NCBI GenBank assembly: GCA_030524745.1
Contig: JAUNGC010000002.1
Span: forward strand, 83,207 to 147,206
DNA from: Eubacteriales bacterium
GTDB taxonomy: Bacteria; Bacillota; Clostridia; Lachnospirales; Lachnospiraceae
DNA: 64,000 bases
Direction of reading: 5' to 3'
The notes below the pieces were generated by a model. That model saw nothing but the letters and a program-made list of their open reading frames with translations, had not been told where the DNA came from and did no database searches. Both the position numbers and the translations under genes were made by a program. Shown piece by piece: positions 1 through 64,000 of the stretch (positions are counted from its first letter, which is position 1; every line of letters begins with the position of its first letter).

Positions 1-1
1 A

Positions 2-145
2 TGGATGCGGGACTGGGAAGGCCGCGTCGCGTCCGCAGGAGCGACCGTTGTAAACGGAGAGGGCATTACCGTGAACGGCGCGCCCGATTCCGATACACAA
101 GAGCAGTGTAAAAGCGTTGGAAAAGCTTTGGCGCAACTGGCTTAA
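2..145 (+). CDS. Flavodoxin, C-terminal fragment
   Basis: The last 47 codons of a gene that begins before the window, ending at TAA 143-145. The visible tail contains WEGRVASAGATVVNGEG and ends CKSVGKALAQLA. This resembles the C-terminal strand and helix of short-chain flavodoxins of Clostridia, small FMN proteins that carry electrons in the cytoplasm. The FMN-binding loops lie outside the window, so the family call rests on the tail alone. Codon usage is like the neighbouring genes. Confidence 0.5.
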   Translation, partial: WMRDWEGRVASAGATVVNGEGITVNGAPDSDTQEQCKSVGKALAQLA

Positions 146-182
146 GCTGTACATATACCACCATATTTATCAAAGTAGGCAG

Positions 183-254
183 CCTTCAGCGCGTAAAGTA
201 CGCTGAGGGGAAGAAAAACAGGCCGGCAGAAGAAAAATCTGCCGGTCTGTTTTC
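183..254. terminator. Tandem hairpins between convergent genes
   Basis: Two hairpins lie between the flavodoxin stop and the end of the minus-strand ATPase gene. The first pairs CCTTCAGCG (183-191) with CGCTGAGGG (201-209) and has no T-tract. The second pairs CCGGCAGA (223-230) with TCTGCCGG (238-245). It has AAAAACA on the left and TGTTTTCC on the right, so it can end transcription from either side. Confidence 0.75.
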
Positions 255-273
255 CATTATAAGAGTTACAGAT

Positions 274-1575
274 TCAAAGATTCATTGCGTTTTCATCCAG
301 CAAAAACTGCTCTATCCCAATATATAGAATGCCCTGCTCATCATGCCATGGCAGAATATCGTCCCTGACAACAACGATTTTTCGGAAGGAATCGGAAATC
401 CGGTTTAAAGAGTTTGTTTCCTGTTTCCGTTTGTCTTCGTCTGATACACTCAATGCAGATTGGATATAGTAACGCTGGCTTCCCTTATTTGCGACGAAGT
501 CGATTTCAAGCTGGGAGCGGATTTTTTTTCCGTCTTTATCCTTATGATGATATTCCACTACGCCGACATCCACATCAAACTCCCGCGCTATCAATTCGTT
601 AAAAAGGATATTTTCCATGATATGATTTTCTTCCTGTTGGCGGAAATTCAGTCTTGCATTGCGCAGACCGACGTCTGTGAAGTAATATTTCAGCGGCGTT
701 TCTATATATTTTTTCCCCTTTATATCATAGCGGAAAGCTTTATACATAATAAAGGCATCTATGAAGTAATCGAGGTATTTGCCGATTGTATAGGGGGTGA
801 CGGAAATCTGTTTTACGCTCTGAAAGGTTTTTGACAGCTTGCTGGGGTTTGTGAGGGAGCCTACGGAGGAAGAAACAATATTCAGTAAATCTTCAAGTAC
901 AGGTTGTTCATTTGCGATCCGGTTGTGTTCCAGGACATCTGAAAGATAGGTTTTTGAAAACAGGTCCCTCAAATATTTACTTTTTTCTTCGTGTGTCTTT
1001 TTGGAAAGAACGAGAGGCATGCCGCCATAGGTATAATATTCTTTCCAGGCAAAGCGCTTTTCTCCTTCAAAGGCGGCGTAAAATTCGCTGTAGGTGAGCG
1101 GATTGACACGGATTTCGTCGCCCCGGTCTTTGAACTCTGTCAGAATGTCGGAGGACAGCATGCGTGAATTGCTTCCTGTGACATACAGATCGACATTTTT
1201 TATTTTCATGAGTCCTAAAACGACATCGACGAAGCCAATTCTGGCATCGGGATCATTCAGATAGGGATTCTGAATCTCGGAAACTTTTTGAATTTCGTCA
1301 ATAAAAACATAAAATTTCTGATTTTTATCTGTAATTTCATTTCGGATATATTGGTCCAGTTCCAGCGGATTGCGGTAACGTGCATTGATTGCTTCATCGA
1401 GCGCGAGTTCTATAATGTGGTCGTCAGGAATACCGATAGAATTCAGATAAGCGTGGTATAATTCAAAAAGCAGAAATGATTTTCCGCATCTTCTGATTCC
1501 TGTGATAACTTTGATTAAGCCGTTTTCTTTTTTGGCAATCAATTTGTTTAAATAGTGGTCTCTTCTGATAATCAT
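274..1575 (-). CDS. AAA_14/DUF4143 family ATPase
   Basis: A 433-residue cytoplasmic P-loop ATPase of the COG1373 type: an N-terminal AAA domain followed by a DUF4143 C-terminal domain. Walker A is GIRRCGKS (residues 26-33), Walker B lies in FYVFIDEIQKV, and a sensor-like VTGSNSRML follows. The C-terminal half contains EIDFVANKG, which resembles a PD-(D/E)XK-like core. The role of the family is not established; genomes often carry many copies. The start at 1575 is chosen because GGAG sits 5 bases upstream; in-frame ATGs further up would begin inside the palindrome-bearing leader. The gene stands alone and converges on the flavodoxin gene. Two copies of a 14 bp palindrome surround its predicted promoter, which suggests autoregulation. 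Confidence 0.85.
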   Translation of the reverse strand: MIIRRDHYLNKLIAKKENGLIKVITGIRRCGKSFLLFELYHAYLNSIGIPDDHIIELALDEAINARYRNPLELDQYIRNEITDKNQKFYVFIDEIQKVSEIQNPYLNDPDARIGFVDVVLGLMKIKNVDLYVTGSNSRMLSSDILTEFKDRGDEIRVNPLTYSEFYAAFEGEKRFAWKEYYTYGGMPLVLSKKTHEEKSKYLRDLFSKTYLSDVLEHNRIANEQPVLEDLLNIVSSSVGSLTNPSKLSKTFQSVKQISVTPYTIGKYLDYFIDAFIMYKAFRYDIKGKKYIETPLKYYFTDVGLRNARLNFRQQEENHIMENILFNELIAREFDVDVGVVEYHHKDKDGKKIRSQLEIDFVANKGSQRYYIQSALSVSDEDKRKQETNSLNRISDSFRKIVVVRDDILPWHDEQGILYIGIEQFLLDENAMNL

Positions 1576-1596
1576 AAATTCTCCATGCATAATTTT

Positions 1597-1687
1597 TGCG
1601 GTTATCCGCATTTTCTGTTTGTTATAAAAATAGCATATCCATTTATAAAACACAAGATAACACAAAAAAAAAATGCGGTTATCCGCA
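1597..1687 (-). promoter_or_regulatory. Promoter of the ATPase gene between twin palindromes
   Basis: TGCGGTTATCCGCA occurs at 1597-1610 and again at 1674-1687, 77 bp apart. With A/T flanks the two form a 24 bp repeat in opposite orientation that differs only in the central four bases. The downstream copy lies about 22 bp before the ATPase start codon. The upstream copy lies beyond a plausible minus-strand promoter (TTGTGT, 17 bp, TATTTT). This looks like a double operator. The binding protein is unknown; the ATPase itself is a candidate. Confidence 0.6.
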
Positions 1688-1751
1688 AAAATTATTCGAG
1701 AAATTGGATTTTATGAAAGTAAGAGAGGAATAACTTACGAGCAACATGGCA

Positions 1752-1813
1752 TTGACTTTGTCGGCTGTCGGATATATAATGCACATAGAATTCCTATTAA
1801 GAAGATAGGAATT
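1752..1813 (+). promoter_or_regulatory. suf promoter with inverted-repeat operator
   Basis: TTGACT (1752-1757) and TATAAT (1775-1780) are separated by exactly 17 bp. A perfect 9 bp inverted repeat follows at once: AATTCCTAT (1789-1797) and ATAGGAATT (1805-1813), starting about 2 bp after the expected transcription start. The position suits a repressor. The core CCTATTAAGAAGATAGG recurs nearly unchanged in front of the O-acetylhomoserine sulfhydrylase gene at 30301. An Rrf2-type (IscR/CymR-like) regulator is a reasonable guess but is not shown by the sequence. Confidence 0.8.
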
Positions 1814-1870
1814 AGAACAGCATGTTGTGAACATCCTATATAGATGTGATAGAAAGAACGGAGGGACGTT

Positions 1871-2632
1871 ATGTCAGAACAATTATTACAGATAAAAGAT
1901 TTATCCGTCAGCGTAGAGGAAAGAGAGATTCTTCATAAAATCAACTTAAATATCGGCAGAGGGGAGACTCATGTGCTGATGGGACCTAACGGCGCCGGAA
2001 AATCCACGCTGGGCTATGCGGTCATGGGAAACCCCGATTATGAGATTACGGGGGGAGAAATTTTGTTTGACGGCAGGGATCTGGCGGAGGAATCCGTGGA
2101 TAAAAGGGCGCAGGCAGGCATTTTCCTTTCCTTTCAGAATCCGTTGGAGGTGCCCGGAATTTCTCTTGGAAATTTCATCCGAAGCGCCCTGGAACAGCGC
2201 ACCGGAAAGAAAATCCGGCTGTGGGATTTTAAGAAAGAAATGCGGCGGGCCATGGAGATTTTGCAGATGGATGAGTCCTATGCCCAACGGGATCTGAATG
2301 TGGGCTTTTCCGGCGGAGAGAAAAAGAAGGCGGAAATTCTGCAGCTTCTCATGCTCAATCCTTCCCTCGCCATATTGGATGAGACGGATTCCGGATTGGA
2401 TGTGGATGCGGTGCGCACCGTGTCCAGAGGTGTGGAAGAATTTCAGAAAGACAAAAAGGGCGCGCTGCTGATTATCACTCACAGCACAAGAATTCTGGAA
2501 TCGCTGCATGTGGATTATACGCATGTGCTGGTGGACGGGCGGATCGCAGCCACCGGGGATCAGCGTCTGGTGGAAGATATCAACGCAAACGGATTTGAAC
2601 GTTTTTTGAAGCAGGAGAAGGAGACCGTATGA
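1871..2632 (+). CDS. sufC: Fe-S cluster assembly ATPase SufC
   Basis: A 253-residue cytoplasmic ABC-type ATPase that drives the SufB-SufD scaffold during iron-sulfur cluster assembly. Walker A is GPNGAGKST (38-46), the signature is FSGGEKKK, and Walker B is LAILDETDSGLD. The EKKK after the signature and the ETDSGLD after Walker B are typical of SufC rather than membrane transporters. No transmembrane partner is present. First gene of the suf operon, with GGAGGG just before the ATG and about 85 bp of leader after the promoter. The length is normal for the family. Confidence 0.97.
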   Translation: MSEQLLQIKDLSVSVEEREILHKINLNIGRGETHVLMGPNGAGKSTLGYAVMGNPDYEITGGEILFDGRDLAEESVDKRAQAGIFLSFQNPLEVPGISLGNFIRSALEQRTGKKIRLWDFKKEMRRAMEILQMDESYAQRDLNVGFSGGEKKKAEILQLLMLNPSLAILDETDSGLDVDAVRTVSRGVEEFQKDKKGALLIITHSTRILESLHVDYTHVLVDGRIAATGDQRLVEDINANGFERFLKQEKETV

Positions 2633-2651
2633 CGCGCGGAGGAAATGGAAA

Positions 2652-4058
2652 ATGAAAGAAAAGACGTATGTGGAAGATATCGGAAGAAGCGTTTACGATA
2701 TCCGCAACGAAGAAAAGGACGCTTACCGGGTAAAAGAAGGGCTGACCGCCGCCATTGTGGAACAGATTTCAAAGGAGAAAAAGGACCCGGCGTGGATGCA
2801 GCTTTTCCGCCTGCAGTCCCTTCAGATTTATCATGAAATGGAAGTGCCGGACTGGGGACCGTCTCTGGACGGACTGAATATGGATGAGATTGTGACCTAT
2901 GTCAGGCCCAATACGCATATGAGCGCGAAATGGTCGGAGGTGCCCGCCGAAATCAAGGAGACCTTTGAACGTTTGGGAATTCCTCAGGCAGAGCGAAAAT
3001 CGCTGGCAGGCGTAGGGGCGCAGTATGATTCCGAACTGGTTTATCACAATGTAAAGGCGGAGGTGGCGGAGCAGGGCGTCGTCTATACGGATCTGGAAAG
3101 CGCGCTGAAAGGTCCCTATGCGGATATGATAAGGAAGCATTTCATGAAGCTTGTCACGCCCCGGGACCATAAATTTGCGGCGCTTCACGGCGCGGTATGG
3201 TCCGGCGGTTCCTTTGTATATGTGCCGCCGGGGGTTTCCGTGGAAATTCCCCTGCAGTCCTATTTCCGGCTGAACGCGCCGGGAGCGGGGCAGTTTGAGC
3301 ATACGCTGATTATCGTGGACGAAGGGGCGTATCTTCATTTTATCGAGGGGTGTTCCGCGCCCAAATATAATGTGGCAAATCTGCATGCGGGCTGTGTGGA
3401 ACTGTATGTGGGAAAAAATGCGAAGCTGCGCTACTCCACGATTGAAAACTGGTCGAAGAACATGTACAACCTGAATACCAAAAGGGCGAAGGTGGAGGAA
3501 GGCGGCACGATGGAATGGGTATCCGGCTCTTTTGGCTCCCATGTATCCTATCTCTATCCGATGACCATATTAAACGGAGAAGGGTCCAGAATGGAGTTCA
3601 CGGGGGTGACCTTTGCCGGAAAGGGACAGAATCTGGATACCGGGGCGAAGGTGGTGCACAATGCAAAAAGAACCGCTTCCTATATGAATACCCGCTCCAT
3701 TTCCAAAGACGGAGGGATCAGCACCTTCAGAAGTTCGGTGGTGGTGAATAATCAGGCCAAAAAGAGCAAGTCTGCGGTATCCTGTCAGTCGCTGATGCTG
3801 GATTCCGCTTCCCGGTCGGATACGATTCCCGCTATGGATATCAGGACGCAGGACGCGGATATCGGACACGAAGCCAAAATCGGCAGAATCAGCAATGAAG
3901 CGGTCTTTTATCTGATGTCGAGAGGCATTTCGGAGGAAGACGCCAGAGCGATGATCGTCAGCGGCTTTGCGGATAATGTATCCAAAGAACTGCCGCTGGA
4001 ATATGCGGTGGAAATGAACAATCTGATCACGCTGGAAATGAAGGGAAGCATCGGGTAA
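2652..4058 (+). CDS. sufB: Fe-S cluster scaffold protein SufB
   Basis: A 468-residue core component of the SufBCD scaffold on which Fe-S clusters are built. It shows the SufB N-terminal part (GLNMDEIVTYVRP) and the right-handed beta-helix typical of the SufB/SufD family. The conserved C-terminal block contains SCQSLMLDS, where Cys378 matches the catalytic or cluster-ligand cysteine, and GHEAKIGRISNEAVFYLMSRG. The start at 2652 has GGAGG 8 bases upstream and lies 19 bp after sufC. Full length and intact. Confidence 0.97.
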   Translation: MKEKTYVEDIGRSVYDIRNEEKDAYRVKEGLTAAIVEQISKEKKDPAWMQLFRLQSLQIYHEMEVPDWGPSLDGLNMDEIVTYVRPNTHMSAKWSEVPAEIKETFERLGIPQAERKSLAGVGAQYDSELVYHNVKAEVAEQGVVYTDLESALKGPYADMIRKHFMKLVTPRDHKFAALHGAVWSGGSFVYVPPGVSVEIPLQSYFRLNAPGAGQFEHTLIIVDEGAYLHFIEGCSAPKYNVANLHAGCVELYVGKNAKLRYSTIENWSKNMYNLNTKRAKVEEGGTMEWVSGSFGSHVSYLYPMTILNGEGSRMEFTGVTFAGKGQNLDTGAKVVHNAKRTASYMNTRSISKDGGISTFRSSVVVNNQAKKSKSAVSCQSLMLDSASRSDTIPAMDIRTQDADIGHEAKIGRISNEAVFYLMSRGISEEDARAMIVSGFADNVSKELPLEYAVEMNNLITLEMKGSIG

Positions 4059-4069
4059 GGAGGATAGAA

Positions 4070-5158
4070 ATGAGTCAGGGACTTGGTGTAACCATAAACA
4101 GGCTGCCTGTCAAAACCTGGAATTGGCTTGGCATGAACGAAGCCGTTCTGGAACGTGGCAGCATTACAAAGGAAGGCCGCCTGAACGCAGAAATTCCGGA
4201 AACGGTGATTTTTGATACCCAAAAGGCGGCTCCGGCGCTGGATAAAATTTTAACCGGAATGGGAGACGGGATTGATACTTTGTTTGAAGAAGCACAGATC
4301 CCTTACCGGATTTTAAGAAGCACTGCCGGGATGAAAATAGAAGAGACTGCCAGGCTGAGAATTGCCAGCAGGGGGAATGAAGAAACGCTCAACAGGATCG
4401 GACTGTTTCTGGAAAAGGACAGCGAGATGACGGTGGTCATGGACGTATCCTGTATGCAGGAAAGGGAAAAGCAGGCGTTTGCCGGATTCCAGACCCGGAT
4501 TTATGCAGAAGAAAATGCCCGGCTCCATCTGGTGCAGGTACAGCGGCTGGGAGAAGCGTTTACCTGCTTTAACGACGTTGGTATTTTTTGCAAAGAGGGC
4601 GCGAAGGTGGAACTTTTGCAGCTTATTCTGGGAGGCGGCACAAATTTTTACGGCGCCAGAGCAGAACTTTCGGGCAAAGAAAGCGCCTGGCAGTCGGATA
4701 TCGGCTATCTGCTGCGCGGCGGACAGCGGCTGGATATGAATTACGTGGCGCTGCATGAAGGAAAAAAGACGAACAGCAAGATCAGCGTGTCCGGCGTTCT
4801 GCGGGACAGGGCGTCGAAGCTGTTTCGCGGCACCATCGATTTTCAGACGGGATGCGGCGGATCGGAAGGTGAGGAAACGGAAGACGTGCTTTTGCTGGAC
4901 GACACCGTGGTAAACCGCACGATTCCGCTGATTTTGTGCGGGGAAGAGGATGTGCAGGGCAATCACGGCGCGACCATCGGACGGCTGGATGAAAAATTGC
5001 TGTTTTATTTACAGTCCAGAGGAATCTGCCGGGAAGAGGTTTACGAAATGATGGCGCGCGCCAGGATCGACGCTTTGAACGCCCGGATTCCGGATGCTAA
5101 GGTACAGGCGGGCGTGCAAAGCTGGCTGGAAGGAGGCAACGGGGATGAATGTCAATGA
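4070..5158 (+). CDS. sufD: Fe-S cluster assembly protein SufD
   Basis: A 362-residue SufB/SufD-family protein, shorter than SufB and lacking its cysteine block, as expected for SufD. The C-terminal signature is present: GNHGATIGRLDEKLLFYLQSRG, with His299 at the place of the conserved SufD histidine at the SufB-SufD interface. AAGGAGGA precedes the ATG, which lies 11 bp after sufB. The end overlaps the sufS start by 14 bp, which suggests translational coupling. Confidence 0.93.
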   Translation: MSQGLGVTINRLPVKTWNWLGMNEAVLERGSITKEGRLNAEIPETVIFDTQKAAPALDKILTGMGDGIDTLFEEAQIPYRILRSTAGMKIEETARLRIASRGNEETLNRIGLFLEKDSEMTVVMDVSCMQEREKQAFAGFQTRIYAEENARLHLVQVQRLGEAFTCFNDVGIFCKEGAKVELLQLILGGGTNFYGARAELSGKESAWQSDIGYLLRGGQRLDMNYVALHEGKKTNSKISVSGVLRDRASKLFRGTIDFQTGCGGSEGEETEDVLLLDDTVVNRTIPLILCGEEDVQGNHGATIGRLDEKLLFYLQSRGICREEVYEMMARARIDALNARIPDAKVQAGVQSWLEGGNGDECQ

Positions 5159-6362
5159 AATCCGGAAGGATTTTCCGCTTCTGAAAAAAAGTGATCTAAT
5201 CTATCTGGACAATGCGGCCACGGCCCAGAAGCCCGCGTGTGTGTTGGCGGCGGAGCGGGAATTTTATGAAAACTGCAACGCCAATCCGCTCCGGGGACTG
5301 TATGAACTGAGTGAAGCGGCCACGCAGCGGTATGAAGAGGCGCGGCGCACCCTGCAGCGTTTCATCCATGCCGAAAGCCCGGAGGAGATCATTTTTACCA
5401 GAAATGCAACGGAAGGTCTCAACCTGATCGCCTATAGCTGGGGCGCAGCGGAGTTGAAGGCGGGAGATGAGATTTTAGTCAGCATTATGGAGCACCACAG
5501 CAATCTGCTCCCCTGGCAGCAGGCGGCCCGGCGGACGGGGGCGGCGCTTCGTTTTCTGGAATGTACGAAGGACGGAGAACTGACGCCGCAAATGGTGAAA
5601 GAAGCGTTGACAGAGCGCACGAAGCTTCTGGCCATTACGCAGGTTTCCAATGTTCTGGGATGGGAAAATGAACTTGCCAAAATTGCAAAACTCTGTCATG
5701 AGAACGGGACGGTGATAGTCGCGGACGGCGCCCAGAGCGTGGCGCATTTTGCGGTGGATGTACAGGAAATGGATGTGGACTTTTTTGCCTTTTCCGGCCA
5801 TAAGATGCTGGGTCCCATGGGAATCGGCGTTCTTTACGGAAAAAAGGAATTGCTGGAAAAAATGCCGCCTTTTTTAACCGGCGGGGAAATGATCGAGTCC
5901 GTCAGCCGGACGGGAGCGGTCTTTGCAGCGCTGCCCCATAAGTTTGAAGCGGGAACCGTGAACGCAGCCGGGGCCGTGGCCTTGGCGGAAGCGGCGCGGT
6001 ATCTGGAAGGGATCGGCTTTGAGAAGATACAGGAGAGGGAGAACGCTCTGACAGCGCTGGCGATGGAAGAACTGGAAAAAATTCCGGAAATTCATGTACT
6101 GGGTGTAAAAGAGGCCCGAAAGCATTACGGGATTCTCTCCTTTACGGTGGACGGCGTGCATCCGCATGATGTGGCGTCGATTCTGGATGCGGACAAAATT
6201 GCGGTCCGGGCGGGCCATCATTGCGCGCAGCCTCTGCTGCAATATCTGGGCAGGCCCTCCGTTACCCGGGCGAGTCTGGCGTTTTATAATACGGAGGAAG
6301 AGATTTTGCGTTTTGCGGAAAGTATAAAACAAATCAGGAGGAAAATGGGATATGGGGCATAA
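5145..6362 (+). CDS. sufS: Cysteine desulfurase SufS
   Basis: A 405-residue PLP enzyme of class V aminotransferase fold. It takes sulfur from L-cysteine as a persulfide and passes it to SufU. The PLP lysine is Lys220 in FSGHKMLGP, the cofactor-contacting histidine pair is EHHSN (116-120), and the persulfide cysteine is Cys360 in RAGHHCAQPL. The short loop around Cys360 is that of group II (SufS) desulfurases. The ATG at 5145 is chosen because MNVNEIRKDFP matches the family N-terminus; it overlaps the sufD end by 14 bp. The 3' end overlaps sufU by 11 bp. Confidence 0.97.
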   Translation: MNVNEIRKDFPLLKKSDLIYLDNAATAQKPACVLAAEREFYENCNANPLRGLYELSEAATQRYEEARRTLQRFIHAESPEEIIFTRNATEGLNLIAYSWGAAELKAGDEILVSIMEHHSNLLPWQQAARRTGAALRFLECTKDGELTPQMVKEALTERTKLLAITQVSNVLGWENELAKIAKLCHENGTVIVADGAQSVAHFAVDVQEMDVDFFAFSGHKMLGPMGIGVLYGKKELLEKMPPFLTGGEMIESVSRTGAVFAALPHKFEAGTVNAAGAVALAEAARYLEGIGFEKIQERENALTALAMEELEKIPEIHVLGVKEARKHYGILSFTVDGVHPHDVASILDADKIAVRAGHHCAQPLLQYLGRPSVTRASLAFYNTEEEILRFAESIKQIRRKMGYGA

Positions 6363-6777
6363 CACGTTTTATCACGAAATCCTGACAGACCACAATCTGC
6401 ATCCGGGACACAAGCATGAACTGGAGCATGCAAATCTGGCGCTGGAGGGCGTCAATCCCAGTTGCGGGGACGATATCTGGTTAAAGCTTTTGGTGGAGGA
6501 CGGCAAAATCGTGTCCGGCGCTTTTACAGGGGACGGCTGCGCCATTTCCCAGGCGTCTGCGGACATGATGCTGGATCTGGTGATCGGGAAAACCAGAGAA
6601 GAAGCGCTGCGGCTTTCCGATATCTTTCTGCGCATGATCCAGGGGAAGGCGTCAGCGGAAGAAGTGGAAGAACTGGAAGAAGCGGGCGTCCTGCAGGACA
6701 TTTCCCATATGCCCGCCCGGGTGAAGTGCGCGGTGCTGGGATGGCATACGCTGGAAGAAATGCTGAAAAGGGATTGA
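6352..6777 (+). CDS. sufU: Sulfur-transfer protein SufU
   Basis: A 141-residue zinc protein that accepts sulfur from SufS in Gram-positive SUF systems. The three conserved cysteines are Cys38 (NPSCGDD), Cys63 (GDGCAIS) and Cys126 (VKCAVLGW), with Asp40 completing the zinc site. The insertion between Cys63 and Cys126 is the one that separates SufU from IscU. Last gene of the suf operon, translationally coupled to sufS. Its stop codon lies inside a perfect consensus promoter for a short downstream transcript. Confidence 0.96.
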   Translation: MGHNTFYHEILTDHNLHPGHKHELEHANLALEGVNPSCGDDIWLKLLVEDGKIVSGAFTGDGCAISQASADMMLDLVIGKTREEALRLSDIFLRMIQGKASAEEVEELEEAGVLQDISHMPARVKCAVLGWHTLEEMLKRD

Positions 6778-6802
6778 CAAACAGCGAGAGGTTATATATA
6801 AT
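6774..6802 (+). promoter_or_regulatory. Perfect consensus promoter at the sufU stop
   Basis: TTGACA (6774-6779), 17 bp, TATAAT (6797-6802): exact consensus in both boxes and spacing. The -35 box overlaps the sufU stop codon. Transcription would begin near 6809 and meet a terminator about 40 bases later, so the obvious product is a short RNA. Confidence 0.8.
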
Positions 6803-6808
6803 TAACGA

Positions 6809-6873
6809 TAGTTAGAGATATCTAACACATACCACATACGAATCGAAAGGGAACCTGAAGGGGTTCCTTTTTG
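6809..6873 (+). ncRNA. Candidate small RNA of about 65 nt
   Basis: Between the consensus promoter and an intrinsic terminator lie about 65 bases with no credible reading frame. The RNA would carry a 5' hairpin, GTTAGA (6811-6816) with TCTAAC (6821-6826), a 19-base single-stranded stretch rich in A and C, and the terminator hairpin. A short accessible linker between two hairpins is a common small-RNA layout. Alternatively the GTTAGA repeat is an operator and the terminator an attenuator for the gene at 7050. No known RNA family is recognised. Confidence 0.45.
6846..6873 (+). terminator. Intrinsic terminator after the suf operon
   Basis: AAAGGGAACC, loop TGAAG, then GGTTCCTTTTT gives about 9-10 pairs (one G-T) with a T-tract. 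It ends both suf transcription and the candidate small RNA. Confidence 0.85.
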
Positions 6874-6972
6874 ATTGTGGGTCGGATAGATATGGTTGCG
6901 CGCGTTTCCGTTTTTCAGCAGAGAAAGGGAAACGTGAGTAAGCTTTTTGCATAAATCCCGGATTTATTCGGA

Positions 6973-7002
6973 TTGCCCGGATAAGCCGGGATTTCTTATA
7001 AT
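6973..7002 (+). promoter_or_regulatory. Promoter of the 7050-10822 operon
   Basis: TTGCCC (6973-6978), 18 bp, TATAAT (6997-7002). The spacer lies inside an inverted repeat, AATCCCGG (6956-6963) and CCGGGATT (6986-6993), which could be an operator. A second inverted repeat (CGTTTCC and GGAAACG) lies at about 6903-6934. The leader to the ATG at 7050 is about 40 bp. Confidence 0.5.
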
Positions 7003-7049
7003 GAATAAAATGGAGTTATTTTATATAAGGGGAAGAGGAGGAAAAACAG

Positions 7050-8417
7050 ATGTTAAAAGTAGGAGCTTCCAGGGTTTGCATGAATCCGCCGGCGGATTTG
7101 TTTCCGACGCCGGATCACCGCAATTTTGAAGGGATGTATAACGACATGTTCTGTCGGGCGATCGCCGTTGAGCAGGGGGAGAGCAGATTGCTGTTTGTGA
7201 CCTGGGAAACGGAACGGGTGCCCTATATCCCGGATCTGACGGCGCAGATCGCGCGGGCGGCCGGATATCCGGAGGAAGCGGTCGTTCTGGCGGCGACGGA
7301 TAATCACACTTCCATTTCGGATCATCATGTGGGTAACGGAGCGGAGCAACTCACGCCCGAAGTGGAGCGGATGCGCAGTCGCTGGATGGAAACAGAGGTC
7401 CGGGTGGGAATTGAGGCCGCCGTAACGGCGGTAAAAGATCTGCGTCCTGCCAGATATGGCTACGGAGAAGGGGAGAGTTATATCAATACCAATATCAATT
7501 TACAGACGCCTTACGGTTTCTGGGTGGAATCGCCCAACCCGAAAGGATTTTCCGATAAGACGCTGGCGGTGATAAAGTTTGTGGACGAGCAGGACGGGAA
7601 ACTGATCGCCGCGCTGGTCAATTATCCCACGCCCGCGATTATGGGCTTTCTGGCGCGGGATTTTGACCATAAGCGGAAATGCTCCGGCAACTTCTGCGGA
7701 ATTGCCTGCAGGTTTGCAGAGCAGTATTACGGTCAGGATGCCGTGGTGATGTGGACCTACGGGGCGGGCGGCAATCAGGGGCTGATCCATCATGTGGGCA
7801 GTCTGCGTTATGAGTATCCGGACGGCTATACGACTCAGGTTCCCTATCCGGACGGCATTGTGTTCATGCAGATGGAAAGTCTGGGAAGAATTCATGGAGC
7901 GGATATTGTGGAATGTTTAAACAATATTACCCGTTACAGCCAAAGAATGCCGGTCCGCATTGCGGCGAAGAGCGTCATGCTGCCCACCCGCAGACGCGTG
8001 GAGACCGGAAACGGGAATCCGCCCTTCCGCATGGGCGGGACAGGGCTGCGCCCGGCGGACATTCCTTACGGACAGGTGGGACCGGTTCCGAAGCCGCCGC
8101 TGACGGAGCCTGACCCGGAGCATCCGGCTGAATTGAAAATGGGCGTTATTCTTTTGGGAGATATCGCCATTGTGACGGTAAATGTGGAACTGTATGCGGA
8201 AATCGGGAGGGCCATCAAGGAAGCGTCCCCCTATAAAAAGACGTTCGTGCTGACGGCGGAAAAGGATTTCGACAAAGTGATCTGCGTGGTGGATAAAAGT
8301 TCCGTGAACGCGGAAGTGTTCAACGCATACAGCCCGATCATGGTAATTCCGGGCAGTTCGGACGAATTGATTGTAAACTGCGCGCTGGAACTTTTGGATC
8401 AGGCGCTGGATGCATGA
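7050..8417 (+). CDS. Neutral/alkaline ceramidase-like protein
   Basis: A 455-residue protein without signal peptide or membrane segment. The N-terminal half resembles the N-terminal domain of neutral/alkaline non-lysosomal ceramidases (VGASRVCMNPP..., VVLAATDNHTSIS in place of the usual ATHTHSGPG, then MWTYGAGGNQG). The ceramidase nucleophile motif is not obvious, and clostridial members are usually annotated as hypothetical proteins. A hydrolase of an amide or ester is plausible; the substrate is unknown. AGAGGAGG lies 8 bases before the ATG. It heads a tight run with a PatB-type lyase and an M29 aminopeptidase, which suggests breakdown of an amino-acid-containing compound. Confidence 0.6.
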   Translation: MLKVGASRVCMNPPADLFPTPDHRNFEGMYNDMFCRAIAVEQGESRLLFVTWETERVPYIPDLTAQIARAAGYPEEAVVLAATDNHTSISDHHVGNGAEQLTPEVERMRSRWMETEVRVGIEAAVTAVKDLRPARYGYGEGESYINTNINLQTPYGFWVESPNPKGFSDKTLAVIKFVDEQDGKLIAALVNYPTPAIMGFLARDFDHKRKCSGNFCGIACRFAEQYYGQDAVVMWTYGAGGNQGLIHHVGSLRYEYPDGYTTQVPYPDGIVFMQMESLGRIHGADIVECLNNITRYSQRMPVRIAAKSVMLPTRRRVETGNGNPPFRMGGTGLRPADIPYGQVGPVPKPPLTEPDPEHPAELKMGVILLGDIAIVTVNVELYAEIGRAIKEASPYKKTFVLTAEKDFDKVICVVDKSSVNAEVFNAYSPIMVIPGSSDELIVNCALELLDQALDA

Positions 8418-8438
8418 AGGCAGAAAGGAAAGAGAAAA

Positions 8439-9635
8439 ATGTACGATTTTGATCTTGTAACGGACAGAAAAAATACGGGGTGCGTCAAGTGGGATACCCT
8501 GGGCAGGCGGTTCGGCCGGGACGGACTGATGGCTTACTGGATTGCGGATATGGATTTTCCGGCTGCGCCGTGTATTACGGAAGCGCTGCAGAAGAGGGCG
8601 GAGCATCCCGTTTATGGCTATTCCTTTCCGCAAAGAGGGTATAAACAGGCGATCTGCGACTGGTATAAGCGGCGTCATGGCATGGAAGTGAAGCCGGATT
8701 GGATTCTGCCGGGAGCAAATACCGTCACTTCCCTGACGGTGGCCTTGCAGGCGGTAACGAGACCCGGAGAGAAATGCTTGGCGCTGACGCCCGCCTATGA
8801 TCCCTTTTTTGACGCGGTGCGATTGAGCGGACGGGAACTTGTGACGTTGGAATTGAAGGAGAATGACCGCCGGTATGAACTGGATTTTGCGGAATTTGAA
8901 AAAGCCTTAAAGGGAGGCGTGCGCTGTCTGATTCTCTGCAATCCCAATAACCCCGGCGGAAAAGTATGGACGGGCGAAGAACTGGAAAGGATCGCGCAGT
9001 TATGCGAAAGATATCAGGTCTTTATTTTGTCGGATGACGTACACTGCGACTGGGTATTTGCGCCAAACCGCTATGTGCCCATTACGACGTTTGAGGATGC
9101 GGCGGAAAGAACTGTGATCTTTACTGCGCCCAGCAAAACCTTCAATCTGGCGGGAATCGGAAACTGCAATCTGATCGTTCCAGGGGAAGAACTGCGGGAA
9201 CGGATACAGAAGGCGCTGACGGGAATGTTTATCCGGGGCAGCAATACCTTCGCTTATGCGGCCGTGGAAGCGGCCTATGAGAAGGCGGCGCCCTGGCTGG
9301 AGGAAGTGAAGGAATATGTGTGGAAAAATGCGGAATATGCGGGAGAATATCTGGCTCTGCATGCCCCGGGACTGCGCATGTTCGATCAGCAGAGCACCTT
9401 CATGATATGGATAGACTGCCGCAGCGTGGAAACAGACGGCAAAAAGATCTGCCGGACGCTGGCAGAGGAGTACGGAATCGTTGTAAATGACGGCGGCGCA
9501 TACGGCGCAGGCGGCGACGGATTTATCCGGCTGAATATCGCGTGTCCCCGCGTTTTGCTGGAAATTGCGCTGCAGGCGCTGGCAGACTGGTATGTTGACA
9601 GGACCGGAAACCCGGAAGGAAAGGAAGTTGAGTGA
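8439..9635 (+). CDS. MalY/PatB family PLP aminotransferase (C-S lyase)
   Basis: A 398-residue fold-type I PLP enzyme. The N-terminal GCVKWDTLGRRFG and MAYWIADMDFPAAP are the hallmark of the MalY/PatB group, which cleaves C-S bonds of cystathionine and related thioethers. The PLP lysine is Lys233 in APSKTFNLAG; the PLP-binding NPNNPGG is at 168-174 and the SDDVHCDW aspartate at 199-206. The ATG lies 21 bp after the upstream gene, and the stop overlaps the next start by one base (TGATG). Whether it acts as a cystathionine beta-lyase or an aminotransferase cannot be told from sequence. Confidence 0.88.
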   Translation: MYDFDLVTDRKNTGCVKWDTLGRRFGRDGLMAYWIADMDFPAAPCITEALQKRAEHPVYGYSFPQRGYKQAICDWYKRRHGMEVKPDWILPGANTVTSLTVALQAVTRPGEKCLALTPAYDPFFDAVRLSGRELVTLELKENDRRYELDFAEFEKALKGGVRCLILCNPNNPGGKVWTGEELERIAQLCERYQVFILSDDVHCDWVFAPNRYVPITTFEDAAERTVIFTAPSKTFNLAGIGNCNLIVPGEELRERIQKALTGMFIRGSNTFAYAAVEAAYEKAAPWLEEVKEYVWKNAEYAGEYLALHAPGLRMFDQQSTFMIWIDCRSVETDGKKICRTLAEEYGIVVNDGGAYGAGGDGFIRLNIACPRVLLEIALQALADWYVDRTGNPEGKEVE

Positions 9636-10822
9636 TGGAAATTACAGAAGGCATGCATCGGTATGCGGAAGTGCTGGTGAAGATAGGATTGGATTTAAAA
9701 GAGGGACAGGCGGTATGTATAGAAGCGCCTGTGGAGCAGAGTGCGTTTGCTGCGGTGCTGGCAGAAGAAGCTTATCGGGCCGGCGCCGGAAGATGTGAAA
9801 TTTTGTGGCAGTGCGGCGGCACAGACCGGGTTAAAATGCTGTTTGGCGAGACGCCGCTTTATGACTGCAATGCATTGGCGGCGGAATTCTGCGCTTCTTT
9901 GGGGGCGGGATATATCCGGTTGGAAAGTCCGGATCTGGGAGCCTTTGAAGGAATTGCGCCGGACAAAATTGCAAAAAGGGCGAGGGAGAGCGCGGCCATA
10001 CGCGGTGTTTTTCGGAAAAAAGCCTTTTTGGCGGGGCAGACGGCAGCCTGTGTGCCGTCCCAAAAGTGGGCGGATCTGGTCTATCCGGATCTGCCGGAGG
10101 GCGACAGAATGAACGCCCTGTGGCAGGCAGTGCTTGTCTGTGCGCGCTGCGATCAGTCTGATCCGGTGGGGGCTTGGAAGCGCTATCTGGCAGATACGGC
10201 CAGGCGGAAACGCATGCTGGATGAAAAGCGTTACCGGCGCTTTCATTTCTGCAGCGCAAAAACCGATCTGACGATCTGTCCGGCAGAGGGAGAAATGTGG
10301 CGGGGAAGCTGCATTCCGATGAAGGACCGGGTTCCGGTGCCCAATATCCCGACGGAAGAAATCTTTCTTGCGCCGTCCAAATATCAGGTGAACGGACATG
10401 TGGTATCCACAAAGCCGCTGAATTATCAGGGACAGTTGATCGAAGGAATCTCGCTGACCTTCCGGGACGGCAGGATCGTGGACTTTGGCGCGCAAAAAGG
10501 GGAAGAACTGTTGAAAGAAATCATTGAGACCGACGAGGGATCGCATTATCTGGGGGAAATGGCGCTGGTGGATCAGGCGTCCGGCGTGGCAAGACAGAAC
10601 CGCATTTTTTATACGACCCTTTATGATGAAAATGCGTCCTGTCACCTCGCCATCGGAAACGCGATCTGTCAGATTCAGGACCCGGAAGAAAAAGAAAGAC
10701 GGGGATACAATATTTCCGCCGTACATGTGGACTTTATGATCGGAAGCGACGATATGTGCGTGCGCGGGCAGAGAGAAAACGGGGAATGGGAAGATATCTT
10801 TGTGAATGGTCATTGGGTATAA
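9635..10822 (+). CDS. M29 family aminopeptidase
   Basis: A 395-residue member of the M29 thermophilic aminopeptidase family (AmpS/PepS/aminopeptidase II), cytoplasmic metallopeptidases that remove N-terminal residues. Family blocks are seen in order: NIPTEEIFLAPSKYQVNGHV, DEGSHYLGEMALVD, FYTTLYDENASCHLAIGNA, and near the C-terminus VHVDFMIGSDDM, together supplying the conserved Glu, His and Asp metal ligands. The ATG at 9635 overlaps the preceding stop and has AAGGAAGT upstream. Its place directly behind the lyase suggests a shared catabolic role. Confidence 0.9.
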   Translation: MEITEGMHRYAEVLVKIGLDLKEGQAVCIEAPVEQSAFAAVLAEEAYRAGAGRCEILWQCGGTDRVKMLFGETPLYDCNALAAEFCASLGAGYIRLESPDLGAFEGIAPDKIAKRARESAAIRGVFRKKAFLAGQTAACVPSQKWADLVYPDLPEGDRMNALWQAVLVCARCDQSDPVGAWKRYLADTARRKRMLDEKRYRRFHFCSAKTDLTICPAEGEMWRGSCIPMKDRVPVPNIPTEEIFLAPSKYQVNGHVVSTKPLNYQGQLIEGISLTFRDGRIVDFGAQKGEELLKEIIETDEGSHYLGEMALVDQASGVARQNRIFYTTLYDENASCHLAIGNAICQIQDPEEKERRGYNISAVHVDFMIGSDDMCVRGQRENGEWEDIFVNGHWV

Positions 10823-10841
10823 CTACCAGCGCCGCGCTTTC

Positions 10842-10870
10842 TTTACTAAATTTGGTATCTATGGTAAAAT
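10842..10870 (+). promoter_or_regulatory. Promoter of the LysR pair
   Basis: TTTACT (10842-10847), 17 bp, TAAAAT (10865-10870), 33 bp before the first LysR start codon. It lies in the only gap between the aminopeptidase gene and the regulators. Confidence 0.5.
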
Positions 10871-10902
10871 AAAATACATAGCATTGGGACAGGAGTGGGC
10901 GA

Positions 10903-11820
10903 ATGGACATCAATTATATGAAGAGTTTTATGACGATCATAGAATGCGGAGATTTTCAAAAAGCGGCGGATCAGTTGGAAACTTCCCGTTCTGAGATTCT
11001 CAGGCATATTTCCAAAATTGAAGAAGAACTTGGAACGCCGCTCTTTAAGCAGGATGCGGAAGCGCTGGAATTGACAAAGTGCGGGGAGTTGTTTAGGAGC
11101 GCTTCTGAGCGTATATTGAATCTTTGGGAGCAGGGGTTCAAGTCGCTGGGAGATTTTTATTTCCAGGGGAAAACGCAGTTGGCGGTCGGCTCCATCTCTG
11201 TGATGGTGCCCTATCGCATTACGGATATGATATTTGAATTTCAAAAGGAACATCCGGAAATTAATTTGCATGTTTTTTCAGAAAATGATCAGATTCTGAA
11301 AGAAAAATTAAAGCAAAGGCAGATTGAACTGGCCTTTTTACATGGAAAAGTGAGTGAGGACGAGGCTTTTGAAAGTCTGTTGTATTATCAGGACAGCGGC
11401 TGTGTGCTGCTTCCGCAGCAGCATCCGCTGGCAAACAGGGCGGTCATTTCCATCCGGGATCTGGCAAACGAGCAGTTTTTGCTTCTGCCGGAAAAAACGG
11501 GGATTCATCAGGAGTTTATGCGGATTTGCCGGGAGTCGGGCGTGAGTCCGAAAATTGCGGGGATTTTTCGGAATTCATCCAGTATTTTTGATCTGGTATC
11601 GAAAAGCTGCGGCGTGGGATTTCTGATGCGCGCTTCCGCGGCCGCGCAGCTACAGGATGGCGTCGTCTTAAAAAGGCTGGCTGAAAAGAGCGTGATAAAT
11701 ATTTATCTGTCCCGATACAGGGAAGTGAAAATGTCGGCGGCGGCGCGCCTTTTCTGGGCATATATCAGGGAACGAAGAGAAACGGAACAGCAGGAGAAAG
11801 ATCCGGAGGAAGAAACGTGA
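10903..11820 (+). CDS. LysR family transcriptional regulator
   Basis: A 305-residue LysR-type regulator. An N-terminal winged HTH (about residues 1-60: MKSFMTIIECGDFQKAADQL, then SEILRHISKIEEELGTPLF) is followed by a linker helix and a periplasmic-binding-like effector domain (about 90-295). The HTH recognition region TSRSEILRHISK departs from the usual SQPSVSRQI pattern. Its stop overlaps the next LysR gene by 4 bp (GTGA), so the two are made together. The effector is unknown. Genes likely under its control are the lyase and peptidase operon upstream or the MATE exporter downstream. Confidence 0.88.
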   Translation: MDINYMKSFMTIIECGDFQKAADQLETSRSEILRHISKIEEELGTPLFKQDAEALELTKCGELFRSASERILNLWEQGFKSLGDFYFQGKTQLAVGSISVMVPYRITDMIFEFQKEHPEINLHVFSENDQILKEKLKQRQIELAFLHGKVSEDEAFESLLYYQDSGCVLLPQQHPLANRAVISIRDLANEQFLLLPEKTGIHQEFMRICRESGVSPKIAGIFRNSSSIFDLVSKSCGVGFLMRASAAAQLQDGVVLKRLAEKSVINIYLSRYREVKMSAAARLFWAYIRERRETEQQEKDPEEET

Positions 11821-12707
11821 AAATAGAATGCCTTAAAGAGATTATAACGCTTGAAAAACTGGGCAATTTTCTGGAAGCGGCCGACAGCCTTTATATGTCC
11901 CAGTCTTCCCTGTCCAGACATGTGCAAAGGGCGGAAAACGAACTGGGAATTTCCCTGTTTGACCGGACAACCCGAAAACTGACGGTCAGCGACGAGGGAA
12001 TGATATGGATGCCCTATATGAAGGAAATCGTGTCGGTGTATGATGAATTCATGAAAAATTTAGGGCTGCAGGTTCATGAAAATCCCGTGGAACTTGTGAT
12101 CGGTCATTCCCTGCAGGCGCTGGCGCCTTATAAAATTACCGCGCTGCTGGGAAAGTTTGAACAGGAATGCGCAGATATCCGGATCGTTTCTTTTGAAACA
12201 ATAAGAGAAGAGAATGGCTTTGAAAACAATTTTGATTTCGCTTTCGTTCGGGAAATCAAAGGGAAAGAAGCGCCCGGTTTTCACCGCCTGTGCATCGACG
12301 AAGACATGTTGGTGGCGATACTGCCCAAGGACCATCCTCTTGCGGGGGCGGAACAGGTTACATTGGAACAACTGAAGTATGAAGAATTTGTGCTCACAGA
12401 GAAAAAACGTTTTTTAAGCAACCTGTGTCTGAGCGAGTTCGAAAAGGCGGGATTTGATCCGAATGTGGTTTACTCCGGCATTCACGGCCGGAATCTGATC
12501 GACATGCTGATCGAGGAAAAGTGCTGTTCGCTGCTCTTAAAAAAGGCGGCGCAATATTTGTACGGCGATTTTGTGGCGGTTGTGGACCTGGTCCCCAGAA
12601 TTCCGATTCAGATCAACCTGATCTGGCCAAAAAGGCCGCTGAATGATCCGGCGCTGCGCTTTGTGCAGTTTGCGGAAAACTTTTTTGGAAGGAAGAGAGA
12701 GGAATGA
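11817..12707 (+). CDS. LysR family transcriptional regulator, second of a pair
   Basis: A 296-residue LysR-type regulator with a standard HTH (LGNFLEAADSLYMSQSSLSRHVQRAENELGISLFDR, about residues 11-45) and an effector-binding domain. It starts with GTG inside the stop of the first regulator, after GGAGGAAGAAAC. The stop overlaps the next gene by 4 bp (ATGA). Sequence similarity to the first regulator is modest outside the HTH, so the pair is an old duplication or an assembly of unrelated members. Confidence 0.9.
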   Translation: MKIECLKEIITLEKLGNFLEAADSLYMSQSSLSRHVQRAENELGISLFDRTTRKLTVSDEGMIWMPYMKEIVSVYDEFMKNLGLQVHENPVELVIGHSLQALAPYKITALLGKFEQECADIRIVSFETIREENGFENNFDFAFVREIKGKEAPGFHRLCIDEDMLVAILPKDHPLAGAEQVTLEQLKYEEFVLTEKKRFLSNLCLSEFEKAGFDPNVVYSGIHGRNLIDMLIEEKCCSLLLKKAAQYLYGDFVAVVDLVPRIPIQINLIWPKRPLNDPALRFVQFAENFFGRKREE

Positions 12708-13201
12708 ACGGGGAAAATGTGATGAAGATGAGCGCGGGGGGAAGCGACCCGAAACAGGAGCAGGAACGGGAACTGATCCGTAAAAAGCGGATCATGAATA
12801 TTTGTGTATTTATCATTTTTATTATCGTTTCTATGATCTACTATTCGATAGCGGGAGGCAGTCAGGTAGTTCTTTCCGTACAGGAAACTTCTCTTCTGAT
12901 AGAGGTCCCGAAAAAAAGCGCATATGAAGTGGAATATGCGGAAATCCGTTCCATGACGCTCAGGGACGCGCCGGAATGCGGGGACGTGGTGGAAGGAGGA
13001 ACGGCCGGAAAATGCAACTACGGCCTATGGCAGAATGAACAATGGGGAACTTATGAGTGTTATATCCTGACGAATGTGGATAACTGTATTGTGCTGGAAA
13101 CGGACCGCGGAATCGTGGCTTTTAATTTTGAAAGCGAGGAAGCGACGGAGTCGTTTTATGAAGCCTTTCAGGAAAAAATAGGAATGCTGCAGGCGGATTG
13201 A
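12704..13201 (+). CDS. Small membrane protein with PH-like domain
   Basis: A 165-residue protein translationally coupled to the second LysR gene. A charged N-terminus (residues 1-30) is followed by one membrane segment, about 31-48 (ICVFIIFIIVSMIYY), and an outer or inner domain of about 110 residues. Its pattern (SLLIEVPKKSAYEVEYAEIRSMTL, then CIVLETDRGIVAFNFESEE) resembles bacterial pleckstrin-homology-like domains, where a short strand ends in a FNFES-type turn. Function is unknown. Coupling to the regulators suggests a sensing or accessory role. Confidence 0.6.
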   Translation: MNGENVMKMSAGGSDPKQEQERELIRKKRIMNICVFIIFIIVSMIYYSIAGGSQVVLSVQETSLLIEVPKKSAYEVEYAEIRSMTLRDAPECGDVVEGGTAGKCNYGLWQNEQWGTYECYILTNVDNCIVLETDRGIVAFNFESEEATESFYEAFQEKIGMLQAD

Positions 13202-13203
13202 TG

Positions 13204-13248
13204 AAAAAGAACCGGATTGTCAAAGATGACGGTCAAGGTTCTTTTTTT
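13204..13248 (+). terminator. Intrinsic terminator of the LysR operon
   Basis: AAAAAGAACC (13204-13213) pairs with GGTTCTTTTT (13237-13246), ending in seven T, directly after the stop of the small membrane protein gene. Confidence 0.85.
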
Positions 13249-13325
13249 GATGCCAAAACTGGAAATTTTTACAGAGGAATGGAACGGCAAAATTAATATG
13301 TGCATAAATAGTGACGAAAAGTGGA

Positions 13326-13354
13326 TTGATCAAAATGTTAAAATTGTGTAATTT
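13326..13354 (+). promoter_or_regulatory. Promoter of the MATE gene
   Basis: TTGATC (13326-13331), 17 bp, TAATTT (13349-13354), about 38 bp before the start codon; AGAGGTAAG provides the ribosome site. Confidence 0.5.
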
Positions 13355-13391
13355 AAGGTCAGAAAACAGAAATGAAAGCAAGAGGTAAGAA

Positions 13392-14765
13392 ATGACAGGC
13401 AAAGAACAGGAATTTAAGGAAAAAAGAACGAATAAACTGGCGACAATGCCGATGGGGAGGCTGATCGTCAGCATATCGCTGCCACTGATGTTTTCCCTGT
13501 TTGTACAGTCGCTTTATAACATGGTGGATTCCATTTTTGTGGCGAGACTGAGCGAAGAGGCGCTGAGCGCGACTTCTCTGGCATCCCCGATTCAGACGCT
13601 GATGGTAGCCGTATCCGTGGGGACGGGCGTGGGAATCAATTCCCTGCTTTCTCGGACGCTGGGAGCGGGGAAGAAGGAAGATGCAAGCGCAATTGCATCG
13701 AACGGTCTTGTTCTTGCAATTTTGTCCTGTATGATATTTATGCTGTTCGGACTGACTTTGGTCACTCCCTTCCTGCGCTGCTTTACCGACGACGAGCAGT
13801 TGCTCTCGCTGGGCGTCTCCTATTTATCCATCTGTACGATTTTCAGTCTGGGGATTTTTGTGGCGACAACGGCGGAACGTCTGCTGCAGGCTACCGGCAA
13901 TACGCTGCTGAGCATGATCGCGCAGGTTACCGGCGCGGTGGCAAACTGTATACTGGACCCGATCATGATATTCGGACTGTTCGGCTGTCCCGCAATGGGA
14001 ATCAAAGGGGCGGCGATTGCAACGGTGCTCGGACAATGGCTGGCGGCGGCGATTGCAATGGCTCTCAATTTGAAATTAAATCACGATATCAGATTTGACT
14101 TCCGCCACTTTAAACTGCGGGGCGATATCATCCTCGATATTTACAAGGTGGGCGCGCCGTCCATGCTGGTGACCGGTTTAAGCAGCGTCCAGACGATGAT
14201 TTTGAATAAAATTCTGCTGGGATTTTCCGCTACGGCGGTGGCTTTCTTCGGTGTGTTCCACAAGATGCAGAACTTCGTGCAGATGCCGTTAAACGGTCTG
14301 GCACAGGGCATGATCCCGATTGTGGGATATGCCTGGGGCGCGAAGCGGGGAGACCGGATTCGGGACGCTTTCAAAATCACCTATTCGGTGGGGCTGATCT
14401 TCATGCTGGCTGTGACCGTTGTGATTATGGCTTTCCCGGCCGCGATTCTGGGACTGTTTTCCGCCGGAGAGGCGATGCTTTCGCTGGGGGTTCCGGCGCT
14501 GCGTATTCTGAGCGTCAGCTTCGTATTTATCGCAACCTGCTCGATTATCAGCTATATGTTTACGGGCATGGGTAACGGAATGGTCAATCTTTGCTGTACC
14601 GCCATTCGCGCGCTCCTTCCGATTCCGCTGGTGTTCTGGCTGGCAAAGAGCGCCGGGCTTGGCATGGTCTGGTATGCGATTCCGTTTGCAGATATTCTGG
14701 CATGCGCTCTGGCGGTTTATATGCTTGCAACTACTTACAAAAAGAAAATAAAACCCATGATGTAA
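13392..14765 (+). CDS. MATE family efflux transporter
   Basis: A 457-residue integral membrane protein of the MATE (MatE/NorM/DinF) family, which exports drugs or metabolites in exchange for sodium or protons. Two homologous bundles of six membrane helices are visible; the first begins PMGRLIVSISLPLMFSLFVQSLYNMVDSIFVARL, a typical family start. The C-terminal half has the repeat LNGLAQGMIPIVGYAWGAKR. Length and topology are normal. It stands alone between two terminators; the tandem LysR genes upstream may control it. Substrate unknown. Confidence 0.93.
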   Translation: MTGKEQEFKEKRTNKLATMPMGRLIVSISLPLMFSLFVQSLYNMVDSIFVARLSEEALSATSLASPIQTLMVAVSVGTGVGINSLLSRTLGAGKKEDASAIASNGLVLAILSCMIFMLFGLTLVTPFLRCFTDDEQLLSLGVSYLSICTIFSLGIFVATTAERLLQATGNTLLSMIAQVTGAVANCILDPIMIFGLFGCPAMGIKGAAIATVLGQWLAAAIAMALNLKLNHDIRFDFRHFKLRGDIILDIYKVGAPSMLVTGLSSVQTMILNKILLGFSATAVAFFGVFHKMQNFVQMPLNGLAQGMIPIVGYAWGAKRGDRIRDAFKITYSVGLIFMLAVTVVIMAFPAAILGLFSAGEAMLSLGVPALRILSVSFVFIATCSIISYMFTGMGNGMVNLCCTAIRALLPIPLVFWLAKSAGLGMVWYAIPFADILACALAVYMLATTYKKKIKPMM

Positions 14766-14785
14766 TGCGTTTTCAGGTGCAAAGT

Positions 14786-14820
14786 GACAGCGAAACCATA
14801 GGGCAAAGCTGTTTCTTTTT
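14786..14820 (+). terminator. Weak terminator after the MATE gene
   Basis: GACAGC (14786-14791) can pair with GCTGTT (14808-14813), followed by TCTTTTT. The stem is only six pairs. The rest of the gap to 14905 holds no recognised promoter or riboswitch. Confidence 0.45.
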
Positions 14821-14905
14821 CCCGATTCGTTATGCGGACCGGGAAGGTTCCCCCTTTATGAAGCGAGGAACAAATACATATAAAAAGAGAAAGAGAGGAA
14901 CGAAA

Positions 14906-16594
14906 ATGAAACGAAGGACAAAGAAACTGGCGGCGATTCTGACGATAGCCTGTATGACGCTGACAATGCTTGCAGGATGCGGAAATTCCGGTTCCGGTAG
15001 CACAGATGCTTCTAATGATGCCGGAAACAGCAACGCATCCGCAGACGCAGCGGCTGAACAGGAGACGGTTGCAGCTGTAATTGAACAGGTGGAGAAGGAT
15101 GAAAGCCGTGCGACTACCGAAACGACGGGGGAACGTTTTGAAAAACTGGTTGTGGCGATCAATGCAGATCCGCAGGATTTAAATCCCTGGAACGGCAATT
15201 CAGGAACCAAATCTTATATTTATCCGTATGTATATGAAAAACTTTTTGATTATGATGCGGAAAATTATTATCCGGTACTGGCAAAGGGATATGAGGTGGT
15301 GGATGACTATCATTGGGATGTGGAAATTTATGATTACATCTATGATTCCGCTGGAAATCACATTACAGCGGATGATGTTCTCTATTCCTATCAAGTGCAG
15401 ATTGATTCGGGGTATGCCGTAAAATTTGAAATGTTTGAGTCCATTGAGAAGGTTGACGATTATACGGTGCGTTTTACATGGAATAAGCCGATAGACGGCG
15501 TTTGTGAACTGGAGTGGGTGCTGTGTCAGATCGTGATCTTCTCGCAGAAAGCGTATGAGGAAGGTGACTTTGCAGTTTCTCCTGTAGGAACCGGTCCTTA
15601 TACGGTGAAAAGCTTTACTGCGGGATCTTCCTGCGTGCTGGAGGCAAGAGATGACTATTGGCAGACGGAGGAACTGACCGAAAGAGGACATCATGCGAAT
15701 GTACAGACGTTGGAATTCCGTGTAATTTCAGAATCTGCGCAGCATGTGATCGGTCTGCAGAGCGGGACACTGGATTTCTCGTTTAATGTTCCGACTGAGA
15801 ATCTGAGCGACTTTGCAGAGGGTGGACAGTATTCTGACCGATACAATATTTACCGGGCGCCCAGTGGGCAGATTCAGTGGCTGATTGGTAATATGAGCGG
15901 TAATTCCATCTGGTCGGACATCAATTTCCGTCTGGCTGTATACTATGCTATGAATACGGAAGCGATTGCGAAGGTGGCGAATATAGAAGCCGGCACAGCG
16001 CTGTGTTCCGCCAAGTATGATAATTATTATGAAGCATGGTCCCAGCTGGATAACTATATGACAAATTATGATGTGGAACTGGCAGCAGAATATCTGGAAA
16101 AGAGCGGATATAATGGTGAAACGCTCAAGCTGCTGGCTTCCAATGAAGAAGCTTTTAAAAATGCCGCGACCATGATCCAGTCTCTGCTGACGGGCATCGG
16201 TGTGAATGTGGAAGTGGAAATTATGGAAGAAGCTGCTGTTTCAGCATGCCTGACAGAACCCGATGCTTATGATTTAACCATAGGCTATTGCGGCGGTCCT
16301 ACCCTGATCGGCACATGGAACAGATTGTTTAATAATGCCGACTTTGCAGATGGAAGCTGTATCGGTATGAATGCGGATGAAAAAGTTCCTGAATTGTATG
16401 CGGCTGCGAATTCCGCTGAAGGATATAATATGGAAAACCTGACTGCGCTGATGCAGTATGTTGTGGATAATGCGTACTGCTATGTGTATGGATATCCTTC
16501 CACCAGCTATGTTTATAACAATCAGATCGCAGAACTTGTTACAAACTATGCGGCGGAACTGCGCTTCGGCGACTGCGTTTACTATATGGATTGA
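14906..16594 (+). CDS. ABC transporter substrate-binding lipoprotein (SBP_bac_5)
   Basis: A 562-residue extracytoplasmic binding protein of the peptide/nickel/opine class. The signal peptide ends in the lipobox LAGC with Cys25 as the lipidated residue, followed by an Asn/Ser/Ala-rich linker to about residue 60. The mature part shows the family pattern: LVVAINADPQDLNPWN, YVYEKLFDYDAENYYPVLAKGYEV, then ITADDVLYSYQ. The ATG at 14906 is preferred over an upstream extension because GAGAGGAACG precedes it and a signal peptide follows. First gene of the importer operon. Ligand unknown; SBP_bac_5 proteins take peptides, sugars or chelates. Confidence 0.93.
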   Translation: MKRRTKKLAAILTIACMTLTMLAGCGNSGSGSTDASNDAGNSNASADAAAEQETVAAVIEQVEKDESRATTETTGERFEKLVVAINADPQDLNPWNGNSGTKSYIYPYVYEKLFDYDAENYYPVLAKGYEVVDDYHWDVEIYDYIYDSAGNHITADDVLYSYQVQIDSGYAVKFEMFESIEKVDDYTVRFTWNKPIDGVCELEWVLCQIVIFSQKAYEEGDFAVSPVGTGPYTVKSFTAGSSCVLEARDDYWQTEELTERGHHANVQTLEFRVISESAQHVIGLQSGTLDFSFNVPTENLSDFAEGGQYSDRYNIYRAPSGQIQWLIGNMSGNSIWSDINFRLAVYYAMNTEAIAKVANIEAGTALCSAKYDNYYEAWSQLDNYMTNYDVELAAEYLEKSGYNGETLKLLASNEEAFKNAATMIQSLLTGIGVNVEVEIMEEAAVSACLTEPDAYDLTIGYCGGPTLIGTWNRLFNNADFADGSCIGMNADEKVPELYAAANSAEGYNMENLTALMQYVVDNAYCYVYGYPSTSYVYNNQIAELVTNYAAELRFGDCVYYMD

Positions 16595-16614
16595 GGGGAT
16601 CCTGTTGGCTGAAA

Positions 16615-16645
16615 GGTGTGCGGCGGAACTGTACCGCCGCACACC
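16615..16645 (+). promoter_or_regulatory. Strong hairpin between binding-protein and permease genes
   Basis: GGTGTGCGGCGG (16615-16626) pairs perfectly with CCGCCGCACACC (16634-16645) around a 7-base loop. No T-tract follows. Such intercistronic hairpins commonly protect the upstream message from 3' decay, so binding protein exceeds permease. Confidence 0.7.
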
Positions 16646-16663
16646 GGTATGAAGGGAAAAAAT

Positions 16664-17605
16664 ATGCGGAAATATATAATCAACAGATTGTTATGGATGA
16701 TCGTTATTGTGATCGCCACGGCTTTTCTGATTTTTTCGATTTTGTATTTTACGCCGGGAGATCCGGCGAGATATCTTCTGGGAACTACCGCATCGGAGGC
16801 TGATATCGCCGCAAAGCATGAGCAAATGGGGCTGAATGACCCATATCTGGTGCAGCTGGGCAGATATATGTACGACACGTTTATCCGGTTTGATTTCGGT
16901 ACATCATGGGTGTTTGAGGTCCCGGTTTACAGCGAACTGGCATCGCGTCTTCCCCGTACGCTGATTATCGGCCTGTTTGCGATGGTATTGAATGTCATTG
17001 TGGGTTTAAGTCTCGGTATTTTTGCCGGAACGCACAGCGGAAAATGGCAGGACTCTCTGACAATGGCGATTGCGATGGTGTTCGTATCCTGCCCCGACTT
17101 CTGGGTGGCTTTGATGATGATACTATTGTTTACGGCCAGGCTTGGGTGGCTGCCGGCATACGGAATCGACAGCTGGAAATGTTATATTATGCCGATTATC
17201 GCCAGTTCTTTAGGCGGTGTTGCCAATAACGCCAGACAGACGAGATCCAGCATATTGGAGGTGTTCCGGGCAGATTATATCACGACGGCACGGGCAAAAG
17301 GACAGGTGGAGAAAAAGGTTGTCCTTCACCATATGCTCCCAAATGCGTTGATGCCGATCATCACTTCTCTGGGAACCGGTCTTTCCCGCATTGTTGCCGG
17401 TTCGGCGGTAATTGAGGCGGTATTTTCGATTCCCGGCGTGGGACAGTACATGCTGACCTCCGTGAATTACAGAGATTATCCGGCAGTACGGGCCTGCGTG
17501 CTGTTTTTTGCAGTATTCGCCGCAATCGTCATGCTGTTGGTCGATCTGGTTTATGCATTTGTGGATCCCCGGATCAAAGCAAAATATGACAGTGGGAGGA
17601 AATAA
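16664..17605 (+). CDS. ABC importer permease, DppB/OppB type
   Basis: A 313-residue integral membrane subunit. It has the family N-terminus MRKYIINRLLWMIVIVIATAFLIFSILYFTPGDPA, about six membrane helices, and the ATPase-contacting EAA loop (RADYITTARAKGQVEKKVVLHHMLPNALMPI). It ends GVGQYMLTSVNYRDYPAVRACVLFF, as in DppB. The ATG at 16664 follows GAAGGG. It pairs with the permease 5 bp downstream to form the membrane channel. Confidence 0.94.
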   Translation: MRKYIINRLLWMIVIVIATAFLIFSILYFTPGDPARYLLGTTASEADIAAKHEQMGLNDPYLVQLGRYMYDTFIRFDFGTSWVFEVPVYSELASRLPRTLIIGLFAMVLNVIVGLSLGIFAGTHSGKWQDSLTMAIAMVFVSCPDFWVALMMILLFTARLGWLPAYGIDSWKCYIMPIIASSLGGVANNARQTRSSILEVFRADYITTARAKGQVEKKVVLHHMLPNALMPIITSLGTGLSRIVAGSAVIEAVFSIPGVGQYMLTSVNYRDYPAVRACVLFFAVFAAIVMLLVDLVYAFVDPRIKAKYDSGRK

Positions 17606-17610
17606 AACAG

Positions 17611-18489
17611 ATGAAAACGATCAAGAGAGAAAAAGAGAAAGAACAAAAAACCTCCTGGCTGGCAGAAACCCTGGTGCGCATGGTAAAAAGTCCGGGCGCA
17701 AAAGTGGGAACATTTCTTTTTGTGCTGATGTGCCTGATCTGTATTCTGGCTCCGGTGATTGCGCCCTATGGCGTCAACGAGATGGATCTGAACGCCATGT
17801 TTAAGGGACCCTGCAGAGAGCATTGGTTTGGAACAGATGCAATGGGACGCGATATTCTGACGCGGCTGCTTTACGGCGGCAGATATTCTCTGGCATTGGG
17901 CGTATGCGCTTCTTTGTTTGGCGCTGCAATTGGCATTGTGATCGGCAGCGTGGCTGGTTATTTCGGCGGAATCGTGGAAACGATCATCATGCGCATCATG
18001 GACGTCTGGTCTTCTCTGCCTTCCATGCTGCTTTGCATTTTGATTTCCTCTGCGCTCGGCGCCGGATTTTTCAACACAATACTCGCCCTCACGGTGGGCG
18101 GTGTTCCCGGCAATGTCCGCATGATCCGCGGGCAGATCCTTGCGGAACGGTCAAAGGAATATCTGGAAGCTGCGGAATCCATTAACTGCTCCAGAGTAAG
18201 TATTATGTTCAAACATCTGCTTCCGAATGTTGTGTCGCCGCTGATTGTTACAACGACGATGGGCATCGGCAGTACGATCACGACGTCCGCTTCTTTAAGT
18301 TATATCGGACTCGGCGTACAGCCGCCCACGCCGGAATGGGGCGCAATGCTGTCTGATGCGCGCGCACACATTTTGAACTATCCGTATCTGATGACATTCC
18401 CTGGGCTGTTCATCGCAGTTACGATTCTGGCGATCAACCTGTTGGGAGACGGGCTGCGCGATGCGCTGGATCCCAAGCTGAGAAACTGA
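17611..18489 (+). CDS. ABC importer permease, DppC/OppC type
   Basis: A 292-residue second permease. The N-terminal OppC-type segment (KVGTFLFVLMCLICILAPVIAPYG) is followed by HWFGTDAMGRDILTRLLYGGRYSL, a strong DppC signature. The EAA loop is RSKEYLEAAESINCSRVSIMFKHLLPNVVSPL and the C-terminus ends GDGLRDALDPKLRN. Five to six membrane helices. It follows the first permease by 5 bp. Confidence 0.95.
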   Translation: MKTIKREKEKEQKTSWLAETLVRMVKSPGAKVGTFLFVLMCLICILAPVIAPYGVNEMDLNAMFKGPCREHWFGTDAMGRDILTRLLYGGRYSLALGVCASLFGAAIGIVIGSVAGYFGGIVETIIMRIMDVWSSLPSMLLCILISSALGAGFFNTILALTVGGVPGNVRMIRGQILAERSKEYLEAAESINCSRVSIMFKHLLPNVVSPLIVTTTMGIGSTITTSASLSYIGLGVQPPTPEWGAMLSDARAHILNYPYLMTFPGLFIAVTILAINLLGDGLRDALDPKLRN

Positions 18490-18502
18490 GGGAGGATGGA
18501 AA

Positions 18503-19483
18503 ATGGAAAAGAGTAATACAGATTTTCTCTCAGTAAAAGATCTGAGAGTGATTTATACATCAGGGAAAAAAATTGTGGAAGCGGTAAACGGCGTTTCCTT
18601 TCACATGAAAAAAGGAGAAACGCTGGCGCTGGTGGGAGAGACCGGCGCAGGAAAAACGACGATCGCCCGTGCGATTCTCGGAATTCTGCCCAATCCTCCG
18701 GCGAAACTGACCGGCGGCGAGATTTTTCTGGAGGGACAGGAACTGACGAAGCTGAAGGAAGAGGAAATGCTCAAGATCAGAGGAAACAGGATTGCAATGA
18801 TCTTTCAGGATCCCATGACGGCGCTGAATCCTCTTCAGACGGTTGGCGATCAGATTACGGAAGGTCTGCTTTTACATAACGACTATACAAGGGCGGAGGC
18901 CAAAAAGAAAGCGGGAGAGATGCTGGAAATGGTTGGAATTCCCGTTTCCCGTTATGGGGAATATCCGTTTGAATTTTCCGGCGGGATGAAGCAGCGTGTG
19001 GTAATTGCCATGGCGCTTGCCTGCAATCCGGATCTGCTTCTGGCGGATGAGCCGACGACGGCGCTTGACGTGACGATTCAGGCCCAGGTGCTGGACCTGA
19101 TCCGGGATCTGCGGACGAAGTATCATACGTCCATGATTTTGATTACGCATGATCTGGGAGTTGTGGCGGAGACGAGCGACAATGTGGCCGTTGTATATGC
19201 AGGGCAGATTATCGAGTACGGAAGCAAGAAAAATATCTTTTTACATGCGACGCATCCGTATACCCATGGCCTGTTCGATTCCCTTCCGAATATGAATGAG
19301 AATGCAGAACGGTTAAAGCCGATTCCGGGCACTACGCCGGACCCGACCGCTCTGCCTGCAGGCTGCAAATTTTCGCCCCGCTGTCCGTATGCAACGAAGG
19401 AGTGCCGGGAAACAGAAGCGGAACTGAAAGAAATTGCACCGGGACATTTTTGCCGCTGCATTCATAAAAAGCAGGAGGACTGA
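18503..19483 (+). CDS. ABC importer ATPase, DppD/OppD type
   Basis: A 326-residue ATP-binding subunit. Walker A is GETGAGKT (45-52), the signature FSGGMKQRV, Walker [14 protein letters not shown]. The C-terminal oligopeptide-transport extension ([31 protein letters not shown]) is present and includes the cysteines that in some relatives bind an Fe-S cluster. GGGAGGATGG precedes the ATG. Confidence 0.95.
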
Positions 19484-19487
19484 CGGT

Positions 19488-20447
19488 ATGCCGGACACAT
19501 TAATAGAGGTAAAAAATCTAAAAAAATATTTCAAGGTTCCAGCCGGAATGAATCATGCGGTGGATGATGTTTCTCTGACTATAAACAGGGGAGAAACGCT
19601 GGGCGTGGTAGGAGAATCCGGCTGCGGAAAATCAACGCTGGGACGCACGATCATTCACCTGCAGGAGGCGACGGACGGTCAGATCTTCTTTGACGGAAAG
19701 GATATCACGCATGTTTCCGGCAAAAAACTGCGGGAAGCCAGAGAGAAGATGCAGATCGTTTTTCAGGATCCTTATTCTTCTTTGAATCCGAGACTGCGTG
19801 TGGAAAATACGATTCTGGAACCGTTAAAGCATTCCGGCCGTTTTTCTTCCAGACAGCAGCTGCGGGAAGAGGCAAACCGGCTGATGGAACTGGTCGGTAT
19901 CGATACCAGATTGCGACAGGCATATCCGCATGAACTGGACGGCGGACGCAGACAGCGTGTGGGGATTGCGCGGGCCCTGGCGCTGAATCCGGAGTTTATT
20001 GTTTGCGACGAACCGGTGTCTGCGCTGGATGTTTCCATTCAGGCACAGGTGCTGAATCTGCTGATGGATTTGCAGGATTCCATGGGACTCGCTTATATGT
20101 TTGTCACGCATGATCTATCCGTCGTCAGGCATATTTCGGACCACATCTGCGTCATGTATCTGGGACAATTGGTGGAAAAGTGTTCCACGGAAGAACTTTT
20201 TAAGCATAACATGCATCCTTATACCAATGCGCTACTGTCGGCCATTCCATCCACGGATATTTTTCATCCCATGCAGCGGGTACAGTTAAAGGGGGAAATC
20301 ACCTCTGCAATCAATCCGAAACCGGGATGCAGATTTGCAGCGCGTTGCCCGTATGCGACGGAAAAATGTCAGGAACCGCAAAAGCTTCGGGAAATTTCCA
20401 AAGATCATTTTGTATCCTGTTGCAGAGCGGAAGAAATAGCGGGTTAA
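19488..20447 (+). CDS. ABC importer ATPase, DppF/OppF type
   Basis: A 319-residue partner ATPase. Walker A is GESGCGKST (42-50), Walker [13 protein letters not shown]. The signature reads LDGGRRQR, the Ser of the usual LSGGQ being Asp; to my recollection this is a common variant in Firmicute OppF proteins. The start at 19488 ([15 protein letters not shown]) is chosen for AGGAGG 11 bases upstream. The C-terminal [15 protein letters not shown] extension is intact. It follows DppD by 4 bp. Confidence 0.94.
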
Positions 20448-20473
20448 CGAATTTTATCACGTGGAGGTTTTAC

Positions 20474-21148
20474 ATGTTCTTTAAAGGATCAGCAAGCGAT
20501 AGTGTCAGACAAAGCGGCGGAATGGAAAAAAAGAAGCACTTGCAGGGGAAAGCCTACAGGCGTTTCTTCGAGGGGTACACGGAATTTGCCGTGCCGAAAG
20601 AAAACGGAAAAGGCGATAAAATCCTTCGCATTTATACGGCGGAATACTATCGCTGTAAACTTGGGGACAGACAGTTTTTTCTGCTAAAACTGTTTTATGT
20701 ATGTCTCTATTTGGTCATGCTGATCTGTTTTGTTACGGCTGCGACAGAACCGCTTCAGAGCAATTCAGTCTGGTATGTCGTGTTGCCTCAAACTTGCTGC
20801 GTTTTCTTTTTTGGCTGGTTGTTTTTGGGACTGATGAAATATCTTTTTGCGCAACGAAATATGACTGTTTACGGCTACCGGACCTCTACGCAGAATGTGA
20901 AGCGGGCGGCAATGGGACTGGGATTTTCCTTGGCATGGCTCAGTCTGACGAACGCTTGTTTTGTGGCGTTGCACATCCGGTATATATTGGTCCGGGAGAT
21001 TTTCTGCATTATGCGTTTTCTGGTCGGAACAGGTGCGGCTGTGCTGCTTTATTTTACAGAGTGTCGGGTCGTTTATCAGAAAATGCCGAATCCGCAGGGA
21101 AACACGGCGTGTGCGGAAGAAGAAAACTGTTATTATGTGGGAAAATAA
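20474..21148 (+). CDS. Multi-spanning membrane protein of unknown function
   Basis: A 224-residue protein not recognised. About 65 soluble residues (YRRFFEGYTEFAVPKENGKGDKI, then RIYTAEYYRC) come before four probable membrane helices, roughly 67-85, 93-112, 143-163 and 168-186. A short cytoplasmic tail with CAEEENCYY follows. The start at 20474 follows GTGGAGG and lies 26 bp after the OppF-type gene, so it is in the importer operon. It could be an accessory to uptake or to the lactonase and hydrolase that follow. No catalytic motif is visible. Confidence 0.65.
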   Translation: MFFKGSASDSVRQSGGMEKKKHLQGKAYRRFFEGYTEFAVPKENGKGDKILRIYTAEYYRCKLGDRQFFLLKLFYVCLYLVMLICFVTAATEPLQSNSVWYVVLPQTCCVFFFGWLFLGLMKYLFAQRNMTVYGYRTSTQNVKRAAMGLGFSLAWLSLTNACFVALHIRYILVREIFCIMRFLVGTGAAVLLYFTECRVVYQKMPNPQGNTACAEEENCYYVGK

Positions 21149-21190
21149 ATTGGAATATAGAATGGAAAGGATGAGAAAAGGTGTTACGGA

Positions 21191-22390
21191 ATGACTGAGA
21201 AAAAAATTTTTATGTATGTGAGTCTGTGGAAAGAGCACGGCGGCGCGCCTGGACTGGGGCTTTTTACTTTTGATACCCAAAGCGGAGAAATTGAACTGGT
21301 AAAGCAGTTAAATGATAAGATTTCCTTTAACTGTTCGAGAGTGGATTCTGCGCATAACAGAATGTATCTGTGCAACGAAACGGATGTGTTGGATGGTGTG
21401 AACTACAGTAGCGGCAGAATTTACGGTTATCAGTTGGATCCTTTGACGGGAGAGGTGAGCGAACTGTTTCATAAGGAGACTTTTTGCCCGAATCCGGCCT
21501 ATTTAAACTTCGATGATACGGGGAAATATATGATCGTCGCGCATCATTCCAGTCCCGCAAATATTACGACAATTGAGCGGGATGAGGATGGAAATTTTAT
21601 GCCGGTTGTCACATTCAACGATTCGGTTGTGGAACTTTTTTCTATGAAAGAGGACGGCACAATCGACAAGTTGCTGGATGTGAAGAAGCATGAAAGTAAA
21701 ACACCGCTGCTTGATCGTTTCGGCAGAAGAACCAATACCCATCCGCATTGCGTGGTGAAATCCCCGTCCGGAAATCTGTTCGCCGTATGCGATAAGGGGG
21801 ACGGATGCGTTTATTTGTATACGATCGATAGAGAAAAGGAAGAACTGCGGTTGTGTAGCAAATATCTTTCCGACGAAGAAGGCTGTGCGCCGCGCTACTG
21901 CGCGTTCCATCCTGCGCTGCCTTATCTTTTCATCAATCATGAGCATGAACACAACGGGAAAATGACGGTCAGCGCGTTCCGCTATGAGGATGACGGGACG
22001 ATGGAGCGAATCGGCGTATATAGCGTGTTGCCGGAAGGATTTGTGCTGGGAGAAGGGCATTTTGAACAGCAGGGATTTTGTATCCATCCCAGCGGCAAAT
22101 ATGTGTACAGTATTATTCATTCCGCTTACAGCATTAACTGTGTTTCCGTGCTGGCCGTGAAGGAAGAAAGCGGAGAATTGGAGTTGATCCAGAATCAGCC
22201 GATTGAAGGCGTATGGCCCCGCGGCTGCGCGCTGTCTCCGGACGGACGCTTCCTGGTGACGAGTTGCCTTGCAAGCGGGGATATTGCAGTTTACCGGATA
22301 GAAGAGGACGGAACATTATGCCCTGCCGGTTCTATGGCGAAGCTACAGGGCGGCTCTTATATCAGCTTTTATGAACCATCAAATGAATGA
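21191..22390 (+). CDS. Lactonase family beta-propeller protein
   Basis: A 399-residue member of the 6-phosphogluconolactonase/YkgB (COG2706) family, a seven-bladed beta-propeller. Blade repeats are visible as NPAYLNFDDTGKYMIVAHH, THPHCVVKSPSGNLFAVCDKG, CIHPSGKYVYSIIH and RGCALSPDGRFLVTSCL. There is no signal peptide. The family hydrolyses sugar lactones; substrate here is unproven. AAGGTGTTACGG precedes the ATG. Its place in an importer operon suggests that the imported compound, or a product of it, carries a lactone or sugar. Confidence 0.85.
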   Translation: MTEKKIFMYVSLWKEHGGAPGLGLFTFDTQSGEIELVKQLNDKISFNCSRVDSAHNRMYLCNETDVLDGVNYSSGRIYGYQLDPLTGEVSELFHKETFCPNPAYLNFDDTGKYMIVAHHSSPANITTIERDEDGNFMPVVTFNDSVVELFSMKEDGTIDKLLDVKKHESKTPLLDRFGRRTNTHPHCVVKSPSGNLFAVCDKGDGCVYLYTIDREKEELRLCSKYLSDEEGCAPRYCAFHPALPYLFINHEHEHNGKMTVSAFRYEDDGTMERIGVYSVLPEGFVLGEGHFEQQGFCIHPSGKYVYSIIHSAYSINCVSVLAVKEESGELELIQNQPIEGVWPRGCALSPDGRFLVTSCLASGDIAVYRIEEDGTLCPAGSMAKLQGGSYISFYEPSNE

Positions 22391-22406
22391 CAGAAAGGGG
22401 ATTACG

Positions 22407-23474
22407 ATGAAAGAAAAATATCATGCAGTAGGACCGGAGGCAGGGTACGCGAAAGGAACATTCGATCCGGCCGCATATGAAAATTCCGCGCTTGGCCGCA
22501 CGACGGCAGAAATGCGGGGCATTTACGATCAGTATAAGGGAGATCAGATGAATCCGGCTGTTCTTGCCTATTGGAAAGAAAAAGGGGTGAAAAAGGAAGT
22601 TTTTGATGCCGATAAAGAAGCGGAGCAGATGATGTTTTCTGTCCTGACGCCGCTGAAAACGGAAAAAGATCATAAATATCCGCTGATTTACTGTCTACAT
22701 GGCGGCGGAGAAGATATTTTCAGCGCGGAGGTCTACGGCTATGGCCTGCTGACCGGCATGGGTAATTGTATTACCGTATGCCCTACCGCATCCACCCACG
22801 GAAATCCCATGGTGGAAGCGGAATTCATCAGAATTCTTGGCTTTCTAAAGGAGCATGCTTATCCGGTGGATTTTACGCGCGTATATGTGGTCGGTTTTTC
22901 CGGCGGAGAAGGGGCTACACAACGGCTTGCGATGCTGCATGCAGATAAGATCGCCGGGATCGGACCGACTCCCGGACCTAACAGTTTCAGAGGCGTGTCC
23001 CTGCCGATCCTGCAGGCTGGGTATAATGAAAAATTCGGCCTGGATATGCCGATGATCTGCTTAGGCGGTAGTGAAGACGGCGGAGATATGTGGCCGCTGA
23101 ATACACAGCAGTGCGTTAATTCCTTTAATTTCTGCATGCAGAATGTGGTAAAAGCGAAAAACTATAAGCAGCTGACGCTGGATGAAACCTGCAGGATTGC
23201 CAGAACTTCTCCCAATACAGTGAGCAGATTGTTCGGATTGGAGTTTGATGAATCCTGGATTAATAAACTGGAGGATACCTACATATATTTCGGAGATTTT
23301 TATAATGAAAAGGGCTGGCCGATGGCACGATTCGGCAGCATCATCGGAATGCCGCATATTCAGTGCCCCGAACAGGCCATGCTCATCTGGAGTTTCCTGC
23401 GCCAGTTTTCCCGCGATTTAAAAACAGGCGCGCTGCGCTTTGATAAGGCGGAAGTGGGCGGAGCCAATAAATAG
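22407..23474 (+). CDS. Alpha/beta hydrolase, esterase-like
   Basis: A 355-residue cytoplasmic alpha/beta-hydrolase. The oxyanion-hole HGGG is at 98-101 (YCLHGGGEDIF). The nucleophile elbow is GFSGG with Ser165 (VVGFSGGEGATQRLAML), and His317 in IGMPHIQCPEQ is a good catalytic histidine. The acid is probably the Asp in GSEDGGD (222-228). The N-terminal 90 residues are an extra cap or strand region. The ATG follows GAAAGGGG, 16 bp after the lactonase gene. Last gene of the importer operon; it probably releases an ester-linked group from the imported substrate. Confidence 0.75.
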   Translation: MKEKYHAVGPEAGYAKGTFDPAAYENSALGRTTAEMRGIYDQYKGDQMNPAVLAYWKEKGVKKEVFDADKEAEQMMFSVLTPLKTEKDHKYPLIYCLHGGGEDIFSAEVYGYGLLTGMGNCITVCPTASTHGNPMVEAEFIRILGFLKEHAYPVDFTRVYVVGFSGGEGATQRLAMLHADKIAGIGPTPGPNSFRGVSLPILQAGYNEKFGLDMPMICLGGSEDGGDMWPLNTQQCVNSFNFCMQNVVKAKNYKQLTLDETCRIARTSPNTVSRLFGLEFDESWINKLEDTYIYFGDFYNEKGWPMARFGSIIGMPHIQCPEQAMLIWSFLRQFSRDLKTGALRFDKAEVGGANK

Positions 23475-23488
23475 CGTTATAGCGCAAA

Positions 23489-23532
23489 CAGAAGAGATGC
23501 CGGACGGATTCTTGCCGGCCTCTTTTCTGTTT
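23489..23532. terminator. Bidirectional terminator
   Basis: CAGAAGAGATGCCGG (23489-23503) pairs with CCGGCCTCTTTTCTG (23515-23529), with one G-T and one mismatch. T-rich on both exits, so it serves the hydrolase gene and the opposing nitroreductase gene. Confidence 0.8.
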
Positions 23533-23577
23533 GTGTCGCAGCAGGGTCAGGGCCGCCTGCCAGGAAGGGGCATGACC

Positions 23578-24084
23578 CTACAGAAAACGGATTCTCGTCT
23601 CGTCCAGGTACCCTCTGGCGGCAGGCGCTTCGTCCGCTTCTCCGACGGCCACGACAGCCAGCGGTATGCTTGCGGTTTCAAAAATTTCCTGCATTTTCTC
23701 CACTCGTTCCATAGCAGGATAACAGCCGCACCAGCAGGTGCCATAGCCGAGTTCTTTGGCGGTAAGAAGGATATTCTGGATGGCAGCGCCGCAATCCTGG
23801 GGCCAGTAGCCCTGGCAGATTCCTTCCTGCAGGTCGGGCCTGCCGCAGACTACAATAGCGAGGGATGCGGTTTTGAGCATCTGGGTATAGGGCATGGCCG
23901 CCATAATCTGTTCTTTGCGTTCGCTGCTCTCTGCCACAATGAATTCCCAGGGACGTGTGTTGCAGGCGCTGGGCGCCATCATGGCAGCTTCCAGCATCTG
24001 CATAATATGTTCTCTGGGAATCTTTACGCCTTCTTTATATTTGCGGATGCTGCGGCGGGATTTGATTGTCTCGATTGTGTTCAT
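23578..24084 (-). CDS. Nitroreductase family protein
   Basis: A 168-residue FMN-dependent oxidoreductase of the nitroreductase superfamily. The FMN-binding start is TIETIKSRRSIRKYKEG, followed by AAMMAPSACNTRPWEFIV and ELGYGTCWCGCYP. It is short for the family but complete. The start at 24084 is set by AAAGGAGG directly upstream. Genuine substrate unknown. An IS element was inserted about 100 bp upstream of the start, close to the region that should hold its promoter; a TATAAT at 24121-24126 on the minus strand remains. Confidence 0.9.
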   Translation of the reverse strand: MNTIETIKSRRSIRKYKEGVKIPREHIMQMLEAAMMAPSACNTRPWEFIVAESSERKEQIMAAMPYTQMLKTASLAIVVCGRPDLQEGICQGYWPQDCGAAIQNILLTAKELGYGTCWCGCYPAMERVEKMQEIFETASIPLAVVAVGEADEAPAARGYLDETRIRFL

Positions 24085-24175
24085 AAATGGCCTCCTTTTT
24101 GAATACTGTTTCATATAGTTCTATTATAGCGCAAAGAGGGAAACAGGTATAATAGCATTTTCAACCTTTTTATGA

Positions 24176-24183
24176 ACTTTTTT
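24176..24183. repeat. Target-site duplication, left copy
   Basis: ACTTTTTT next to the left IS end; repeated exactly at 25947-25954. Confidence 0.7.
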
Positions 24184-24396
24184 GTAACAGTTCAGCTACC
24201 AATGTCATTAAGTTAAATGTAAAAACGTGAGGAGTTTGATTGAAAAAAATATAGGGTAAAGAAATTCTCATTGGCTGAAAGTAGAAATTATAAAAATGAG
24301 GGATTCTGATATGCCGGACATGGATTTTATTGCATGGCAAACAAGCAGATTTACATCTGCTTCCATTTGCATTATATTAAACAGAGACGGATCCGC

Positions 24397-25725
24397 CTAA
24401 GCCGCCCTGTACAGGAAATACCTGGGCCGCCGGAAATGGGCTGTCTGCAGTCGCGGGAAGCTTCGCTCATTACGGACCGGTATGAGTTTTCGGTTGAGCA
24501 GGGGCATCACGTCTGCGGGGTTTTTTTGTGAATTCAAGCGGAAAAAGATCCTGCAGATGTGGGCGGCTTCCGTAAAATTCACTTTATAGCTGTGCTTCGT
24601 ATCCTTTCTGGTTTCTACTGCTGTGTGGTTTACAACAGTTTCTGTCAGGTTGTAAGCGATCAGCTTCGCCCAGATCTCCTGTTTTATAAATTCAGGTTTA
24701 TAAGAATGGAAACTGCTCAGGGCGATAGTGTACTTGAGCTTGCGGAAAGATGTTTCAATTCCCCATCTGGAAAAATAAAGGCGTTTGATGTCCTCTATGG
24801 TAAATTCCTCTGCCGGAAGATTGGTCATTATGCATTCATAAGAGCCGTCATCTAATGGGAACCTCACAACCCGGACAGGGATCGTATAAGTATCCAGGGA
24901 ACCGTATGCCACAAAATCAAAGGTGGATGCGGCATCAACAAAGGTGACATAATCACCGGATGCTGTGATCTTTTTGGAATGGGAACGCTTAATGACAATG
25001 TCAAGGCACAGGTCAAAAGCCCCTTCTTTAGGAATAGGCAGGTGTCCGGCGGCTCCGCGGACCTTCACATCTTTGGAACGAAAGAGAAAGAACTGTTTTT
25101 TCTCCAGGACATGTGCCATGTTATTATAAGAACAATACCCACGGTCAGCCATGAAAACATCAAAAGTTCCCTACGGTGTTTCCAGACGGTCCACCATAGT
25201 GCAGAAAGCCTTGAATTCATCTTTGAAATGAACGGGCTGGATGACGGCATCCTTATAGGTATGCGTGTTAAGATCATAAAGAGCGTTGAGGTGGACACTG
25301 TAAAAGCCTTTTGCAGAATGGCCTTCAGAAACAAGATAGTCGTCAGAGGCCCATTTGGGGGAACTGAAGAAGGAGAAGGAAGAACCGTCAGCAGCAAAGA
25401 ACCTGTAATTGGAAGGTGTTTCGAGTTTTGAAAGGGAGTTGTTGAGTTGACGAAAGACTTCTTCCAGAGCCTGGGGCTTAAGCTTATCCCTCTGCTGGCT
25501 GAGGACCGACAGGGAAGGGGAATCTGCATGGAAGTCAAAGAAATCGTCTAATTCATTGCCAGTGCTGGAAGCCCCTTGTGAGACAAGGAAAGAGATAAGC
25601 ATCTCAGGGGGAAGCTTTCTGCGTCTGGAAAAATCCTTATCAGGAGCGGTCAGATAAGGGGCAAGGTGGGATGTGACATAGAAGCAGGCATTCCGGAACA
25701 TGGATTTGATCTGATTAAAAAACAT
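24397..25725 (-). pseudogene. IS4-family DDE transposase with in-frame TAG
   Basis: One frame of about 442 codons, interrupted by TAG at codon 185 (25171-25173); the same frame then continues GTFDVFMADRGYCSYNNM. The DDE residues are split: the first Asp (AADGSSF, residue 113) precedes the stop, while the second (ADRGY) and the Glu of the IS4 YREK signature (YFSRWGIETSFRKLK) follow it. The first product (184 residues) lacks two catalytic residues. A single base change could restore a sense codon. Restart at ATG 25152 could make only the C-terminal part. GGAGG before 25725 sets the original start. Confidence 0.9.
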
Positions 25726-25774
25726 GGCATAAACCTCCTTGGATTAGAATGAAAGTACTGGTTCTAATGCCAAG

Positions 25775-25820
25775 GGCCGCTCTCGCTACCGCATAAAAAC
25801 AATTAGCAGCGAGAGCGGCC
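25775..25820. promoter_or_regulatory. Hairpin at the IS right end
   Basis: GGCCGCTCTCGCT (25775-25787) pairs perfectly with AGCGAGAGCGGCC (25808-25820). It sits between the terminal repeat and the transposase start. In related elements such hairpins stop read-through from outside from expressing transposase. TTAGAA (25744-25749) with TTCTAA (25762-25767) may form a second stem nearer the ribosome site. Confidence 0.6.
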
Positions 25821-25946
25821 GCACATTTTAGGGTTTATGTCAACCTTTTTTTAAAAAAGTTAAAAAATTTGGTTAGACCCCCATATTGGAATCTAACCAT
25901 GCAAATATCGTTGTTAACTTAATAACATTGCTGCCTGAACTGTTAC

Positions 25947-25954
25947 ACTTTTTT
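25947..25954. repeat. Target-site duplication, right copy
   Basis: ACTTTTTT, identical to 24176-24183. It begins one base from the stop codon (25956-25958) of the Rpn gene, so the IS landed just behind that gene. Confidence 0.7.
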
Positions 25955-25955
25955 G

Positions 25956-27222
25956 TTAAATTCCATATTCCCGATATAGTTTCCGGCGCGTCCGAACGCT
26001 TTTTGCTGCGGATAGGGCTTCTGCCATTCTGTCATCTTGTGCGAGCCTGAGAATCAGCGTGCTCAGGCGTTCTTCCCCGGCTTTCGCGCCTTCCTTTCTG
26101 CCTTCTTTTCTGCCGATAGCAGCGCCTTCTTCTTTGCTGTCCTTTATTAAATCTTCAATGGCTTTACACATATTCAATGTATCCTCCTTCGGGTTTCTGT
26201 TTTCTTCCTTCCTGATTTTCAGCGTTTTCATATGCAGCATAGTGCAGATCAGATCGTATGTGTCATCGTCGAGAGCGCTAAAACGCTCTTTATTTTCGCG
26301 GCAGTACGTAAGAAGCGCTTTTTTATTATCTTTGCGCTTCATCGTGCCGATGAGTTCGCGCAGACCGGATTCAAATTTATTCTCATTCAGATCGGTCAGG
26401 TTGATGACGTGCAGGCGGTATTCTGCCGCCAGTTTCTTCATCGGTTCATCCATTGCAGTCAGATCCGGCAGATCGCTCAACTGCCGGGCCGCGGTCCATT
26501 TTCCTGCCCCATGATATAGAAGGATGGTTATGACGGGAATCAGACGGTCCGTTTCTTTGATGCCGGAGAGAAATTCTTCGCCCGCGGCAAGTCCGCCTTC
26601 ACGGTCATAACGTTCCTGCAACCGCCGAAGCTGTCTGTGCAGATCTTCCAGATCGTATTCCAGGCAGCGGAGCGGCATGTAATAGTGCAGTTTATCCTGC
26701 AGTTCCACAGCGATGATAATAAAATGACCGCGTCTGCACAATATTTTTGCTACATCCCGTTCCCGACGGGAGCTGCGACGTTTTCCCGTGCGGCTGTAAA
26801 ATGGTTCATGATATACCTTTTGCATATCCGCCAGCTGATGCGAAAGAATCTCCTTTCTTCCGTCATACCCTCAGTGTACAAGGGGACACACGGTCGGACA
26901 AGGGCGAATTTGGCCATCTGCTTCGTTACCTTCGCTCCGCGTACGTCTCTGTACGCGTCGTTCAGGTGCCTTGCAGATGACCAAATTCGTCCCTTTCCGA
27001 CTCTACGACCCCGACCGTAGAGATTTGCCCGATTTTCAAGGCGGACGAATGAGGCGTGCTGGACCGCACGCCGATTGAGGACAACGAGGAAAATCGGGCA
27101 AATATCACGGTTCGGGGCGTGTGTCCTCTTGTACACTGAGGGTAAAGACAGCCGTTATACAGATCGGCTAAGATCCTGGTTTTGCTGAGAAAATACGACA
27201 GTTCGTCGTTCTTTTTCCCCAT
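25956..27222 (-). pseudogene. Rpn family nuclease gene split by a miniature element
   Basis: A member of the Rpn/PD-(D/E)XK transposase-like family, nucleases that promote RecA-independent recombination. The N-terminus (MGKKNDELSYFLSKTRILADLYNGCL) starts at 27222 behind GGAGGG. The remainder (RRERDVAKILCRRG, IIAVELQDKLHYYMPLR, then a C-terminal KEGRKEGAKAGEE helix) resumes at about 26866. Between them lies a 275 bp insertion. Removing it with one copy of the flanking TA joins CLYDGRKEILSHQ in frame and gives an intact protein of about 329 residues. The C-terminal 289 residues from ATG 26825 could still be made, but without the first catalytic strand. Confidence 0.85.
26868..27142. mobile_element. 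275 bp miniature inverted-repeat element (TA-flanked)
   Basis: The ends CCCTCAGTGTACAAG and its complement extend to a 25 bp terminal inverted repeat with one mismatch. TA at 26866-26867 and 27143-27144 fits TA target duplication, as for IS630/Tc1-mariner elements. The interior is highly foldable: CGAATTTGG with CCAAATTCG, CATCTGC with GCAGATG, TTTGCCCGATTTTC with GAAAATCGGGCAAA, and GGCGTGC with GCACGCC. There is no transposase. A reading frame crosses part of it on the minus strand but reflects the palindromes, not a gene. It most likely depends on an enzyme encoded elsewhere. Confidence 0.85.
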
Positions 27223-27380
27223 TCAGTGCCCTCCTGTTATAAAATTTCATGATCTGATCGGAAATAAGGACGAAGATGTCCGATGAAGTTTTTGACACAA
27301 AACTGCCGGTTTTGCAGCAGCCTGTTGATAAGATTTTCCAATGATTCAGATTCGTTCCGTTCCCTGATGGTTATAAATTC

Positions 27381-27408
27381 AGTATAACGCTTTATACAGA
27401 AAAAGCAA
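27381..27408 (-). promoter_or_regulatory. Promoter of the Rpn gene
   Basis: On the minus strand TTGCTT (27408-27403), 16 bp, TATACT (27386-27381). The leader of about 150 bases down to 27222 carries an open frame of 45 or so codons (ENLINRLLQNRQFCVKNF) without a credible start; I do not call it a gene. The rest of 27223-27615 shows only an A/T-rich inverted repeat, AAAAAGCAAG and CTTGCTTTTT, about 27400-27459. Confidence 0.45.
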
Positions 27409-27501
27409 GTAAAAATCCGCAACTTCGTGAGAAAACAATGAGGAAGCCTTGCTTTTTACGAGTATCATCTGAGTTTTGCAGTATGTGTATGCTGGAAATT
27501 T

Positions 27502-27529
27502 TTGCTCAACTTTTTATGTTTTATATAAC
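27502..27529 (+). promoter_or_regulatory. Promoter of the shikimate-kinase-like gene
   Basis: TTGCTC (27502-27507), 16 bp, TATAAC (27524-27529), about 86 bp before the start codon. Moderate match only. Confidence 0.35.
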
Positions 27530-27615
27530 GTAATCTAATGGAATATGTTAAAATGAAGCGTAGCGGTTGTGAAGGTTCCTTTTTATATATAAACTGCTCG
27601 AAGGAGAATCAACAT

Positions 27616-28164
27616 ATGAACATACTTTTGTTTGGAGTTTCTAACGTTGGCAAATCTGTGACGGGTGAACTGCTTGCCTCACGTTTGAACTATCAATTTT
27701 ACGACCTGGATGAAGAGGTAAAAAATAAGCTGGGAATTACACTTGAAACATTTGTTTCCTCCGGTACTCTCCTGGAACGGGACCTGATAAGATGCTCCAT
27801 CATTAATTCCCTCATTTCCATTCCTTCCGATAAAGTTATTGCCGTTACGCCTCTAACACATATAGTTCCTATACGGCATTTATTCTCTGAAAAAGATGTA
27901 TTGGCGATTGAATTGCTTGATTCAGCCGAAAATATATTTGACCGTCTGGTTTTCAGCGATGAAAATGATAACATTTACAAGGATGATGAATACAAAAACA
28001 GACACAAAAACTATTACCTGAATGATATACGAAAGGATCTGGAATGGTACGGTTCCGTTTATTCCGTCATAAAGCACAAATTTGATATGGATGGGAGGGA
28101 CACTGCCGGTGTTACGGAAGCATTGATCCAAAAATACCATTTAAATTCACGTACGGGAGGATGA
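27616..28164 (+). CDS. Shikimate-kinase-like P-loop protein
   Basis: A 182-residue protein of the shikimate/gluconate kinase fold. The P-loop is GVSNVGKS (7-14) and the DxD-type strand is YDLDEEV (29-35). It lacks a clear GGG motif and the arginine set that binds shikimate, and the second half (DDEYKNRHKNYYLNDIRKDLEWY) is not typical. It may phosphorylate another small molecule or be a diverged kinase. AAGGAG lies 9 bases before the ATG at 27616. Base composition is richer in A/T than the neighbours, which hints at separate ancestry. Confidence 0.6.
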   Translation: MNILLFGVSNVGKSVTGELLASRLNYQFYDLDEEVKNKLGITLETFVSSGTLLERDLIRCSIINSLISIPSDKVIAVTPLTHIVPIRHLFSEKDVLAIELLDSAENIFDRLVFSDENDNIYKDDEYKNRHKNYYLNDIRKDLEWYGSVYSVIKHKFDMDGRDTAGVTEALIQKYHLNSRTGG

Positions 28165-28206
28165 CTATGTATTTGAGGAAGATCAAAAGACCGCAGGGAA
28201 AGTGAA

Positions 28207-29046
28207 ATGAAACGAAATCATAAAAATGACAATACAAACATCAAGGAAAAGAATATTGAAGCGACGGACCGGACTGACGGCGATGAGAAAATGATCCATT
28301 GCCCGAGCTGCGGGGCAGTCTATGATATTGATCTGGTAAAGTGCCCCTATTGCGGCGCAACGAATCCGGCAGGCGCGGAGAAGGCATATATGAACAGGCT
28401 CCATGGGATCCGCAGGGATTTGCACGGTCTGAACAGGGTGAGCGTGGAAGAGACCCGGCGTGAACTGAGGGAGACCGGCAGCGTGCTGAAGAAGGCGCTG
28501 TTCATAGTCGTGCTGATCCTGCTGGCCCTGGTTCTGTTTGTGAAAGCATCCGATATCAGAGGCGCCAGAGAAGCAAAAGAAGACTATCTTTGGGAAAAAG
28601 AAGCGTTTCAGACCATGGATGCGTATTATGAACAGGGTGATTATGAAGCGCTGCTTCAGATGTATTATGAAGCGCTGCAGCAGGAACGGCCCGTTTACAG
28701 ATGGGAACACGTCGACCTGTGTGAGATTCTTGTGATTATGGAGGAAGCGGATGAACTTTTTTCGCTGGAAGAAGAAACGGCGCTGGAAGGAGACAGGCTG
28801 CTGAATATTTTGTGGTGCGAATTATCCCTGAAATGGTCTGGCAGCCGGGGATTTTCAGAAGAAGAGCAGGCGTGGCTTTCGGAGAGAACTGCGCCTTATC
28901 TGGCGGATCTGGCAGAGCGGTTTCCGATGACGGAGGAAGAAGAACAGATTTTTGAAAACAATGCGAAGTCACAGGAAGGGTATATCAGTCTGGAACTGTG
29001 CGAACAGTATTTAAAGAATCATCCGGAGGTGGGATATGAAATGTAA
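28207..29046 (+). CDS. Zinc-ribbon membrane protein, first of three
   Basis: A 279-residue protein with a zinc ribbon (CPSC at 32-35 and CPYC at 46-49), a charged linker (about 60-92), one membrane helix (about 97-113) and an extracytoplasmic domain beginning with acidic helices. The motif GDYEALLQMYYEAL starts at residue 144; the two following genes carry matching motifs at a similar distance from their membrane helix. Function unknown. The zinc ribbon with a single membrane helix suggests a cytoplasmic sensor or adaptor joined to an external helical domain. The 3' end overlaps the next gene by 11 bp. Confidence 0.75.
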   Translation: MKRNHKNDNTNIKEKNIEATDRTDGDEKMIHCPSCGAVYDIDLVKCPYCGATNPAGAEKAYMNRLHGIRRDLHGLNRVSVEETRRELRETGSVLKKALFIVVLILLALVLFVKASDIRGAREAKEDYLWEKEAFQTMDAYYEQGDYEALLQMYYEALQQERPVYRWEHVDLCEILVIMEEADELFSLEEETALEGDRLLNILWCELSLKWSGSRGFSEEEQAWLSERTAPYLADLAERFPMTEEEEQIFENNAKSQEGYISLELCEQYLKNHPEVGYEM

Positions 29047-29830
29047 GTATTGCGGCGGGAATATCGGATTGGAGGATCGTGTCTGTCCTCACTGCGGAAG
29101 GATCAACGAACTGGCGCAGCAGCATATACAGGACATGAGACAGTACAGTGAAGAATTTGCGGAAACGAAAGAGGGCGTGTATCAGACAACACGCCGTTAT
29201 ACCGGAGTGGCAGTCCGCGCAGTGGTTTTGGCGGCATTGCTCGCAGCGGTATTCGTGATGTGGTTTTTGACGGAAAACGCTTATTCGCTGGCCCGTGATG
29301 CGAAGGAAAGGGACGCGGAAAAAAATGCGGCGGTCTACATACAGAAAATGGAGGATATGCTGGCGGTCGGCGATTACCGGGGCCTGGCGAATTTTGCCGA
29401 AGCTCATTATATTCATGACTGGCTTGAAGAGTATGAAGCGTATGCACAGATTATCGGGGCGTCGCAGATGTATACCCGTGCGGTGCAGTATCTGATGAGT
29501 TCTCAGATCGACGGTCTGGACGAACTGACCCTGAATGAAGTGGGATATTTTGCAACGACGCTGCCGGATTTTTACAGGCAGACAGATCCCGAACGGTTTG
29601 GATCCGGGGTTGACCGGGAAAAAACGGATCGGGCCATTGCAGGCATGCAGGAAAATCTGAATGCCCTCATGAAAACTTATCTGGGACTTACGGATGAGGA
29701 AATCAAAGAGCAGGAGACGATGACGGACGCCAGGCGGACGGTTTTTTTCCAGGATAAGTACGAAGCGCTGCACAGCGGCAGAGATCATGAAGACGCGGCG
29801 GCCGGGGAGGATGAGAGCGGTGAACAATAA
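29036..29830 (+). CDS. Zinc-ribbon membrane protein, second of three
   Basis: A 264-residue relative of the preceding product. The zinc ribbon (CKYC at 3-6, CPHC at 17-20) is right at the N-terminus, the membrane helix at about 57-79, and the motif GDYRGLANFAEAHY starts at residue 112. The external part is helical and acidic. The start at 29036 follows GGAGGTGG inside the upstream gene. It ends in an acidic tail (EDAAAGEDESGEQ), within which the third gene begins. Function unknown; the trio probably forms one complex. Confidence 0.75.
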   Translation: MKCKYCGGNIGLEDRVCPHCGRINELAQQHIQDMRQYSEEFAETKEGVYQTTRRYTGVAVRAVVLAALLAAVFVMWFLTENAYSLARDAKERDAEKNAAVYIQKMEDMLAVGDYRGLANFAEAHYIHDWLEEYEAYAQIIGASQMYTRAVQYLMSSQIDGLDELTLNEVGYFATTLPDFYRQTDPERFGSGVDREKTDRAIAGMQENLNALMKTYLGLTDEEIKEQETMTDARRTVFFQDKYEALHSGRDHEDAAAGEDESGEQ

Positions 29831-30275
29831 AAACGGAAAGGCTGTAAAGAAAAAAGGCGCGCCGCGGGACACACTGGCAGAGAAGATCCTGAATGTCTGC
29901 ATCGTGATTGCGGTATTTGTGCTGGTAACGGCGGTTTATTCTTTTGTATCGGAATATCGGGAATATGGCAAGGGCTATTTTACGGAAGAATATGTGATCG
30001 GCAGACTGCAAGACGGGGATTATGCGGGAATTGTGGACGCATATTACAGTGGATGGGAAGATGTTTCGGAAGATCCGGAACGGGAAGAAATCAGTTCGCT
30101 GGCAAGATATATTGATGCTACATTTTTAAACCGCGCGCTGGAATCCTGCGAAATGACGGAAAGAGCGGCGGCGGAAAAGCGAAAAATGGAGGATAACGTC
30201 TCAAAGCTTGGCATATATGCGGGGGAAAAGGAAAATATTGACCGGGCGATAGAAGAAAACCCATTGACAAAGTAG
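29820..30275 (+). CDS. Membrane protein, third of three (no zinc ribbon)
   Basis: A 151-residue protein with a Lys-rich N-terminus, one membrane helix (about 24-43) and an external domain whose motif GDYAGIVDAYYSGW starts at residue 66, as in its two neighbours. No zinc ribbon. I chose GTG 29820 because GGGGAGG (29804-29810) abuts the in-frame ATG at 29811 but leaves a workable 9-base spacing to the GTG. Overlaps the preceding gene by 11 bp. Its stop is followed within 12 bases by the -10 element of the sulfhydrylase promoter. Confidence 0.65.
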   Translation: MNNKNGKAVKKKGAPRDTLAEKILNVCIVIAVFVLVTAVYSFVSEYREYGKGYFTEEYVIGRLQDGDYAGIVDAYYSGWEDVSEDPEREEISSLARYIDATFLNRALESCEMTERAAAEKRKMEDNVSKLGIYAGEKENIDRAIEENPLTK

Positions 30276-30319
30276 GGAAATGGAGTTATAGTTTACCCAA
30301 CCTATTAAAAAAGTAGGTA
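30264..30319 (+). promoter_or_regulatory. metY promoter with suf-like operator
   Basis: TTGACA (30264-30269), 17 bp, TATAGT (30287-30292). An inverted repeat follows at the expected start of transcription, with core CCTATTAAAAAAGTAGG (30301-30317). It matches 14 of 17 bases of the suf operator core at 1793-1809 and has the same place relative to the promoter. The -35 box overlaps the end of the preceding gene. Confidence 0.75.
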
Positions 30320-30345
30320 ATAGATGAATAAAGCGAGGGTAAAAA

Positions 30346-31632
30346 ATGAGCGACCGCAATTATAAATTTGAGACGTTACAGCTTCATGTGGGACAGGAGC
30401 AGCCGGATCCGGCGACAGATGCCCGGGCAGTGCCCATTTATCAGACCACGTCCTATGTGTTCAAAAACTCCGCGCATGCGGCGGCGAGATTCGGACTGGC
30501 GGACGCGGGCAATATTTACGGACGTCTGACCAATTCCACGCAGGACGTGCTGGAAAAGAGACTGGCAGCGCTGGAAGGCGGCGTGGCGGCGCTGGCGACT
30601 GCATCGGGAGCGGCTGCGATTACCTATACGATTCAGGCGCTGGCGCAGGCCGGAGATCATATCGTAGCGCAGAAGACCATTTACGGCGGCAGCTATAACC
30701 TGCTGGCGCATACGCTTCCGCAGTTCGGGGTCAGCACCACATTTGTGGATGCGCATAACCTGGAAGAGGTTGAGAACGCGATTCAGGACAATACGAAAGC
30801 GGTCTATCTGGAAACGCTGGGCAATCCCAACAGCGACATTCCGGACATCGATGCAATTGCGGCAATCGCGCATCAACACGGCCTGCCGCTGGTAATCGAT
30901 AATACATTCGGAACCCCTTACCTGATCCGTCCCATCGAACACGGCGCGGACATCGTGGTGCATTCCGCGACCAAGTTCATCGGCGGACATGGCACTACGC
31001 TGGGCGGAATTATTGTGGATTCCGGCAAATTTGACTGGAAGGCGAGCGGCAAATATGCGCCGATCGCGGAGCCGAACCCCAGCTATCACGGCGTTTCCTT
31101 TGTGGACGCGGCGGGACCGGCGGCATTTGTGACTTACATCCGCGCTATTTTGCTGCGGGATACCGGAGCGGCCATTTCCCCGTTTAACGCATTTCTTCTG
31201 CTGCAGGGTGTGGAGACGCTGTCCCTTCGTCTGGACCGTCATGCGGAAAATACGAAGAAGGTGGTGGAATATCTGGCGAAGCATCCGAAGGTGGAGCATG
31301 TCAATCATCCTTCCCTGCCGGATCATCCGGATCACGCTCTGTACGAGAAGTATTTCCCCAACGGCGGCGCATCGATTTTTACCTTTGAGATCAAAGGCGG
31401 ACAGGCAGAAGCGCATAAGTTCATCGACAGTCTGGAAATTTTCTCCCTGCTGGCGAACGTGGCCGATGTGAAATCGCTGGTGATCCATCCGGCGACCACG
31501 ACCCATTCTCAGTTAAACGACGCGGAACTGGAAGATCAGGGGATTAAGCAAAACACAATCCGTTTGTCCATCGGCACGGAGCATATAGATGATATTATTG
31601 CGGATCTGGAACAGGCATTTGCTGCGGTCTGA
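30346..31632 (+). CDS. metY: O-acetylhomoserine sulfhydrylase (MetY type)
   Basis: A 428-residue PLP enzyme of the Cys/Met metabolism family that makes homocysteine from O-acetylhomoserine and sulfide. The N-terminus [32 protein letters not shown] is characteristic. The PLP lysine is Lys210 in [15 protein letters not shown], and the substrate- and PLP-binding blocks [10 protein letters not shown] and [14 protein letters not shown] are intact. The length and insertions separate it from MetB/MetC types. AGCGAGGG precedes the ATG. A single-gene transcript, possibly co-regulated with suf through the shared operator. Confidence 0.93.
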
Positions 31633-31670
31633 AGAAATCTGAAAAAGTGCAGGAATCTGAAATGACTCAA

Positions 31671-31689
31671 AATGAGAAAATTTCTCATT
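31671..31689. promoter_or_regulatory. Fur-family-like 7-1-7 box
   Basis: AATGAGAAAATTTCTCATT is a perfect 9-1-9 palindrome. Its core TGAGAAA-A-TTTCTCA has the 7-1-7 layout of Fur/PerR/Zur boxes (TGATAAT-n-ATTATCA, five of seven bases per arm). It lies just upstream of the promoter of the DUF6110 and metal ATPase genes. It has no T-tract, so it is unlikely to be a terminator for metY. Confidence 0.5.
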
Positions 31690-31697
31690 AAAAGTGA

Positions 31698-31726
31698 TGG
31701 CAATTCATGAGGAGAAAACGTATAAT
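31698..31726 (+). promoter_or_regulatory. Promoter of the DUF6110 and metal ATPase genes
   Basis: TGGCAA (31698-31703), 17 bp, TATAAT (31721-31726). The -35 box is weak, which suits an activated or derepressed promoter. The transcript would start near 31733. Confidence 0.5.
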
Positions 31727-31750
31727 CCTTATAAAGAAAAAAGATGATTG

Positions 31751-31774
31751 CGGTCTGGCCGTATGGCCAGACCG
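31751..31774 (+). promoter_or_regulatory. Perfect 10 bp hairpin in the 5' leader
   Basis: CGGTCTGGCC and GGCCAGACCG around the loop GTAT, about 20 bases after the transcription start and 37 before the ATG. No T-tract follows. It may protect the message or take part in control. Confidence 0.6.
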
Positions 31775-31811
31775 TAAAGTTGTAATCACAGATACATAAG
31801 GAGGTACCGGC

Positions 31812-32108
31812 ATGTTAGAGTGTTTGAAAAAGATTAACGGCAAGGCGACCGGCATTTTTGCAGCAGGCGTTTTGTTCGGGACTGCGGGCATTAAGATTCT
31901 TTCCAGCCGTGATGCGAAGAAGGTGTACACCAATTGCACGGCTGCGGTTCTTCGGGCAAAGGATTGTGTGATGAAGACGGCTTCGGTCATTCAGGAGAAC
32001 GCAGAGGATATTTATGCGGAAGCAAAGCAGATCAATCAGGAAAGAGCCCTGACGGAAGAAGAGGTCGGCGAAGAAGAGACAGAAGAAGAGATTGAAGAAG
32101 AAGCCTGA
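31812..32108 (+). CDS. DUF6110 family small protein
   Basis: A 98-residue protein matching DUF6110: an N-terminal helix with GIFAAGVLFGTAGIKILSSRDAKKVYTNC, then TAAVLRAKDCVMKTASVIQENAEDI, and a very acidic tail (about 14 Glu in the last 25 residues). The first 30 residues may lie in or on the membrane. DUF6110 genes typically sit next to a metal P-type ATPase, as here. Two conserved cysteines (about 42 and 52) and the Glu-rich tail could bind metal ions; this is inference. AAGGAGGT lies before the ATG. Confidence 0.75.
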   Translation: MLECLKKINGKATGIFAAGVLFGTAGIKILSSRDAKKVYTNCTAAVLRAKDCVMKTASVIQENAEDIYAEAKQINQERALTEEEVGEEETEEEIEEEA

Positions 32109-32126
32109 AATAATGCAAGTAGTGAG

Positions 32127-32157
32127 AACACCTGTGGAGGATGCTGCAGGTGTTTTT
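32127..32157 (+). terminator. Terminator between DUF6110 and the metal ATPase gene
   Basis: AACACCTG (32127-32134) pairs with CAGGTGTT (32147-32154), ending in five T. It would end or attenuate transcripts from the DUF6110 gene before the ATPase gene at 32236. No strong promoter is visible in the 75 bp between them, so read-through probably supplies the ATPase message. Confidence 0.75.
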
Positions 32158-32235
32158 GCATTACGGCCGTTTATCATCAACAGGGAAGGAACAGGCGGCC
32201 GAAGCTGATTTGGAAAAAAGGAAGAAGGAAACATT

Positions 32236-34332
32236 ATGAAATTTGTCATTAAGCATGAGATTCGGGGACGCATCCGGGTGCATATGACAGGCGGGCGGAT
32301 GTCATACAGGGAAGCGGATATTCTGGAATACTATTTGAGCAGGCAGCCCTTTGTGAGTTCCGCAAAGGTATACCACAGAACGCAGGACGTAACCGTATGC
32401 TTTACGGGCGGAAGAGAGGAGTTGCTGACTGCACTGAAAGGTTTCCGGTACGAAAATGCCGATGTGCCGGAAACGGTTCTGCAAAGTTCCGGACGTAAGT
32501 TAAATGAAGAATACCGGGAAAAGCTGATTCAGAAGGTAGCGCTGCGGGCGGGGAGCAAGCTGTTTTTGCCGGCGCCTGTCAGAGCGGGAATTACAGCCGT
32601 AAAATCCGTACCTTTTATCATAAACGGGTTAAAGACGCTGGCGAAAAGAAAGATTGAAGTGCCGGTTTTAGACGGCACGGCGATCGGCGTGTCCATGCTT
32701 TTGGGCGATTTTGAGACGGCCGGTTCCATCATGTTCCTTCTGGGAATCGGAGAGGTCTTAGAAGAGTGGACGCATAAAAAGTCCGTAGGCGATCTTGCCA
32801 GAAGCATGTCATTAAATGTGGATAAGGTCTGGACGGTATGTGACGGTCAGGAAATTCTGGTTGCCGCATCCCGGATCAGAGAAGGGGACCTGGTAGTGGT
32901 TCGAATGGGAAACCTCATTCCCTTCGACGGGACCGTGACGGAAGGCGAGGCCGCGGTCAATCAGGCGTCTCTTACCGGAGAGCCCCTGCCCGTAGCAAAG
33001 AGCGCGGGCTCTACCGTATATGCCGGCACTGTGCTGGAAGAAGGAGAACTGACCATACAGGTGAGGGAAGCGAACGGTTCCAGTAAATATGAGAAGATTG
33101 CTGCCATGATTGAAGAGTCCGAGAAACTCAAGTCTTCCCTGGAGGGAAAGGCGGAGCATCTGGCGGATAAGCTGGTCCCCTATACGCTGGGCGGCGCGGC
33201 TTTGACATGGCTGCTGACCCGCAATGTTACAAAGGCGGTGGCGGTACTGATGGTGGATTTTTCCTGCGCGTTAAAGCTGGCCATGCCGATTACGGTGCTG
33301 GCCGCGATCCGGGAAGCGAGTTGTAATCAGATCACGGTCAAGGGGGGAAAATATCTGGAGGCGATGGCTGAGGCGGATACGATTGTCTTTGACAAAACGG
33401 GAACGTTGACAAAAGCGCAGCCTGCGGTAGTGGACGTGGTTTCCTTTAACGGACAAAATCCGGATGATCTGCTTCGCATAGCGGCCTGCCTGGAAGAGCA
33501 TTTCCCTCATTCTATGGCGAAGGCGGTGGTGGATGCTGCCGTGCATAAGAATCTTGTACATGAGGAAATGCATTCCCGGGTGGAATATATTGTGGCCCAT
33601 GGAATTTCCACCACGATCGGGGAGCAGAAAGCGGTGATCGGAAGCTATCATTTCGTATTTGAAGATGAAGGATGTATCATTCCGGAGGGCATGGAGGAGC
33701 GCTTTGAGAGTCTGCCGCCGGAGTATTCCCAACTCTATCTGGGCATCGACGGCGTGTTGGCGGCGGTCATCTGCATCGAAGATCCTCTGCGGGAAGAAGC
33801 GGTCGCTGCGGTAGCCGCGCTGAAAGAGGCGGGAATTTCCAAGGTGGTTATGATGACCGGCGACAGCGAACGGACAGCCCGCTCCATTGCGGCCAGAGTC
33901 GGCGTGGATGAGTATTATTCGGAGGTTTTGCCGGAAGATAAGGCGAAATTTGTGGAAAAAGAAAAGGCGGCGGGACATAAGGTCGTCATGGTAGGGGACG
34001 GAATCAATGATTCGCCTGCGCTGTCTGCCGCAGATGCAGGAATAGCCATCAGCGACGGCGCTCAGATTGCAAGAGAAGTTGCAGATATTACCATAGGGGC
34101 GGAAGATCTGTTTGAGATTGTCGAATTGAAAAAGATCAGCAACGCCCTGATGAAACGGATTCAGAAAAATTACCGCGTGATTGTAGGCTTCAATGCGGGG
34201 CTGATTTTGCTGGGAGTGGGCGGAATTTTGCAGCCGACGGCGTCGGCGCTTCTGCATAATACCTCGACGCTGGTGATCAGCTTAAAGAGTATGCAGAAGC
34301 TGTTGCCGGACGATAGTCCTATCGGGAAATGA
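32236..34332 (+). CDS. Heavy-metal P1B-type ATPase with SCA in place of CPC
   Basis: A 698-residue P-type ATPase. The phosphorylation site is Asp386 in FDKTGTLT, the actuator TGEP is at 247-250, and the hinge is VGDGINDSPAL. The metal-site motif in the sixth membrane helix reads DFSCALKLAMP: Ser343-Cys344-Ala345 where most P1B pumps have CPC, CPH or SPC. The N-terminal 75 residues (IKHEIRGRIRVHM) have the fold pattern of a heavy-metal-associated domain but no CxxC. Substrate is therefore uncertain. A Fur-like box upstream makes iron or manganese worth considering. GGAAGAAGGAAAC precedes the ATG. The end overlaps the opposing symporter gene by 14 bp. Confidence 0.88.
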   Translation: MKFVIKHEIRGRIRVHMTGGRMSYREADILEYYLSRQPFVSSAKVYHRTQDVTVCFTGGREELLTALKGFRYENADVPETVLQSSGRKLNEEYREKLIQKVALRAGSKLFLPAPVRAGITAVKSVPFIINGLKTLAKRKIEVPVLDGTAIGVSMLLGDFETAGSIMFLLGIGEVLEEWTHKKSVGDLARSMSLNVDKVWTVCDGQEILVAASRIREGDLVVVRMGNLIPFDGTVTEGEAAVNQASLTGEPLPVAKSAGSTVYAGTVLEEGELTIQVREANGSSKYEKIAAMIEESEKLKSSLEGKAEHLADKLVPYTLGGAALTWLLTRNVTKAVAVLMVDFSCALKLAMPITVLAAIREASCNQITVKGGKYLEAMAEADTIVFDKTGTLTKAQPAVVDVVSFNGQNPDDLLRIAACLEEHFPHSMAKAVVDAAVHKNLVHEEMHSRVEYIVAHGISTTIGEQKAVIGSYHFVFEDEGCIIPEGMEERFESLPPEYSQLYLGIDGVLAAVICIEDPLREEAVAAVAALKEAGISKVVMMTGDSERTARSIAARVGVDEYYSEVLPEDKAKFVEKEKAAGHKVVMVGDGINDSPALSAADAGIAISDGAQIAREVADITIGAEDLFEIVELKKISNALMKRIQKNYRVIVGFNAGLILLGVGGILQPTASALLHNTSTLVISLKSMQKLLPDDSPIGK

Positions 34333-35734
34333 ATGAGCGCAGTAAATTAAGGATTCCGGTGGACTGTAAAAACAGCACGGCCATTATCACGGGCGCGACG
34401 TACCGGATCATGAATGCGTACAGCTTTTTGCGGCCAAAGGGATGACCGCTGGATTCCATTTCTTCGCAGATCCAGGAGGGCTTTACGACCCAGCCGATCA
34501 AAATGCAGGTCAGCAGGGAGATAAAGGGCATCAGAAAGCTGTTGCTGATGTAATCCATCAGATCCAGAATCTGCGCGGTCTGCCCGTTTGGAAGGGGAAG
34601 TTCGAAGTAAAAAATATTATAGCCGAGACAGACGATGACGGCGGCGACAGCGAAAATGACGCCGATAATCAGGCTCATCTTTTTGCGGCCTGTATGAAAG
34701 AGTTCCATGCAGTTGGCCACCAGCGTTTCCATGACGGAGACGCAGGAGGTCAGCGCGGCGAAAAGCACCATCACAAAGAAGATCAGGCCGATCAGGGAGC
34801 CTGCAGGTCCCATCGCCTCAAAAACCCGGGGCAGAGAGACAAACATCAGGCTGGGACCGGAAGCCATCCCTTCCGTGCCGAAAAACACGTAAACTGCCGG
34901 AATGATCATCATGCCGGCAAGAAAAGCCACCAGCGTATCGAAAAATTCGATCTGCCCCAGAGACTTGCTTAAATTCACGTCCTTTTTCACATAGGAACCG
35001 TAGGTAATCATAATGCCCATGGAAACGCTTAAGGAAAAGAAAAGCTGACTCATGGCGTCCAGCAGAATTTCCAGCAGCCGTTTTACGGTAAGACCTTTAA
35101 AGTCGGGCAGCAGATATACTTTTAACCCCTGAAGCCCCGTGCGGACCGTGTCCTGGTCCTGAAAGCGAAGCGTCAGAGAGAAGACGGCGATGCCGATGAT
35201 CAGGACGAACAATCCCGGCATGATGAAGCGGGAAAATTTTTCAATTCCTTTTTCCACACCCCGGTATACGACGAACGCGGTGGCCGCCAGAAATACCAGC
35301 ATGAAAACGATGGGCGATATCCGGGAAGTGATGAAGTCTGTAAAATATCCGTCCTGCGCCGCGGCATCGCCTCCAAACGTCAGATAGGCGACCAGATATT
35401 TGGTAATCCATCCGCCGATGACCGAGTAGTAAGTCATGATGAGAGCGGGCACAAGAAACGTCAGGTAGCCGAGAAATTTCCACCTGGGGCGGATCGTGCC
35501 AAAGGCGTGCAGCGCATTTTGTTTGGTGCGGCGTCCGATGGCGACGTCGGTGGTCAGTAGCGTAAAGCCGAAGGTCAAAACCAGAATCAGGTAGATGACC
35601 AGAAACAGTCCGCCGCCGTCTTTGGCAGCCAGGTACGGAAAACGCCAGATATTGCCTACGCCTACCGCGCTTCCTGCGGCTGCTAAAACGAAGCCAAGCG
35701 AACCGCTGAAGTTGCTTTTTTTCTTATTTTCCAT
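34319..35734 (-). CDS. Neurotransmitter:sodium symporter family (SNF) transporter
   Basis: A 471-residue sodium-coupled transporter of the LeuT fold with about 12 membrane helices. The N-terminal signature SLGFVLAAAGSAVGVGNIWRFPYLAAKDGGG forms the Na+ and substrate site in helix 1, and LFFSLSVSMGIMITYGSY matches helix 6. Substrates in bacteria are amino acids or related amines. The start is uncertain: ATG 35734 (MENKKKSNF) matches the family but is 13 bases from AGGAGG, while ATG 35746 lies almost on it. It converges with the metal ATPase gene with a 14 bp overlap and no terminator between. Confidence 0.92.
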   Translation of the reverse strand: MENKKKSNFSGSLGFVLAAAGSAVGVGNIWRFPYLAAKDGGGLFLVIYLILVLTFGFTLLTTDVAIGRRTKQNALHAFGTIRPRWKFLGYLTFLVPALIMTYYSVIGGWITKYLVAYLTFGGDAAAQDGYFTDFITSRISPIVFMLVFLAATAFVVYRGVEKGIEKFSRFIMPGLFVLIIGIAVFSLTLRFQDQDTVRTGLQGLKVYLLPDFKGLTVKRLLEILLDAMSQLFFSLSVSMGIMITYGSYVKKDVNLSKSLGQIEFFDTLVAFLAGMMIIPAVYVFFGTEGMASGPSLMFVSLPRVFEAMGPAGSLIGLIFFVMVLFAALTSCVSVMETLVANCMELFHTGRKKMSLIIGVIFAVAAVIVCLGYNIFYFELPLPNGQTAQILDLMDYISNSFLMPFISLLTCILIGWVVKPSWICEEMESSGHPFGRKKLYAFMIRYVAPVIMAVLFLQSTGILNLLRSFISR

Positions 35735-35770
35735 GATGATATCCATTCCTCCTGAAAATGTATGGATTTC

Positions 35771-35800
35771 AGTATAGCATGGAAGCTTTCGGACTTTCAA
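35771..35800 (-). promoter_or_regulatory. Promoter of the symporter gene
   Basis: On the minus strand TTGAAA (35800-35795), 18 bp, TATACT (35776-35771). The -35 box borders the stop codon of the histidine kinase gene, so the symporter can be made separately from the two-component genes. Confidence 0.65.
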
Positions 35801-35806
35801 GAGCAA

Positions 35807-37141
35807 TCAGAAAATCACCGTGATTTGCGTATAGCTGTGCCCGTCGCTCTGGACGCTGATCCGGGCTTTGTGCGTCCGGGCAATAGAGGCTGCAATGGAA
35901 AGGCCCAGTCCATAGCCGCCGCTTTGCCGGCTGCGGGAATCGTCGCTTCTGTAAAATCGTTCAAATATATGCTTTTGATCCTCCGGCGCAATACCGCTTC
36001 CGGTATTGCGCACCGTGAGGATTTTTTTCTGGGTTTCAGATCTGGCGCGTTCGCTGTTTTTTCCCTTTGCATGCAGCCGGATGGTGACAACGCCGTTATG
36101 ATCGGAATATTTAAAGGCGTTATCCAGAAGGATGGTGACAAGCTGACGGATGGCCTGTTCATTGCCGCAGCCAAAAAGGTTCTCTTCAATCTGCATTTGG
36201 TAGTTTTTTTGCGTCTCAAAGGCGAGACTTTCAAAGGAAAGGGCTGCTGCGGAAACTGCACGGCTTAAGTTGATTTCCGAGAATTCCGGTTTCTTTTCGG
36301 AAGCGTCCAGCTTTGCCAGATCCAGCAGATCCCGGACCAACGCGTTCATGCGCCGGGTCTGTTCCAGGATGTGCGAGAGCCATCTGTTTTCTCCAATAGA
36401 TCCGGACAGGACTTCCGCATTCGCATTGATGATGGTCAGGGGCGTTTTCAGTTCATGGGAGGCGTCGGCGATAAACTGCTTTTGCTTTTCAAAGGCGTTT
36501 TGCACCGGCTTTATCATCCAGCCGGAAAGCCCGAATGCCGCCGCAAACAGAATCAGCATGCCGACCAGGCCCACAAACAGGCACAGATAAAACAGGCGGC
36601 TGGTCATGGAACGCTCCATGGAATAATCCAGAAAATATACCTGCCAGAACGTATCTCTGTCACGGATGAGATACAGGTATCCGGACTGTATAGTGCCCCG
36701 TTCTTTGGAAGCATCGGGATTTTTCTGCCACATTTTCTCGCCAAGCTGCAGGATGTCCTCTTCGGTCAGTTCGGATTGCATATTGTAGGATACGTCCAGA
36801 TAATTTCCTTCCTTATCGTAAGAAATATGGAAAACGCGGAATGCATCCAGATAATTGGCCGGCTGCTGCCGCCCCGGTTTTGATGTATGATCGGGACCGT
36901 CGGGCGCGTCATGGCCGGGAAGGCGGCCGGCGTCAGGGACGTCGCCGTTGGATGGCTGTGAGCCGGAGACGCCTGTCCTGTCTGGAATGGGCGTATCTGC
37001 GATTCTCTCCAGCATGTCATACCCCTGCTTCTGACTGGAAAGGGTCATATATAAGTTGATGGACAGCAGGATTGCCGCGAACAGCATGCCGATGCACAGC
37101 ATGGTGACGGCAAGAAATTTATAACGCAGTTTTTTTATCAT
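35807..37141 (-). CDS. Sensor histidine kinase
   Basis: A 444-residue membrane kinase. One membrane helix (about 10-32), an external sensor of about 150 residues with a Pro/Gly/Asp-rich part (50-95), a second helix (about 184-206), then the HisKA domain with His229 (FIADASHELKTPL) and a HATPase domain with N box LLDNAFKYSDHNG, G1 NTGSGIAPED and G2 GGYGLGLSIA. The start overlaps the response regulator stop (TAATG), which assures paired synthesis. The signal is unknown. The divergently placed MacAB-like operon is the likely target, as is usual for such arrangements. Confidence 0.93.
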   Translation of the reverse strand: MIKKLRYKFLAVTMLCIGMLFAAILLSINLYMTLSSQKQGYDMLERIADTPIPDRTGVSGSQPSNGDVPDAGRLPGHDAPDGPDHTSKPGRQQPANYLDAFRVFHISYDKEGNYLDVSYNMQSELTEEDILQLGEKMWQKNPDASKERGTIQSGYLYLIRDRDTFWQVYFLDYSMERSMTSRLFYLCLFVGLVGMLILFAAAFGLSGWMIKPVQNAFEKQKQFIADASHELKTPLTIINANAEVLSGSIGENRWLSHILEQTRRMNALVRDLLDLAKLDASEKKPEFSEINLSRAVSAAALSFESLAFETQKNYQMQIEENLFGCGNEQAIRQLVTILLDNAFKYSDHNGVVTIRLHAKGKNSERARSETQKKILTVRNTGSGIAPEDQKHIFERFYRSDDSRSRQSGGYGLGLSIAASIARTHKARISVQSDGHSYTQITVIF

Positions 37142-37827
37142 TACAGGCTGTCTCCTTTGGTTATTTCCAGGCTGTAGCCGACGCCCCGGCTCGTTTTGAT
37201 GGATACCCGGGTTCCCAGGGCGTGCAGCTTCTGGCGGAGAAAGGAAATATAGACTTCCACATTATTATAGTCCGTGTCGGTATCCAGTCCCCATATTTTT
37301 GTCAGCAGCAGTTCTTTGGGGAGAACCTGGCGGGGATTGCGCAGAAAAAGTTCCATCAGTTGATATTCTTTTTGCCCGAGACGGATCGCATTTTCGCCGC
37401 AGCAAAGTTCCATGGTGCTTTTTTGCAGGGACAGATCGTCACAGGACAGCGCGTTCTCCCTGTATTGTTGGCCCCGTCTGGACAGAGCCCGGACCCGCGC
37501 CAGAAGTTCTGCGGTGGAGAAGGGCTTGGGGAGGTAGTCGTCGCTTCCCGCGTCCAGTCCGGCGACAATGTCGTCCACTTCCGCTTTTGCGGTCAAAAGG
37601 ATGACCGGCGTAAAGATCTTTTCCTGCCGGATCTGCCGCAGAATGGAAAGCCCGTCCATGCCGGGCAGCATGATGTCCAGCAGGATCAGGTCGTAGATTT
37701 GGGTGCGGATGTATTCCAGCGCTTCCGCGCCGTTTGCGACCGCATCGGCCAGATAGCCGTTTTGTTTTAATATTTCAGTCAGCGCTTCTGCAAGCGCAGT
37801 TTCATCTTCCACAATCAAAAGGCGCAT
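37141..37827 (-). CDS. OmpR-family response regulator
   Basis: A 228-residue regulator: receiver domain with phospho-acceptor Asp51 (YDLILLDIMLPGMDG), acidic pair EDE at 7-9 and Lys of LLTAKAEVDD; then a winged-helix DNA-binding domain (ELCCGENAIRLGQKEYQLMELFLRNPRQVLPKELLL). It precedes the kinase gene on the minus strand. GGGACCC lies upstream of the ATG. A long hairpin element separates it from the divergent efflux operon. Confidence 0.95.
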   Translation of the reverse strand: MRLLIVEDETALAEALTEILKQNGYLADAVANGAEALEYIRTQIYDLILLDIMLPGMDGLSILRQIRQEKIFTPVILLTAKAEVDDIVAGLDAGSDDYLPKPFSTAELLARVRALSRRGQQYRENALSCDDLSLQKSTMELCCGENAIRLGQKEYQLMELFLRNPRQVLPKELLLTKIWGLDTDTDYNNVEVYISFLRQKLHALGTRVSIKTSRGVGYSLEITKGDSL

Positions 37828-37859
37828 GTTGGGTCCCCTTTCTTTTCTTCTCTTATATC

Positions 37860-37888
37860 AGTATAACATAATACGCCCGGATTCTTAA
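37860..37888 (-). promoter_or_regulatory. Promoter of the two-component system
   Basis: On the minus strand TTAAGA (37888-37883), 17 bp, TATACT (37865-37860). It ends 9 bp short of the hairpin element. Confidence 0.5.
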
Positions 37889-37896
37889 ATGAAGAT

Positions 37897-38331
37897 TGAA
37901 AATTCGCGGTCCGCCGGTCGGCTGGCCGCGGCCGTCTGTGGGACCTTCTTTGGCATGCCGTCCCGTCCCGGCCTTCTCCGGCCCGCTTTGGCAGGGCTCC
38001 CCGGCCGGCCCGCGCAGGCATTTTTGCCATTCCGATATCCAAAACGGGAAATTCCGTCCAAAGCTCCGTCCCGTTCAAAAATGCCGCCCGACACACAAAC
38101 TCACCGCGAATCAGGGATTCGCGGCTCAGACAATGCGTGTCGGGCGACAGGAACGTTCCGGAACTTTGGGGAATTTCTCCGTTTTGGATATAAGTCATGG
38201 CAGAAAATGCCTGCGCGGGCCGGCCGGAGATCCCTGACAAAGCGGGCCGGAGAAGGCCGGAACGGGACTGCGTACCGAAAACGCCCAAAGACGGTCTCAG
38301 CCAGCCGGCCGGGGTCGTGAATTTTCTGTGA
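37897..38331 (+). repeat. Long hairpin element, copy 1 (435 bp)
   Basis: An imperfect palindrome with its centre at 38114. The arms are about 215 bp each and pair along nearly their whole length. The apex is a perfect 9 bp stem, CCGCGAATC (38104-38112) with GATTCGCGG (38116-38124), and the strongest stem contains CCGGCCGGCCCGCGCAGGC. The paired arms are interrupted at set places. GCCATTCCGATATCC on the left faces the strand that reads GCCATGACTTATATCC on the right arm's complement. Nearer the apex, ACAAACTC faces CATTGTCTGAG. Copy 2 at 45785 keeps the same unpaired strands. It occupies most of the gap between divergent operons. Apparent reading frames on both strands come from the palindrome. 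Confidence 0.85.
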
Positions 38332-38350
38332 AAAGAAGAATTTTCAAGGT

Positions 38351-38374
38351 TGGTTTAAGAAATGGTTCGTAAAA
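38351..38374 (+). promoter_or_regulatory. Direct repeat upstream of the efflux operon
   Basis: TGGTTTAAGAAA (38351-38362) followed directly by TGGTTCGTAAAA (38363-38374). Tandem half-sites about one helical turn apart suit an OmpR-type regulator such as the one encoded at 37141-37827. A leader hairpin CGGACG (38411-38416) with CGTCCG (38423-38428) follows. No convincing -35/-10 pair was found in 38375-38450. Confidence 0.4.
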
Positions 38375-38466
38375 TGTCAGAGTCAGTACAGAGAAACATG
38401 ACACCCGATTCGGACGTGTTGCCGTCCGGATGGTGAGAACTTGAAAGAGCGGACAGGAGGATTGGG

Positions 38467-40434
38467 ATGAAGGGAAAAAAGGCATGGATCATCGCAGGAA
38501 TTGCAGTTGTGATATGCGCGGCGGGAGGATTGGGATTCTTGCTGTTGAGGCAGAAAGACAATGCGCCGGATGAGCCTGCTTTACCGGAAGGAATGACGGT
38601 ATCGGAGAACGTCGTGTCTGCGGCCGGACTGACGAGCGTGGGCATGATGGAAGAGGTCTGTGAACTGGGCTTTTTAGAGAATGGTCTTTATGTGGAAGAA
38701 ACTTATCTGAATATGGGAGATGAGGTGGAAGCCCATACGCCGGTCTTTAAAGTTTCGGAGGAAAGTCTGGAAAACGCGCGCAGGGAGTTGGAAAAAAGCG
38801 TACAGGAAACGGCGCTGAACCGGCGGCAGGGGGAAATTACTTATCAGACCGGTCTGGTGGAAGCGCAGAAAGAAAAGGATCTGGCGGCGGTGGAAGCGCA
38901 ATATGCGCAGGCTGTTTACGATAGTGCGGTAAAAACCGCGCAGGAAAAGGTGGATGAGAGCCAGGAGGCGGTGGACAGCGCGCAGGAAAAGGTGGATGAA
39001 TACACGGCGTCCATAGAATCGGATTATTATTATACCTATTATGAAGTGGAAGAACTGGAAGCGACGTGGAAGGACAACGCCGCATTTCTGATGGAACTGT
39101 ACAATAACTGGAATGTGGCCGCGTTGGAAGATATTTACGGCGGATCGGGCGGTAAAAACGGGATCGGATATGTGACAAATCAGGTCACGGGGACTGCATC
39201 CGGCAGCGCGTCAGGCGTTTCTTCGGGCGGCAGCGCAGCAGATATTTCGGGGCAGGCGGCAAGTGTGGCAGGCGGCCAGGAAGTTTCGGACGGCGTTTTT
39301 TTTGCCGTGGAGCAGGCGGTTGGAAGTACGGAGGAAAATGCTGACAAAGATACGGGAAATGCGGTCGGCGCGGCGGAAGGCGGAACCGGAGATACGGAAA
39401 CGGGTGTCGGCGTCGAAGAAGGCGGAACCGGAGATACAAAAGAGGATGTCAGCGCGGCGGATGACGGAAGCGGCGACGGGAAAAATGAGGGTGCAGGCGA
39501 AAAGGAACTGCCGGATATGGCGGGCATGCAACCGGGTGGCGGTGGCGGCAGCATTTCCGGCAATGACATAGATAGGATGGGGCAAAGTAGCGTTAATATC
39601 AGCGACGATGAGATCCGGTACAATATCTATCTGGCGATGGTGGAAGAGACGGAAGAAAGCGAAGACGCATATGAAGCCGCGCTGGAAAAATACGAGGAGG
39701 CAAAAGAAAAGGCGGCTGCCGGGATCGCGGAGGCAAAAAGCGAACTGGCGGTATTGCAGGCGAAGCTGAAGGAACAGCAGAGCGCCTATGAAGAAGCCGT
39801 GATTTCTGCAAAGCTGACCTATGATCTGGCCGTTTCGGATAACGAGACGGCGGAAATGGTCTATGAAACGACTGTAAAGCAATTGGAAGAGGACTATGAT
39901 GCGCTGGTGGAGGAAGAGGAAACCGCGGCACAAAATCTGGAACTGTTTGAAGAAACCGTGGGGGACGGCATTTTTTATACCGGTTCCGGCGGCACGGTGA
40001 TGATGACGGCTGTGCGGGCGAATTCCTGGATTACGGAAGATACGATGGTGATGGCCTACAGCAATCCTGAGACGGTGACCGTTGCGGCCAGTGTGGATCA
40101 GGCGGATATCGCTTCCATAGAGATCGGCGGGCAGGCCTGTATTGTGATCAGCGGGTACGGAACTTATACGGGAAAAGTGACCTCCCTGAACCCCGTCTCG
40201 GCCTCAGGAGGATCTTCCGGCGTTACTTATACGGTAAATGTGCTTTTGGAAGGCGACGTTTCGGAACTGGAAGCCAATCTGACCGCCTATGTTTATTTCG
40301 GTTTGACGGAGGAAGAAAAGGAAATGATGAGCGGCTCGTCAGGGAAGGGCGGACAGATGGAGATGGACGGCGGGCCCATGGACGGTGACGGCGGCCCTGA
40401 TATGCCGGGCGGCAGGCAGGGAGGCATGGAATGA
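38467..40434 (+). CDS. HlyD/MacA-like adaptor with long Gly/Ser/Glu insert
   Basis: A 655-residue membrane-anchored adaptor of the HlyD/RND periplasmic-adaptor type. Signal-anchor helix (about 5-27), split lipoyl-like domain (EETYLNMGDEVEAHTPVFKV), coiled-coil hairpin (about 98-185 and 390-490), and beta-barrel with membrane-proximal domain (about 510-630). Between the coiled-coil halves lies a 150-residue low-complexity stretch (about 225-378) rich in Gly, Ser, Glu and Asp. The C-terminus is Gly/Met/Asp-rich. AGGAGG precedes the ATG. First gene of the operon; overlaps the next by 4 bp. Confidence 0.82.
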   Translation: MKGKKAWIIAGIAVVICAAGGLGFLLLRQKDNAPDEPALPEGMTVSENVVSAAGLTSVGMMEEVCELGFLENGLYVEETYLNMGDEVEAHTPVFKVSEESLENARRELEKSVQETALNRRQGEITYQTGLVEAQKEKDLAAVEAQYAQAVYDSAVKTAQEKVDESQEAVDSAQEKVDEYTASIESDYYYTYYEVEELEATWKDNAAFLMELYNNWNVAALEDIYGGSGGKNGIGYVTNQVTGTASGSASGVSSGGSAADISGQAASVAGGQEVSDGVFFAVEQAVGSTEENADKDTGNAVGAAEGGTGDTETGVGVEEGGTGDTKEDVSAADDGSGDGKNEGAGEKELPDMAGMQPGGGGGSISGNDIDRMGQSSVNISDDEIRYNIYLAMVEETEESEDAYEAALEKYEEAKEKAAAGIAEAKSELAVLQAKLKEQQSAYEEAVISAKLTYDLAVSDNETAEMVYETTVKQLEEDYDALVEEEETAAQNLELFEETVGDGIFYTGSGGTVMMTAVRANSWITEDTMVMAYSNPETVTVAASVDQADIASIEIGGQACIVISGYGTYTGKVTSLNPVSASGGSSGVTYTVNVLLEGDVSELEANLTAYVYFGLTEEEKEMMSGSSGKGGQMEMDGGPMDGDGGPDMPGGRQGGME

Positions 40435-42035
40435 ATAGGATGAAATTGTCAAAAAAGCTGAAAATCCGGCTGGCCGCGGCAGGCGTCGCATTGCTGCTTC
40501 TGATCGCGGCGGCTGTCTATACGGTTTTTATTCTGCCGGGAAGAAATGAGCAGACTTATGTTTATAAAGAGGAGACAGTCAGCCGGGGCGACGTGATACA
40601 GGGCGTGATGGAAAGCGGCAGCATTGCACTGTCGGAGACTTCGGTCGCTTATGACGTGGATGTGAACGTGGACGACGATGAGGATGAGGACGACGATGAT
40701 GATGACGATGAAGACGAAGCGGCGATTCATTATCTGGAAATCGGAGAAGTCTATGTGGTGAGCGGACAGCGCATCAGCGAGGGAGATCCGTTATTCTCCA
40801 TTACAGAAAAAAGCAGAAGTGCGGTGATAAAGAAACTGCAGTCCAATCTGACGGAAAAAGAAATCGCCCTGACGAGCGCCAAGGCGCAGTATAATTCGCA
40901 GGCGCTGGAAGCGAAGAGTACCTATGACAACAGCATGCTTTCCTATAACAGCGCGTCGGCCATGCTGGAAGCGGCCACGACGCAGTTGGAAGAGGAAATC
41001 AACGGCTTATCCGCGCAGACGGATGTGCTGGAACTGGAAATCAATCAATGTCTGGAAAAGCTGACGGATGAGGATTTCCTGGATTCTCTGAATGAGGCAA
41101 AACAGGCATACGAAAAGGCAAAGGGCGTATATGAAGAGACGGATGTTCATTCTGTCGCTGCCTATACGGCAAATTATCAGAGTTATGTGACCGCAGAACA
41201 GCAATATGAAAGCCTGCTTTCGCAGAAGGAAGAATGGGAAGAAACAATCGCGCAGAATCAGGAAACCATTCTTGCCAATCAGGAGGAAATGGAAAAGGCG
41301 CAGTCCATTCTGGAGGCAAAAGAGACGGATGCAAGGAACACCTATGAACTGAGCGTAGGGGCCGGAGAACTGGCGGAGGATATTTATTCTTATACGGTGC
41401 AGGCCCTGCAGGATACGGTGGACGCCGCGCAGGAGGAATGCGCGCAGGCGCAGGAAACGCTGGAAGCGTTGGAAGCTTTTGTGGGAGAGGACGGAATTGT
41501 CTATGCGGACGGAGAAGGGCTTGTGACCGCCGTCTATTATGAAGCGGGGGATGAACTGGCCGCGACAGGTCCTCTGTTGTCTTATGTAAAAGAGAGCGAT
41601 TATACTGTTTCCATCGACGTGTCGGAAGAAGATATTGCCGGTATTTCCATAGGCGACAGCGTGCAGATTGCCTTTGACGCCTATCCGGAAGAGGCGTATA
41701 CGGGAACGGTCATTTCCATCACGACGACCAAAACCTCCGATTATGCCAAAACCGTGAGTTATCCGGTGGAAATTCAGATAGAAGGGGATACCCAAAAACT
41801 CTATGGCGGCATGACGGCGGGCATTACATTTGTGACGGATTCGGTTACGGATGTGCTGTATGTGTCCAGAAAGGCGATCGTAAAGCAGGACGGAAAAACC
41901 TGGGTATATACAGGCGACGGAGAGGAAAAGGAACTGACGGAAGTGGTCACCGGATTTGAAAACAGCACGGTAGTGGAAATTAAGGAAGGACTGTCGGAAG
42001 GCGACGTCATTTATATCAGAAGCAACGCAGGGTAA
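40431..42035 (+). CDS. HlyD/MacA-like adaptor with poly-Asp segment
   Basis: A 534-residue second adaptor. Signal-anchor helix (about 13-35), lipoyl-like start (VSRGDVIQGVMESGSIAL), then an extremely acidic stretch at residues 80-96 (17 residues, all Asp or Glu except the last Ala). A long coiled coil (about 125-340) follows, then the second lipoyl half (DGEGLVTAVYYEAGDELAATG) and the barrel domain (SIDVSEEDIAGISIGDSVQIAF). The acidic stretch may bind calcium or other cations outside the cell. Coupled by ATGA to the first adaptor. Confidence 0.85.
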   Translation: MNRMKLSKKLKIRLAAAGVALLLLIAAAVYTVFILPGRNEQTYVYKEETVSRGDVIQGVMESGSIALSETSVAYDVDVNVDDDEDEDDDDDDDEDEAAIHYLEIGEVYVVSGQRISEGDPLFSITEKSRSAVIKKLQSNLTEKEIALTSAKAQYNSQALEAKSTYDNSMLSYNSASAMLEAATTQLEEEINGLSAQTDVLELEINQCLEKLTDEDFLDSLNEAKQAYEKAKGVYEETDVHSVAAYTANYQSYVTAEQQYESLLSQKEEWEETIAQNQETILANQEEMEKAQSILEAKETDARNTYELSVGAGELAEDIYSYTVQALQDTVDAAQEECAQAQETLEALEAFVGEDGIVYADGEGLVTAVYYEAGDELAATGPLLSYVKESDYTVSIDVSEEDIAGISIGDSVQIAFDAYPEEAYTGTVISITTTKTSDYAKTVSYPVEIQIEGDTQKLYGGMTAGITFVTDSVTDVLYVSRKAIVKQDGKTWVYTGDGEEKELTEVVTGFENSTVVEIKEGLSEGDVIYIRSNAG

Positions 42036-42056
42036 GCGCGTGCGGCGGGAGGATGA

Positions 42057-43586
42057 ATGAATATGGAAAAAAAGAGCCGAAAGGATCCGGGGAAAAAGGT
42101 TCCGAACGGTATTTTGAAGAAGCGCAGATTCTGGATTTTATCGGCGGCTGTGGCGCTCGTTTTGGCGTTGACAGCCGGTACGGTCTTTTTCCTTCTGACC
42201 GGAAAAAATCAGGAAAAGCAGCAGGAAGCGGCTATCGCCCGGAACGACCGGCAATCGGTTTCGGATACGGTGACGGAGGAAGGAAGCGTATCGGTGGGAA
42301 CGGTCAGTCAGACTTTTGAACTGGATCTTTCCGAATATACGGGACAAAGCGACTTTTCCTGGAACAGCATTGGCAGCATGGCGGCGGGACCTGGCATGAT
42401 GGAGGGCGGCGGACAGAGCGGCATACAGAGTCTGGTGGTTACGACATCTTCTGGCAACCGGCAGTTGACGGTGGAAGAGGTTTATGTGAAAGTGGGAGAA
42501 GAGGTAAAAGCGGGCGATCCGATCCTGAAGGTGACCGCCGATACCCTTTCTGAGATCCGGCAGGGATTTGCGGAGGACGTCACGGATGCAAAGGAAGTTT
42601 ATGACCAGATGGTGACGCAGCAGATGCAGACCCAAAAGGAAGCGTCTGTACAGCTTCAGGAAAATGAACTATATGGTTCTTATGCGGATACGGAATACAA
42701 TCTGGCTGTGGCCAAACTGGAAGAAGCGGTGGAAGAATTGCAGGAATCCCTGCAAAATGCGCAGGAAATGATGGAAAAAGATCAGGAAGACCTTGCCGGA
42801 TTGCAGGAGACGCTTGAGGAACAGCAGGCCGTTTTGGAGAACGCAGTGTATACGGTGGAGAACGAAGACCGCAGCAGTAATGCCTATGGCTGGCTGCTTG
42901 CGGTGAATGCAAAGGTGGATGAAGAAACCATTATAGAAAGTCTGGAAACACAGATCGAAAGCCTTGAAGAGAGCATCGCATTGCAGGAAGAAGAAATCGA
43001 ATCTTTGAGCATGCAGCTTACGAATGCGCAGAAGGAACTGGAAAGCGGGAAAATCGAGGCGGAAAGCGCAAGACAGATCCGGATTATCAACGGAAACAGC
43101 GCGCAGGAAATTTACGACGTTACGACGCAGCTTGCGGACTTTGAAGCACAAAATGCGAAGGAAGATTATGACGAGGCGGCTGCGAAGCTGGAGGAACTGG
43201 ATACTTATATTGTGGATCAGGTGATTTGTGCGGCGCAGGACGGCGTGATCACCGCCGTCAGCGTGAGCGCAGGGGACGCGCTGCAGGAAGGTACGGAATT
43301 GATCGCCTTGAACAGTTATGACGACGTTACCATTACGCTGACGCTGGATGAAGACGAGATGGATATGGCGGGGCTGGGCAGCAAGGCAGAGGTGGTATTC
43401 TCCGCTTTCCCGGATGAAGTGTTTACGGGAGAAGTGACCGAAATCGGCGACGCGCAGATCGACAGCAATACGAATATGACGACCTATGAGGTCGTAGTCA
43501 GCATTCTGGAAAACGGTTCCAGACTCTATGAGGGAATGACCGCGGAGGTGACCTTTACCAGACAACAGAAGGGAGAACCCGAATGA
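42057..43586 (+). CDS. HlyD/MacA-like adaptor, third
   Basis: A 509-residue third adaptor. Positively charged N-terminus, signal-anchor helix (about 26-48), a short Gly/Met-rich segment (MAAGPGMMEGGGQSG, about 102-116), lipoyl half (VEEVYVKVGEEVKAGDPILKV), long coiled coil (about 175-375) and the C-terminal lipoyl/barrel part (AQDGVITAVSVSAGDALQEG, then MAGLGSKAEVVFSAFPDEVFTGEV). ATG 42057 follows GGGAGG by 4 bases; ATG 42063 is a second option. Overlaps the permease gene by 4 bp. Confidence 0.85.
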   Translation: MNMEKKSRKDPGKKVPNGILKKRRFWILSAAVALVLALTAGTVFFLLTGKNQEKQQEAAIARNDRQSVSDTVTEEGSVSVGTVSQTFELDLSEYTGQSDFSWNSIGSMAAGPGMMEGGGQSGIQSLVVTTSSGNRQLTVEEVYVKVGEEVKAGDPILKVTADTLSEIRQGFAEDVTDAKEVYDQMVTQQMQTQKEASVQLQENELYGSYADTEYNLAVAKLEEAVEELQESLQNAQEMMEKDQEDLAGLQETLEEQQAVLENAVYTVENEDRSSNAYGWLLAVNAKVDEETIIESLETQIESLEESIALQEEEIESLSMQLTNAQKELESGKIEAESARQIRIINGNSAQEIYDVTTQLADFEAQNAKEDYDEAAAKLEELDTYIVDQVICAAQDGVITAVSVSAGDALQEGTELIALNSYDDVTITLTLDEDEMDMAGLGSKAEVVFSAFPDEVFTGEVTEIGDAQIDSNTNMTTYEVVVSILENGSRLYEGMTAEVTFTRQQKGEPE

Positions 43587-44971
43587 AACTGACGGAAATT
43601 TTAAAACTGGTCGGGCTAAACCTTTCGCAGAACAAATCCAAAGTAATCCTCACCTCAACGGGGATTCTGGTCGGCTCTGCCACCATTATGCTGGTTATCG
43701 CAATCGGAACGGGCGGAAAACTGGAGGTCGCGGAACAGTTTAAAAACCTGAATGCCGGCGCCATTGATATTTCCTATGAATATCAGGAAACGGGCCGCTC
43801 GTTTGGCGGCGGGCGTGGCGGCGGCATGGAGCAGGGCGGCGCTATGGATGGCGGCAGCATGGGCGGCAACGCTATAGGAGGCGGTATGTCCAGAGGTAAC
43901 ATGCCCGGTGGCGGCGGTATGCCGGATATGGGCGGCGGAGGAATGCCTGACGGACAGGATATGACCGGAGGGTTCGGCGCCGCGCAGAATACGGAAAAAA
44001 TCATCCTGTCCACGGAAGAGGCGGACGCTCTGCTGGAAGGCGTGGAAGGACTCAGCGATGCGACGATCAGCTACACCACGAAATCGGATGTGGAAGGCGG
44101 CGATCTGGAAGAAGCCGTTTCCTATACGATTGCGGGGGTGAAGGAAAACTATGCGCAGATGAGCAATCTCACGCTGGCGATCGGCGATTTCATCACGGAA
44201 GAGAACGATACCTATAAGGAAAAAACGTGCGTGCTGGGCTACAGCGTGGCAAAAGAAATTTTCGGAAGCGCGCTGGACGCCTATGACGAATCCGTTTATA
44301 TTGATAACCGTCCCTATGTGGTCAACGGCGTTTTTGCGGAGGTTGGCACCGTGGCGTCCGGCATCAGCCCGGATGAGGCGATTTTCATTCCCTATGAGAC
44401 CGGAATCAAATATCTGACGGGAAAAAATAACGTCAGTCCTACCATCACGCTGATCGCAGAAAACGTAAATGAAGTGGAGACGGCCAAAGAACAGGCGCAG
44501 ACGGTGCTGGCGCAGATTTATCCGAACGCGTCGTTTACGGTTACGGATGCCGGCAGCAAGATGGAAGCGGCCTCCAGGTCCAACGAAACGCTGACCATGC
44601 TGCTGGCGGCCATGGCGGTGATCGTCTTTATTGTAGGCGGTATCGGCATCATGAACGTGCTGTTTGTATCGGTCAGGGAACGGACCAATGAGATCGGAAT
44701 TTTAAAGGCGATCGGCTGCAGCCAGAAGGATATTCTGCTGGAATTTTTGCTGGAAGCCGCCTGTATCAGCCTGATCGGCGCAATTCTGGGCGTTCTTTTG
44801 TCCCTTGCAGTCACGCCGGTCATTGAGCAGCTTTCCGTGCGGGTGGAACTTTCCGTCTGGGGCGGTATGCTGTCCCTGGTGTTCGGCTGCGTGACGGGAA
44901 CTGTGTTCGGTTTTTATCCCGCCTGGAAAGCGTCGAAGCTTGTGCCGGTAGCGGCCTTGAATCATGAATAG
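43583..44971 (+). CDS. MacB-like ABC permease with Gly/Met-rich insert
   Basis: A 462-residue MacB/FtsX-type permease. First membrane helix (about 21-43), external MacB domain, then three C-terminal helices of the FtsX domain (about 335-360, 385-410, 430-450) with the motif VSVRERTNEIGILKAIGCSQKDI. Early in the external domain is a 58-residue insert (about 74-131) that is over half Gly and has about ten Met, with GGM and GMPD repeats. Typical MacB proteins lack it. It pairs with the separate ATPase encoded 54 bp downstream. Confidence 0.9.
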   Translation: MKLTEILKLVGLNLSQNKSKVILTSTGILVGSATIMLVIAIGTGGKLEVAEQFKNLNAGAIDISYEYQETGRSFGGGRGGGMEQGGAMDGGSMGGNAIGGGMSRGNMPGGGGMPDMGGGGMPDGQDMTGGFGAAQNTEKIILSTEEADALLEGVEGLSDATISYTTKSDVEGGDLEEAVSYTIAGVKENYAQMSNLTLAIGDFITEENDTYKEKTCVLGYSVAKEIFGSALDAYDESVYIDNRPYVVNGVFAEVGTVASGISPDEAIFIPYETGIKYLTGKNNVSPTITLIAENVNEVETAKEQAQTVLAQIYPNASFTVTDAGSKMEAASRSNETLTMLLAAMAVIVFIVGGIGIMNVLFVSVRERTNEIGILKAIGCSQKDILLEFLLEAACISLIGAILGVLLSLAVTPVIEQLSVRVELSVWGGMLSLVFGCVTGTVFGFYPAWKASKLVPVAALNHE

Positions 44972-45025
44972 GACGAACAGGAAAAAAGTTTGCGGCATCA
45001 AAAAGATGGCCGGACAGGAGCGATT

Positions 45026-45715
45026 GTGGGACAGAAATTAATTGAAATGAAGGGCATCAACAAGGGATATAAACTGGGAGAAGAAATGGTGCCGGTTTTA
45101 AAGGATGTGGAATTCGAGGTGGAAAAAGGAGAATTTGTGGCCATTTTAGGACCTTCCGGTTCCGGAAAATCCACTTTGATGAATATTCTGGGGTGCATGG
45201 ACACGGCGGACAGCGGAACCTATTTTCTGAACGGCGAAGCGATCCATGAAATGCCGGAAAACCGCCTCAATGAAATCCGCAACAGGGAGATCGGATTTAT
45301 CTTTCAGAATTATCAGTTGATTCCCACTTATAACATCATGCAGAACATCATCATGCCCCTTCTGGTGCGGGGAATGACAAGCGCGGAAGCGGAGGAAAAG
45401 TGCAGAAAGACCATAGAACTGCTGGGGATATCGCACCGCTTAAAGCATAAACCCAATGAACTGTCGGGAGGACAAAAGCAGCGGGTTTCCATCGCCAGGG
45501 CGCTGGTAGGCGAACCTGCGATTCTGCTTGCGGACGAACCCACGGGGGCGCTGGATTCTTCCAGCGGAAAGGACGTGCTCAAACTCTTTGAGCAGCTTCA
45601 CGGAATGGGAAATACAATCGTCATGATTACCCATGACTTAAACGTGGCGAAGCACGCGCAGCGCATTGTGCACATCATAGACGGACAGCTTTATACCAAT
45701 ACCCTGCCGGATTGA
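45026..45715 (+). CDS. MacB/LolD-type ABC ATPase
   Basis: A 229-residue ATPase: Walker [10 protein letters not shown] (about 42-50), Q-loop FIFQNYQLIPTYN, signature LSGGQKQRVSIARAL, Walker B ILLADEPTGALD. This is the lipoprotein/macrolide exporter group that works with FtsX-type permeases. GTG at 45026 is chosen because AGGAG lies 5 bases upstream and the protein then begins GQKLIEMKGINKGYK; an upstream TTG has no ribosome site. Last gene of the operon, 70 bp before hairpin element copy 2. Confidence 0.92.
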   Translation: MGQKLIEMKGINKGYKLGEEMVPVLKDVEFEVEKGEFVAILGPSGSGKSTLMNILGCMDTADSGTYFLNGEAIHEMPENRLNEIRNREIGFIFQNYQLIPTYNIMQNIIMPLLVRGMTSAEAEEKCRKTIELLGISHRLKHKPNELSGGQKQRVSIARALVGEPAILLADEPTGALDSSSGKDVLKLFEQLHGMGNTIVMITHDLNVAKHAQRIVHIIDGQLYTNTLPD

Positions 45716-45784
45716 AGAATACATTTTTCCGGCTTTCTATACATTATATTGAGGGTATCTGACCTTTCGGATTTAACGTCTCAA

Positions 45785-46134
45785 CCTGCCGCCTGCCGGT
45801 GTACTGCGTGTCTTTTGGTCCCGTGCGGGGGCTGCCGTCCTGCCGGGCGTTTGGGGGCGCACAGGTATTTTGCCATGACTTATATTCAAACCGGTGAAAT
45901 TCCCCAAAGCATCATTCCGTTCCTGTGATCCGATGCGTATTGTCTGAGCGGCAAAGCGGGGCTTTGACGCGAGTTTACGCATCGGGGCACAGTCCGGAAC
46001 GGAATGACGCTTTGGTTGGAATTTCCCGGTTGGGATATCGGAATGGCAAAATACCTGTGCGCCCCCAAACGCCCGGCAGGACGGCAGCCCCCGCACGGGA
46101 CCGGAAGGCACGCGGCGAGCCGGCAGGCGGCAGG
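45785..46134 (-). repeat. Long hairpin element, copy 2 (350 bp, inverted)
   Basis: An imperfect palindrome centred at 45959. It includes a perfect 60 bp inverted repeat: 45817-45876 with 46043-46102. The apex pairs GCAAAGC (45951-45957) with GCTTTGA (45961-45967). It has the same internal-loop strands as copy 1, but GCCATGACTTATATTC is on the left here and the complement of GCCATTCCGATATCC on the right, so this copy lies in the opposite orientation. The outer stems (CCTGCCGCCTGCCGG) are unrelated to copy 1. The right arm is followed by eight T (46142-46149), so it may also end transcription of the efflux operon. Confidence 0.85.
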
Positions 46135-46160
46135 GCAGAGCGTTTTTTTTCAGGTTTTGC

Positions 46161-46189
46161 TTGACAAGGCGGATTTTTTGGAGTATCGT
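46161..46189 (+). promoter_or_regulatory. Promoter of the amino-acid ABC importer
   Basis: TTGACA (46161-46166), 17 bp, TATCGT (46184-46189), starting transcription near 46196 and leaving a leader of about 120 bases with a terminator in it. Confidence 0.6.
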
Positions 46190-46257
46190 AGTTCAAAAAT
46201 AAAGATGTACGGCATATCAATAGAAATATAAGAAAATTATGTCAGTCAGAGGAAACG

Positions 46258-46296
46258 AAGACGTTTCACACGCTTAGGCGGTGAAACGTCTTTTTT
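46258..46296 (+). terminator. Leader terminator (attenuator) before the importer genes
   Basis: AAGACGTTTCAC (46258-46269) pairs perfectly with GTGAAACGTCTT (46281-46292), with CGC/GCG closing the loop, and runs into six T. It lies between the promoter at 46161 and the start codon at 46318, so it acts in the leader. Upstream are two tiny frames, 46205-46231 (MYGISIEI) and 46239-46277 (MSVRGNEDVSHA, ending in the hairpin loop). No T-box or known riboswitch motif was seen. Confidence 0.75.
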
Positions 46297-46317
46297 GGTT
46301 CAAAGGAGAGGTGCCCT

Positions 46318-47040
46318 ATGATTAAACTGGAACACATCAATAAATATTTCGGCGAACTTCATGTGTTAAAGGACGTCAACCTGGAAGTGAAGGAAGGGGA
46401 AAAGCTGGTTATCATCGGTCCTTCCGGTTCCGGAAAGTCCACCACGGTGCGGTGCATGAACTTTTTGGAGGAGCCCACCAGCGGTCACGTTTTTATCGAT
46501 GGGAAGGAACTTACCGCTAAAAATAAGACGAAGCTGGTCCGCAGCACCACTTCCATGGTGTTCCAGCAGTTCAATCTTTATCCGCATATGACGGTGCTGA
46601 AAAATCTGACGCTGGCGCCCATGAAGCTGCATCACAAGAGTAAGAAAGAGGCGGAGGAACTGGCATACCATTATCTGGATATCGTAGGGCTTCGGGATAA
46701 GGCCCATGTGTATCCCACCACTTTGTCGGGCGGGCAGCAGCAGCGTATCGCAATCGCCAGGGCGCTCTGCGCGCAGACGAAGATCATTTTATTTGACGAG
46801 CCCACGTCCGCACTGGACCCTGAGACGATTCAGGAGGTTTTGGACGTCATGATTAAACTGGCGAAGGAAAATATCACCATGGTGGTGGTGACACATGAAA
46901 TGGGATTTGCCAGACAGGTGGCGGACAGAGTGGTGTTCATGGCGGACGGACAGATCATTGAGGAAGGCACGCCAGAGCACTTTTTCACCAATCCGCAGAA
47001 CGACCGGGTAAAACAGTTTTTGGGAAAAATTATCCGGTAA
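46318..47040 (+). CDS. Polar amino-acid ABC importer ATPase (GlnQ type)
   Basis: A 240-residue ATPase: Walker [10 protein letters not shown] (about 35-43), Q-loop [17 protein letters not shown], signature [15 protein letters not shown], Walker [15 protein letters not shown]. Closely follows the GlnQ/HisP pattern. AAAGGAGAGG precedes the ATG and overlaps the foot of the attenuator region. First gene of a four-gene operon. Confidence 0.95.
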
Positions 47041-47115
47041 CATGGTGAACAGGCGGAGCGGATGGCGAAACGCTTTCCCGGTCCGTTTGGAATAAATTTA
47101 AGGAGGAGAAATATT

Positions 47116-48054
47116 ATGAAGAAATGGAGCAAATGGGCGGCTTTGGGATTATCCCTGGCCATGACGATGATGCTGTTTACAGGCTGTGGCAGCGCGGCTG
47201 TGGAAGAAGCGGCTGTTGAGACGCAGCCGGCGGCGGAAGAAACCGATGCGGCGGCGGAAAGCACGGCTGCAGAGAGTGAAGCGGCAGCGACCGATGAGGA
47301 ATTTTCCGAGGACGTGCAGGCGATCATTGACAGAGGCGTTCTCAGAGTCGGCGTGAAAAACGCGGTTGTGGGATTCGGATTCCAGGATACGATTTCAGGC
47401 GAGTATTCCGGTCTGGAAATCGAACTGGCGGAGAAAATTGCAGAATATCTGGGCGTGGATGTTGAGTTTACGGCCGTTACGGCAGCTACCAGAACAGAAC
47501 TTCTGGACTCCGGCGACATTGACTGCGTGCTGGCAACCTTCACAATCACGGATGAAAGAAAAGAAAGCTGGGATTTCTCCACACCCTACTTTACGGATCA
47601 TGTAACCGTACTGGTGGAGGACGCGAGCGGCATTACCAATCTGGAAGGTCTGGTTGGGAAGAAGGTAGGCGTTTCTTCCGGTTCCACATCGGCAAAGTCT
47701 CTGGTAGAGGCGATGATCGGAGCGGGCGTTATCGCAGGGGATGATTTCAATGCGGAAACCTTCGATCCGGCGCTGTGGACAGAAGGCGTATCCTTCCAGC
47801 AGTATGACGACTATCCGACCATTTCAACGGCTTTAAGCGCGGGCGAAGTGGATGCGTTCTGCGTGGATAAGTCCATTCTTGCCATTTATCATACGGATGG
47901 ACGTTCTTACATCGAAGAGGAATTCGCGCCTCAGGAATATGGCGTGGCGACCACGAAGGGTTCGGGATTCTCTACAGTTGTGGACGGTCTGATTCAGGGC
48001 TGGCTGGCAGACGGCACGATCGACGGACTGATCGCGGAAAACGGCCTGGAGTAA
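47116..48054 (+). CDS. Amino-acid-binding lipoprotein (SBP_bac_3)
   Basis: A 312-residue binding protein of family 3. The signal peptide ends in lipobox FTGC with Cys24 lipidated, followed by an Ala/Glu-rich linker (25-75). The mature domain begins DRGVLRVGVKNAVVGFGFQDTISGEYSGLEIELAEKIAEYLG, then DCVLATFTITDERKESWDFSTPYF, the family hallmarks. The start at 47116 follows AGGAGGAG. Ligand likely a polar or acidic amino acid; not determined. Confidence 0.94.
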   Translation: MKKWSKWAALGLSLAMTMMLFTGCGSAAVEEAAVETQPAAEETDAAAESTAAESEAAATDEEFSEDVQAIIDRGVLRVGVKNAVVGFGFQDTISGEYSGLEIELAEKIAEYLGVDVEFTAVTAATRTELLDSGDIDCVLATFTITDERKESWDFSTPYFTDHVTVLVEDASGITNLEGLVGKKVGVSSGSTSAKSLVEAMIGAGVIAGDDFNAETFDPALWTEGVSFQQYDDYPTISTALSAGEVDAFCVDKSILAIYHTDGRSYIEEEFAPQEYGVATTKGSGFSTVVDGLIQGWLADGTIDGLIAENGLE

Positions 48055-48115
48055 TGCTTTCGGGCTAAGGCTGAAGGATTAAAATGAAGCGTTAAAAAGT
48101 GATGGAGGAAACAGA

Positions 48116-48844
48116 ATGTCTGGGATTTTTTCACAAAATGCGTGGCTCAAGGTCTGGACATACCGGAGCACCTTTGTGCTGGGACTGATAAATACGGTGG
48201 AGACCGCTCTTGTGGGCGTGCTGCTTTCACTGGCGATCGGGATTGTGTTGGGATTAATGGCCACAGGCAAAAAGAAAATATTAAAGGGCGTCAGCCGCAT
48301 TTATGTGGAACTGATTCAGAACACGCCGCTGCTTTTGCAGGTCTGTTTCCTCTATTATGCGCTTGCGTTCGCGGGACACAGTCTGGGAATTCTGGCGACG
48401 GGCATCATATCCCTGGGAATTTACCACGGCGCGTATATGGCGGAGGTGGTCCGGGCGGGAATTGAAGCGATCCCCAAAGGACAGTTTGAGGCTGCGGAGT
48501 CGCAGGGATTCGGATATATCGGAAAAATGTTCTATATCATCCTTCCTCAGAGCACCAAGATCATTCTGCCGCCCATGGTCAATCAGGTGGTGAATCTGAT
48601 TAAGAATACCTCCTGCCTGTATATCATAGGCGGCGCGGATCTGATTTCGCTGACTTACAGCTTTGTGACGGGAGCGACCACAGGAGGCGCTTATGCGCCG
48701 GCTTATCTGGTCAGCGGCGCGCTGTTTTTTATCATCTGTTATCCGCTCTCCAAGCTGGCAAGCGTCTGGGAGGAAAACTTAAAGAAGCGGGATCAGAGAG
48801 TACATATCATGGCGTCCGGCAGAAAAGGAAAGAAGGTGGCGTAA
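48116..48844 (+). CDS. Amino-acid ABC importer permease (HisM type)
   Basis: A 242-residue membrane subunit with about five helices. Family features: TFVLGLINTVETALVGVLLSLAIG, YVELIQNTPLLLQVCFLYYAL, and the EAA loop GIEAIPKGQFEAAESQGFGYIGKMFYIILPQ. GGAGGAAAC precedes the ATG. Pairs with the second permease 3 bp downstream. Confidence 0.94.
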   Translation: MSGIFSQNAWLKVWTYRSTFVLGLINTVETALVGVLLSLAIGIVLGLMATGKKKILKGVSRIYVELIQNTPLLLQVCFLYYALAFAGHSLGILATGIISLGIYHGAYMAEVVRAGIEAIPKGQFEAAESQGFGYIGKMFYIILPQSTKIILPPMVNQVVNLIKNTSCLYIIGGADLISLTYSFVTGATTGGAYAPAYLVSGALFFIICYPLSKLASVWEENLKKRDQRVHIMASGRKGKKVA

Positions 48845-48847
48845 ACG

Positions 48848-49615
48848 ATGGGCGATTGGACGGCGAGTTTTTCCATTTTGCAAAATGGAAGCATATGGAT
48901 TTACATTTTAAAAGGCGTGCTTTTTACGCTGATTATTTCGGTTATCGCGGTTGTCATCGGGATTTTGTGGGGGTCCGTGCTTGCGCTGGTGCGTAACTAC
49001 TGCACGCAGCCCAAAAGCCGTGTCTGGAAATGGCTGGCGACCATTTATATTGAAGTATTCCGGAATACGCCGCTATTATTGTGGATTTTTATTTGTCTGG
49101 TATTTTGTCCCTGTCCGGATCTGTTTGAAAGAAAAATGTTCGGCCTGACGTCGGTGGAGACAAAGCTGCTTTTCAAAGCGGCGGTGGCGCTGATTTTGTT
49201 TACCTCGTCCGTCATTGCGGAAATTGTCAGGGGCGGACTCAATTCCATTGCAAAGGGACAATTTGAAGCGGGGCATTCCCAAGGCTTTAGTACGGTACAG
49301 GTCATGATATACATCGTTTTGCCCCAGGCATACAGGAATGTGATTCCGACGCTGCTGAGCCAGGTGATTACCACCATCAAGGATTCTTCCTATCTGGCAA
49401 ACGTGGCGACCATCGAACTGATGGCCCGCGTCAAGAAGATTTTAAGTTCCGCCAATATGTACAACGGAACGGGAAGCATTTATGTATCCGATGTATTCGT
49501 GCTGTTTGGCTGTGCGGCCGCAATCTATTTTGTCATCAATTATTCCCTGTCCTGCCTGGTGAGATATCTTCAGAAGAAGAATAAGAAAGAGCCGAAGGCA
49601 GTGACGTTGGGATAA
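48848..49615 (+). CDS. Amino-acid ABC importer permease (HisQ type)
   Basis: A 255-residue second permease with YILKGVLFTLIISVIAVVIGILWG, YIEVFRNTPLLLWIFICLVF and the EAA loop GLNSIAKGQFEAGHSQGFSTVQVMIYIVLPQ. It follows its partner by 3 bp, so the two are made in equal amounts. Last gene of the importer operon; 37 bp separate it from the kinase-like gene. Confidence 0.94.
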   Translation: MGDWTASFSILQNGSIWIYILKGVLFTLIISVIAVVIGILWGSVLALVRNYCTQPKSRVWKWLATIYIEVFRNTPLLLWIFICLVFCPCPDLFERKMFGLTSVETKLLFKAAVALILFTSSVIAEIVRGGLNSIAKGQFEAGHSQGFSTVQVMIYIVLPQAYRNVIPTLLSQVITTIKDSSYLANVATIELMARVKKILSSANMYNGTGSIYVSDVFVLFGCAAAIYFVINYSLSCLVRYLQKKNKKEPKAVTLG

Positions 49616-49652
49616 ACGGGAGACGATTATAAGATAAGGGCAGGGGATTTTT

Positions 49653-50252
49653 ATGGAACAATACGTTGTGACAATATCGAGGCAGTTCGGCAGCATGGGA
49701 AGAAGCATCGCCGAATGCATGTCGAAAAAACTCGGGATAGATTATCTGGACCGCGATATCGTGGAGCAGACGGCCAGACGGACGGGACATCCGGTGTCCA
49801 CCATAAGCGACGCGGAGGAAAGGGTAAAATCCTTTTATTTAAGAAAAAAATATCCTTTTAATATGGGCATTTACAGCATAACGGACGAAATTTTCTGTGT
49901 GGAAAAAAATATTATCCGGGACCTGGCGGCCAAAGAATCCTGCATTATTGTGGGAAGATGCGCGGACAGCATCTTAAGCGATTTCCCCAATCATTTAAGC
50001 GTTTATATTTATGCTCCCTATGAAGCGAGGCTTCACAATTGCGTGCATGATCTGATGATGGAGGAAAAAACCGCCGTTAAAATGATGAAGGAAGTGGATG
50101 CGGCCAGAGCCAATTATCAGAAAAAATACTGTCCGGAGGTCAATTCTGTCTTTGACCATAAGGATATCATGATAGACAGCAGCAAATTCGGAATCGAAGG
50201 GACGGCCGATATTTTAGCCGGCATTGTGCGGGAAAAATGGGGAAAATCATAA
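49653..50252 (+). CDS. Cytidylate kinase-like family protein
   Basis: A 199-residue P-loop protein of the cytidylate kinase-like family, common in Lachnospiraceae. The N-terminus VVTISRQFGSMGRSIAECMSKKLGIDYLDRDIVEQTA has the QFGSMGRSIA nucleotide loop, which replaces a strict GxxGxGKS. CIIVGRCADSIL is the second family block. Target unknown. AGGGGATTTTT precedes the ATG. The end overlaps the next gene by 16 bp. Confidence 0.85.
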   Translation: MEQYVVTISRQFGSMGRSIAECMSKKLGIDYLDRDIVEQTARRTGHPVSTISDAEERVKSFYLRKKYPFNMGIYSITDEIFCVEKNIIRDLAAKESCIIVGRCADSILSDFPNHLSVYIYAPYEARLHNCVHDLMMEEKTAVKMMKEVDAARANYQKKYCPEVNSVFDHKDIMIDSSKFGIEGTADILAGIVREKWGKS

Positions 50253-51520
50253 AAAGTACGTTGCCGCCGATCGGAATGCGGATCATGAAATCCGCAATTG
50301 CGATCGCCGTCTGTTACCTGGTATCGTTTGTACGGGGAAACAGCGGAATCGTATTTTATTCTCAGTTGGCGGCGCTCTGGTGCATTCAGATGTACGTTTC
50401 AAACAGCAGGAAAAATGCGGTGCAGCGCATTATCGGAACGGTCATCGGAGCGGTCTATGGACTGATATTTTTATTGATAGAAGAGAAAACGACGATTTCT
50501 GCCGGAAAAGGCGAGGCGGTCAATGCCCTCGTGATTTCCGGCATGATTATTGTGGTATTATATACGACGGTGCTGATTAAAAAGAAACAGGCGTCCTACT
50601 TCTCCTGCGTGGTTTTTCTGAGCATTGTGGTGAATCATGCGGCGGACAGCAATCCGTATCTGTTTGTCTGGAACCGTTTTCTGGATACGGTGATCGGAAT
50701 TATCGTCGGCATAGGCGTGAATACCTTTTCTTTGCCGAAGGAGAAACGGAAGGATATTCTGTTTATTTCGGGACTGGACGACACTCTTTTGGGCAAAAAC
50801 GACGGACTGAGCGATTACAGCAAAGTGGAGTTGAACCGGATGCTGGACGAGGGCGCCAATTTTACGATTTCCACGATGCGCACGCCGGCCTCGCTTCGGG
50901 AGACGATGGAAGGAATCCGCCTGAGGCTTCCGGTCATTGCCATGGACGGGGCGGTGCTTTATGATCTTTTGGAAAATGTCTATGTAAAGACCTATGTGAT
51001 TTCAAACGGCATGTCCAAAGAAATCCTGAAGCTGGTCCATGAACAGGGACTGGAGTGTTTTGTCAATGTGATTATCGACGATATGCTCGTGATTTTTTAC
51101 AGGGAAACCCAGGACCCGGTGCACGCGGCACTGGTTGGGCAGATGCGCAGATCGCCCTGGCGCAATTATGTAAAAAGCGAAGCGCTGCACGAGGAAGAAG
51201 TGGTTTACTTCATGCTGATTTATCCGAGGGAGATCATAGAAAGCTTTTATCAGGTTCTTGCGGAAAACGGAATGACGGATAAACTGAAGGTGTTAAAGTA
51301 TGACTCTGTGGATTATCCGGGTTATGCCTATATTAAAATATACAATAAAAACGCTACCAGAGATCATATGTGCCAATATTTGAAAAAAATGCTGGGCTTT
51401 GAAAAGACAGTCACCTTTGGCAGCGTGGAAGGCTGTTACGATGTGGTGGTGAGGCCGGGAGATACCAATAAAGTGGTGCACGAACTGAAAAAAAGGTACG
51501 AGCCGGTGAAGCGGCTGTAA
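50237..51520 (+). CDS. FUSC-like membrane domain fused to a HAD-like domain
   Basis: A 427-residue fusion. Residues 1-165 hold about five membrane helices resembling the aromatic-acid-exporter (FUSC/DUF939) domain (MRIMKSAIAIAVCYLVSF, RIIGTVIGAVYGLIFLL). Residues 172-427 resemble Cof-type HAD phosphatases: LFISGLDDTLL, TISTMRT, PVIAMDGAVLYD. The HAD nucleophile position (DxD in motif I) reads Gly179-Leu-Asp181, so the first aspartate is missing and phosphatase activity is unlikely. The start lies within the end of the kinase-like gene. Confidence 0.78.
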   Translation: MGKIIKSTLPPIGMRIMKSAIAIAVCYLVSFVRGNSGIVFYSQLAALWCIQMYVSNSRKNAVQRIIGTVIGAVYGLIFLLIEEKTTISAGKGEAVNALVISGMIIVVLYTTVLIKKKQASYFSCVVFLSIVVNHAADSNPYLFVWNRFLDTVIGIIVGIGVNTFSLPKEKRKDILFISGLDDTLLGKNDGLSDYSKVELNRMLDEGANFTISTMRTPASLRETMEGIRLRLPVIAMDGAVLYDLLENVYVKTYVISNGMSKEILKLVHEQGLECFVNVIIDDMLVIFYRETQDPVHAALVGQMRRSPWRNYVKSEALHEEEVVYFMLIYPREIIESFYQVLAENGMTDKLKVLKYDSVDYPGYAYIKIYNKNATRDHMCQYLKKMLGFEKTVTFGSVEGCYDVVVRPGDTNKVVHELKKRYEPVKRL

Positions 51521-51637
51521 CAGGTAAGTCCGGACGGCTGCAAACGGCTTCAAAAAAATGCGTTCCTGATATACAGTCATTGTAATTTTCAAATAAATCC
51601 GCTATACTGAAAAAAAGCTTTGACAGGAGGAGCGGAT

Positions 51638-52504
51638 ATGAAATCAAAGGTTTACTTTACGAAAACCATCACGCCTCAGAAGGTGCTGCAGATGTATCGC
51701 CTGCTCGATAAGGAACTGCCCGGAAAAGTTGCGATCAAGCTGCATTCCGGCGAGGTCGGCAATCAGAATTTTCTGCGTCCCGACTTTTTTAAGCCGGTAA
51801 TCGACGCGGTGGGCGGCACGGTGGTGGAGTGCAATACGGCCTACGAAGGGGAAAGAAATACGACGGAAAAACATTTAAAAACGCTGGCGTTGCATGGCTG
51901 GAGCGAATATTTTGAGGTGGATCTTCTGGATGCGGAAGGCCCGGATATGGTGCTGGATATTCCGGACGGAAAGGTGATCCGCAAAAACTACGTCGGAAAG
52001 GATCTTGCAAAATACGATTCCCTGCTGGTGCTTTCTCATTTTAAGGGCCATCCGATGGGAGGCTACGGCGGAGCGCTCAAACAGTTGTCCATCGGCGTGG
52101 CTTCTTCTTATGGAAAAGCGTATATTCATGGAGCCGGAGAACCGGAGAAAATCTGGACGGCCGACCATGATTCCTTCCTGCGGTCGATGGCGGACGCGGC
52201 AGGTTCCATAGTGGAATATTTCAAAGGGAATGCGGCTTATGTCAATGTGATGAAAAATATGTCCGTCGACTGCGACTGCTGCGCGGTGGCGGAGGATCCC
52301 TGCATGAAGGATATCGGCGTGCTGGTTTCTCTGGACCCGGTGGCGATCGATCAGGCGTGTCTGGATCTCGTCTATGCTTCCGACGATCCGGGCAGGGATC
52401 ACCTGATTGAGCGGATCGAATCCCGGCACGGCGTTCTGACGGTGGAAGCGGCCGCCCAACTGGGCTACGGTTCCCGCGAATATGAACTGGTGGAAGTGGA
52501 CTGA
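51638..52504 (+). CDS. DUF362 domain protein
   Basis: A 288-residue protein of the DUF362 family (uncharacterised Fe-S-centre proteins, COG2768). Family blocks: AIKLHSGEVGNQNFLRPDFFKPVI, DSLLVLSHFKGHPMGGYGGALKQLSIG, and a cysteine cluster SVDCDCCAVAEDPCMKDIGVLVS (four Cys, about 213-227). The usual 2x4Fe-4S ferredoxin insert is absent. Redox or metal role likely, reaction unknown. The start at 51638 follows ACAGGAGGAGCGG. A single gene with its own terminator. A possible promoter (TATACT, 51602-51607) lies just upstream. Confidence 0.85.
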   Translation: MKSKVYFTKTITPQKVLQMYRLLDKELPGKVAIKLHSGEVGNQNFLRPDFFKPVIDAVGGTVVECNTAYEGERNTTEKHLKTLALHGWSEYFEVDLLDAEGPDMVLDIPDGKVIRKNYVGKDLAKYDSLLVLSHFKGHPMGGYGGALKQLSIGVASSYGKAYIHGAGEPEKIWTADHDSFLRSMADAAGSIVEYFKGNAAYVNVMKNMSVDCDCCAVAEDPCMKDIGVLVSLDPVAIDQACLDLVYASDDPGRDHLIERIESRHGVLTVEAAAQLGYGSREYELVEVD

Positions 52505-52525
52505 AAAAGGAAAAGAAGGCGAACG

Positions 52526-52561
52526 AAAACCCGGCCGGTGAAAGAAACGGCCGGGTTTTTT
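52526..52561. terminator. Bidirectional terminator
   Basis: AAAACCCGGCCG (52526-52537) pairs perfectly with CGGCCGGGTTTT (52548-52559). T-rich on both exits; serves the DUF362 gene and the opposing YitT gene. Confidence 0.9.
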
Positions 52562-52619
52562 ATGCAACAAAGAATTCATAAGCGTTTCACGATGACGGCG
52601 TTTGGTCATAAAGGATCAA

Positions 52620-53501
52620 TCAGATCGAACGGAATCCTTTGCCGATGATCTCGCTGCTGTTGACAATAGTCATGAAAGCGTGGGGATCGATTTTCCGCAG
52701 ATAAATGCGCAGCCGGGCGGTTTCGTTGCGGGTCAGTACCGTCATGAGAACCTTCTTCTGGTCGTGCGTGTAAGCCCCGAAGGCCTGCTGCTCGGTTGCG
52801 GAACGCTTGAGCTGGTTGATGATAAAATCCTCCACTTTATCGGGATACTGGGTGATGACGGTGCATACCTTGCGCAGGTTGAGGCTTTCAATCGCGCCGT
52901 CCACAACGGTGCATTTTAAGATCATGCCGAGAATACAGTACAGGCCGGTTTTGGCGCCGTATAAATATGCCGCAATCAGCACGATTCCCAGATCGCTGAG
53001 CATCAGGGCGCGCCCGATTTCAAGGCTTGTGTGTTTGTGCAGAATCATCGCCACGATATCCGTGCCGCCGGTGGAAGCCCCCACATTAAAGACGATGGCG
53101 CTGCCTACCGCAGGCAGAATGACCGCAAAACACAATTCCAGAAAAGTATCCTCCGTCAATGGAGAGGAAAGGGGCAGTACAGCCTGACAGATGCTGACGT
53201 AAAAAGAGAGGGCAAAGGAAGAATAAATGGTCCAGCCCATCGATTTGACGCCGAGAAAAAGGAAACCCAGCAGGACCAATACGGCATTGACCAGCCACAT
53301 GAAAGCGCCCACGTTCCATTTCGGGAACAGCGTGGAAAGAATGATGGAAACGCCGGAAGTTCCGCCGAAAGCGAAATGGTTGGGCGTTTTAAAAATTGCG
53401 ATTCCGACTGCGGTGAAAAACAGGCCGCAGTTGAGCAGCAGAAAAAATTTGGCGTCGCTTAACGCCTGTTCGCGGGTAAGATGCTTTTTTAAGTATTTCA
53501 T
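52620..53501 (-). CDS. YitT family membrane protein
   Basis: A 293-residue protein with the YitT layout: about five membrane helices (DUF161; LNCGLFFTAVGIAIFKTPNHFAFGGTSGVSIIL, VFNVGASTGGTDIVAMILHKHT) and a C-terminal cytoplasmic DUF2179 domain (LRKVCTVITQYPDKVEDFIINQ, HDQKKVLMTVLTRNE). Function unknown; transport is often assumed. The start MKYLKKHLTREQ at 53501 fits the family but has only a distant AAGGA. A hairpin ACTGTC/GACAGT (53532-53546) lies in the leader. Confidence 0.9.
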   Translation of the reverse strand: MKYLKKHLTREQALSDAKFFLLLNCGLFFTAVGIAIFKTPNHFAFGGTSGVSIILSTLFPKWNVGAFMWLVNAVLVLLGFLFLGVKSMGWTIYSSFALSFYVSICQAVLPLSSPLTEDTFLELCFAVILPAVGSAIVFNVGASTGGTDIVAMILHKHTSLEIGRALMLSDLGIVLIAAYLYGAKTGLYCILGMILKCTVVDGAIESLNLRKVCTVITQYPDKVEDFIINQLKRSATEQQAFGAYTHDQKKVLMTVLTRNETARLRIYLRKIDPHAFMTIVNSSEIIGKGFRSI

Positions 53502-53609
53502 TTTAACGTTTGTATGCCGATCCTTTCTTTCACTGTCTGAGACAGTTTTATGATAACCGCTGTCCGGAGCGATCGCATGTGTGCAGAACGCTGCGGTTAC
53601 CAACGTGAT

Positions 53610-53638
53610 ATTATAGCGGAAAAAAAGGAGAATCACAA
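53610..53638 (-). promoter_or_regulatory. Promoter of the YitT gene
   Basis: On the minus strand TTGTGA (53638-53633), 17 bp, TATAAT (53615-53610). It separates YitT expression from the metal ATPase gene upstream on the same strand. The leader of about 100 bases contains the hairpin at 53532. Confidence 0.6.
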
Positions 53639-53686
53639 CATTTTTCCTTCAAATTTTCTGCCGTCGCCCACAGGAACTGTAACGAT

Positions 53687-55552
53687 TCAGCGGCAGGCCG
53701 AACCGTTACGGGCGGCTAACAGGACGACCAGGCAGGACCCGACATTATGTACCAGAGCGCCTGTCGTCGGAGTGAGGATGCCCAGCATGGAACAGGCGAC
53801 CGCAGCAAAGTTGATGCACATGGAGAGCGTAATGCTCAGGCGGATGGTAGCCACAGTGGCATTGGATAACCGTTTCAGGTATGGAATTTTGGAAATATCG
53901 TCGCTCATAAGGGCGATATCCGCCGCGTCCACGGCGATATCGCTTCCCATGCTCCCCATCGCCACGCCGACGTCGGCAGTTTTTAAGGCGGGAGCGTCGT
54001 TGACTCCGTCGCCGATCATACATACCCGGCTTCCCTGCGCGCGCATTTCGGAAATGCACCGGACTTTTTCTTCCGGCAGTAAGCCGGCGTTTACCCTGGT
54101 AATGCCGCACTGTCCGGCAAAATACGAAGCGGTCCTCTGGTTATCTCCTGTCAGCAGAACGGTGGAGACGCCCATCGCGGACAGGCTGTTTGGCACGCTC
54201 TTTGCCTGGGGCCGCAGTACGTCTGATAAGGCGAGCAGGCCCAGACAGGAACTGCCGTCTGCAACGATCACGGAAGCCTTTCCCTGGGCATGCTTTTTTT
54301 CCAGTTCTTCCGTGACCTCTGCCGGAATGGCGATGTTGTTTTGCCGGATGAACGTTTCATTGCCGCAATAGAATTTCTTTCCGGATATTTCAGCGCAAAT
54401 TCCTCTTCCGCTTTGCATCCGGAAGGCGGAAGCTTCCGGCGGTTCAATGCCCTGTTCCCTTGCATATGCCGTGATTGCTCTTCCCAGCGGATGTTCGCTT
54501 TTGGACTCGGCCGATGCCGATAAAACGAGCAGATCGTGGGCGTCCATATTTGGATGAAAAGAAAGGATATCGCTGACCACGGGCTTTCCGTAAGTCAGGG
54601 TTCCCGTTTTATCGAAAGCGATTGTGTCGACTTTTCCCATCTTTTCAAGCGCCTCGCCGGATTTAATAATCACGCCCCGCTTTGTCGCCTGCCCGATCGC
54701 GGCCATAACCGCAGTTGGCGTGGCCAGCACCAGCGCGCAGGGACAAAAAACAACCAGAACGGTTACCGCCCGCACGATATCCTGCGTCGCCAGACCCGTA
54801 ATGACGGCAAGGAGCAGAGCGGCGGGGACGAGAAAACTCGCCCATTTGTCCGCAATTCTCTGTATGGGAGCCTGTTTGCTTTCCGCGTCCTGTACCATCC
54901 GGATCAGTTTCTGAAGGGAACTGTCTTCCCCTGTTTTGACCGCTTTCATATCGAACGCGCCGAAGCGGTTGATCGTTCCGCAGAATACTTCGTCTCCGGC
55001 GGACTTATCAACCGGAAGAGATTCTCCCGTCATGACGGACTGGTCAACGGAGGTTTCCCCGCTGATGATGACGCCGTCCGCCGGAATCGCTTCGCCGGGC
55101 AGAACCCGCAGGATATCGCCCGGCCGGATTTGTTTGGCTTCAATCATTTCCTCTTTGCCGGAAGAGATTCTTCTTCCTCTGGAAGGCGTAAGGCAGAGCA
55201 GGTTTTTTAACCCTTTTTTAGCGCGGTTGGCGGTCATGTCCTCCAGGATTGCGCCGATTTCCATGATGAAAGCGACCTCTCCGGCAGCAAACAGATCGCC
55301 GATGATAATCGCCGCAACCATGGCGATACTGATCAGTAAAGCGGAGGAAATTTTGCTGATTCCCTTAAGATGTATGATTCTCCATACGGAAAGATAGATT
55401 AAAGGAACGCCGCAGATAACGACGCTGATCCATGCGGGATCAAAGGGCAGCGCAATATCCGTTCCGGATACTGCGAAACTCAGAATGAGAAAGATACCGC
55501 CTGCAGCCGTCATGGGCAGACCTGCCAGAAAATCATTGATTCGTTTTATCAT
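53687..55552 (-). CDS. Heavy-metal P1B-type ATPase with CPC motif
   Basis: A 621-residue P1B ATPase without an N-terminal metal-binding domain. The metal-site CPC is at 270-272 (VVFCPCALVLATPTAV), phosphorylation Asp314 (FDKTGTLT), TGES at 175-178, SEHPLG for the nucleotide pocket and GDGVNDAPAL for the hinge. This class exports Zn, Cd, Cu or similar soft metals; the helices do not settle which. The start at 55552 follows GAGG by 9 bases. Divergent from a TetR regulator; a palindrome sits on its promoter. Confidence 0.92.
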   Translation of the reverse strand: MIKRINDFLAGLPMTAAGGIFLILSFAVSGTDIALPFDPAWISVVICGVPLIYLSVWRIIHLKGISKISSALLISIAMVAAIIIGDLFAAGEVAFIMEIGAILEDMTANRAKKGLKNLLCLTPSRGRRISSGKEEMIEAKQIRPGDILRVLPGEAIPADGVIISGETSVDQSVMTGESLPVDKSAGDEVFCGTINRFGAFDMKAVKTGEDSSLQKLIRMVQDAESKQAPIQRIADKWASFLVPAALLLAVITGLATQDIVRAVTVLVVFCPCALVLATPTAVMAAIGQATKRGVIIKSGEALEKMGKVDTIAFDKTGTLTYGKPVVSDILSFHPNMDAHDLLVLSASAESKSEHPLGRAITAYAREQGIEPPEASAFRMQSGRGICAEISGKKFYCGNETFIRQNNIAIPAEVTEELEKKHAQGKASVIVADGSSCLGLLALSDVLRPQAKSVPNSLSAMGVSTVLLTGDNQRTASYFAGQCGITRVNAGLLPEEKVRCISEMRAQGSRVCMIGDGVNDAPALKTADVGVAMGSMGSDIAVDAADIALMSDDISKIPYLKRLSNATVATIRLSITLSMCINFAAVACSMLGILTPTTGALVHNVGSCLVVLLAARNGSACR

Positions 55553-55625
55553 TTTCTTTTTCCTCTTTTCGAAATGGCCGTTCCCTGTTGACAGCCCTTG
55601 AAAGGAACGGTACAATTCATATGTT

Positions 55626-55675
55626 ACAAAACATTTTGTTCGTTTATATTGTAGCAATTGTGAGAAGCATTGCAA
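55626..55675 (-). promoter_or_regulatory. Metal ATPase promoter with palindromic operator
   Basis: On the minus strand TTGCAA (55675-55670), 16 bp, TACAAT (55653-55648). ACAAAACATTTTGT (55626-55639), with arms ACAAAA/TTTTGT, lies at the expected transcription start. The TetR protein encoded at 55744 is the natural candidate to bind it. Confidence 0.55.
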
Positions 55676-55743
55676 GAATTAAAAAAGCCTTTCTGTTCCA
55701 TACGGGACATTTTGGCAAAAATGTCCGGAAAGAGAGGGCGGTT

Positions 55744-56313
55744 ATGGACAGACGGCAGCAAAAAACGAGACGGGCGATTTTTGAGGCGTTCGGCAGCCTG
55801 TTGGAAAGAAAAAATTTCGGGAACATTACGGTGCAGGAGATTATAGACGGAGCGAATGTGGGAAGAAGCACTTTTTACGCGCATTTTGAGACGAAGGAGG
55901 ATTTGCTCAAAGCGATGTGCACCGATATCTTTCAACATGTATTTTCGGAAGATCTGAAGAAGGAAAGCAGCCATGATTTTTCCCATACGGACTACAATTT
56001 TGAAAAAGAGATCACGCATATCCTGTATCATCTGCAGGATAACAGAAGGAACCTGAAGGGGCTTTTTTCCTGTGAAAGCGGAGAACTTTTTATGCGTTAT
56101 TTTAAGGGCTACCTGCAGGAGATGTTTTTGGCGCACATCGACGGGACGCGCTGTCAGGCGCCGGCGGAGTATGTTTTGAATATGACGGTATGCAGCTTTG
56201 CGGAAACGGTGCGGTGGTGGATTGCGGAGGAGAAGGAATATACGCCGGAGAAAATCACAGCCTGTTTTATGGAATTTATCAACGGTACGAAAGCGGGGAA
56301 GATTGTATCATGA
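55744..56313 (+). CDS. TetR/AcrR family regulator
   Basis: A 189-residue TetR-type regulator. HTH at about 5-50: RRAIFEAFGSLLERKNFGNITVQEIIDGANVGRSTFYAHFETKEDLL. The C-terminal domain (TetR_C_33-like) contains a DRRQ-type start and ends TACFMEFINGTK-like. GAGAGGGCGG precedes ATG 55744. Divergent from the metal ATPase gene and coupled by ATGA to the large LuxR-type regulator. Its ligand is unknown; metal or a drug are both possible. Confidence 0.9.
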   Translation: MDRRQQKTRRAIFEAFGSLLERKNFGNITVQEIIDGANVGRSTFYAHFETKEDLLKAMCTDIFQHVFSEDLKKESSHDFSHTDYNFEKEITHILYHLQDNRRNLKGLFSCESGELFMRYFKGYLQEMFLAHIDGTRCQAPAEYVLNMTVCSFAETVRWWIAEEKEYTPEKITACFMEFINGTKAGKIVS

Positions 56314-58697
56314 GGCATGAACTGGAGAAGGATTATATCTGTCCGGCGGAAGCCTGGAAGAAGTTGAAACTGGCAAAGAATGCCGGGAGCACGGTATATA
56401 TTTACGGAGCCACCGGCTTTGGAAAAACAGAATTGGCGCTGCAGTTTCTGAAAGGGAAAAAGTACATATATCTCACCTGCCAGAACGGGGGACCGGACCT
56501 GTCCCTTGTGCCGGGAGAAAAGCAGAGCAATGATAAGCCGGCTTTGCCGGTTGTGATAGATGATATTCAGTTTCTGGACGCGGAAGAAATCCGCCGGGAA
56601 GTGATCGCGCTCATGGATCGCAGCGATATATGGCTGCTGCTGTTGGGACGCGGCAGAAGACCGTTGTGGCTGGCTCCCGCCTATTTGAAGGACGGTTTTT
56701 TTGTCATCGGCGAAGAGGATCTGCAGATCAGGATGGACGAGGTGCAGGCTTTTTTTAGAAAGAAGGAAATCGACGTACCGCAGGAGGCGATCGGGAGAAT
56801 CTGCACCCGGGGAAGTGGAAACGCTTATGTGATCCGCTATCTGGCCAGAAAGCTTCTGGAAGGCAGGGAATTTGACGGGGAACTTGAGGAGGAAACCGAG
56901 AGAGTTCTGGAACATTATCTGGAAAATTCGGTTCTGGTACAGTGGGATCCGGAACTGCTGGATTTTCTGATGCAGGTCAGCGTGGTGGATTCCTTTCAGG
57001 CGGAACTGGCGGAAATGATCACCGGGAGCCATTATGTCGCGGCCCAGATCGAGAAGGCCTGCATGATCGGAAACTTTCTTTCCGAGAAGAACGGAATTTA
57101 TACGCTGCGCCCGGTTCTGCGGACGACTTTATATGAACGGATGGAGCGCATATACGGAAGCGAACGGGTGCGGGAATGCTGTTATAATGCGGGACTGTAT
57201 TATGAAATACATGACCGGATTACGGAAGCGCTTGCCATGTATGAGAAATGCGGCAACAGAAGCCGGATAAAAGAGTTACTCATCAGCAATGCGAGGAGAA
57301 ATCCGGGAAACGGACACTATTTTGAACTGCGGAAGTTTTATCTGGGACTTGAGGAAAAAGAAATCGAGAACAGCATTATTCTGATGACGGGAATGAGCAT
57401 GCTGTATTCCCTGCTTTTACAGCCGGAGGAAAGCGAGGCCTGGTATAACAAACTGAAAATATATGAGCAGAAGGCGAAAGGCGGGGAAAAGAGGGAAGCG
57501 CTGCGCCGGCTGGTCTATTTGGACATCGCGCTGCCGCAGCGGGGCATACGGGATATCATTCAGGTGGTGAAGAAGGTTCCGGCCCTGCTGTTTGATAAGG
57601 GAATTTCGCTTCCGGAATTTTCGGTTACCAGCAATCTTCCGTCCACGATGAACGGCGGGAAGGATTTCTGCGAATGGAGCCGTCACGACAGGGAACTGGC
57701 GGCGTCCATCGGCAAACTGATGGAAAAGGTGCTGGGAAGATACGGAAAAGGACTTGTCCCGGTGGCATTGGGAGAAAGTCTGTATGAAAAGGGCGGGGAT
57801 ACTTACGAAGTGCTCTCCCTCTTATCCCGCAGCCAGATGGAGGCGGAGGCGGGCGGCATGCCGGAAATTGCCTTTGCCAGCGTGGGAATTCAGGTGCGGC
57901 TCAATCTTTTGCATGGCTATGAGGAGACGGCCGTTTCGCTGCTGGATTCCTTTGAGACGAGGGTGAAAGAACAGAATGTGACGCAGATTCTGCCGAATCT
58001 GAGAGCATTACGTTGCCGTCTGGCTTTGCTTGCCGGAGACAGCGCGGCGGTGCAGGAGTGGCTCAGGGAGGCGCCGGCTGAAGAAAAGGAGTTTTTCGTT
58101 CTGGAGCGGTACCGTTATCTGACCAAGGTGCGGTGTTACCTTTTTTCGGGCGACTATTTAAAGGCCTGCGCGCTTTTGGAAAAGCTGCGCTATTATGCGG
58201 AACAGTATGAACGCAATTATATCCGCATGGAGACCGGGATGCTGCAGGCGATCGCATGGTACAGGATGGGTAAAGCGGAGTGGAAGGATGTCTTTTCGGA
58301 TGCGCTCAAATGCGCCGGAAGCTATCAGTTTCTGCGTCTGTTCAGCGAAGAAGGCGCCGCTGTTCTGCCGCTTCTGGAGCAGGTGAAAAAAGAATGGAAG
58401 GCCGGCAACGGCGCAGAGAAGAAATGGTTTTTGCGCCTGCTGGAAGAGTGCAGAAAAGTTGCGGTTCGTTATCCGGTTTATTTAAAAAGACAGATCGCGG
58501 AACTGCCGGATTTTACGGAAAATGCGCTGGCAGTCCTGCGGCTGCAGGCAGACGGGCTTTCCGCCGGAGAGATCGCTGCGCGCCTTGGCTTAAAACCGGA
58601 GACAGTGCGGTATCATATCAAGCAGAACTACAGAAAACTGGGGGTGTCAGGCAAGGCGGACGCGGTATTGGCCGCAAGAAATCTCCGGATTCTGTAA
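56310..58697 (+). CDS. Large MalT-like LuxR family regulator
   Basis: A 795-residue regulator of the MalT/STAND type. N-terminal NTPase with P-loop GATGFGKT (33-40) and Walker B-like LPVVIDDIQFLDAEEI, a winged-helix and helical TPR-like middle (about 270-720), and a C-terminal LuxR HTH (LQADGLSAGEIAARLGLKPETVRYHIKQNYRKLGV). ATP-dependent oligomerisation upon ligand binding is the known mode of the family. The ATG overlaps the TetR stop by 4 bp. The target is unknown: the metal ATPase gene or the adjacent surface-protein gene are candidates by position. Confidence 0.9.
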   Translation: MRHELEKDYICPAEAWKKLKLAKNAGSTVYIYGATGFGKTELALQFLKGKKYIYLTCQNGGPDLSLVPGEKQSNDKPALPVVIDDIQFLDAEEIRREVIALMDRSDIWLLLLGRGRRPLWLAPAYLKDGFFVIGEEDLQIRMDEVQAFFRKKEIDVPQEAIGRICTRGSGNAYVIRYLARKLLEGREFDGELEEETERVLEHYLENSVLVQWDPELLDFLMQVSVVDSFQAELAEMITGSHYVAAQIEKACMIGNFLSEKNGIYTLRPVLRTTLYERMERIYGSERVRECCYNAGLYYEIHDRITEALAMYEKCGNRSRIKELLISNARRNPGNGHYFELRKFYLGLEEKEIENSIILMTGMSMLYSLLLQPEESEAWYNKLKIYEQKAKGGEKREALRRLVYLDIALPQRGIRDIIQVVKKVPALLFDKGISLPEFSVTSNLPSTMNGGKDFCEWSRHDRELAASIGKLMEKVLGRYGKGLVPVALGESLYEKGGDTYEVLSLLSRSQMEAEAGGMPEIAFASVGIQVRLNLLHGYEETAVSLLDSFETRVKEQNVTQILPNLRALRCRLALLAGDSAAVQEWLREAPAEEKEFFVLERYRYLTKVRCYLFSGDYLKACALLEKLRYYAEQYERNYIRMETGMLQAIAWYRMGKAEWKDVFSDALKCAGSYQFLRLFSEEGAAVLPLLEQVKKEWKAGNGAEKKWFLRLLEECRKVAVRYPVYLKRQIAELPDFTENALAVLRLQADGLSAGEIAARLGLKPETVRYHIKQNYRKLGVSGKADAVLAARNLRIL

Positions 58698-58729
58698 GAA
58701 TTATTCATAAAATGATATACGGAAAGGAA

Positions 58730-58776
58730 TCAGAGGGCGCCGGGAAATTGAACCGCGCCCTCTGAAACATTTTTAA
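58730..58776 (+). terminator. Intrinsic terminator of the TetR-LuxR operon
   Basis: TCAGAGGGCGC (58730-58740) pairs perfectly with GCGCCCTCTGA (58755-58765), followed by five T. Confidence 0.88.
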
Positions 58777-58788
58777 AAACATGACGGG

Positions 58789-58817
58789 ACTACCCGAACG
58801 GGGAGTTCTATTTTTTT
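58789..58817 (+). terminator. Second hairpin with T-tract upstream of the surface gene
   Basis: ACTACCC (58789-58795) with GGGGAGT (58800-58806), loop GAAC, one A-G mismatch, then a run of seven T. It is a back-up terminator, or an attenuator if the surface gene is read from upstream. A TAAAAT at 58831-58836 is the only candidate -10 for the surface gene. Confidence 0.5.
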
Positions 58818-58909
58818 AGGCAAAATGCTAAAATACAGAGAATAGTTAGATAAAAATATCGTGCATTTCGGGATGTTTTTTATTATGCAAGGCAAACGGA
58901 GGAAATGAG

Positions 58910-61900
58910 ATGAAAAAGCAATGGAAATACCGGCTTCTGTCAGGAATTCTGACGGTATGCCTGGTTCTGGGGCAGGGCATTGCGCCGATACCGGCGTACG
59001 CGCAAGGCGTGTCTGCCGGCGGAGAGGCTGACTGCCCTCACCATATCCATGATACGGAATGCGGTTATACCGAAGGGACGCCCTGTGCCCACCAGCACAC
59101 TGCGGACTGCTATATTTCTGTGGAAAGCTGCGTTCACCGGCATACGGAGGCATGCTATCCGAAGGGGGACGTTTCAGACAACGACATAACCCAGGCGGAT
59201 CAAGAGCCGACTGCGTGTACGCATGCGTGCAGCGAGGAAAGCGGCTGCATTACAAAGGAACCAAACTGCAGACATGCGCATGACGGCGAGTGCGGCTATA
59301 CCGAAGGAACGCCTTGTACCTTTGATCCGGCAGACTGTGAAATCTGTAACCCTGCGGAGGAAGGAGACGATACGGAACCCGAAATGCAGGAACAATGCTC
59401 TTGTGTTACGCACTGTACAGAGGAACAGATCAATACGGCCTGCCCGGTCTGCAGCAAAACAGACGCGGACCTGACTGCCTGCAAGGGAGAGCCTGCAGAG
59501 GATGTTCTGCCGGATGCGGTCAGAGAGGTGCAGGCGCTGATCGACGCGCTGCCTGACATAGACGCTATTACTGTGGAAAACGCGGAGAGCGTCGGCAAAC
59601 TGCTTGACGAAATCGATGCGGCAAAGGCAAAACTGACGGATGCGGAACTGGAATTGCTGGATCTTACCCGCTATATCGCGGCGGCAAATGCGCTCGGGGG
59701 ACTGGACAGGCCGATGCTGCTGGCGGATCCTGTGCCGGTTACGACCTGGGGCGGCCTGATGGAGGCGATCAGCCGAAGCAGCGGTACGCAGGATAATCCG
59801 GAGACCATCTATGTATCCGGGAAGATTACGGCGACCGCCAGACTTACGGTCAGTGCCGGGAAGTACGTCAAAATCGTGGGCGTCGACGGTGGGGACGGAG
59901 AAAAGTGCACCATTACCCGGGACGACAGTTTCACGAGTGGAAGCAGTATCAGCAGAGGAGCGAACTTTTTTCGCGTACAGGGCTATCTGGAACTGGAAAA
60001 TGTCGTGCTGGACGGAAACGGGACGGGGACGCCCGGAAAATATAAAAGCCTGATTTACGTAGACGGGGACAATACGAACAACGCAACGGCGGTTCTGGGA
60101 GAGGGCGCGGTCCTGAGAAATAACGATGATTCTGCCGTTACGGTTAAGGATGCCGCTACTGAGCCTCAGGCGGCTACATTTATCATGCAGGAAGGCTCGG
60201 AAATTTACGGGAATGTTTCCGAGAAAGGCGCAGCGGTCTGGCTTGCCAACTACGGTTTTGCAAGTTTTATCATGAACGGCGGTACGATCCGGAATAATGA
60301 AGCGATCAGCAGCGCAGAGAATTATTCGGGAGGAGCGGCAATCTTTGGTACGGCACAGGGGAAAATTTGTATCAACGGCGGGCAGATTGTGAATAACCTC
60401 ACGACTGATACAAGCAGCGGCGGTGCGATTCGTCTGAATGTTAATACACCGGCAAATACAGAACTGATTATGACTGGCGGTGAAATCAGCGGCAATACGA
60501 TGACGAACGAGAACGGTCTGGGCGGCGGAATCTGTACTAACGCAACGGTCACCATAACGGGAGGCGCGATACAGAACAACAGCGCGGGAACGGGACAAAA
60601 CGTGTATGTGAATGGCGGAAGCCTTACCATCGGCGGCGATGCAAACATCCCGGATGGCCTTTTCATGGAGTTGTACAATGGCACGAAAGAGAAAGCGAAG
60701 TTTTATATCACTTCCGCTTTAAACCATACGACGGAAATTGAAGGACTGACGACAACGCCTTCGGAAGGGCGCGTTGTGGCGCGCGGGACGGACGCCCATA
60801 CCGTCACCGCAGAAGATTGTGCGAAGCTGTCCTATACCTATGGAGATATGTCGCTGGTTCTGGATGAAGAAAACAACCAGATCGTGCTGGGGTATCCGGC
60901 GGAAACCGTACAGGTGACCTTTGATAAAGTGGTGACCAGCTATAATACGACCTATCGGATTTATGGAAACGGCATTCCTCTGATTATAAAAGAAGGTACC
61001 AGCGGAAGCAGCTATACGGTGATTTATGTGGACAGCGACGGCGATGGAGCGGTTACGGATGCGGATATCTGGGCGCCGGAGGGATTGAACCGGACTGCGG
61101 CAGGCAATCGATATGACACCTGCTATATTTTCGGCGGCGGCAAGGACGCCCCTCTGGAAGCGGATACCAGCGTCACCATGCTGAGCGGAAAGGTGACGTC
61201 GATTTTTGGCGGCAGTTACAGCTCCACGGTGGACGGAAGTACAAAGGTCGTGATTCACGGCGGTACGGTCGGAAGCCTGTCGAACGAGTATGGAAGCGTT
61301 TACGGCGCGGGACAGCTTGCGTCCAGCCGGGTGACAGGCGACACACAGGTCATCATGGACGGCGGAACCGTGGGGAACAGCGTTTTTGGCGGCGGTGATG
61401 AGGGAATAGTCGGCGGAAATACCAGCGTGACGGTGACCGGCGGCGAAGTGGGCGGTCATATCGTTGGCGGCAGCTGCGGATCTTCCGGCGGCACTTCCGG
61501 AGGCGAGATCGGCGGAAGAACGAAGGTTGTTTTCGGAGGTACGGCAGTCGCATATGATATTATGGGCGGCAGCTATTACTGCGGCACGGTAGGGGGAGAT
61601 GCAGACCTCACCATTACCGGCGGCACGATAAAGGAAAACGTTTATGGCAGCGGCTATGAGGGAAAGGTGATTGGCAATGTAACAATTTCCATTACCGGCG
61701 GCACTGTATGCGATGGAGGGAGCAGACCGGTGAAAGGTGTCTACGGCACGAGTTATCGTCCGGGCAATTCGATTGCGGTCGGCGGAAATGTATCTGTGAG
61801 CATAAAGAATGCTTCCGTGCTGGGCTGTGTTCAGGCAAAAGGATGTTTTGATGTCGCCGGGAGCGTTTCATTGACGGTGGGCGGCACTGCCCGGATCGGA

Positions 61901-64000
61901 ACGGAAGCTGCGACCGCGACCATATTTTATAATGGGATTATACTGAACGGAGGAAGCGTAGAGGAAGGAATTGACAGCTTTGTCGTAGAACCGGATCTGA
62001 CCGGGGATGCCAAGCTGTATCTGTACCTGCCGAAAGGCTACGTCTGTACAGGCGATCCGGTTGTGGCCACACAGGGGATTCAGGACGATATCAGCTATAT
62101 GGAACTGACAGGCCAGACGACCGTGCCTGACGGGATGGGGCTGTATCTGGACGGTACCGATATCTATATCGGTTATCCGAAACTATCTGTTACGGATATT
62201 GCCGCGGTTACTACCGGCGCGGGCGCGGAGACGAAAATCTACAGCTACGGGGATGGCGCGGACTATGCGACCGCAGATGAGGCTGTCAGGGCGGCCTGGG
62301 ACTATGCGGAGGCGCAGAACGGCTCCGTCACAGTGAAGCTGCTGGATGATGTGGAATTGGCCGGTCTTTTGACGGTTGAGAATCCGGATGTCGATCTGAC
62401 GCTGGACATGGAGGAAGGCGCTGTGCTTTCCCGGACGGATGATACAAATGGGCAGGGGCCTCTGATTACGGTCAGTGCGGGAAAACTGACTGTGGCGGGA
62501 GGTACGGTGGAGAGCCTGACGGACGGTCGGGACAATGCGGTAAAGGTTTCCGGAGACGGTATTCTCGATATTACCGGCGGTACTTTAAGAAGTAAGGGTT
62601 ATGTTGTGTATAACGACGGCGGTACGGTAAACGTGACAGGAGGACTGCTGGAACTGGAGTATGTTGCAAACTCCAATGAGGGCTGCCTGTATACGACAGG
62701 GAACGGTATTTCCAACATTTCCGGCGGTACGATGAAGGGTGTGTTTACGGTTGCGGCTGCTTCCGGCACGGTAAATGTTTCCGGGGATGCGGAAATTATT
62801 GCGTCTATTGATTGGATCGGAGGAAGTGTTTATGGAATCTATCTGAATTCGGATGGATCTGGTTCGGATCCAGCTGTTAATATCAGCGGCGGTACGATCA
62901 GCACTTCTGCCAGAGGATACTGCGTGAAGAACAATTCCGGCAGCGGCGCCGTTACAATCAGCGGCGGTACCTTCAACGCCGGAAAAGAGGGCACATGTGT
63001 GTCTATAAGCGACAGCGGTACTCTTTCTGTTACGGACGGCGCTTTTGTGACTCCTTTAAACTCATATGGGGACGGCGTGCGGTTATCGGGAACCGCAACT
63101 GCGGATATTACCGGTGGCACAATCAGTACGAGACGGGGCGTATTAGTCGGTGATAATGCCATCGTCACCCTTGGAGGTACAGCAAAAGTAGACGGCAGCT
63201 TATATGGGGTGTATGCAGCAAGCTTCGGCAGGGCGGAGATCGGCGGGACAGCGGAAATTTCCGGCGATACGGCGGGCGTGTACGTAAAGGAGAGAGGTAC
63301 TGTTGATATAAGCGGCGGCATGATAAGCGGCGGCGATTATGGTCTGTCTGTGGACAGCGGGAAAGCTACCGCCATTCTTTCAGGCGGCACATTTACCGGA
63401 GATGAAAGTTCCGTGTATACCAGCAATTCCGCAGGCGCTGTGGAGAATTTCCTGGCGGAAGGCTGCGCTTATTATAAGGGGACGGCAGAGGCGCGGGGAC
63501 CCTTGATTTCCGATGAAGCGATTCTGACGGGGAGTATGCTGGCGGCAGCGGACGATTACGGGACGGTTACGGTGGCGAAGTTCCTTCTGACGATCACGCG
63601 CCAGCCTGCCGGACGGACAGTTACCTATGGCTATACCAATGTTCCCGTACTGAGCGTGCAAGCGCAGTCTGACGGGGAAATTACCTATCAGTGGTATCAG
63701 GTGGGAGAAAATGAAAATCTGGCACTGGAAGGAGAGACCGGCGAAAGACTGCTCCGTCCCGGTCTGAAAGCCGGCGATTATCAATATTACTGCGCCGTTT
63801 CCTCCGGCAATTATACGGTTAACAGCAATACGGCGAAGGTGAAGGTAAATAAAAAAGCGGTCACGGTCACGGCCGATGACCGGAGTAAGGTATATGGAGA
63901 TGCCGATCCGAAGTTGACTTATACTGTAAGCGGTCTGGTAAATGAAGATACGCTGACGGGCATTGCGGCAGCGCGTGAAGCGGGCGAAAATGCCGGTGAA
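58910..64000 (+). CDS. Giant surface protein, open at the window edge
   Basis: At least 1697 codons without a stop. Signal peptide 1-31 (cleavage after AYA). A Cys/His-rich region (41-191, about 20 Cys) in which ECGYTEGTPC occurs twice, with HQHTADC- and HRHTEAC-type motifs. A helical spacer (about 195-275). A long parallel beta-helix-like region (about 290-1550) of GGT-containing turns (SGGTI, TGGTI). An Ig-like module (about 1557-1645: TITRQPAGRTVTYGYT, then YQWYQV). Start of an MBG domain (about 1646: KKAVTVTADDRSKVYGDADPKLTY). Further MBG repeats and a cell-wall sorting signal are expected beyond the window. GGAGG precedes ATG 58910. Probably an adhesin or matrix-binding protein. Confidence 0.88.
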   Translation, partial: MKKQWKYRLLSGILTVCLVLGQGIAPIPAYAQGVSAGGEADCPHHIHDTECGYTEGTPCAHQHTADCYISVESCVHRHTEACYPKGDVSDNDITQADQEPTACTHACSEESGCITKEPNCRHAHDGECGYTEGTPCTFDPADCEICNPAEEGDDTEPEMQEQCSCVTHCTEEQINTACPVCSKTDADLTACKGEPAEDVLPDAVREVQALIDALPDIDAITVENAESVGKLLDEIDAAKAKLTDAELELLDLTRYIAAANALGGLDRPMLLADPVPVTTWGGLMEAISRSSGTQDNPETIYVSGKITATARLTVSAGKYVKIVGVDGGDGEKCTITRDDSFTSGSSISRGANFFRVQGYLELENVVLDGNGTGTPGKYKSLIYVDGDNTNNATAVLGEGAVLRNNDDSAVTVKDAATEPQAATFIMQEGSEIYGNVSEKGAAVWLANYGFASFIMNGGTIRNNEAISSAENYSGGAAIFGTAQGKICINGGQIVNNLTTDTSSGGAIRLNVNTPANTELIMTGGEISGNTMTNENGLGGGICTNATVTITGGAIQNNSAGTGQNVYVNGGSLTIGGDANIPDGLFMELYNGTKEKAKFYITSALNHTTEIEGLTTTPSEGRVVARGTDAHTVTAEDCAKLSYTYGDMSLVLDEENNQIVLGYPAETVQVTFDKVVTSYNTTYRIYGNGIPLIIKEGTSGSSYTVIYVDSDGDGAVTDADIWAPEGLNRTAAGNRYDTCYIFGGGKDAPLEADTSVTMLSGKVTSIFGGSYSSTVDGSTKVVIHGGTVGSLSNEYGSVYGAGQLASSRVTGDTQVIMDGGTVGNSVFGGGDEGIVGGNTSVTVTGGEVGGHIVGGSCGSSGGTSGGEIGGRTKVVFGGTAVAYDIMGGSYYCGTVGGDADLTITGGTIKENVYGSGYEGKVIGNVTISITGGTVCDGGSRPVKGVYGTSYRPGNSIAVGGNVSVSIKNASVLGCVQAKGCFDVAGSVSLTVGGTARIGTEAATATIFYNGIILNGGSVEEGIDSFVVEPDLTGDAKLYLYLPKGYVCTGDPVVATQGIQDDISYMELTGQTTVPDGMGLYLDGTDIYIGYPKLSVTDIAAVTTGAGAETKIYSYGDGADYATADEAVRAAWDYAEAQNGSVTVKLLDDVELAGLLTVENPDVDLTLDMEEGAVLSRTDDTNGQGPLITVSAGKLTVAGGTVESLTDGRDNAVKVSGDGILDITGGTLRSKGYVVYNDGGTVNVTGGLLELEYVANSNEGCLYTTGNGISNISGGTMKGVFTVAAASGTVNVSGDAEIIASIDWIGGSVYGIYLNSDGSGSDPAVNISGGTISTSARGYCVKNNSGSGAVTISGGTFNAGKEGTCVSISDSGTLSVTDGAFVTPLNSYGDGVRLSGTATADITGGTISTRRGVLVGDNAIVTLGGTAKVDGSLYGVYAASFGRAEIGGTAEISGDTAGVYVKERGTVDISGGMISGGDYGLSVDSGKATAILSGGTFTGDESSVYTSNSAGAVENFLAEGCAYYKGTAEARGPLISDEAILTGSMLAAADDYGTVTVAKFLLTITRQPAGRTVTYGYTNVPVLSVQAQSDGEITYQWYQVGENENLALEGETGERLLRPGLKAGDYQYYCAVSSGNYTVNSNTAKVKVNKKAVTVTADDRSKVYGDADPKLTYTVSGLVNEDTLTGIAAAREAGENAGE

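Follow-up and report, generated by a model that had tools for sequence, protein, structure and literature searches.

Hairpins around the efflux operon

The window analysed here (the whole stretch of DNA under study, 64 kb) raises the question of how one polarised loop can be kept while the stems that carry it, and the transposon ends that bound it, are not. An earlier note had described within it two giant imperfect hairpins of opposite polarity (Table 1), and arm complementarity, folding and alignment of the cores confirmed both. Complementarity of the inverted arms reaches 91% over 92 nt for copy 2 and 89% over 76 nt for copy 1 (strict arms at 37914-38312, with the AAACTC side coming first on the plus strand). 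The folding z-scores are -32 and -21, respectively, with an equally good fold in 0 of 100 shuffles of each, and the two cores match at 73% over 195 nt in opposite orientation. The loop strands quoted in the note are present in both copies. Copy 2 lies between the efflux operon, just where this ends, and the region in which an amino-acid-type ABC transporter operon starts. The efflux operon is indeed flanked by both hairpins, but the arrangement is unremarkable, with four gaps of <9.5 kb between neighbouring copies compared to 2.2 expected (P = 0.17).

Table 1. Features of the window, with positions counted from its first letter.
Feature	Position	Strand	Remarks
Hairpin copy 1	37897..38331	+	between response-regulator gene (minus) and efflux operon (plus)
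Hairpin copy 2	45785..46134	-	polarity opposite to copy 1
Apical polarised loop, copy 1	38097..38132	+	AAACTC ... GCTCAGACA around variable apical stem
Apical polarised loop, copy 2	45941..45976	-	
Lower loop strand 1, copy 1	38026..38040	+	GCCATTCCGATATCC
Lower loop strand 2, copy 1	38186..38201	+	GGATATAAGTCATGGC
Lower loop, copy 2	45872..45887	-	counterpart of GGATATAAGTCATGGC
Lower loop, copy 2	46033..46047	-	counterpart of GCCATTCCGATATCC
Insertion sequence	24184..25946	-	ends GTAACAGTTCAG (GTAACAGTTCA); IS4-type transposase, two separate reading frames

A family of copies in the window genome

A covariance-model search brought out many further copies, as the earlier note had predicted, with 30 full-length ones in the window genome (G000). 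This 30-copy family had itself been overlooked in the note. In an alignment of 27 of these copies the polarised loops hardly vary, while 49 of the 75 predicted pairs have changed on both sides with pairing kept in at least one copy.

The genomic context was analysed for the 26 of 30 copies caught by a fuzzy loop pattern. They are mostly intergenic, many of them placed after a stop codon and before the following gene begins, and six lie in gaps between divergent genes. Of the 18 copies between tandem genes, 16 have a polarity that agrees with gene direction. Inverted arms are present and no end sequence is common to the G000 copies, while perfect target duplications were found for one of 26 (0.3 expected), that is, no excess. 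Since the copies of this genome show neither a duplication excess nor common ends, their route has to be deduced from relatives.

Conservation of the apical loop across Clostridia

Of the two loops, the apical one is widely kept. Among 16 sister-species hits, fetched out of about 34 covariance-model places, the apical loop (AAACTCGC/GCTCARACA) was seen in 15 and the lower loop, stressed by the earlier note, in none. In the 64-kb window the family pattern has one exact match, the apical loop of copy 2, and none in 100 shuffles. The apical-loop pattern was detected in 51 of 397 Lachnospiraceae genomes (three matches with the reversed control pattern) and in 45 of 391 Clostridia genomes (two matches with the control), and the largest number of copies in one genome was 72. 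We compared palindrome strength at 37 loci, one per genome, drawn from part of the pattern-positive genomes after omission of one locus close to the end of its contig and of two whose genomes were counted elsewhere; 31 of them beat all 214 control positions and six do not. The same apical loop is common to elements with three end types (see below), in hosts belonging to three families. Spread by phages or plasmids was considered and rejected, as the one hairpin copy searched had no match in either; in viral contigs there were 119 stretches, near a rough chance estimate.

Evidence for mobility

One case comes from the gpr-spoIIP region. In G000 a hairpin starts 10 nt past the gpr stop, while in 12 of 12 other genomes of the genus, by reading, there is no hairpin and a spacer of ca. 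10-190 nt precedes the conserved spoIIP start. This copy is an insertion.

Target duplications were abundant in some relatives. For genome G396 (55 of 61 copies taken for the analysis of ends), a perfect 8-mer was found at the ends of 26 copies and one with 7/8 identity in 18, compared to 0.13 and 3.9 expected from swapped flanks. For G749 (10 copies fetched, nine anchored), duplications were perfect in five of nine (8 or 9 bp) and one off in three, against 0 and 0.4 in the swapped-flank control. Only one of 15 copies from G318 had a perfect duplication, lying away from the ends (0.1 expected), and 43 loci of other genomes gave two perfect ones (0.33 expected). The terminal inverted repeats are GTWACAGTTCA in G396, with 8-bp duplications, GGGTGCAT in G749, with 8-9-bp duplications, and TAGGGTTTGTAA adjoining TA in G548 (seven copies, by eye; three of the 10 were without anchor). 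Automatic end-finding gave no usable ends in the AT-rich G548, in G614 or in most of G749, and the ends of G749 and G548 were taken from anchored copies.

Inverted ends together with a fixed-length target duplication, the features by which a MITE is recognised, are found in relatives; the G000 copies have inverted arms, with no common end sequence and no excess of duplications. The hairpins are too small to hold a transposase gene, and their presence varies between relatives, as seen at gpr-spoIIP. The earlier description of a structured repeat with conserved polarised loops stands; its relatives are mobile insertions.

One candidate type of helper is represented in the window itself. The insertion sequence listed in Table 1 has an 8-bp target duplication, ACTTTTTT, at 24176-24183 and 25947-25954, and its ends and duplication match those of the G396 hairpins; judged by sequence, an element of this IS4 type would be a likely helper for them. 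This insertion sequence is broken, no intact autonomous partner of the hairpins was found, and among the matches listed for G396 there were no end pairs 1-3 kb apart (by eye). IS66 elements have GTAA ends and 8-bp duplications, and are not supported as helpers: seven PF03050 loci (1.5 kb on each side of the domain) proved to be without an exact GTWACAGTTCA.

A palindromic family, probably moved in trans

Both hairpins of the window have probably long been resident there, as members of a non-autonomous, nearly entirely palindromic MITE-like family (ca. 200-530 bp) that extends over the Clostridia. As to how this family works, we lean towards one moved in trans by unrelated transposases and endowed with a functional apical loop. 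DDE transposases from unrelated insertion sequences, supplied in trans, would cut at the element ends, a mechanism argued for by the fixed length of the duplications. Copies would then persist where they are least harmful, often directly after stop codons. After insertion, the arms may be partly re-copied from each other and may recombine, inverting the interior, and stems could therefore drift and yet remain paired. The apical loop might be kept as a recognition site needed for spread or tolerance, most likely acting as a folded single strand, which is the weakest step of the scheme. The polarity bias in G000 and G548 (see below) goes against this explanation, as it is not required of neutral mobile DNA.

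A related and rather doubtful possibility is that the apical hairpin core is a modular selfish passenger, a structured and strand-polar nucleic-acid device kept across the Clostridia. Transposon ends of unrelated kinds would have captured it time and again, owing to a conserved host factor by which its loop is recognised. Such recognition would either aid its spread or silence its cost.

Paired arms, strand and polarity

The earlier note had read the hairpin as a structure kept by selection, as RNA or extruded DNA. As an RNA it would be transcribed and act as a discrete molecule or as part of an mRNA, for which the conserved polarised loops speak, as does the lack of an Rfam match (see below), in that it could be new. 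The note's argument, that stems which change and yet stay paired betray selection on the structure, is not supported as stated. An element orthologous between two species has its interior inverted in place, which speaks against a structured RNA, and one-sided changes prevail: four orthologous pairs have 39 one-sided and 10 two-sided changes, seven of the latter in one pair. These 10 are still above the roughly 0.6 expected under independence (our own arithmetic), as pairing selected on RNA would have it. A fifth pair (L112/L110), kept out of the sum as only one flank is in common, has 21 one-sided, nine two-sided and nine other changes. Arm identity is 96.8% within copies compared to 62% between them (55 copies, which in pairwise comparison are not independent). 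Because copying or recombination can also keep the arms of a palindrome alike, paired change alone is no proof of selection on RNA, and the lesson for similar cases is that covariation in a palindrome does not by itself prove an RNA function.

Mismatches were also counted by strand. With the AAACTC strand as reference, a first count, of copies having 40 or more paired sites, gives an A.C:G.U ratio of 146:80 for 25 G000 copies (P = 1.3e-5), 51:31 for 15 sister copies (P = 0.035) and 382:291 for all five groups (P = 0.0005); in further counts it is 77:47 in the strict outer arms of G000 and 48:30 in the outer arms of G396, and the cells of the RNAalifold pairs of G000 give 60:27 (hand count). 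Within the genus this would make the opposite strand the folded one, in agreement with an RNA. However, the excess is a modest one of ca. 1.6-2.2 to 1, other mismatches are equally common (172 in G000), and by the first count there is no strand excess in the whole stems of G396 (118:116) or in other genera (38:41).

Polarity gave a similarly divided picture. A bias, favourable to an RNA, is seen in G000 and in G548, where 58 of the 72 copies have a polarity in line with their replichore and polarity flips near the terminus (27:8 versus 6:31, with the border set by hand at 1.4 Mb); GC skew and gene strand flip there too, making gene strand and replication inseparable. Against an RNA, there is no gene-polarity bias in G318 (6:5 tandem pairs, 15 of 26 copies) or in G396 (6:6, 15 of 61 copies), and the flanking genes that can be named are unrelated (see below). 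All considered, we regard the structured RNA as unlikely. Single-strand transposition with an orientation locked to replication was rejected too, fitting G548 and not G318, while the fixed-length duplications favour DDE enzymes.

Other explanations

An ordinary MITE family, whose loops would be functionless leftovers from the interior of a parent insertion sequence, would account for the target duplications, the inverted ends and copies that take up the space between genes and border directly on stop codons. It seems quite improbable, as a single apical loop across three end types and three host families is unexpected for leftover sequence, and the window insertion sequence, which has ends of the G396 type, is without the exact apical motif. 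We give still less credence to a boundary element of transcription or replication (a bidirectional terminator, an insulator or a strand-oriented chromosomal motif): the many copies after stop codons and before the next gene start would suit it, as would the polarity flip of G548, but the G000 copies between divergent genes are located where a terminator is unneeded, no consistent T-run was seen by eye at the printed ends of the G000 hairpins, and in G318 copies of both polarities are intermingled on its single contig. A regulon or riboswitch was rejected because the flanking proteins are unrelated: seven of the 20 scanned could be assigned to no family at 1e-10, and among the others are ABC ATPases, a MarR-type regulator, sortase, YicC, SpoIIP, MurE, the CPSase small subunit, an RqcH/FbpA-like protein and GPR, among others.

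Comparison with known elements

At the gathering threshold, Rfam had no match in the window or in 15 loci, and in a full-text literature search with the motif strings the papers listed were unrelated by title. The hairpin family is apparently unnamed and undescribed. It has also a practical effect, in that contigs of draft genomes break at the hairpins and spurious reading frames cross them.

Correia/NEMIS, BOX, RUP and REP/BIME are multicopy intergenic hairpin repeats with shorter stems, some of them thought to be mobile, and we know of no apical loop common to them. The IS4 family (NCBIfam NF033592) is represented by the window insertion sequence; the hairpins have no transposase, and those of G000 lack its ends. 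Similar by description is the MRSC-65-2 motif, a structured mobile or repeat candidate with dozens of copies per genome, marked by a UYCCGG repeat; candidates of this type are suspected to be selfish and possibly to act as DNA (PMC11109978). Bacterial MITEs are presented in a review as short, non-autonomous, multicopy and intergenic, with inverted ends, target duplications (7-9 bp repeats for QMITE2 of Coxiella, according to the legend) and transcripts predicted to form stable stem-loops (PMC10969869). Compared to MITEs as outlined there, the hairpins described here differ in being palindromic throughout, in keeping one polarised apical loop across genera and families, and in having ends that vary with the host.

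Hairpin Copies and Their Anatomy

The two hairpins on either side of the efflux operon (copies 1 and 2) are real and stand far above chance. A DNA search together with a covariance model built on 27 aligned copies recovered 30 full-length hairpins in the 3.57-Mb draft genome that contains the window (G000, 63 contigs), and the model found more in sister genomes. From base to tip, they consist of copy-specific outer arms, reaching about 20–180 nt past the core by strict self-alignment, a lower polarised loop (GCCATTCCGATATCC facing GGATATAAGTCATGGC), inner stems, an apical polarised loop (AAACTCGC facing GCTCARACA), and a variable apical stem. The earlier reading that stems change while staying paired and loops stay fixed holds across the 27 aligned copies, in which both partners of 49 of 75 predicted pairs have changed at least once without loss of pairing and the loop strands are near-invariant. 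No Rfam match at the gathering threshold was obtained for the window or for 15 related loci. Although the two copies do flank the efflux operon, as the earlier note stressed, their proximity (7.8 kb) is not unusual, with 4 gaps below 9.5 kb in G000 vs. 2.2 expected (P = 0.17). Open reading frames traverse both hairpins, and an annotation would probably list them as hypothetical proteins.

Features of the window (polarity of a hairpin is given by the AAACTC strand of its apical loop)
Feature	Position	Strand	Remarks
Copy 1	37897-38331	+	Between divergent genes
Copy 2	45785-46134	-	Between efflux operon end and next operon
Open reading frame through copy 1	37815-38288	-	
Open reading frame through copy 1	37889-38320	+	
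Open reading frame through copy 2	45773-46111	-	
Insertion sequence	24184-25946		Ends GTAACAGTTCAG; 8-bp duplication ACTTTTTT; IS4-type transposase split over two frames
Small imperfect palindrome	about 53672-53712		GTAACGGTTCG-like ends

Distribution and Polarity

With the covariance model, five of the 12 sister genomes proved to carry copies. Conservation of the loops extends there to the apical one, kept in 15 of the 16 loci fetched (from about 34 places listed), but not to the lower one, found in none of the 16 with up to two substitutions per strand allowed; among the 30 G000 copies a relaxed apical loop is present in all and the lower loop in 26. Among 397 Lachnospiraceae genomes, 51 contain the exact apical pattern (some 320 matches by our own row count, vs. 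3 for the reversed control), as do 45 of 391 genomes sampled class-wide (control, 2 matches), 38 of these 45 lying outside Lachnospiraceae by our own count. These genome counts are lower bounds, because the strict pattern matches only 13 times among the 30 G000 copies. One locus was taken from each of 37 other genomes; 31 of these lie centrally in a palindrome that exceeds all 214 control positions, and the remaining six may be chance matches or decayed copies. Several draft contigs end at or near hairpins (loci L032-L034 and L036, and listings for G063 and G624), so that copies are undercounted in draft genomes. The highest copy count was 72, in the relative G548, and another relative (G614, C1:418482-418975) contains a tandem of three copies with 237-bp spacing. 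An exact 27-letter stem pattern was found in the GTDB 220 contigs, a set that may omit the window's own genome, solely in three stretches of Lachnospiraceae bacterium UBA3332. One hairpin copy used as query had no phage or plasmid match, and the family was not found described in the open-licence papers of one library.

Hairpin polarity matches that of the genes in 16 of the 18 tandem gene pairs in G000 (of the other 8 among the 26 copies, 6 lie in divergent pairs, 1 in a convergent pair, and 1 at a contig end). Polarity in G548 (contig C1) tracks the replichore in 58 of 72 copies, with the border placed at 1.4 Mb (Fisher P = 2.9e-7); it reverses close to the terminus of replication, as do GC skew and gene strand. 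There was no polarity bias in two further relatives, G318 (6:5) and G396 (6:6), with 15 copies each.

Insertion Sites and Target Duplications

The G000 copy between gpr and spoIIP is an insertion: it begins 10 nt past the gpr stop, while in the 12 other genomes of the genus the spacer is roughly 10–190 nt and, by reading, has no hairpin. Only one sister genome, G008, gave a strong match for the ABC operon adjoining copy 2; upstream of it G008 carries a different gene and lacks a hairpin. The left arm starts 0–40 nt past a stop codon in 10 of 26 G000 copies and 6–19 nt within a gene in three; in three of the 26 the core shares over 60 nt with a predicted frame, which is weak in two cases. The midpoints of all 30 copies fetched from G318 and G396 fall outside called genes, with arms protruding into gene ends by 26 nt at most. 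A scan of 20 neighbouring proteins assigned 13 to families, which are diverse.

Relatives of the hairpin carry target duplications. The G396 elements have GTWACAGTTCA ends and 8-bp duplications, perfect in 26 of 55 copies vs. 0.13 expected, and those of G749 have GGGTGCAT ends with 8-9-bp duplications (among nine anchored copies, five perfect, three one off, and one absent). Most of the seven anchored G548 copies show TA|TAGGGTTTGTAA at the left, mirrored at the right, with no longer duplication, which by eye reads as a TA-type target. No excess was detected in G000 (1 of 26 perfect vs. 0.3 expected); G318 gave 1 perfect duplication in 15, off the ends (0.1 expected), and 43 loci from other genomes gave 2 vs. 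0.33 expected.

Why the Stems Stay Paired

The earlier note took the paired stems as the mark of a structure under selection, as RNA or extruded DNA. If RNA pairing were the constraint, G.U should clearly outnumber A.C on the transcribed strand. On the AAACTC strand, A.C:G.U counts were 146:80 in G000, 51:31 in the sister species, 29:23 in G318, 118:116 in G396, and 38:41 in other genera (382:291 over all groups); they were 77:47 (G000) and 48:30 (G396) in the outer arms only, and 60:27, by hand count, in the G000 RNAalifold pairs. There is therefore a genuine, though modest, bias toward the opposite strand, peaking in this genus, and this is the best evidence for folding of one strand.

Arm identity in 55 G396 copies averages 96.8% within a copy (minimum 91.5%) vs. 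62% between copies. Close G396 copies (5–10% divergence) show 74 both-arm vs. 83 one-sided changes, and below 10% divergence the former are mostly transversions (54:37) and the latter mostly transitions (72:23), these copy pairs not being mutually independent. Four orthologous pairs show 39 one-sided and 10 two-sided changes, vs. roughly 0.6 two-sided changes under independent change by our own arithmetic, with one pair supplying 7 of the 10. At the orthologous element of sister genomes G002 and G003 (L109 and L110), 2.7 kb align in a single orientation at about 90% identity, and the interior is inverted in place, 190 of its 193 core positions agreeing once reversed; the arms therefore recombine. 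Hairpins diverge at about the rate of their flanks in two orthologous pairs (4.2% vs. 2.3%, and 4.3% vs. 2.7% with one flank), and in the inverted pair the hairpin differs less than the flanks. We conclude that DNA-level arm copying and recombination, along with some selection, account for the pairing of the stems better than RNA selection alone.

Probable Nature of the Element and Possible Link to IS4-Type Sequences

The best-supported reading is that the hairpin is a palindromic non-autonomous mobile element, with ends swapped among transposon types and the apical loop as the conserved functional part. Insertion is shown for the gpr-spoIIP copy and target duplication for relatives; that copies 1 and 2 are themselves mobile, which enzymes act as helpers, and what the apical loop does are inferences. 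IS66 was tested as a helper and found unsupported, and no intact helper was seen by eye in G396 among the matches listed. A short GTAACAGTTC palindrome adjoining one G000 hairpin (L090) resembles the small palindrome of the window, possibly an end-only relic of the type of insertion sequence found there. We counted GTWACAGTTCA 116 times in G396 (control, 1) and 19 times in G000 (control, 2). The ends that the G396 elements share with the window's insertion sequence suggest that IS4-type enzymes mobilise them.
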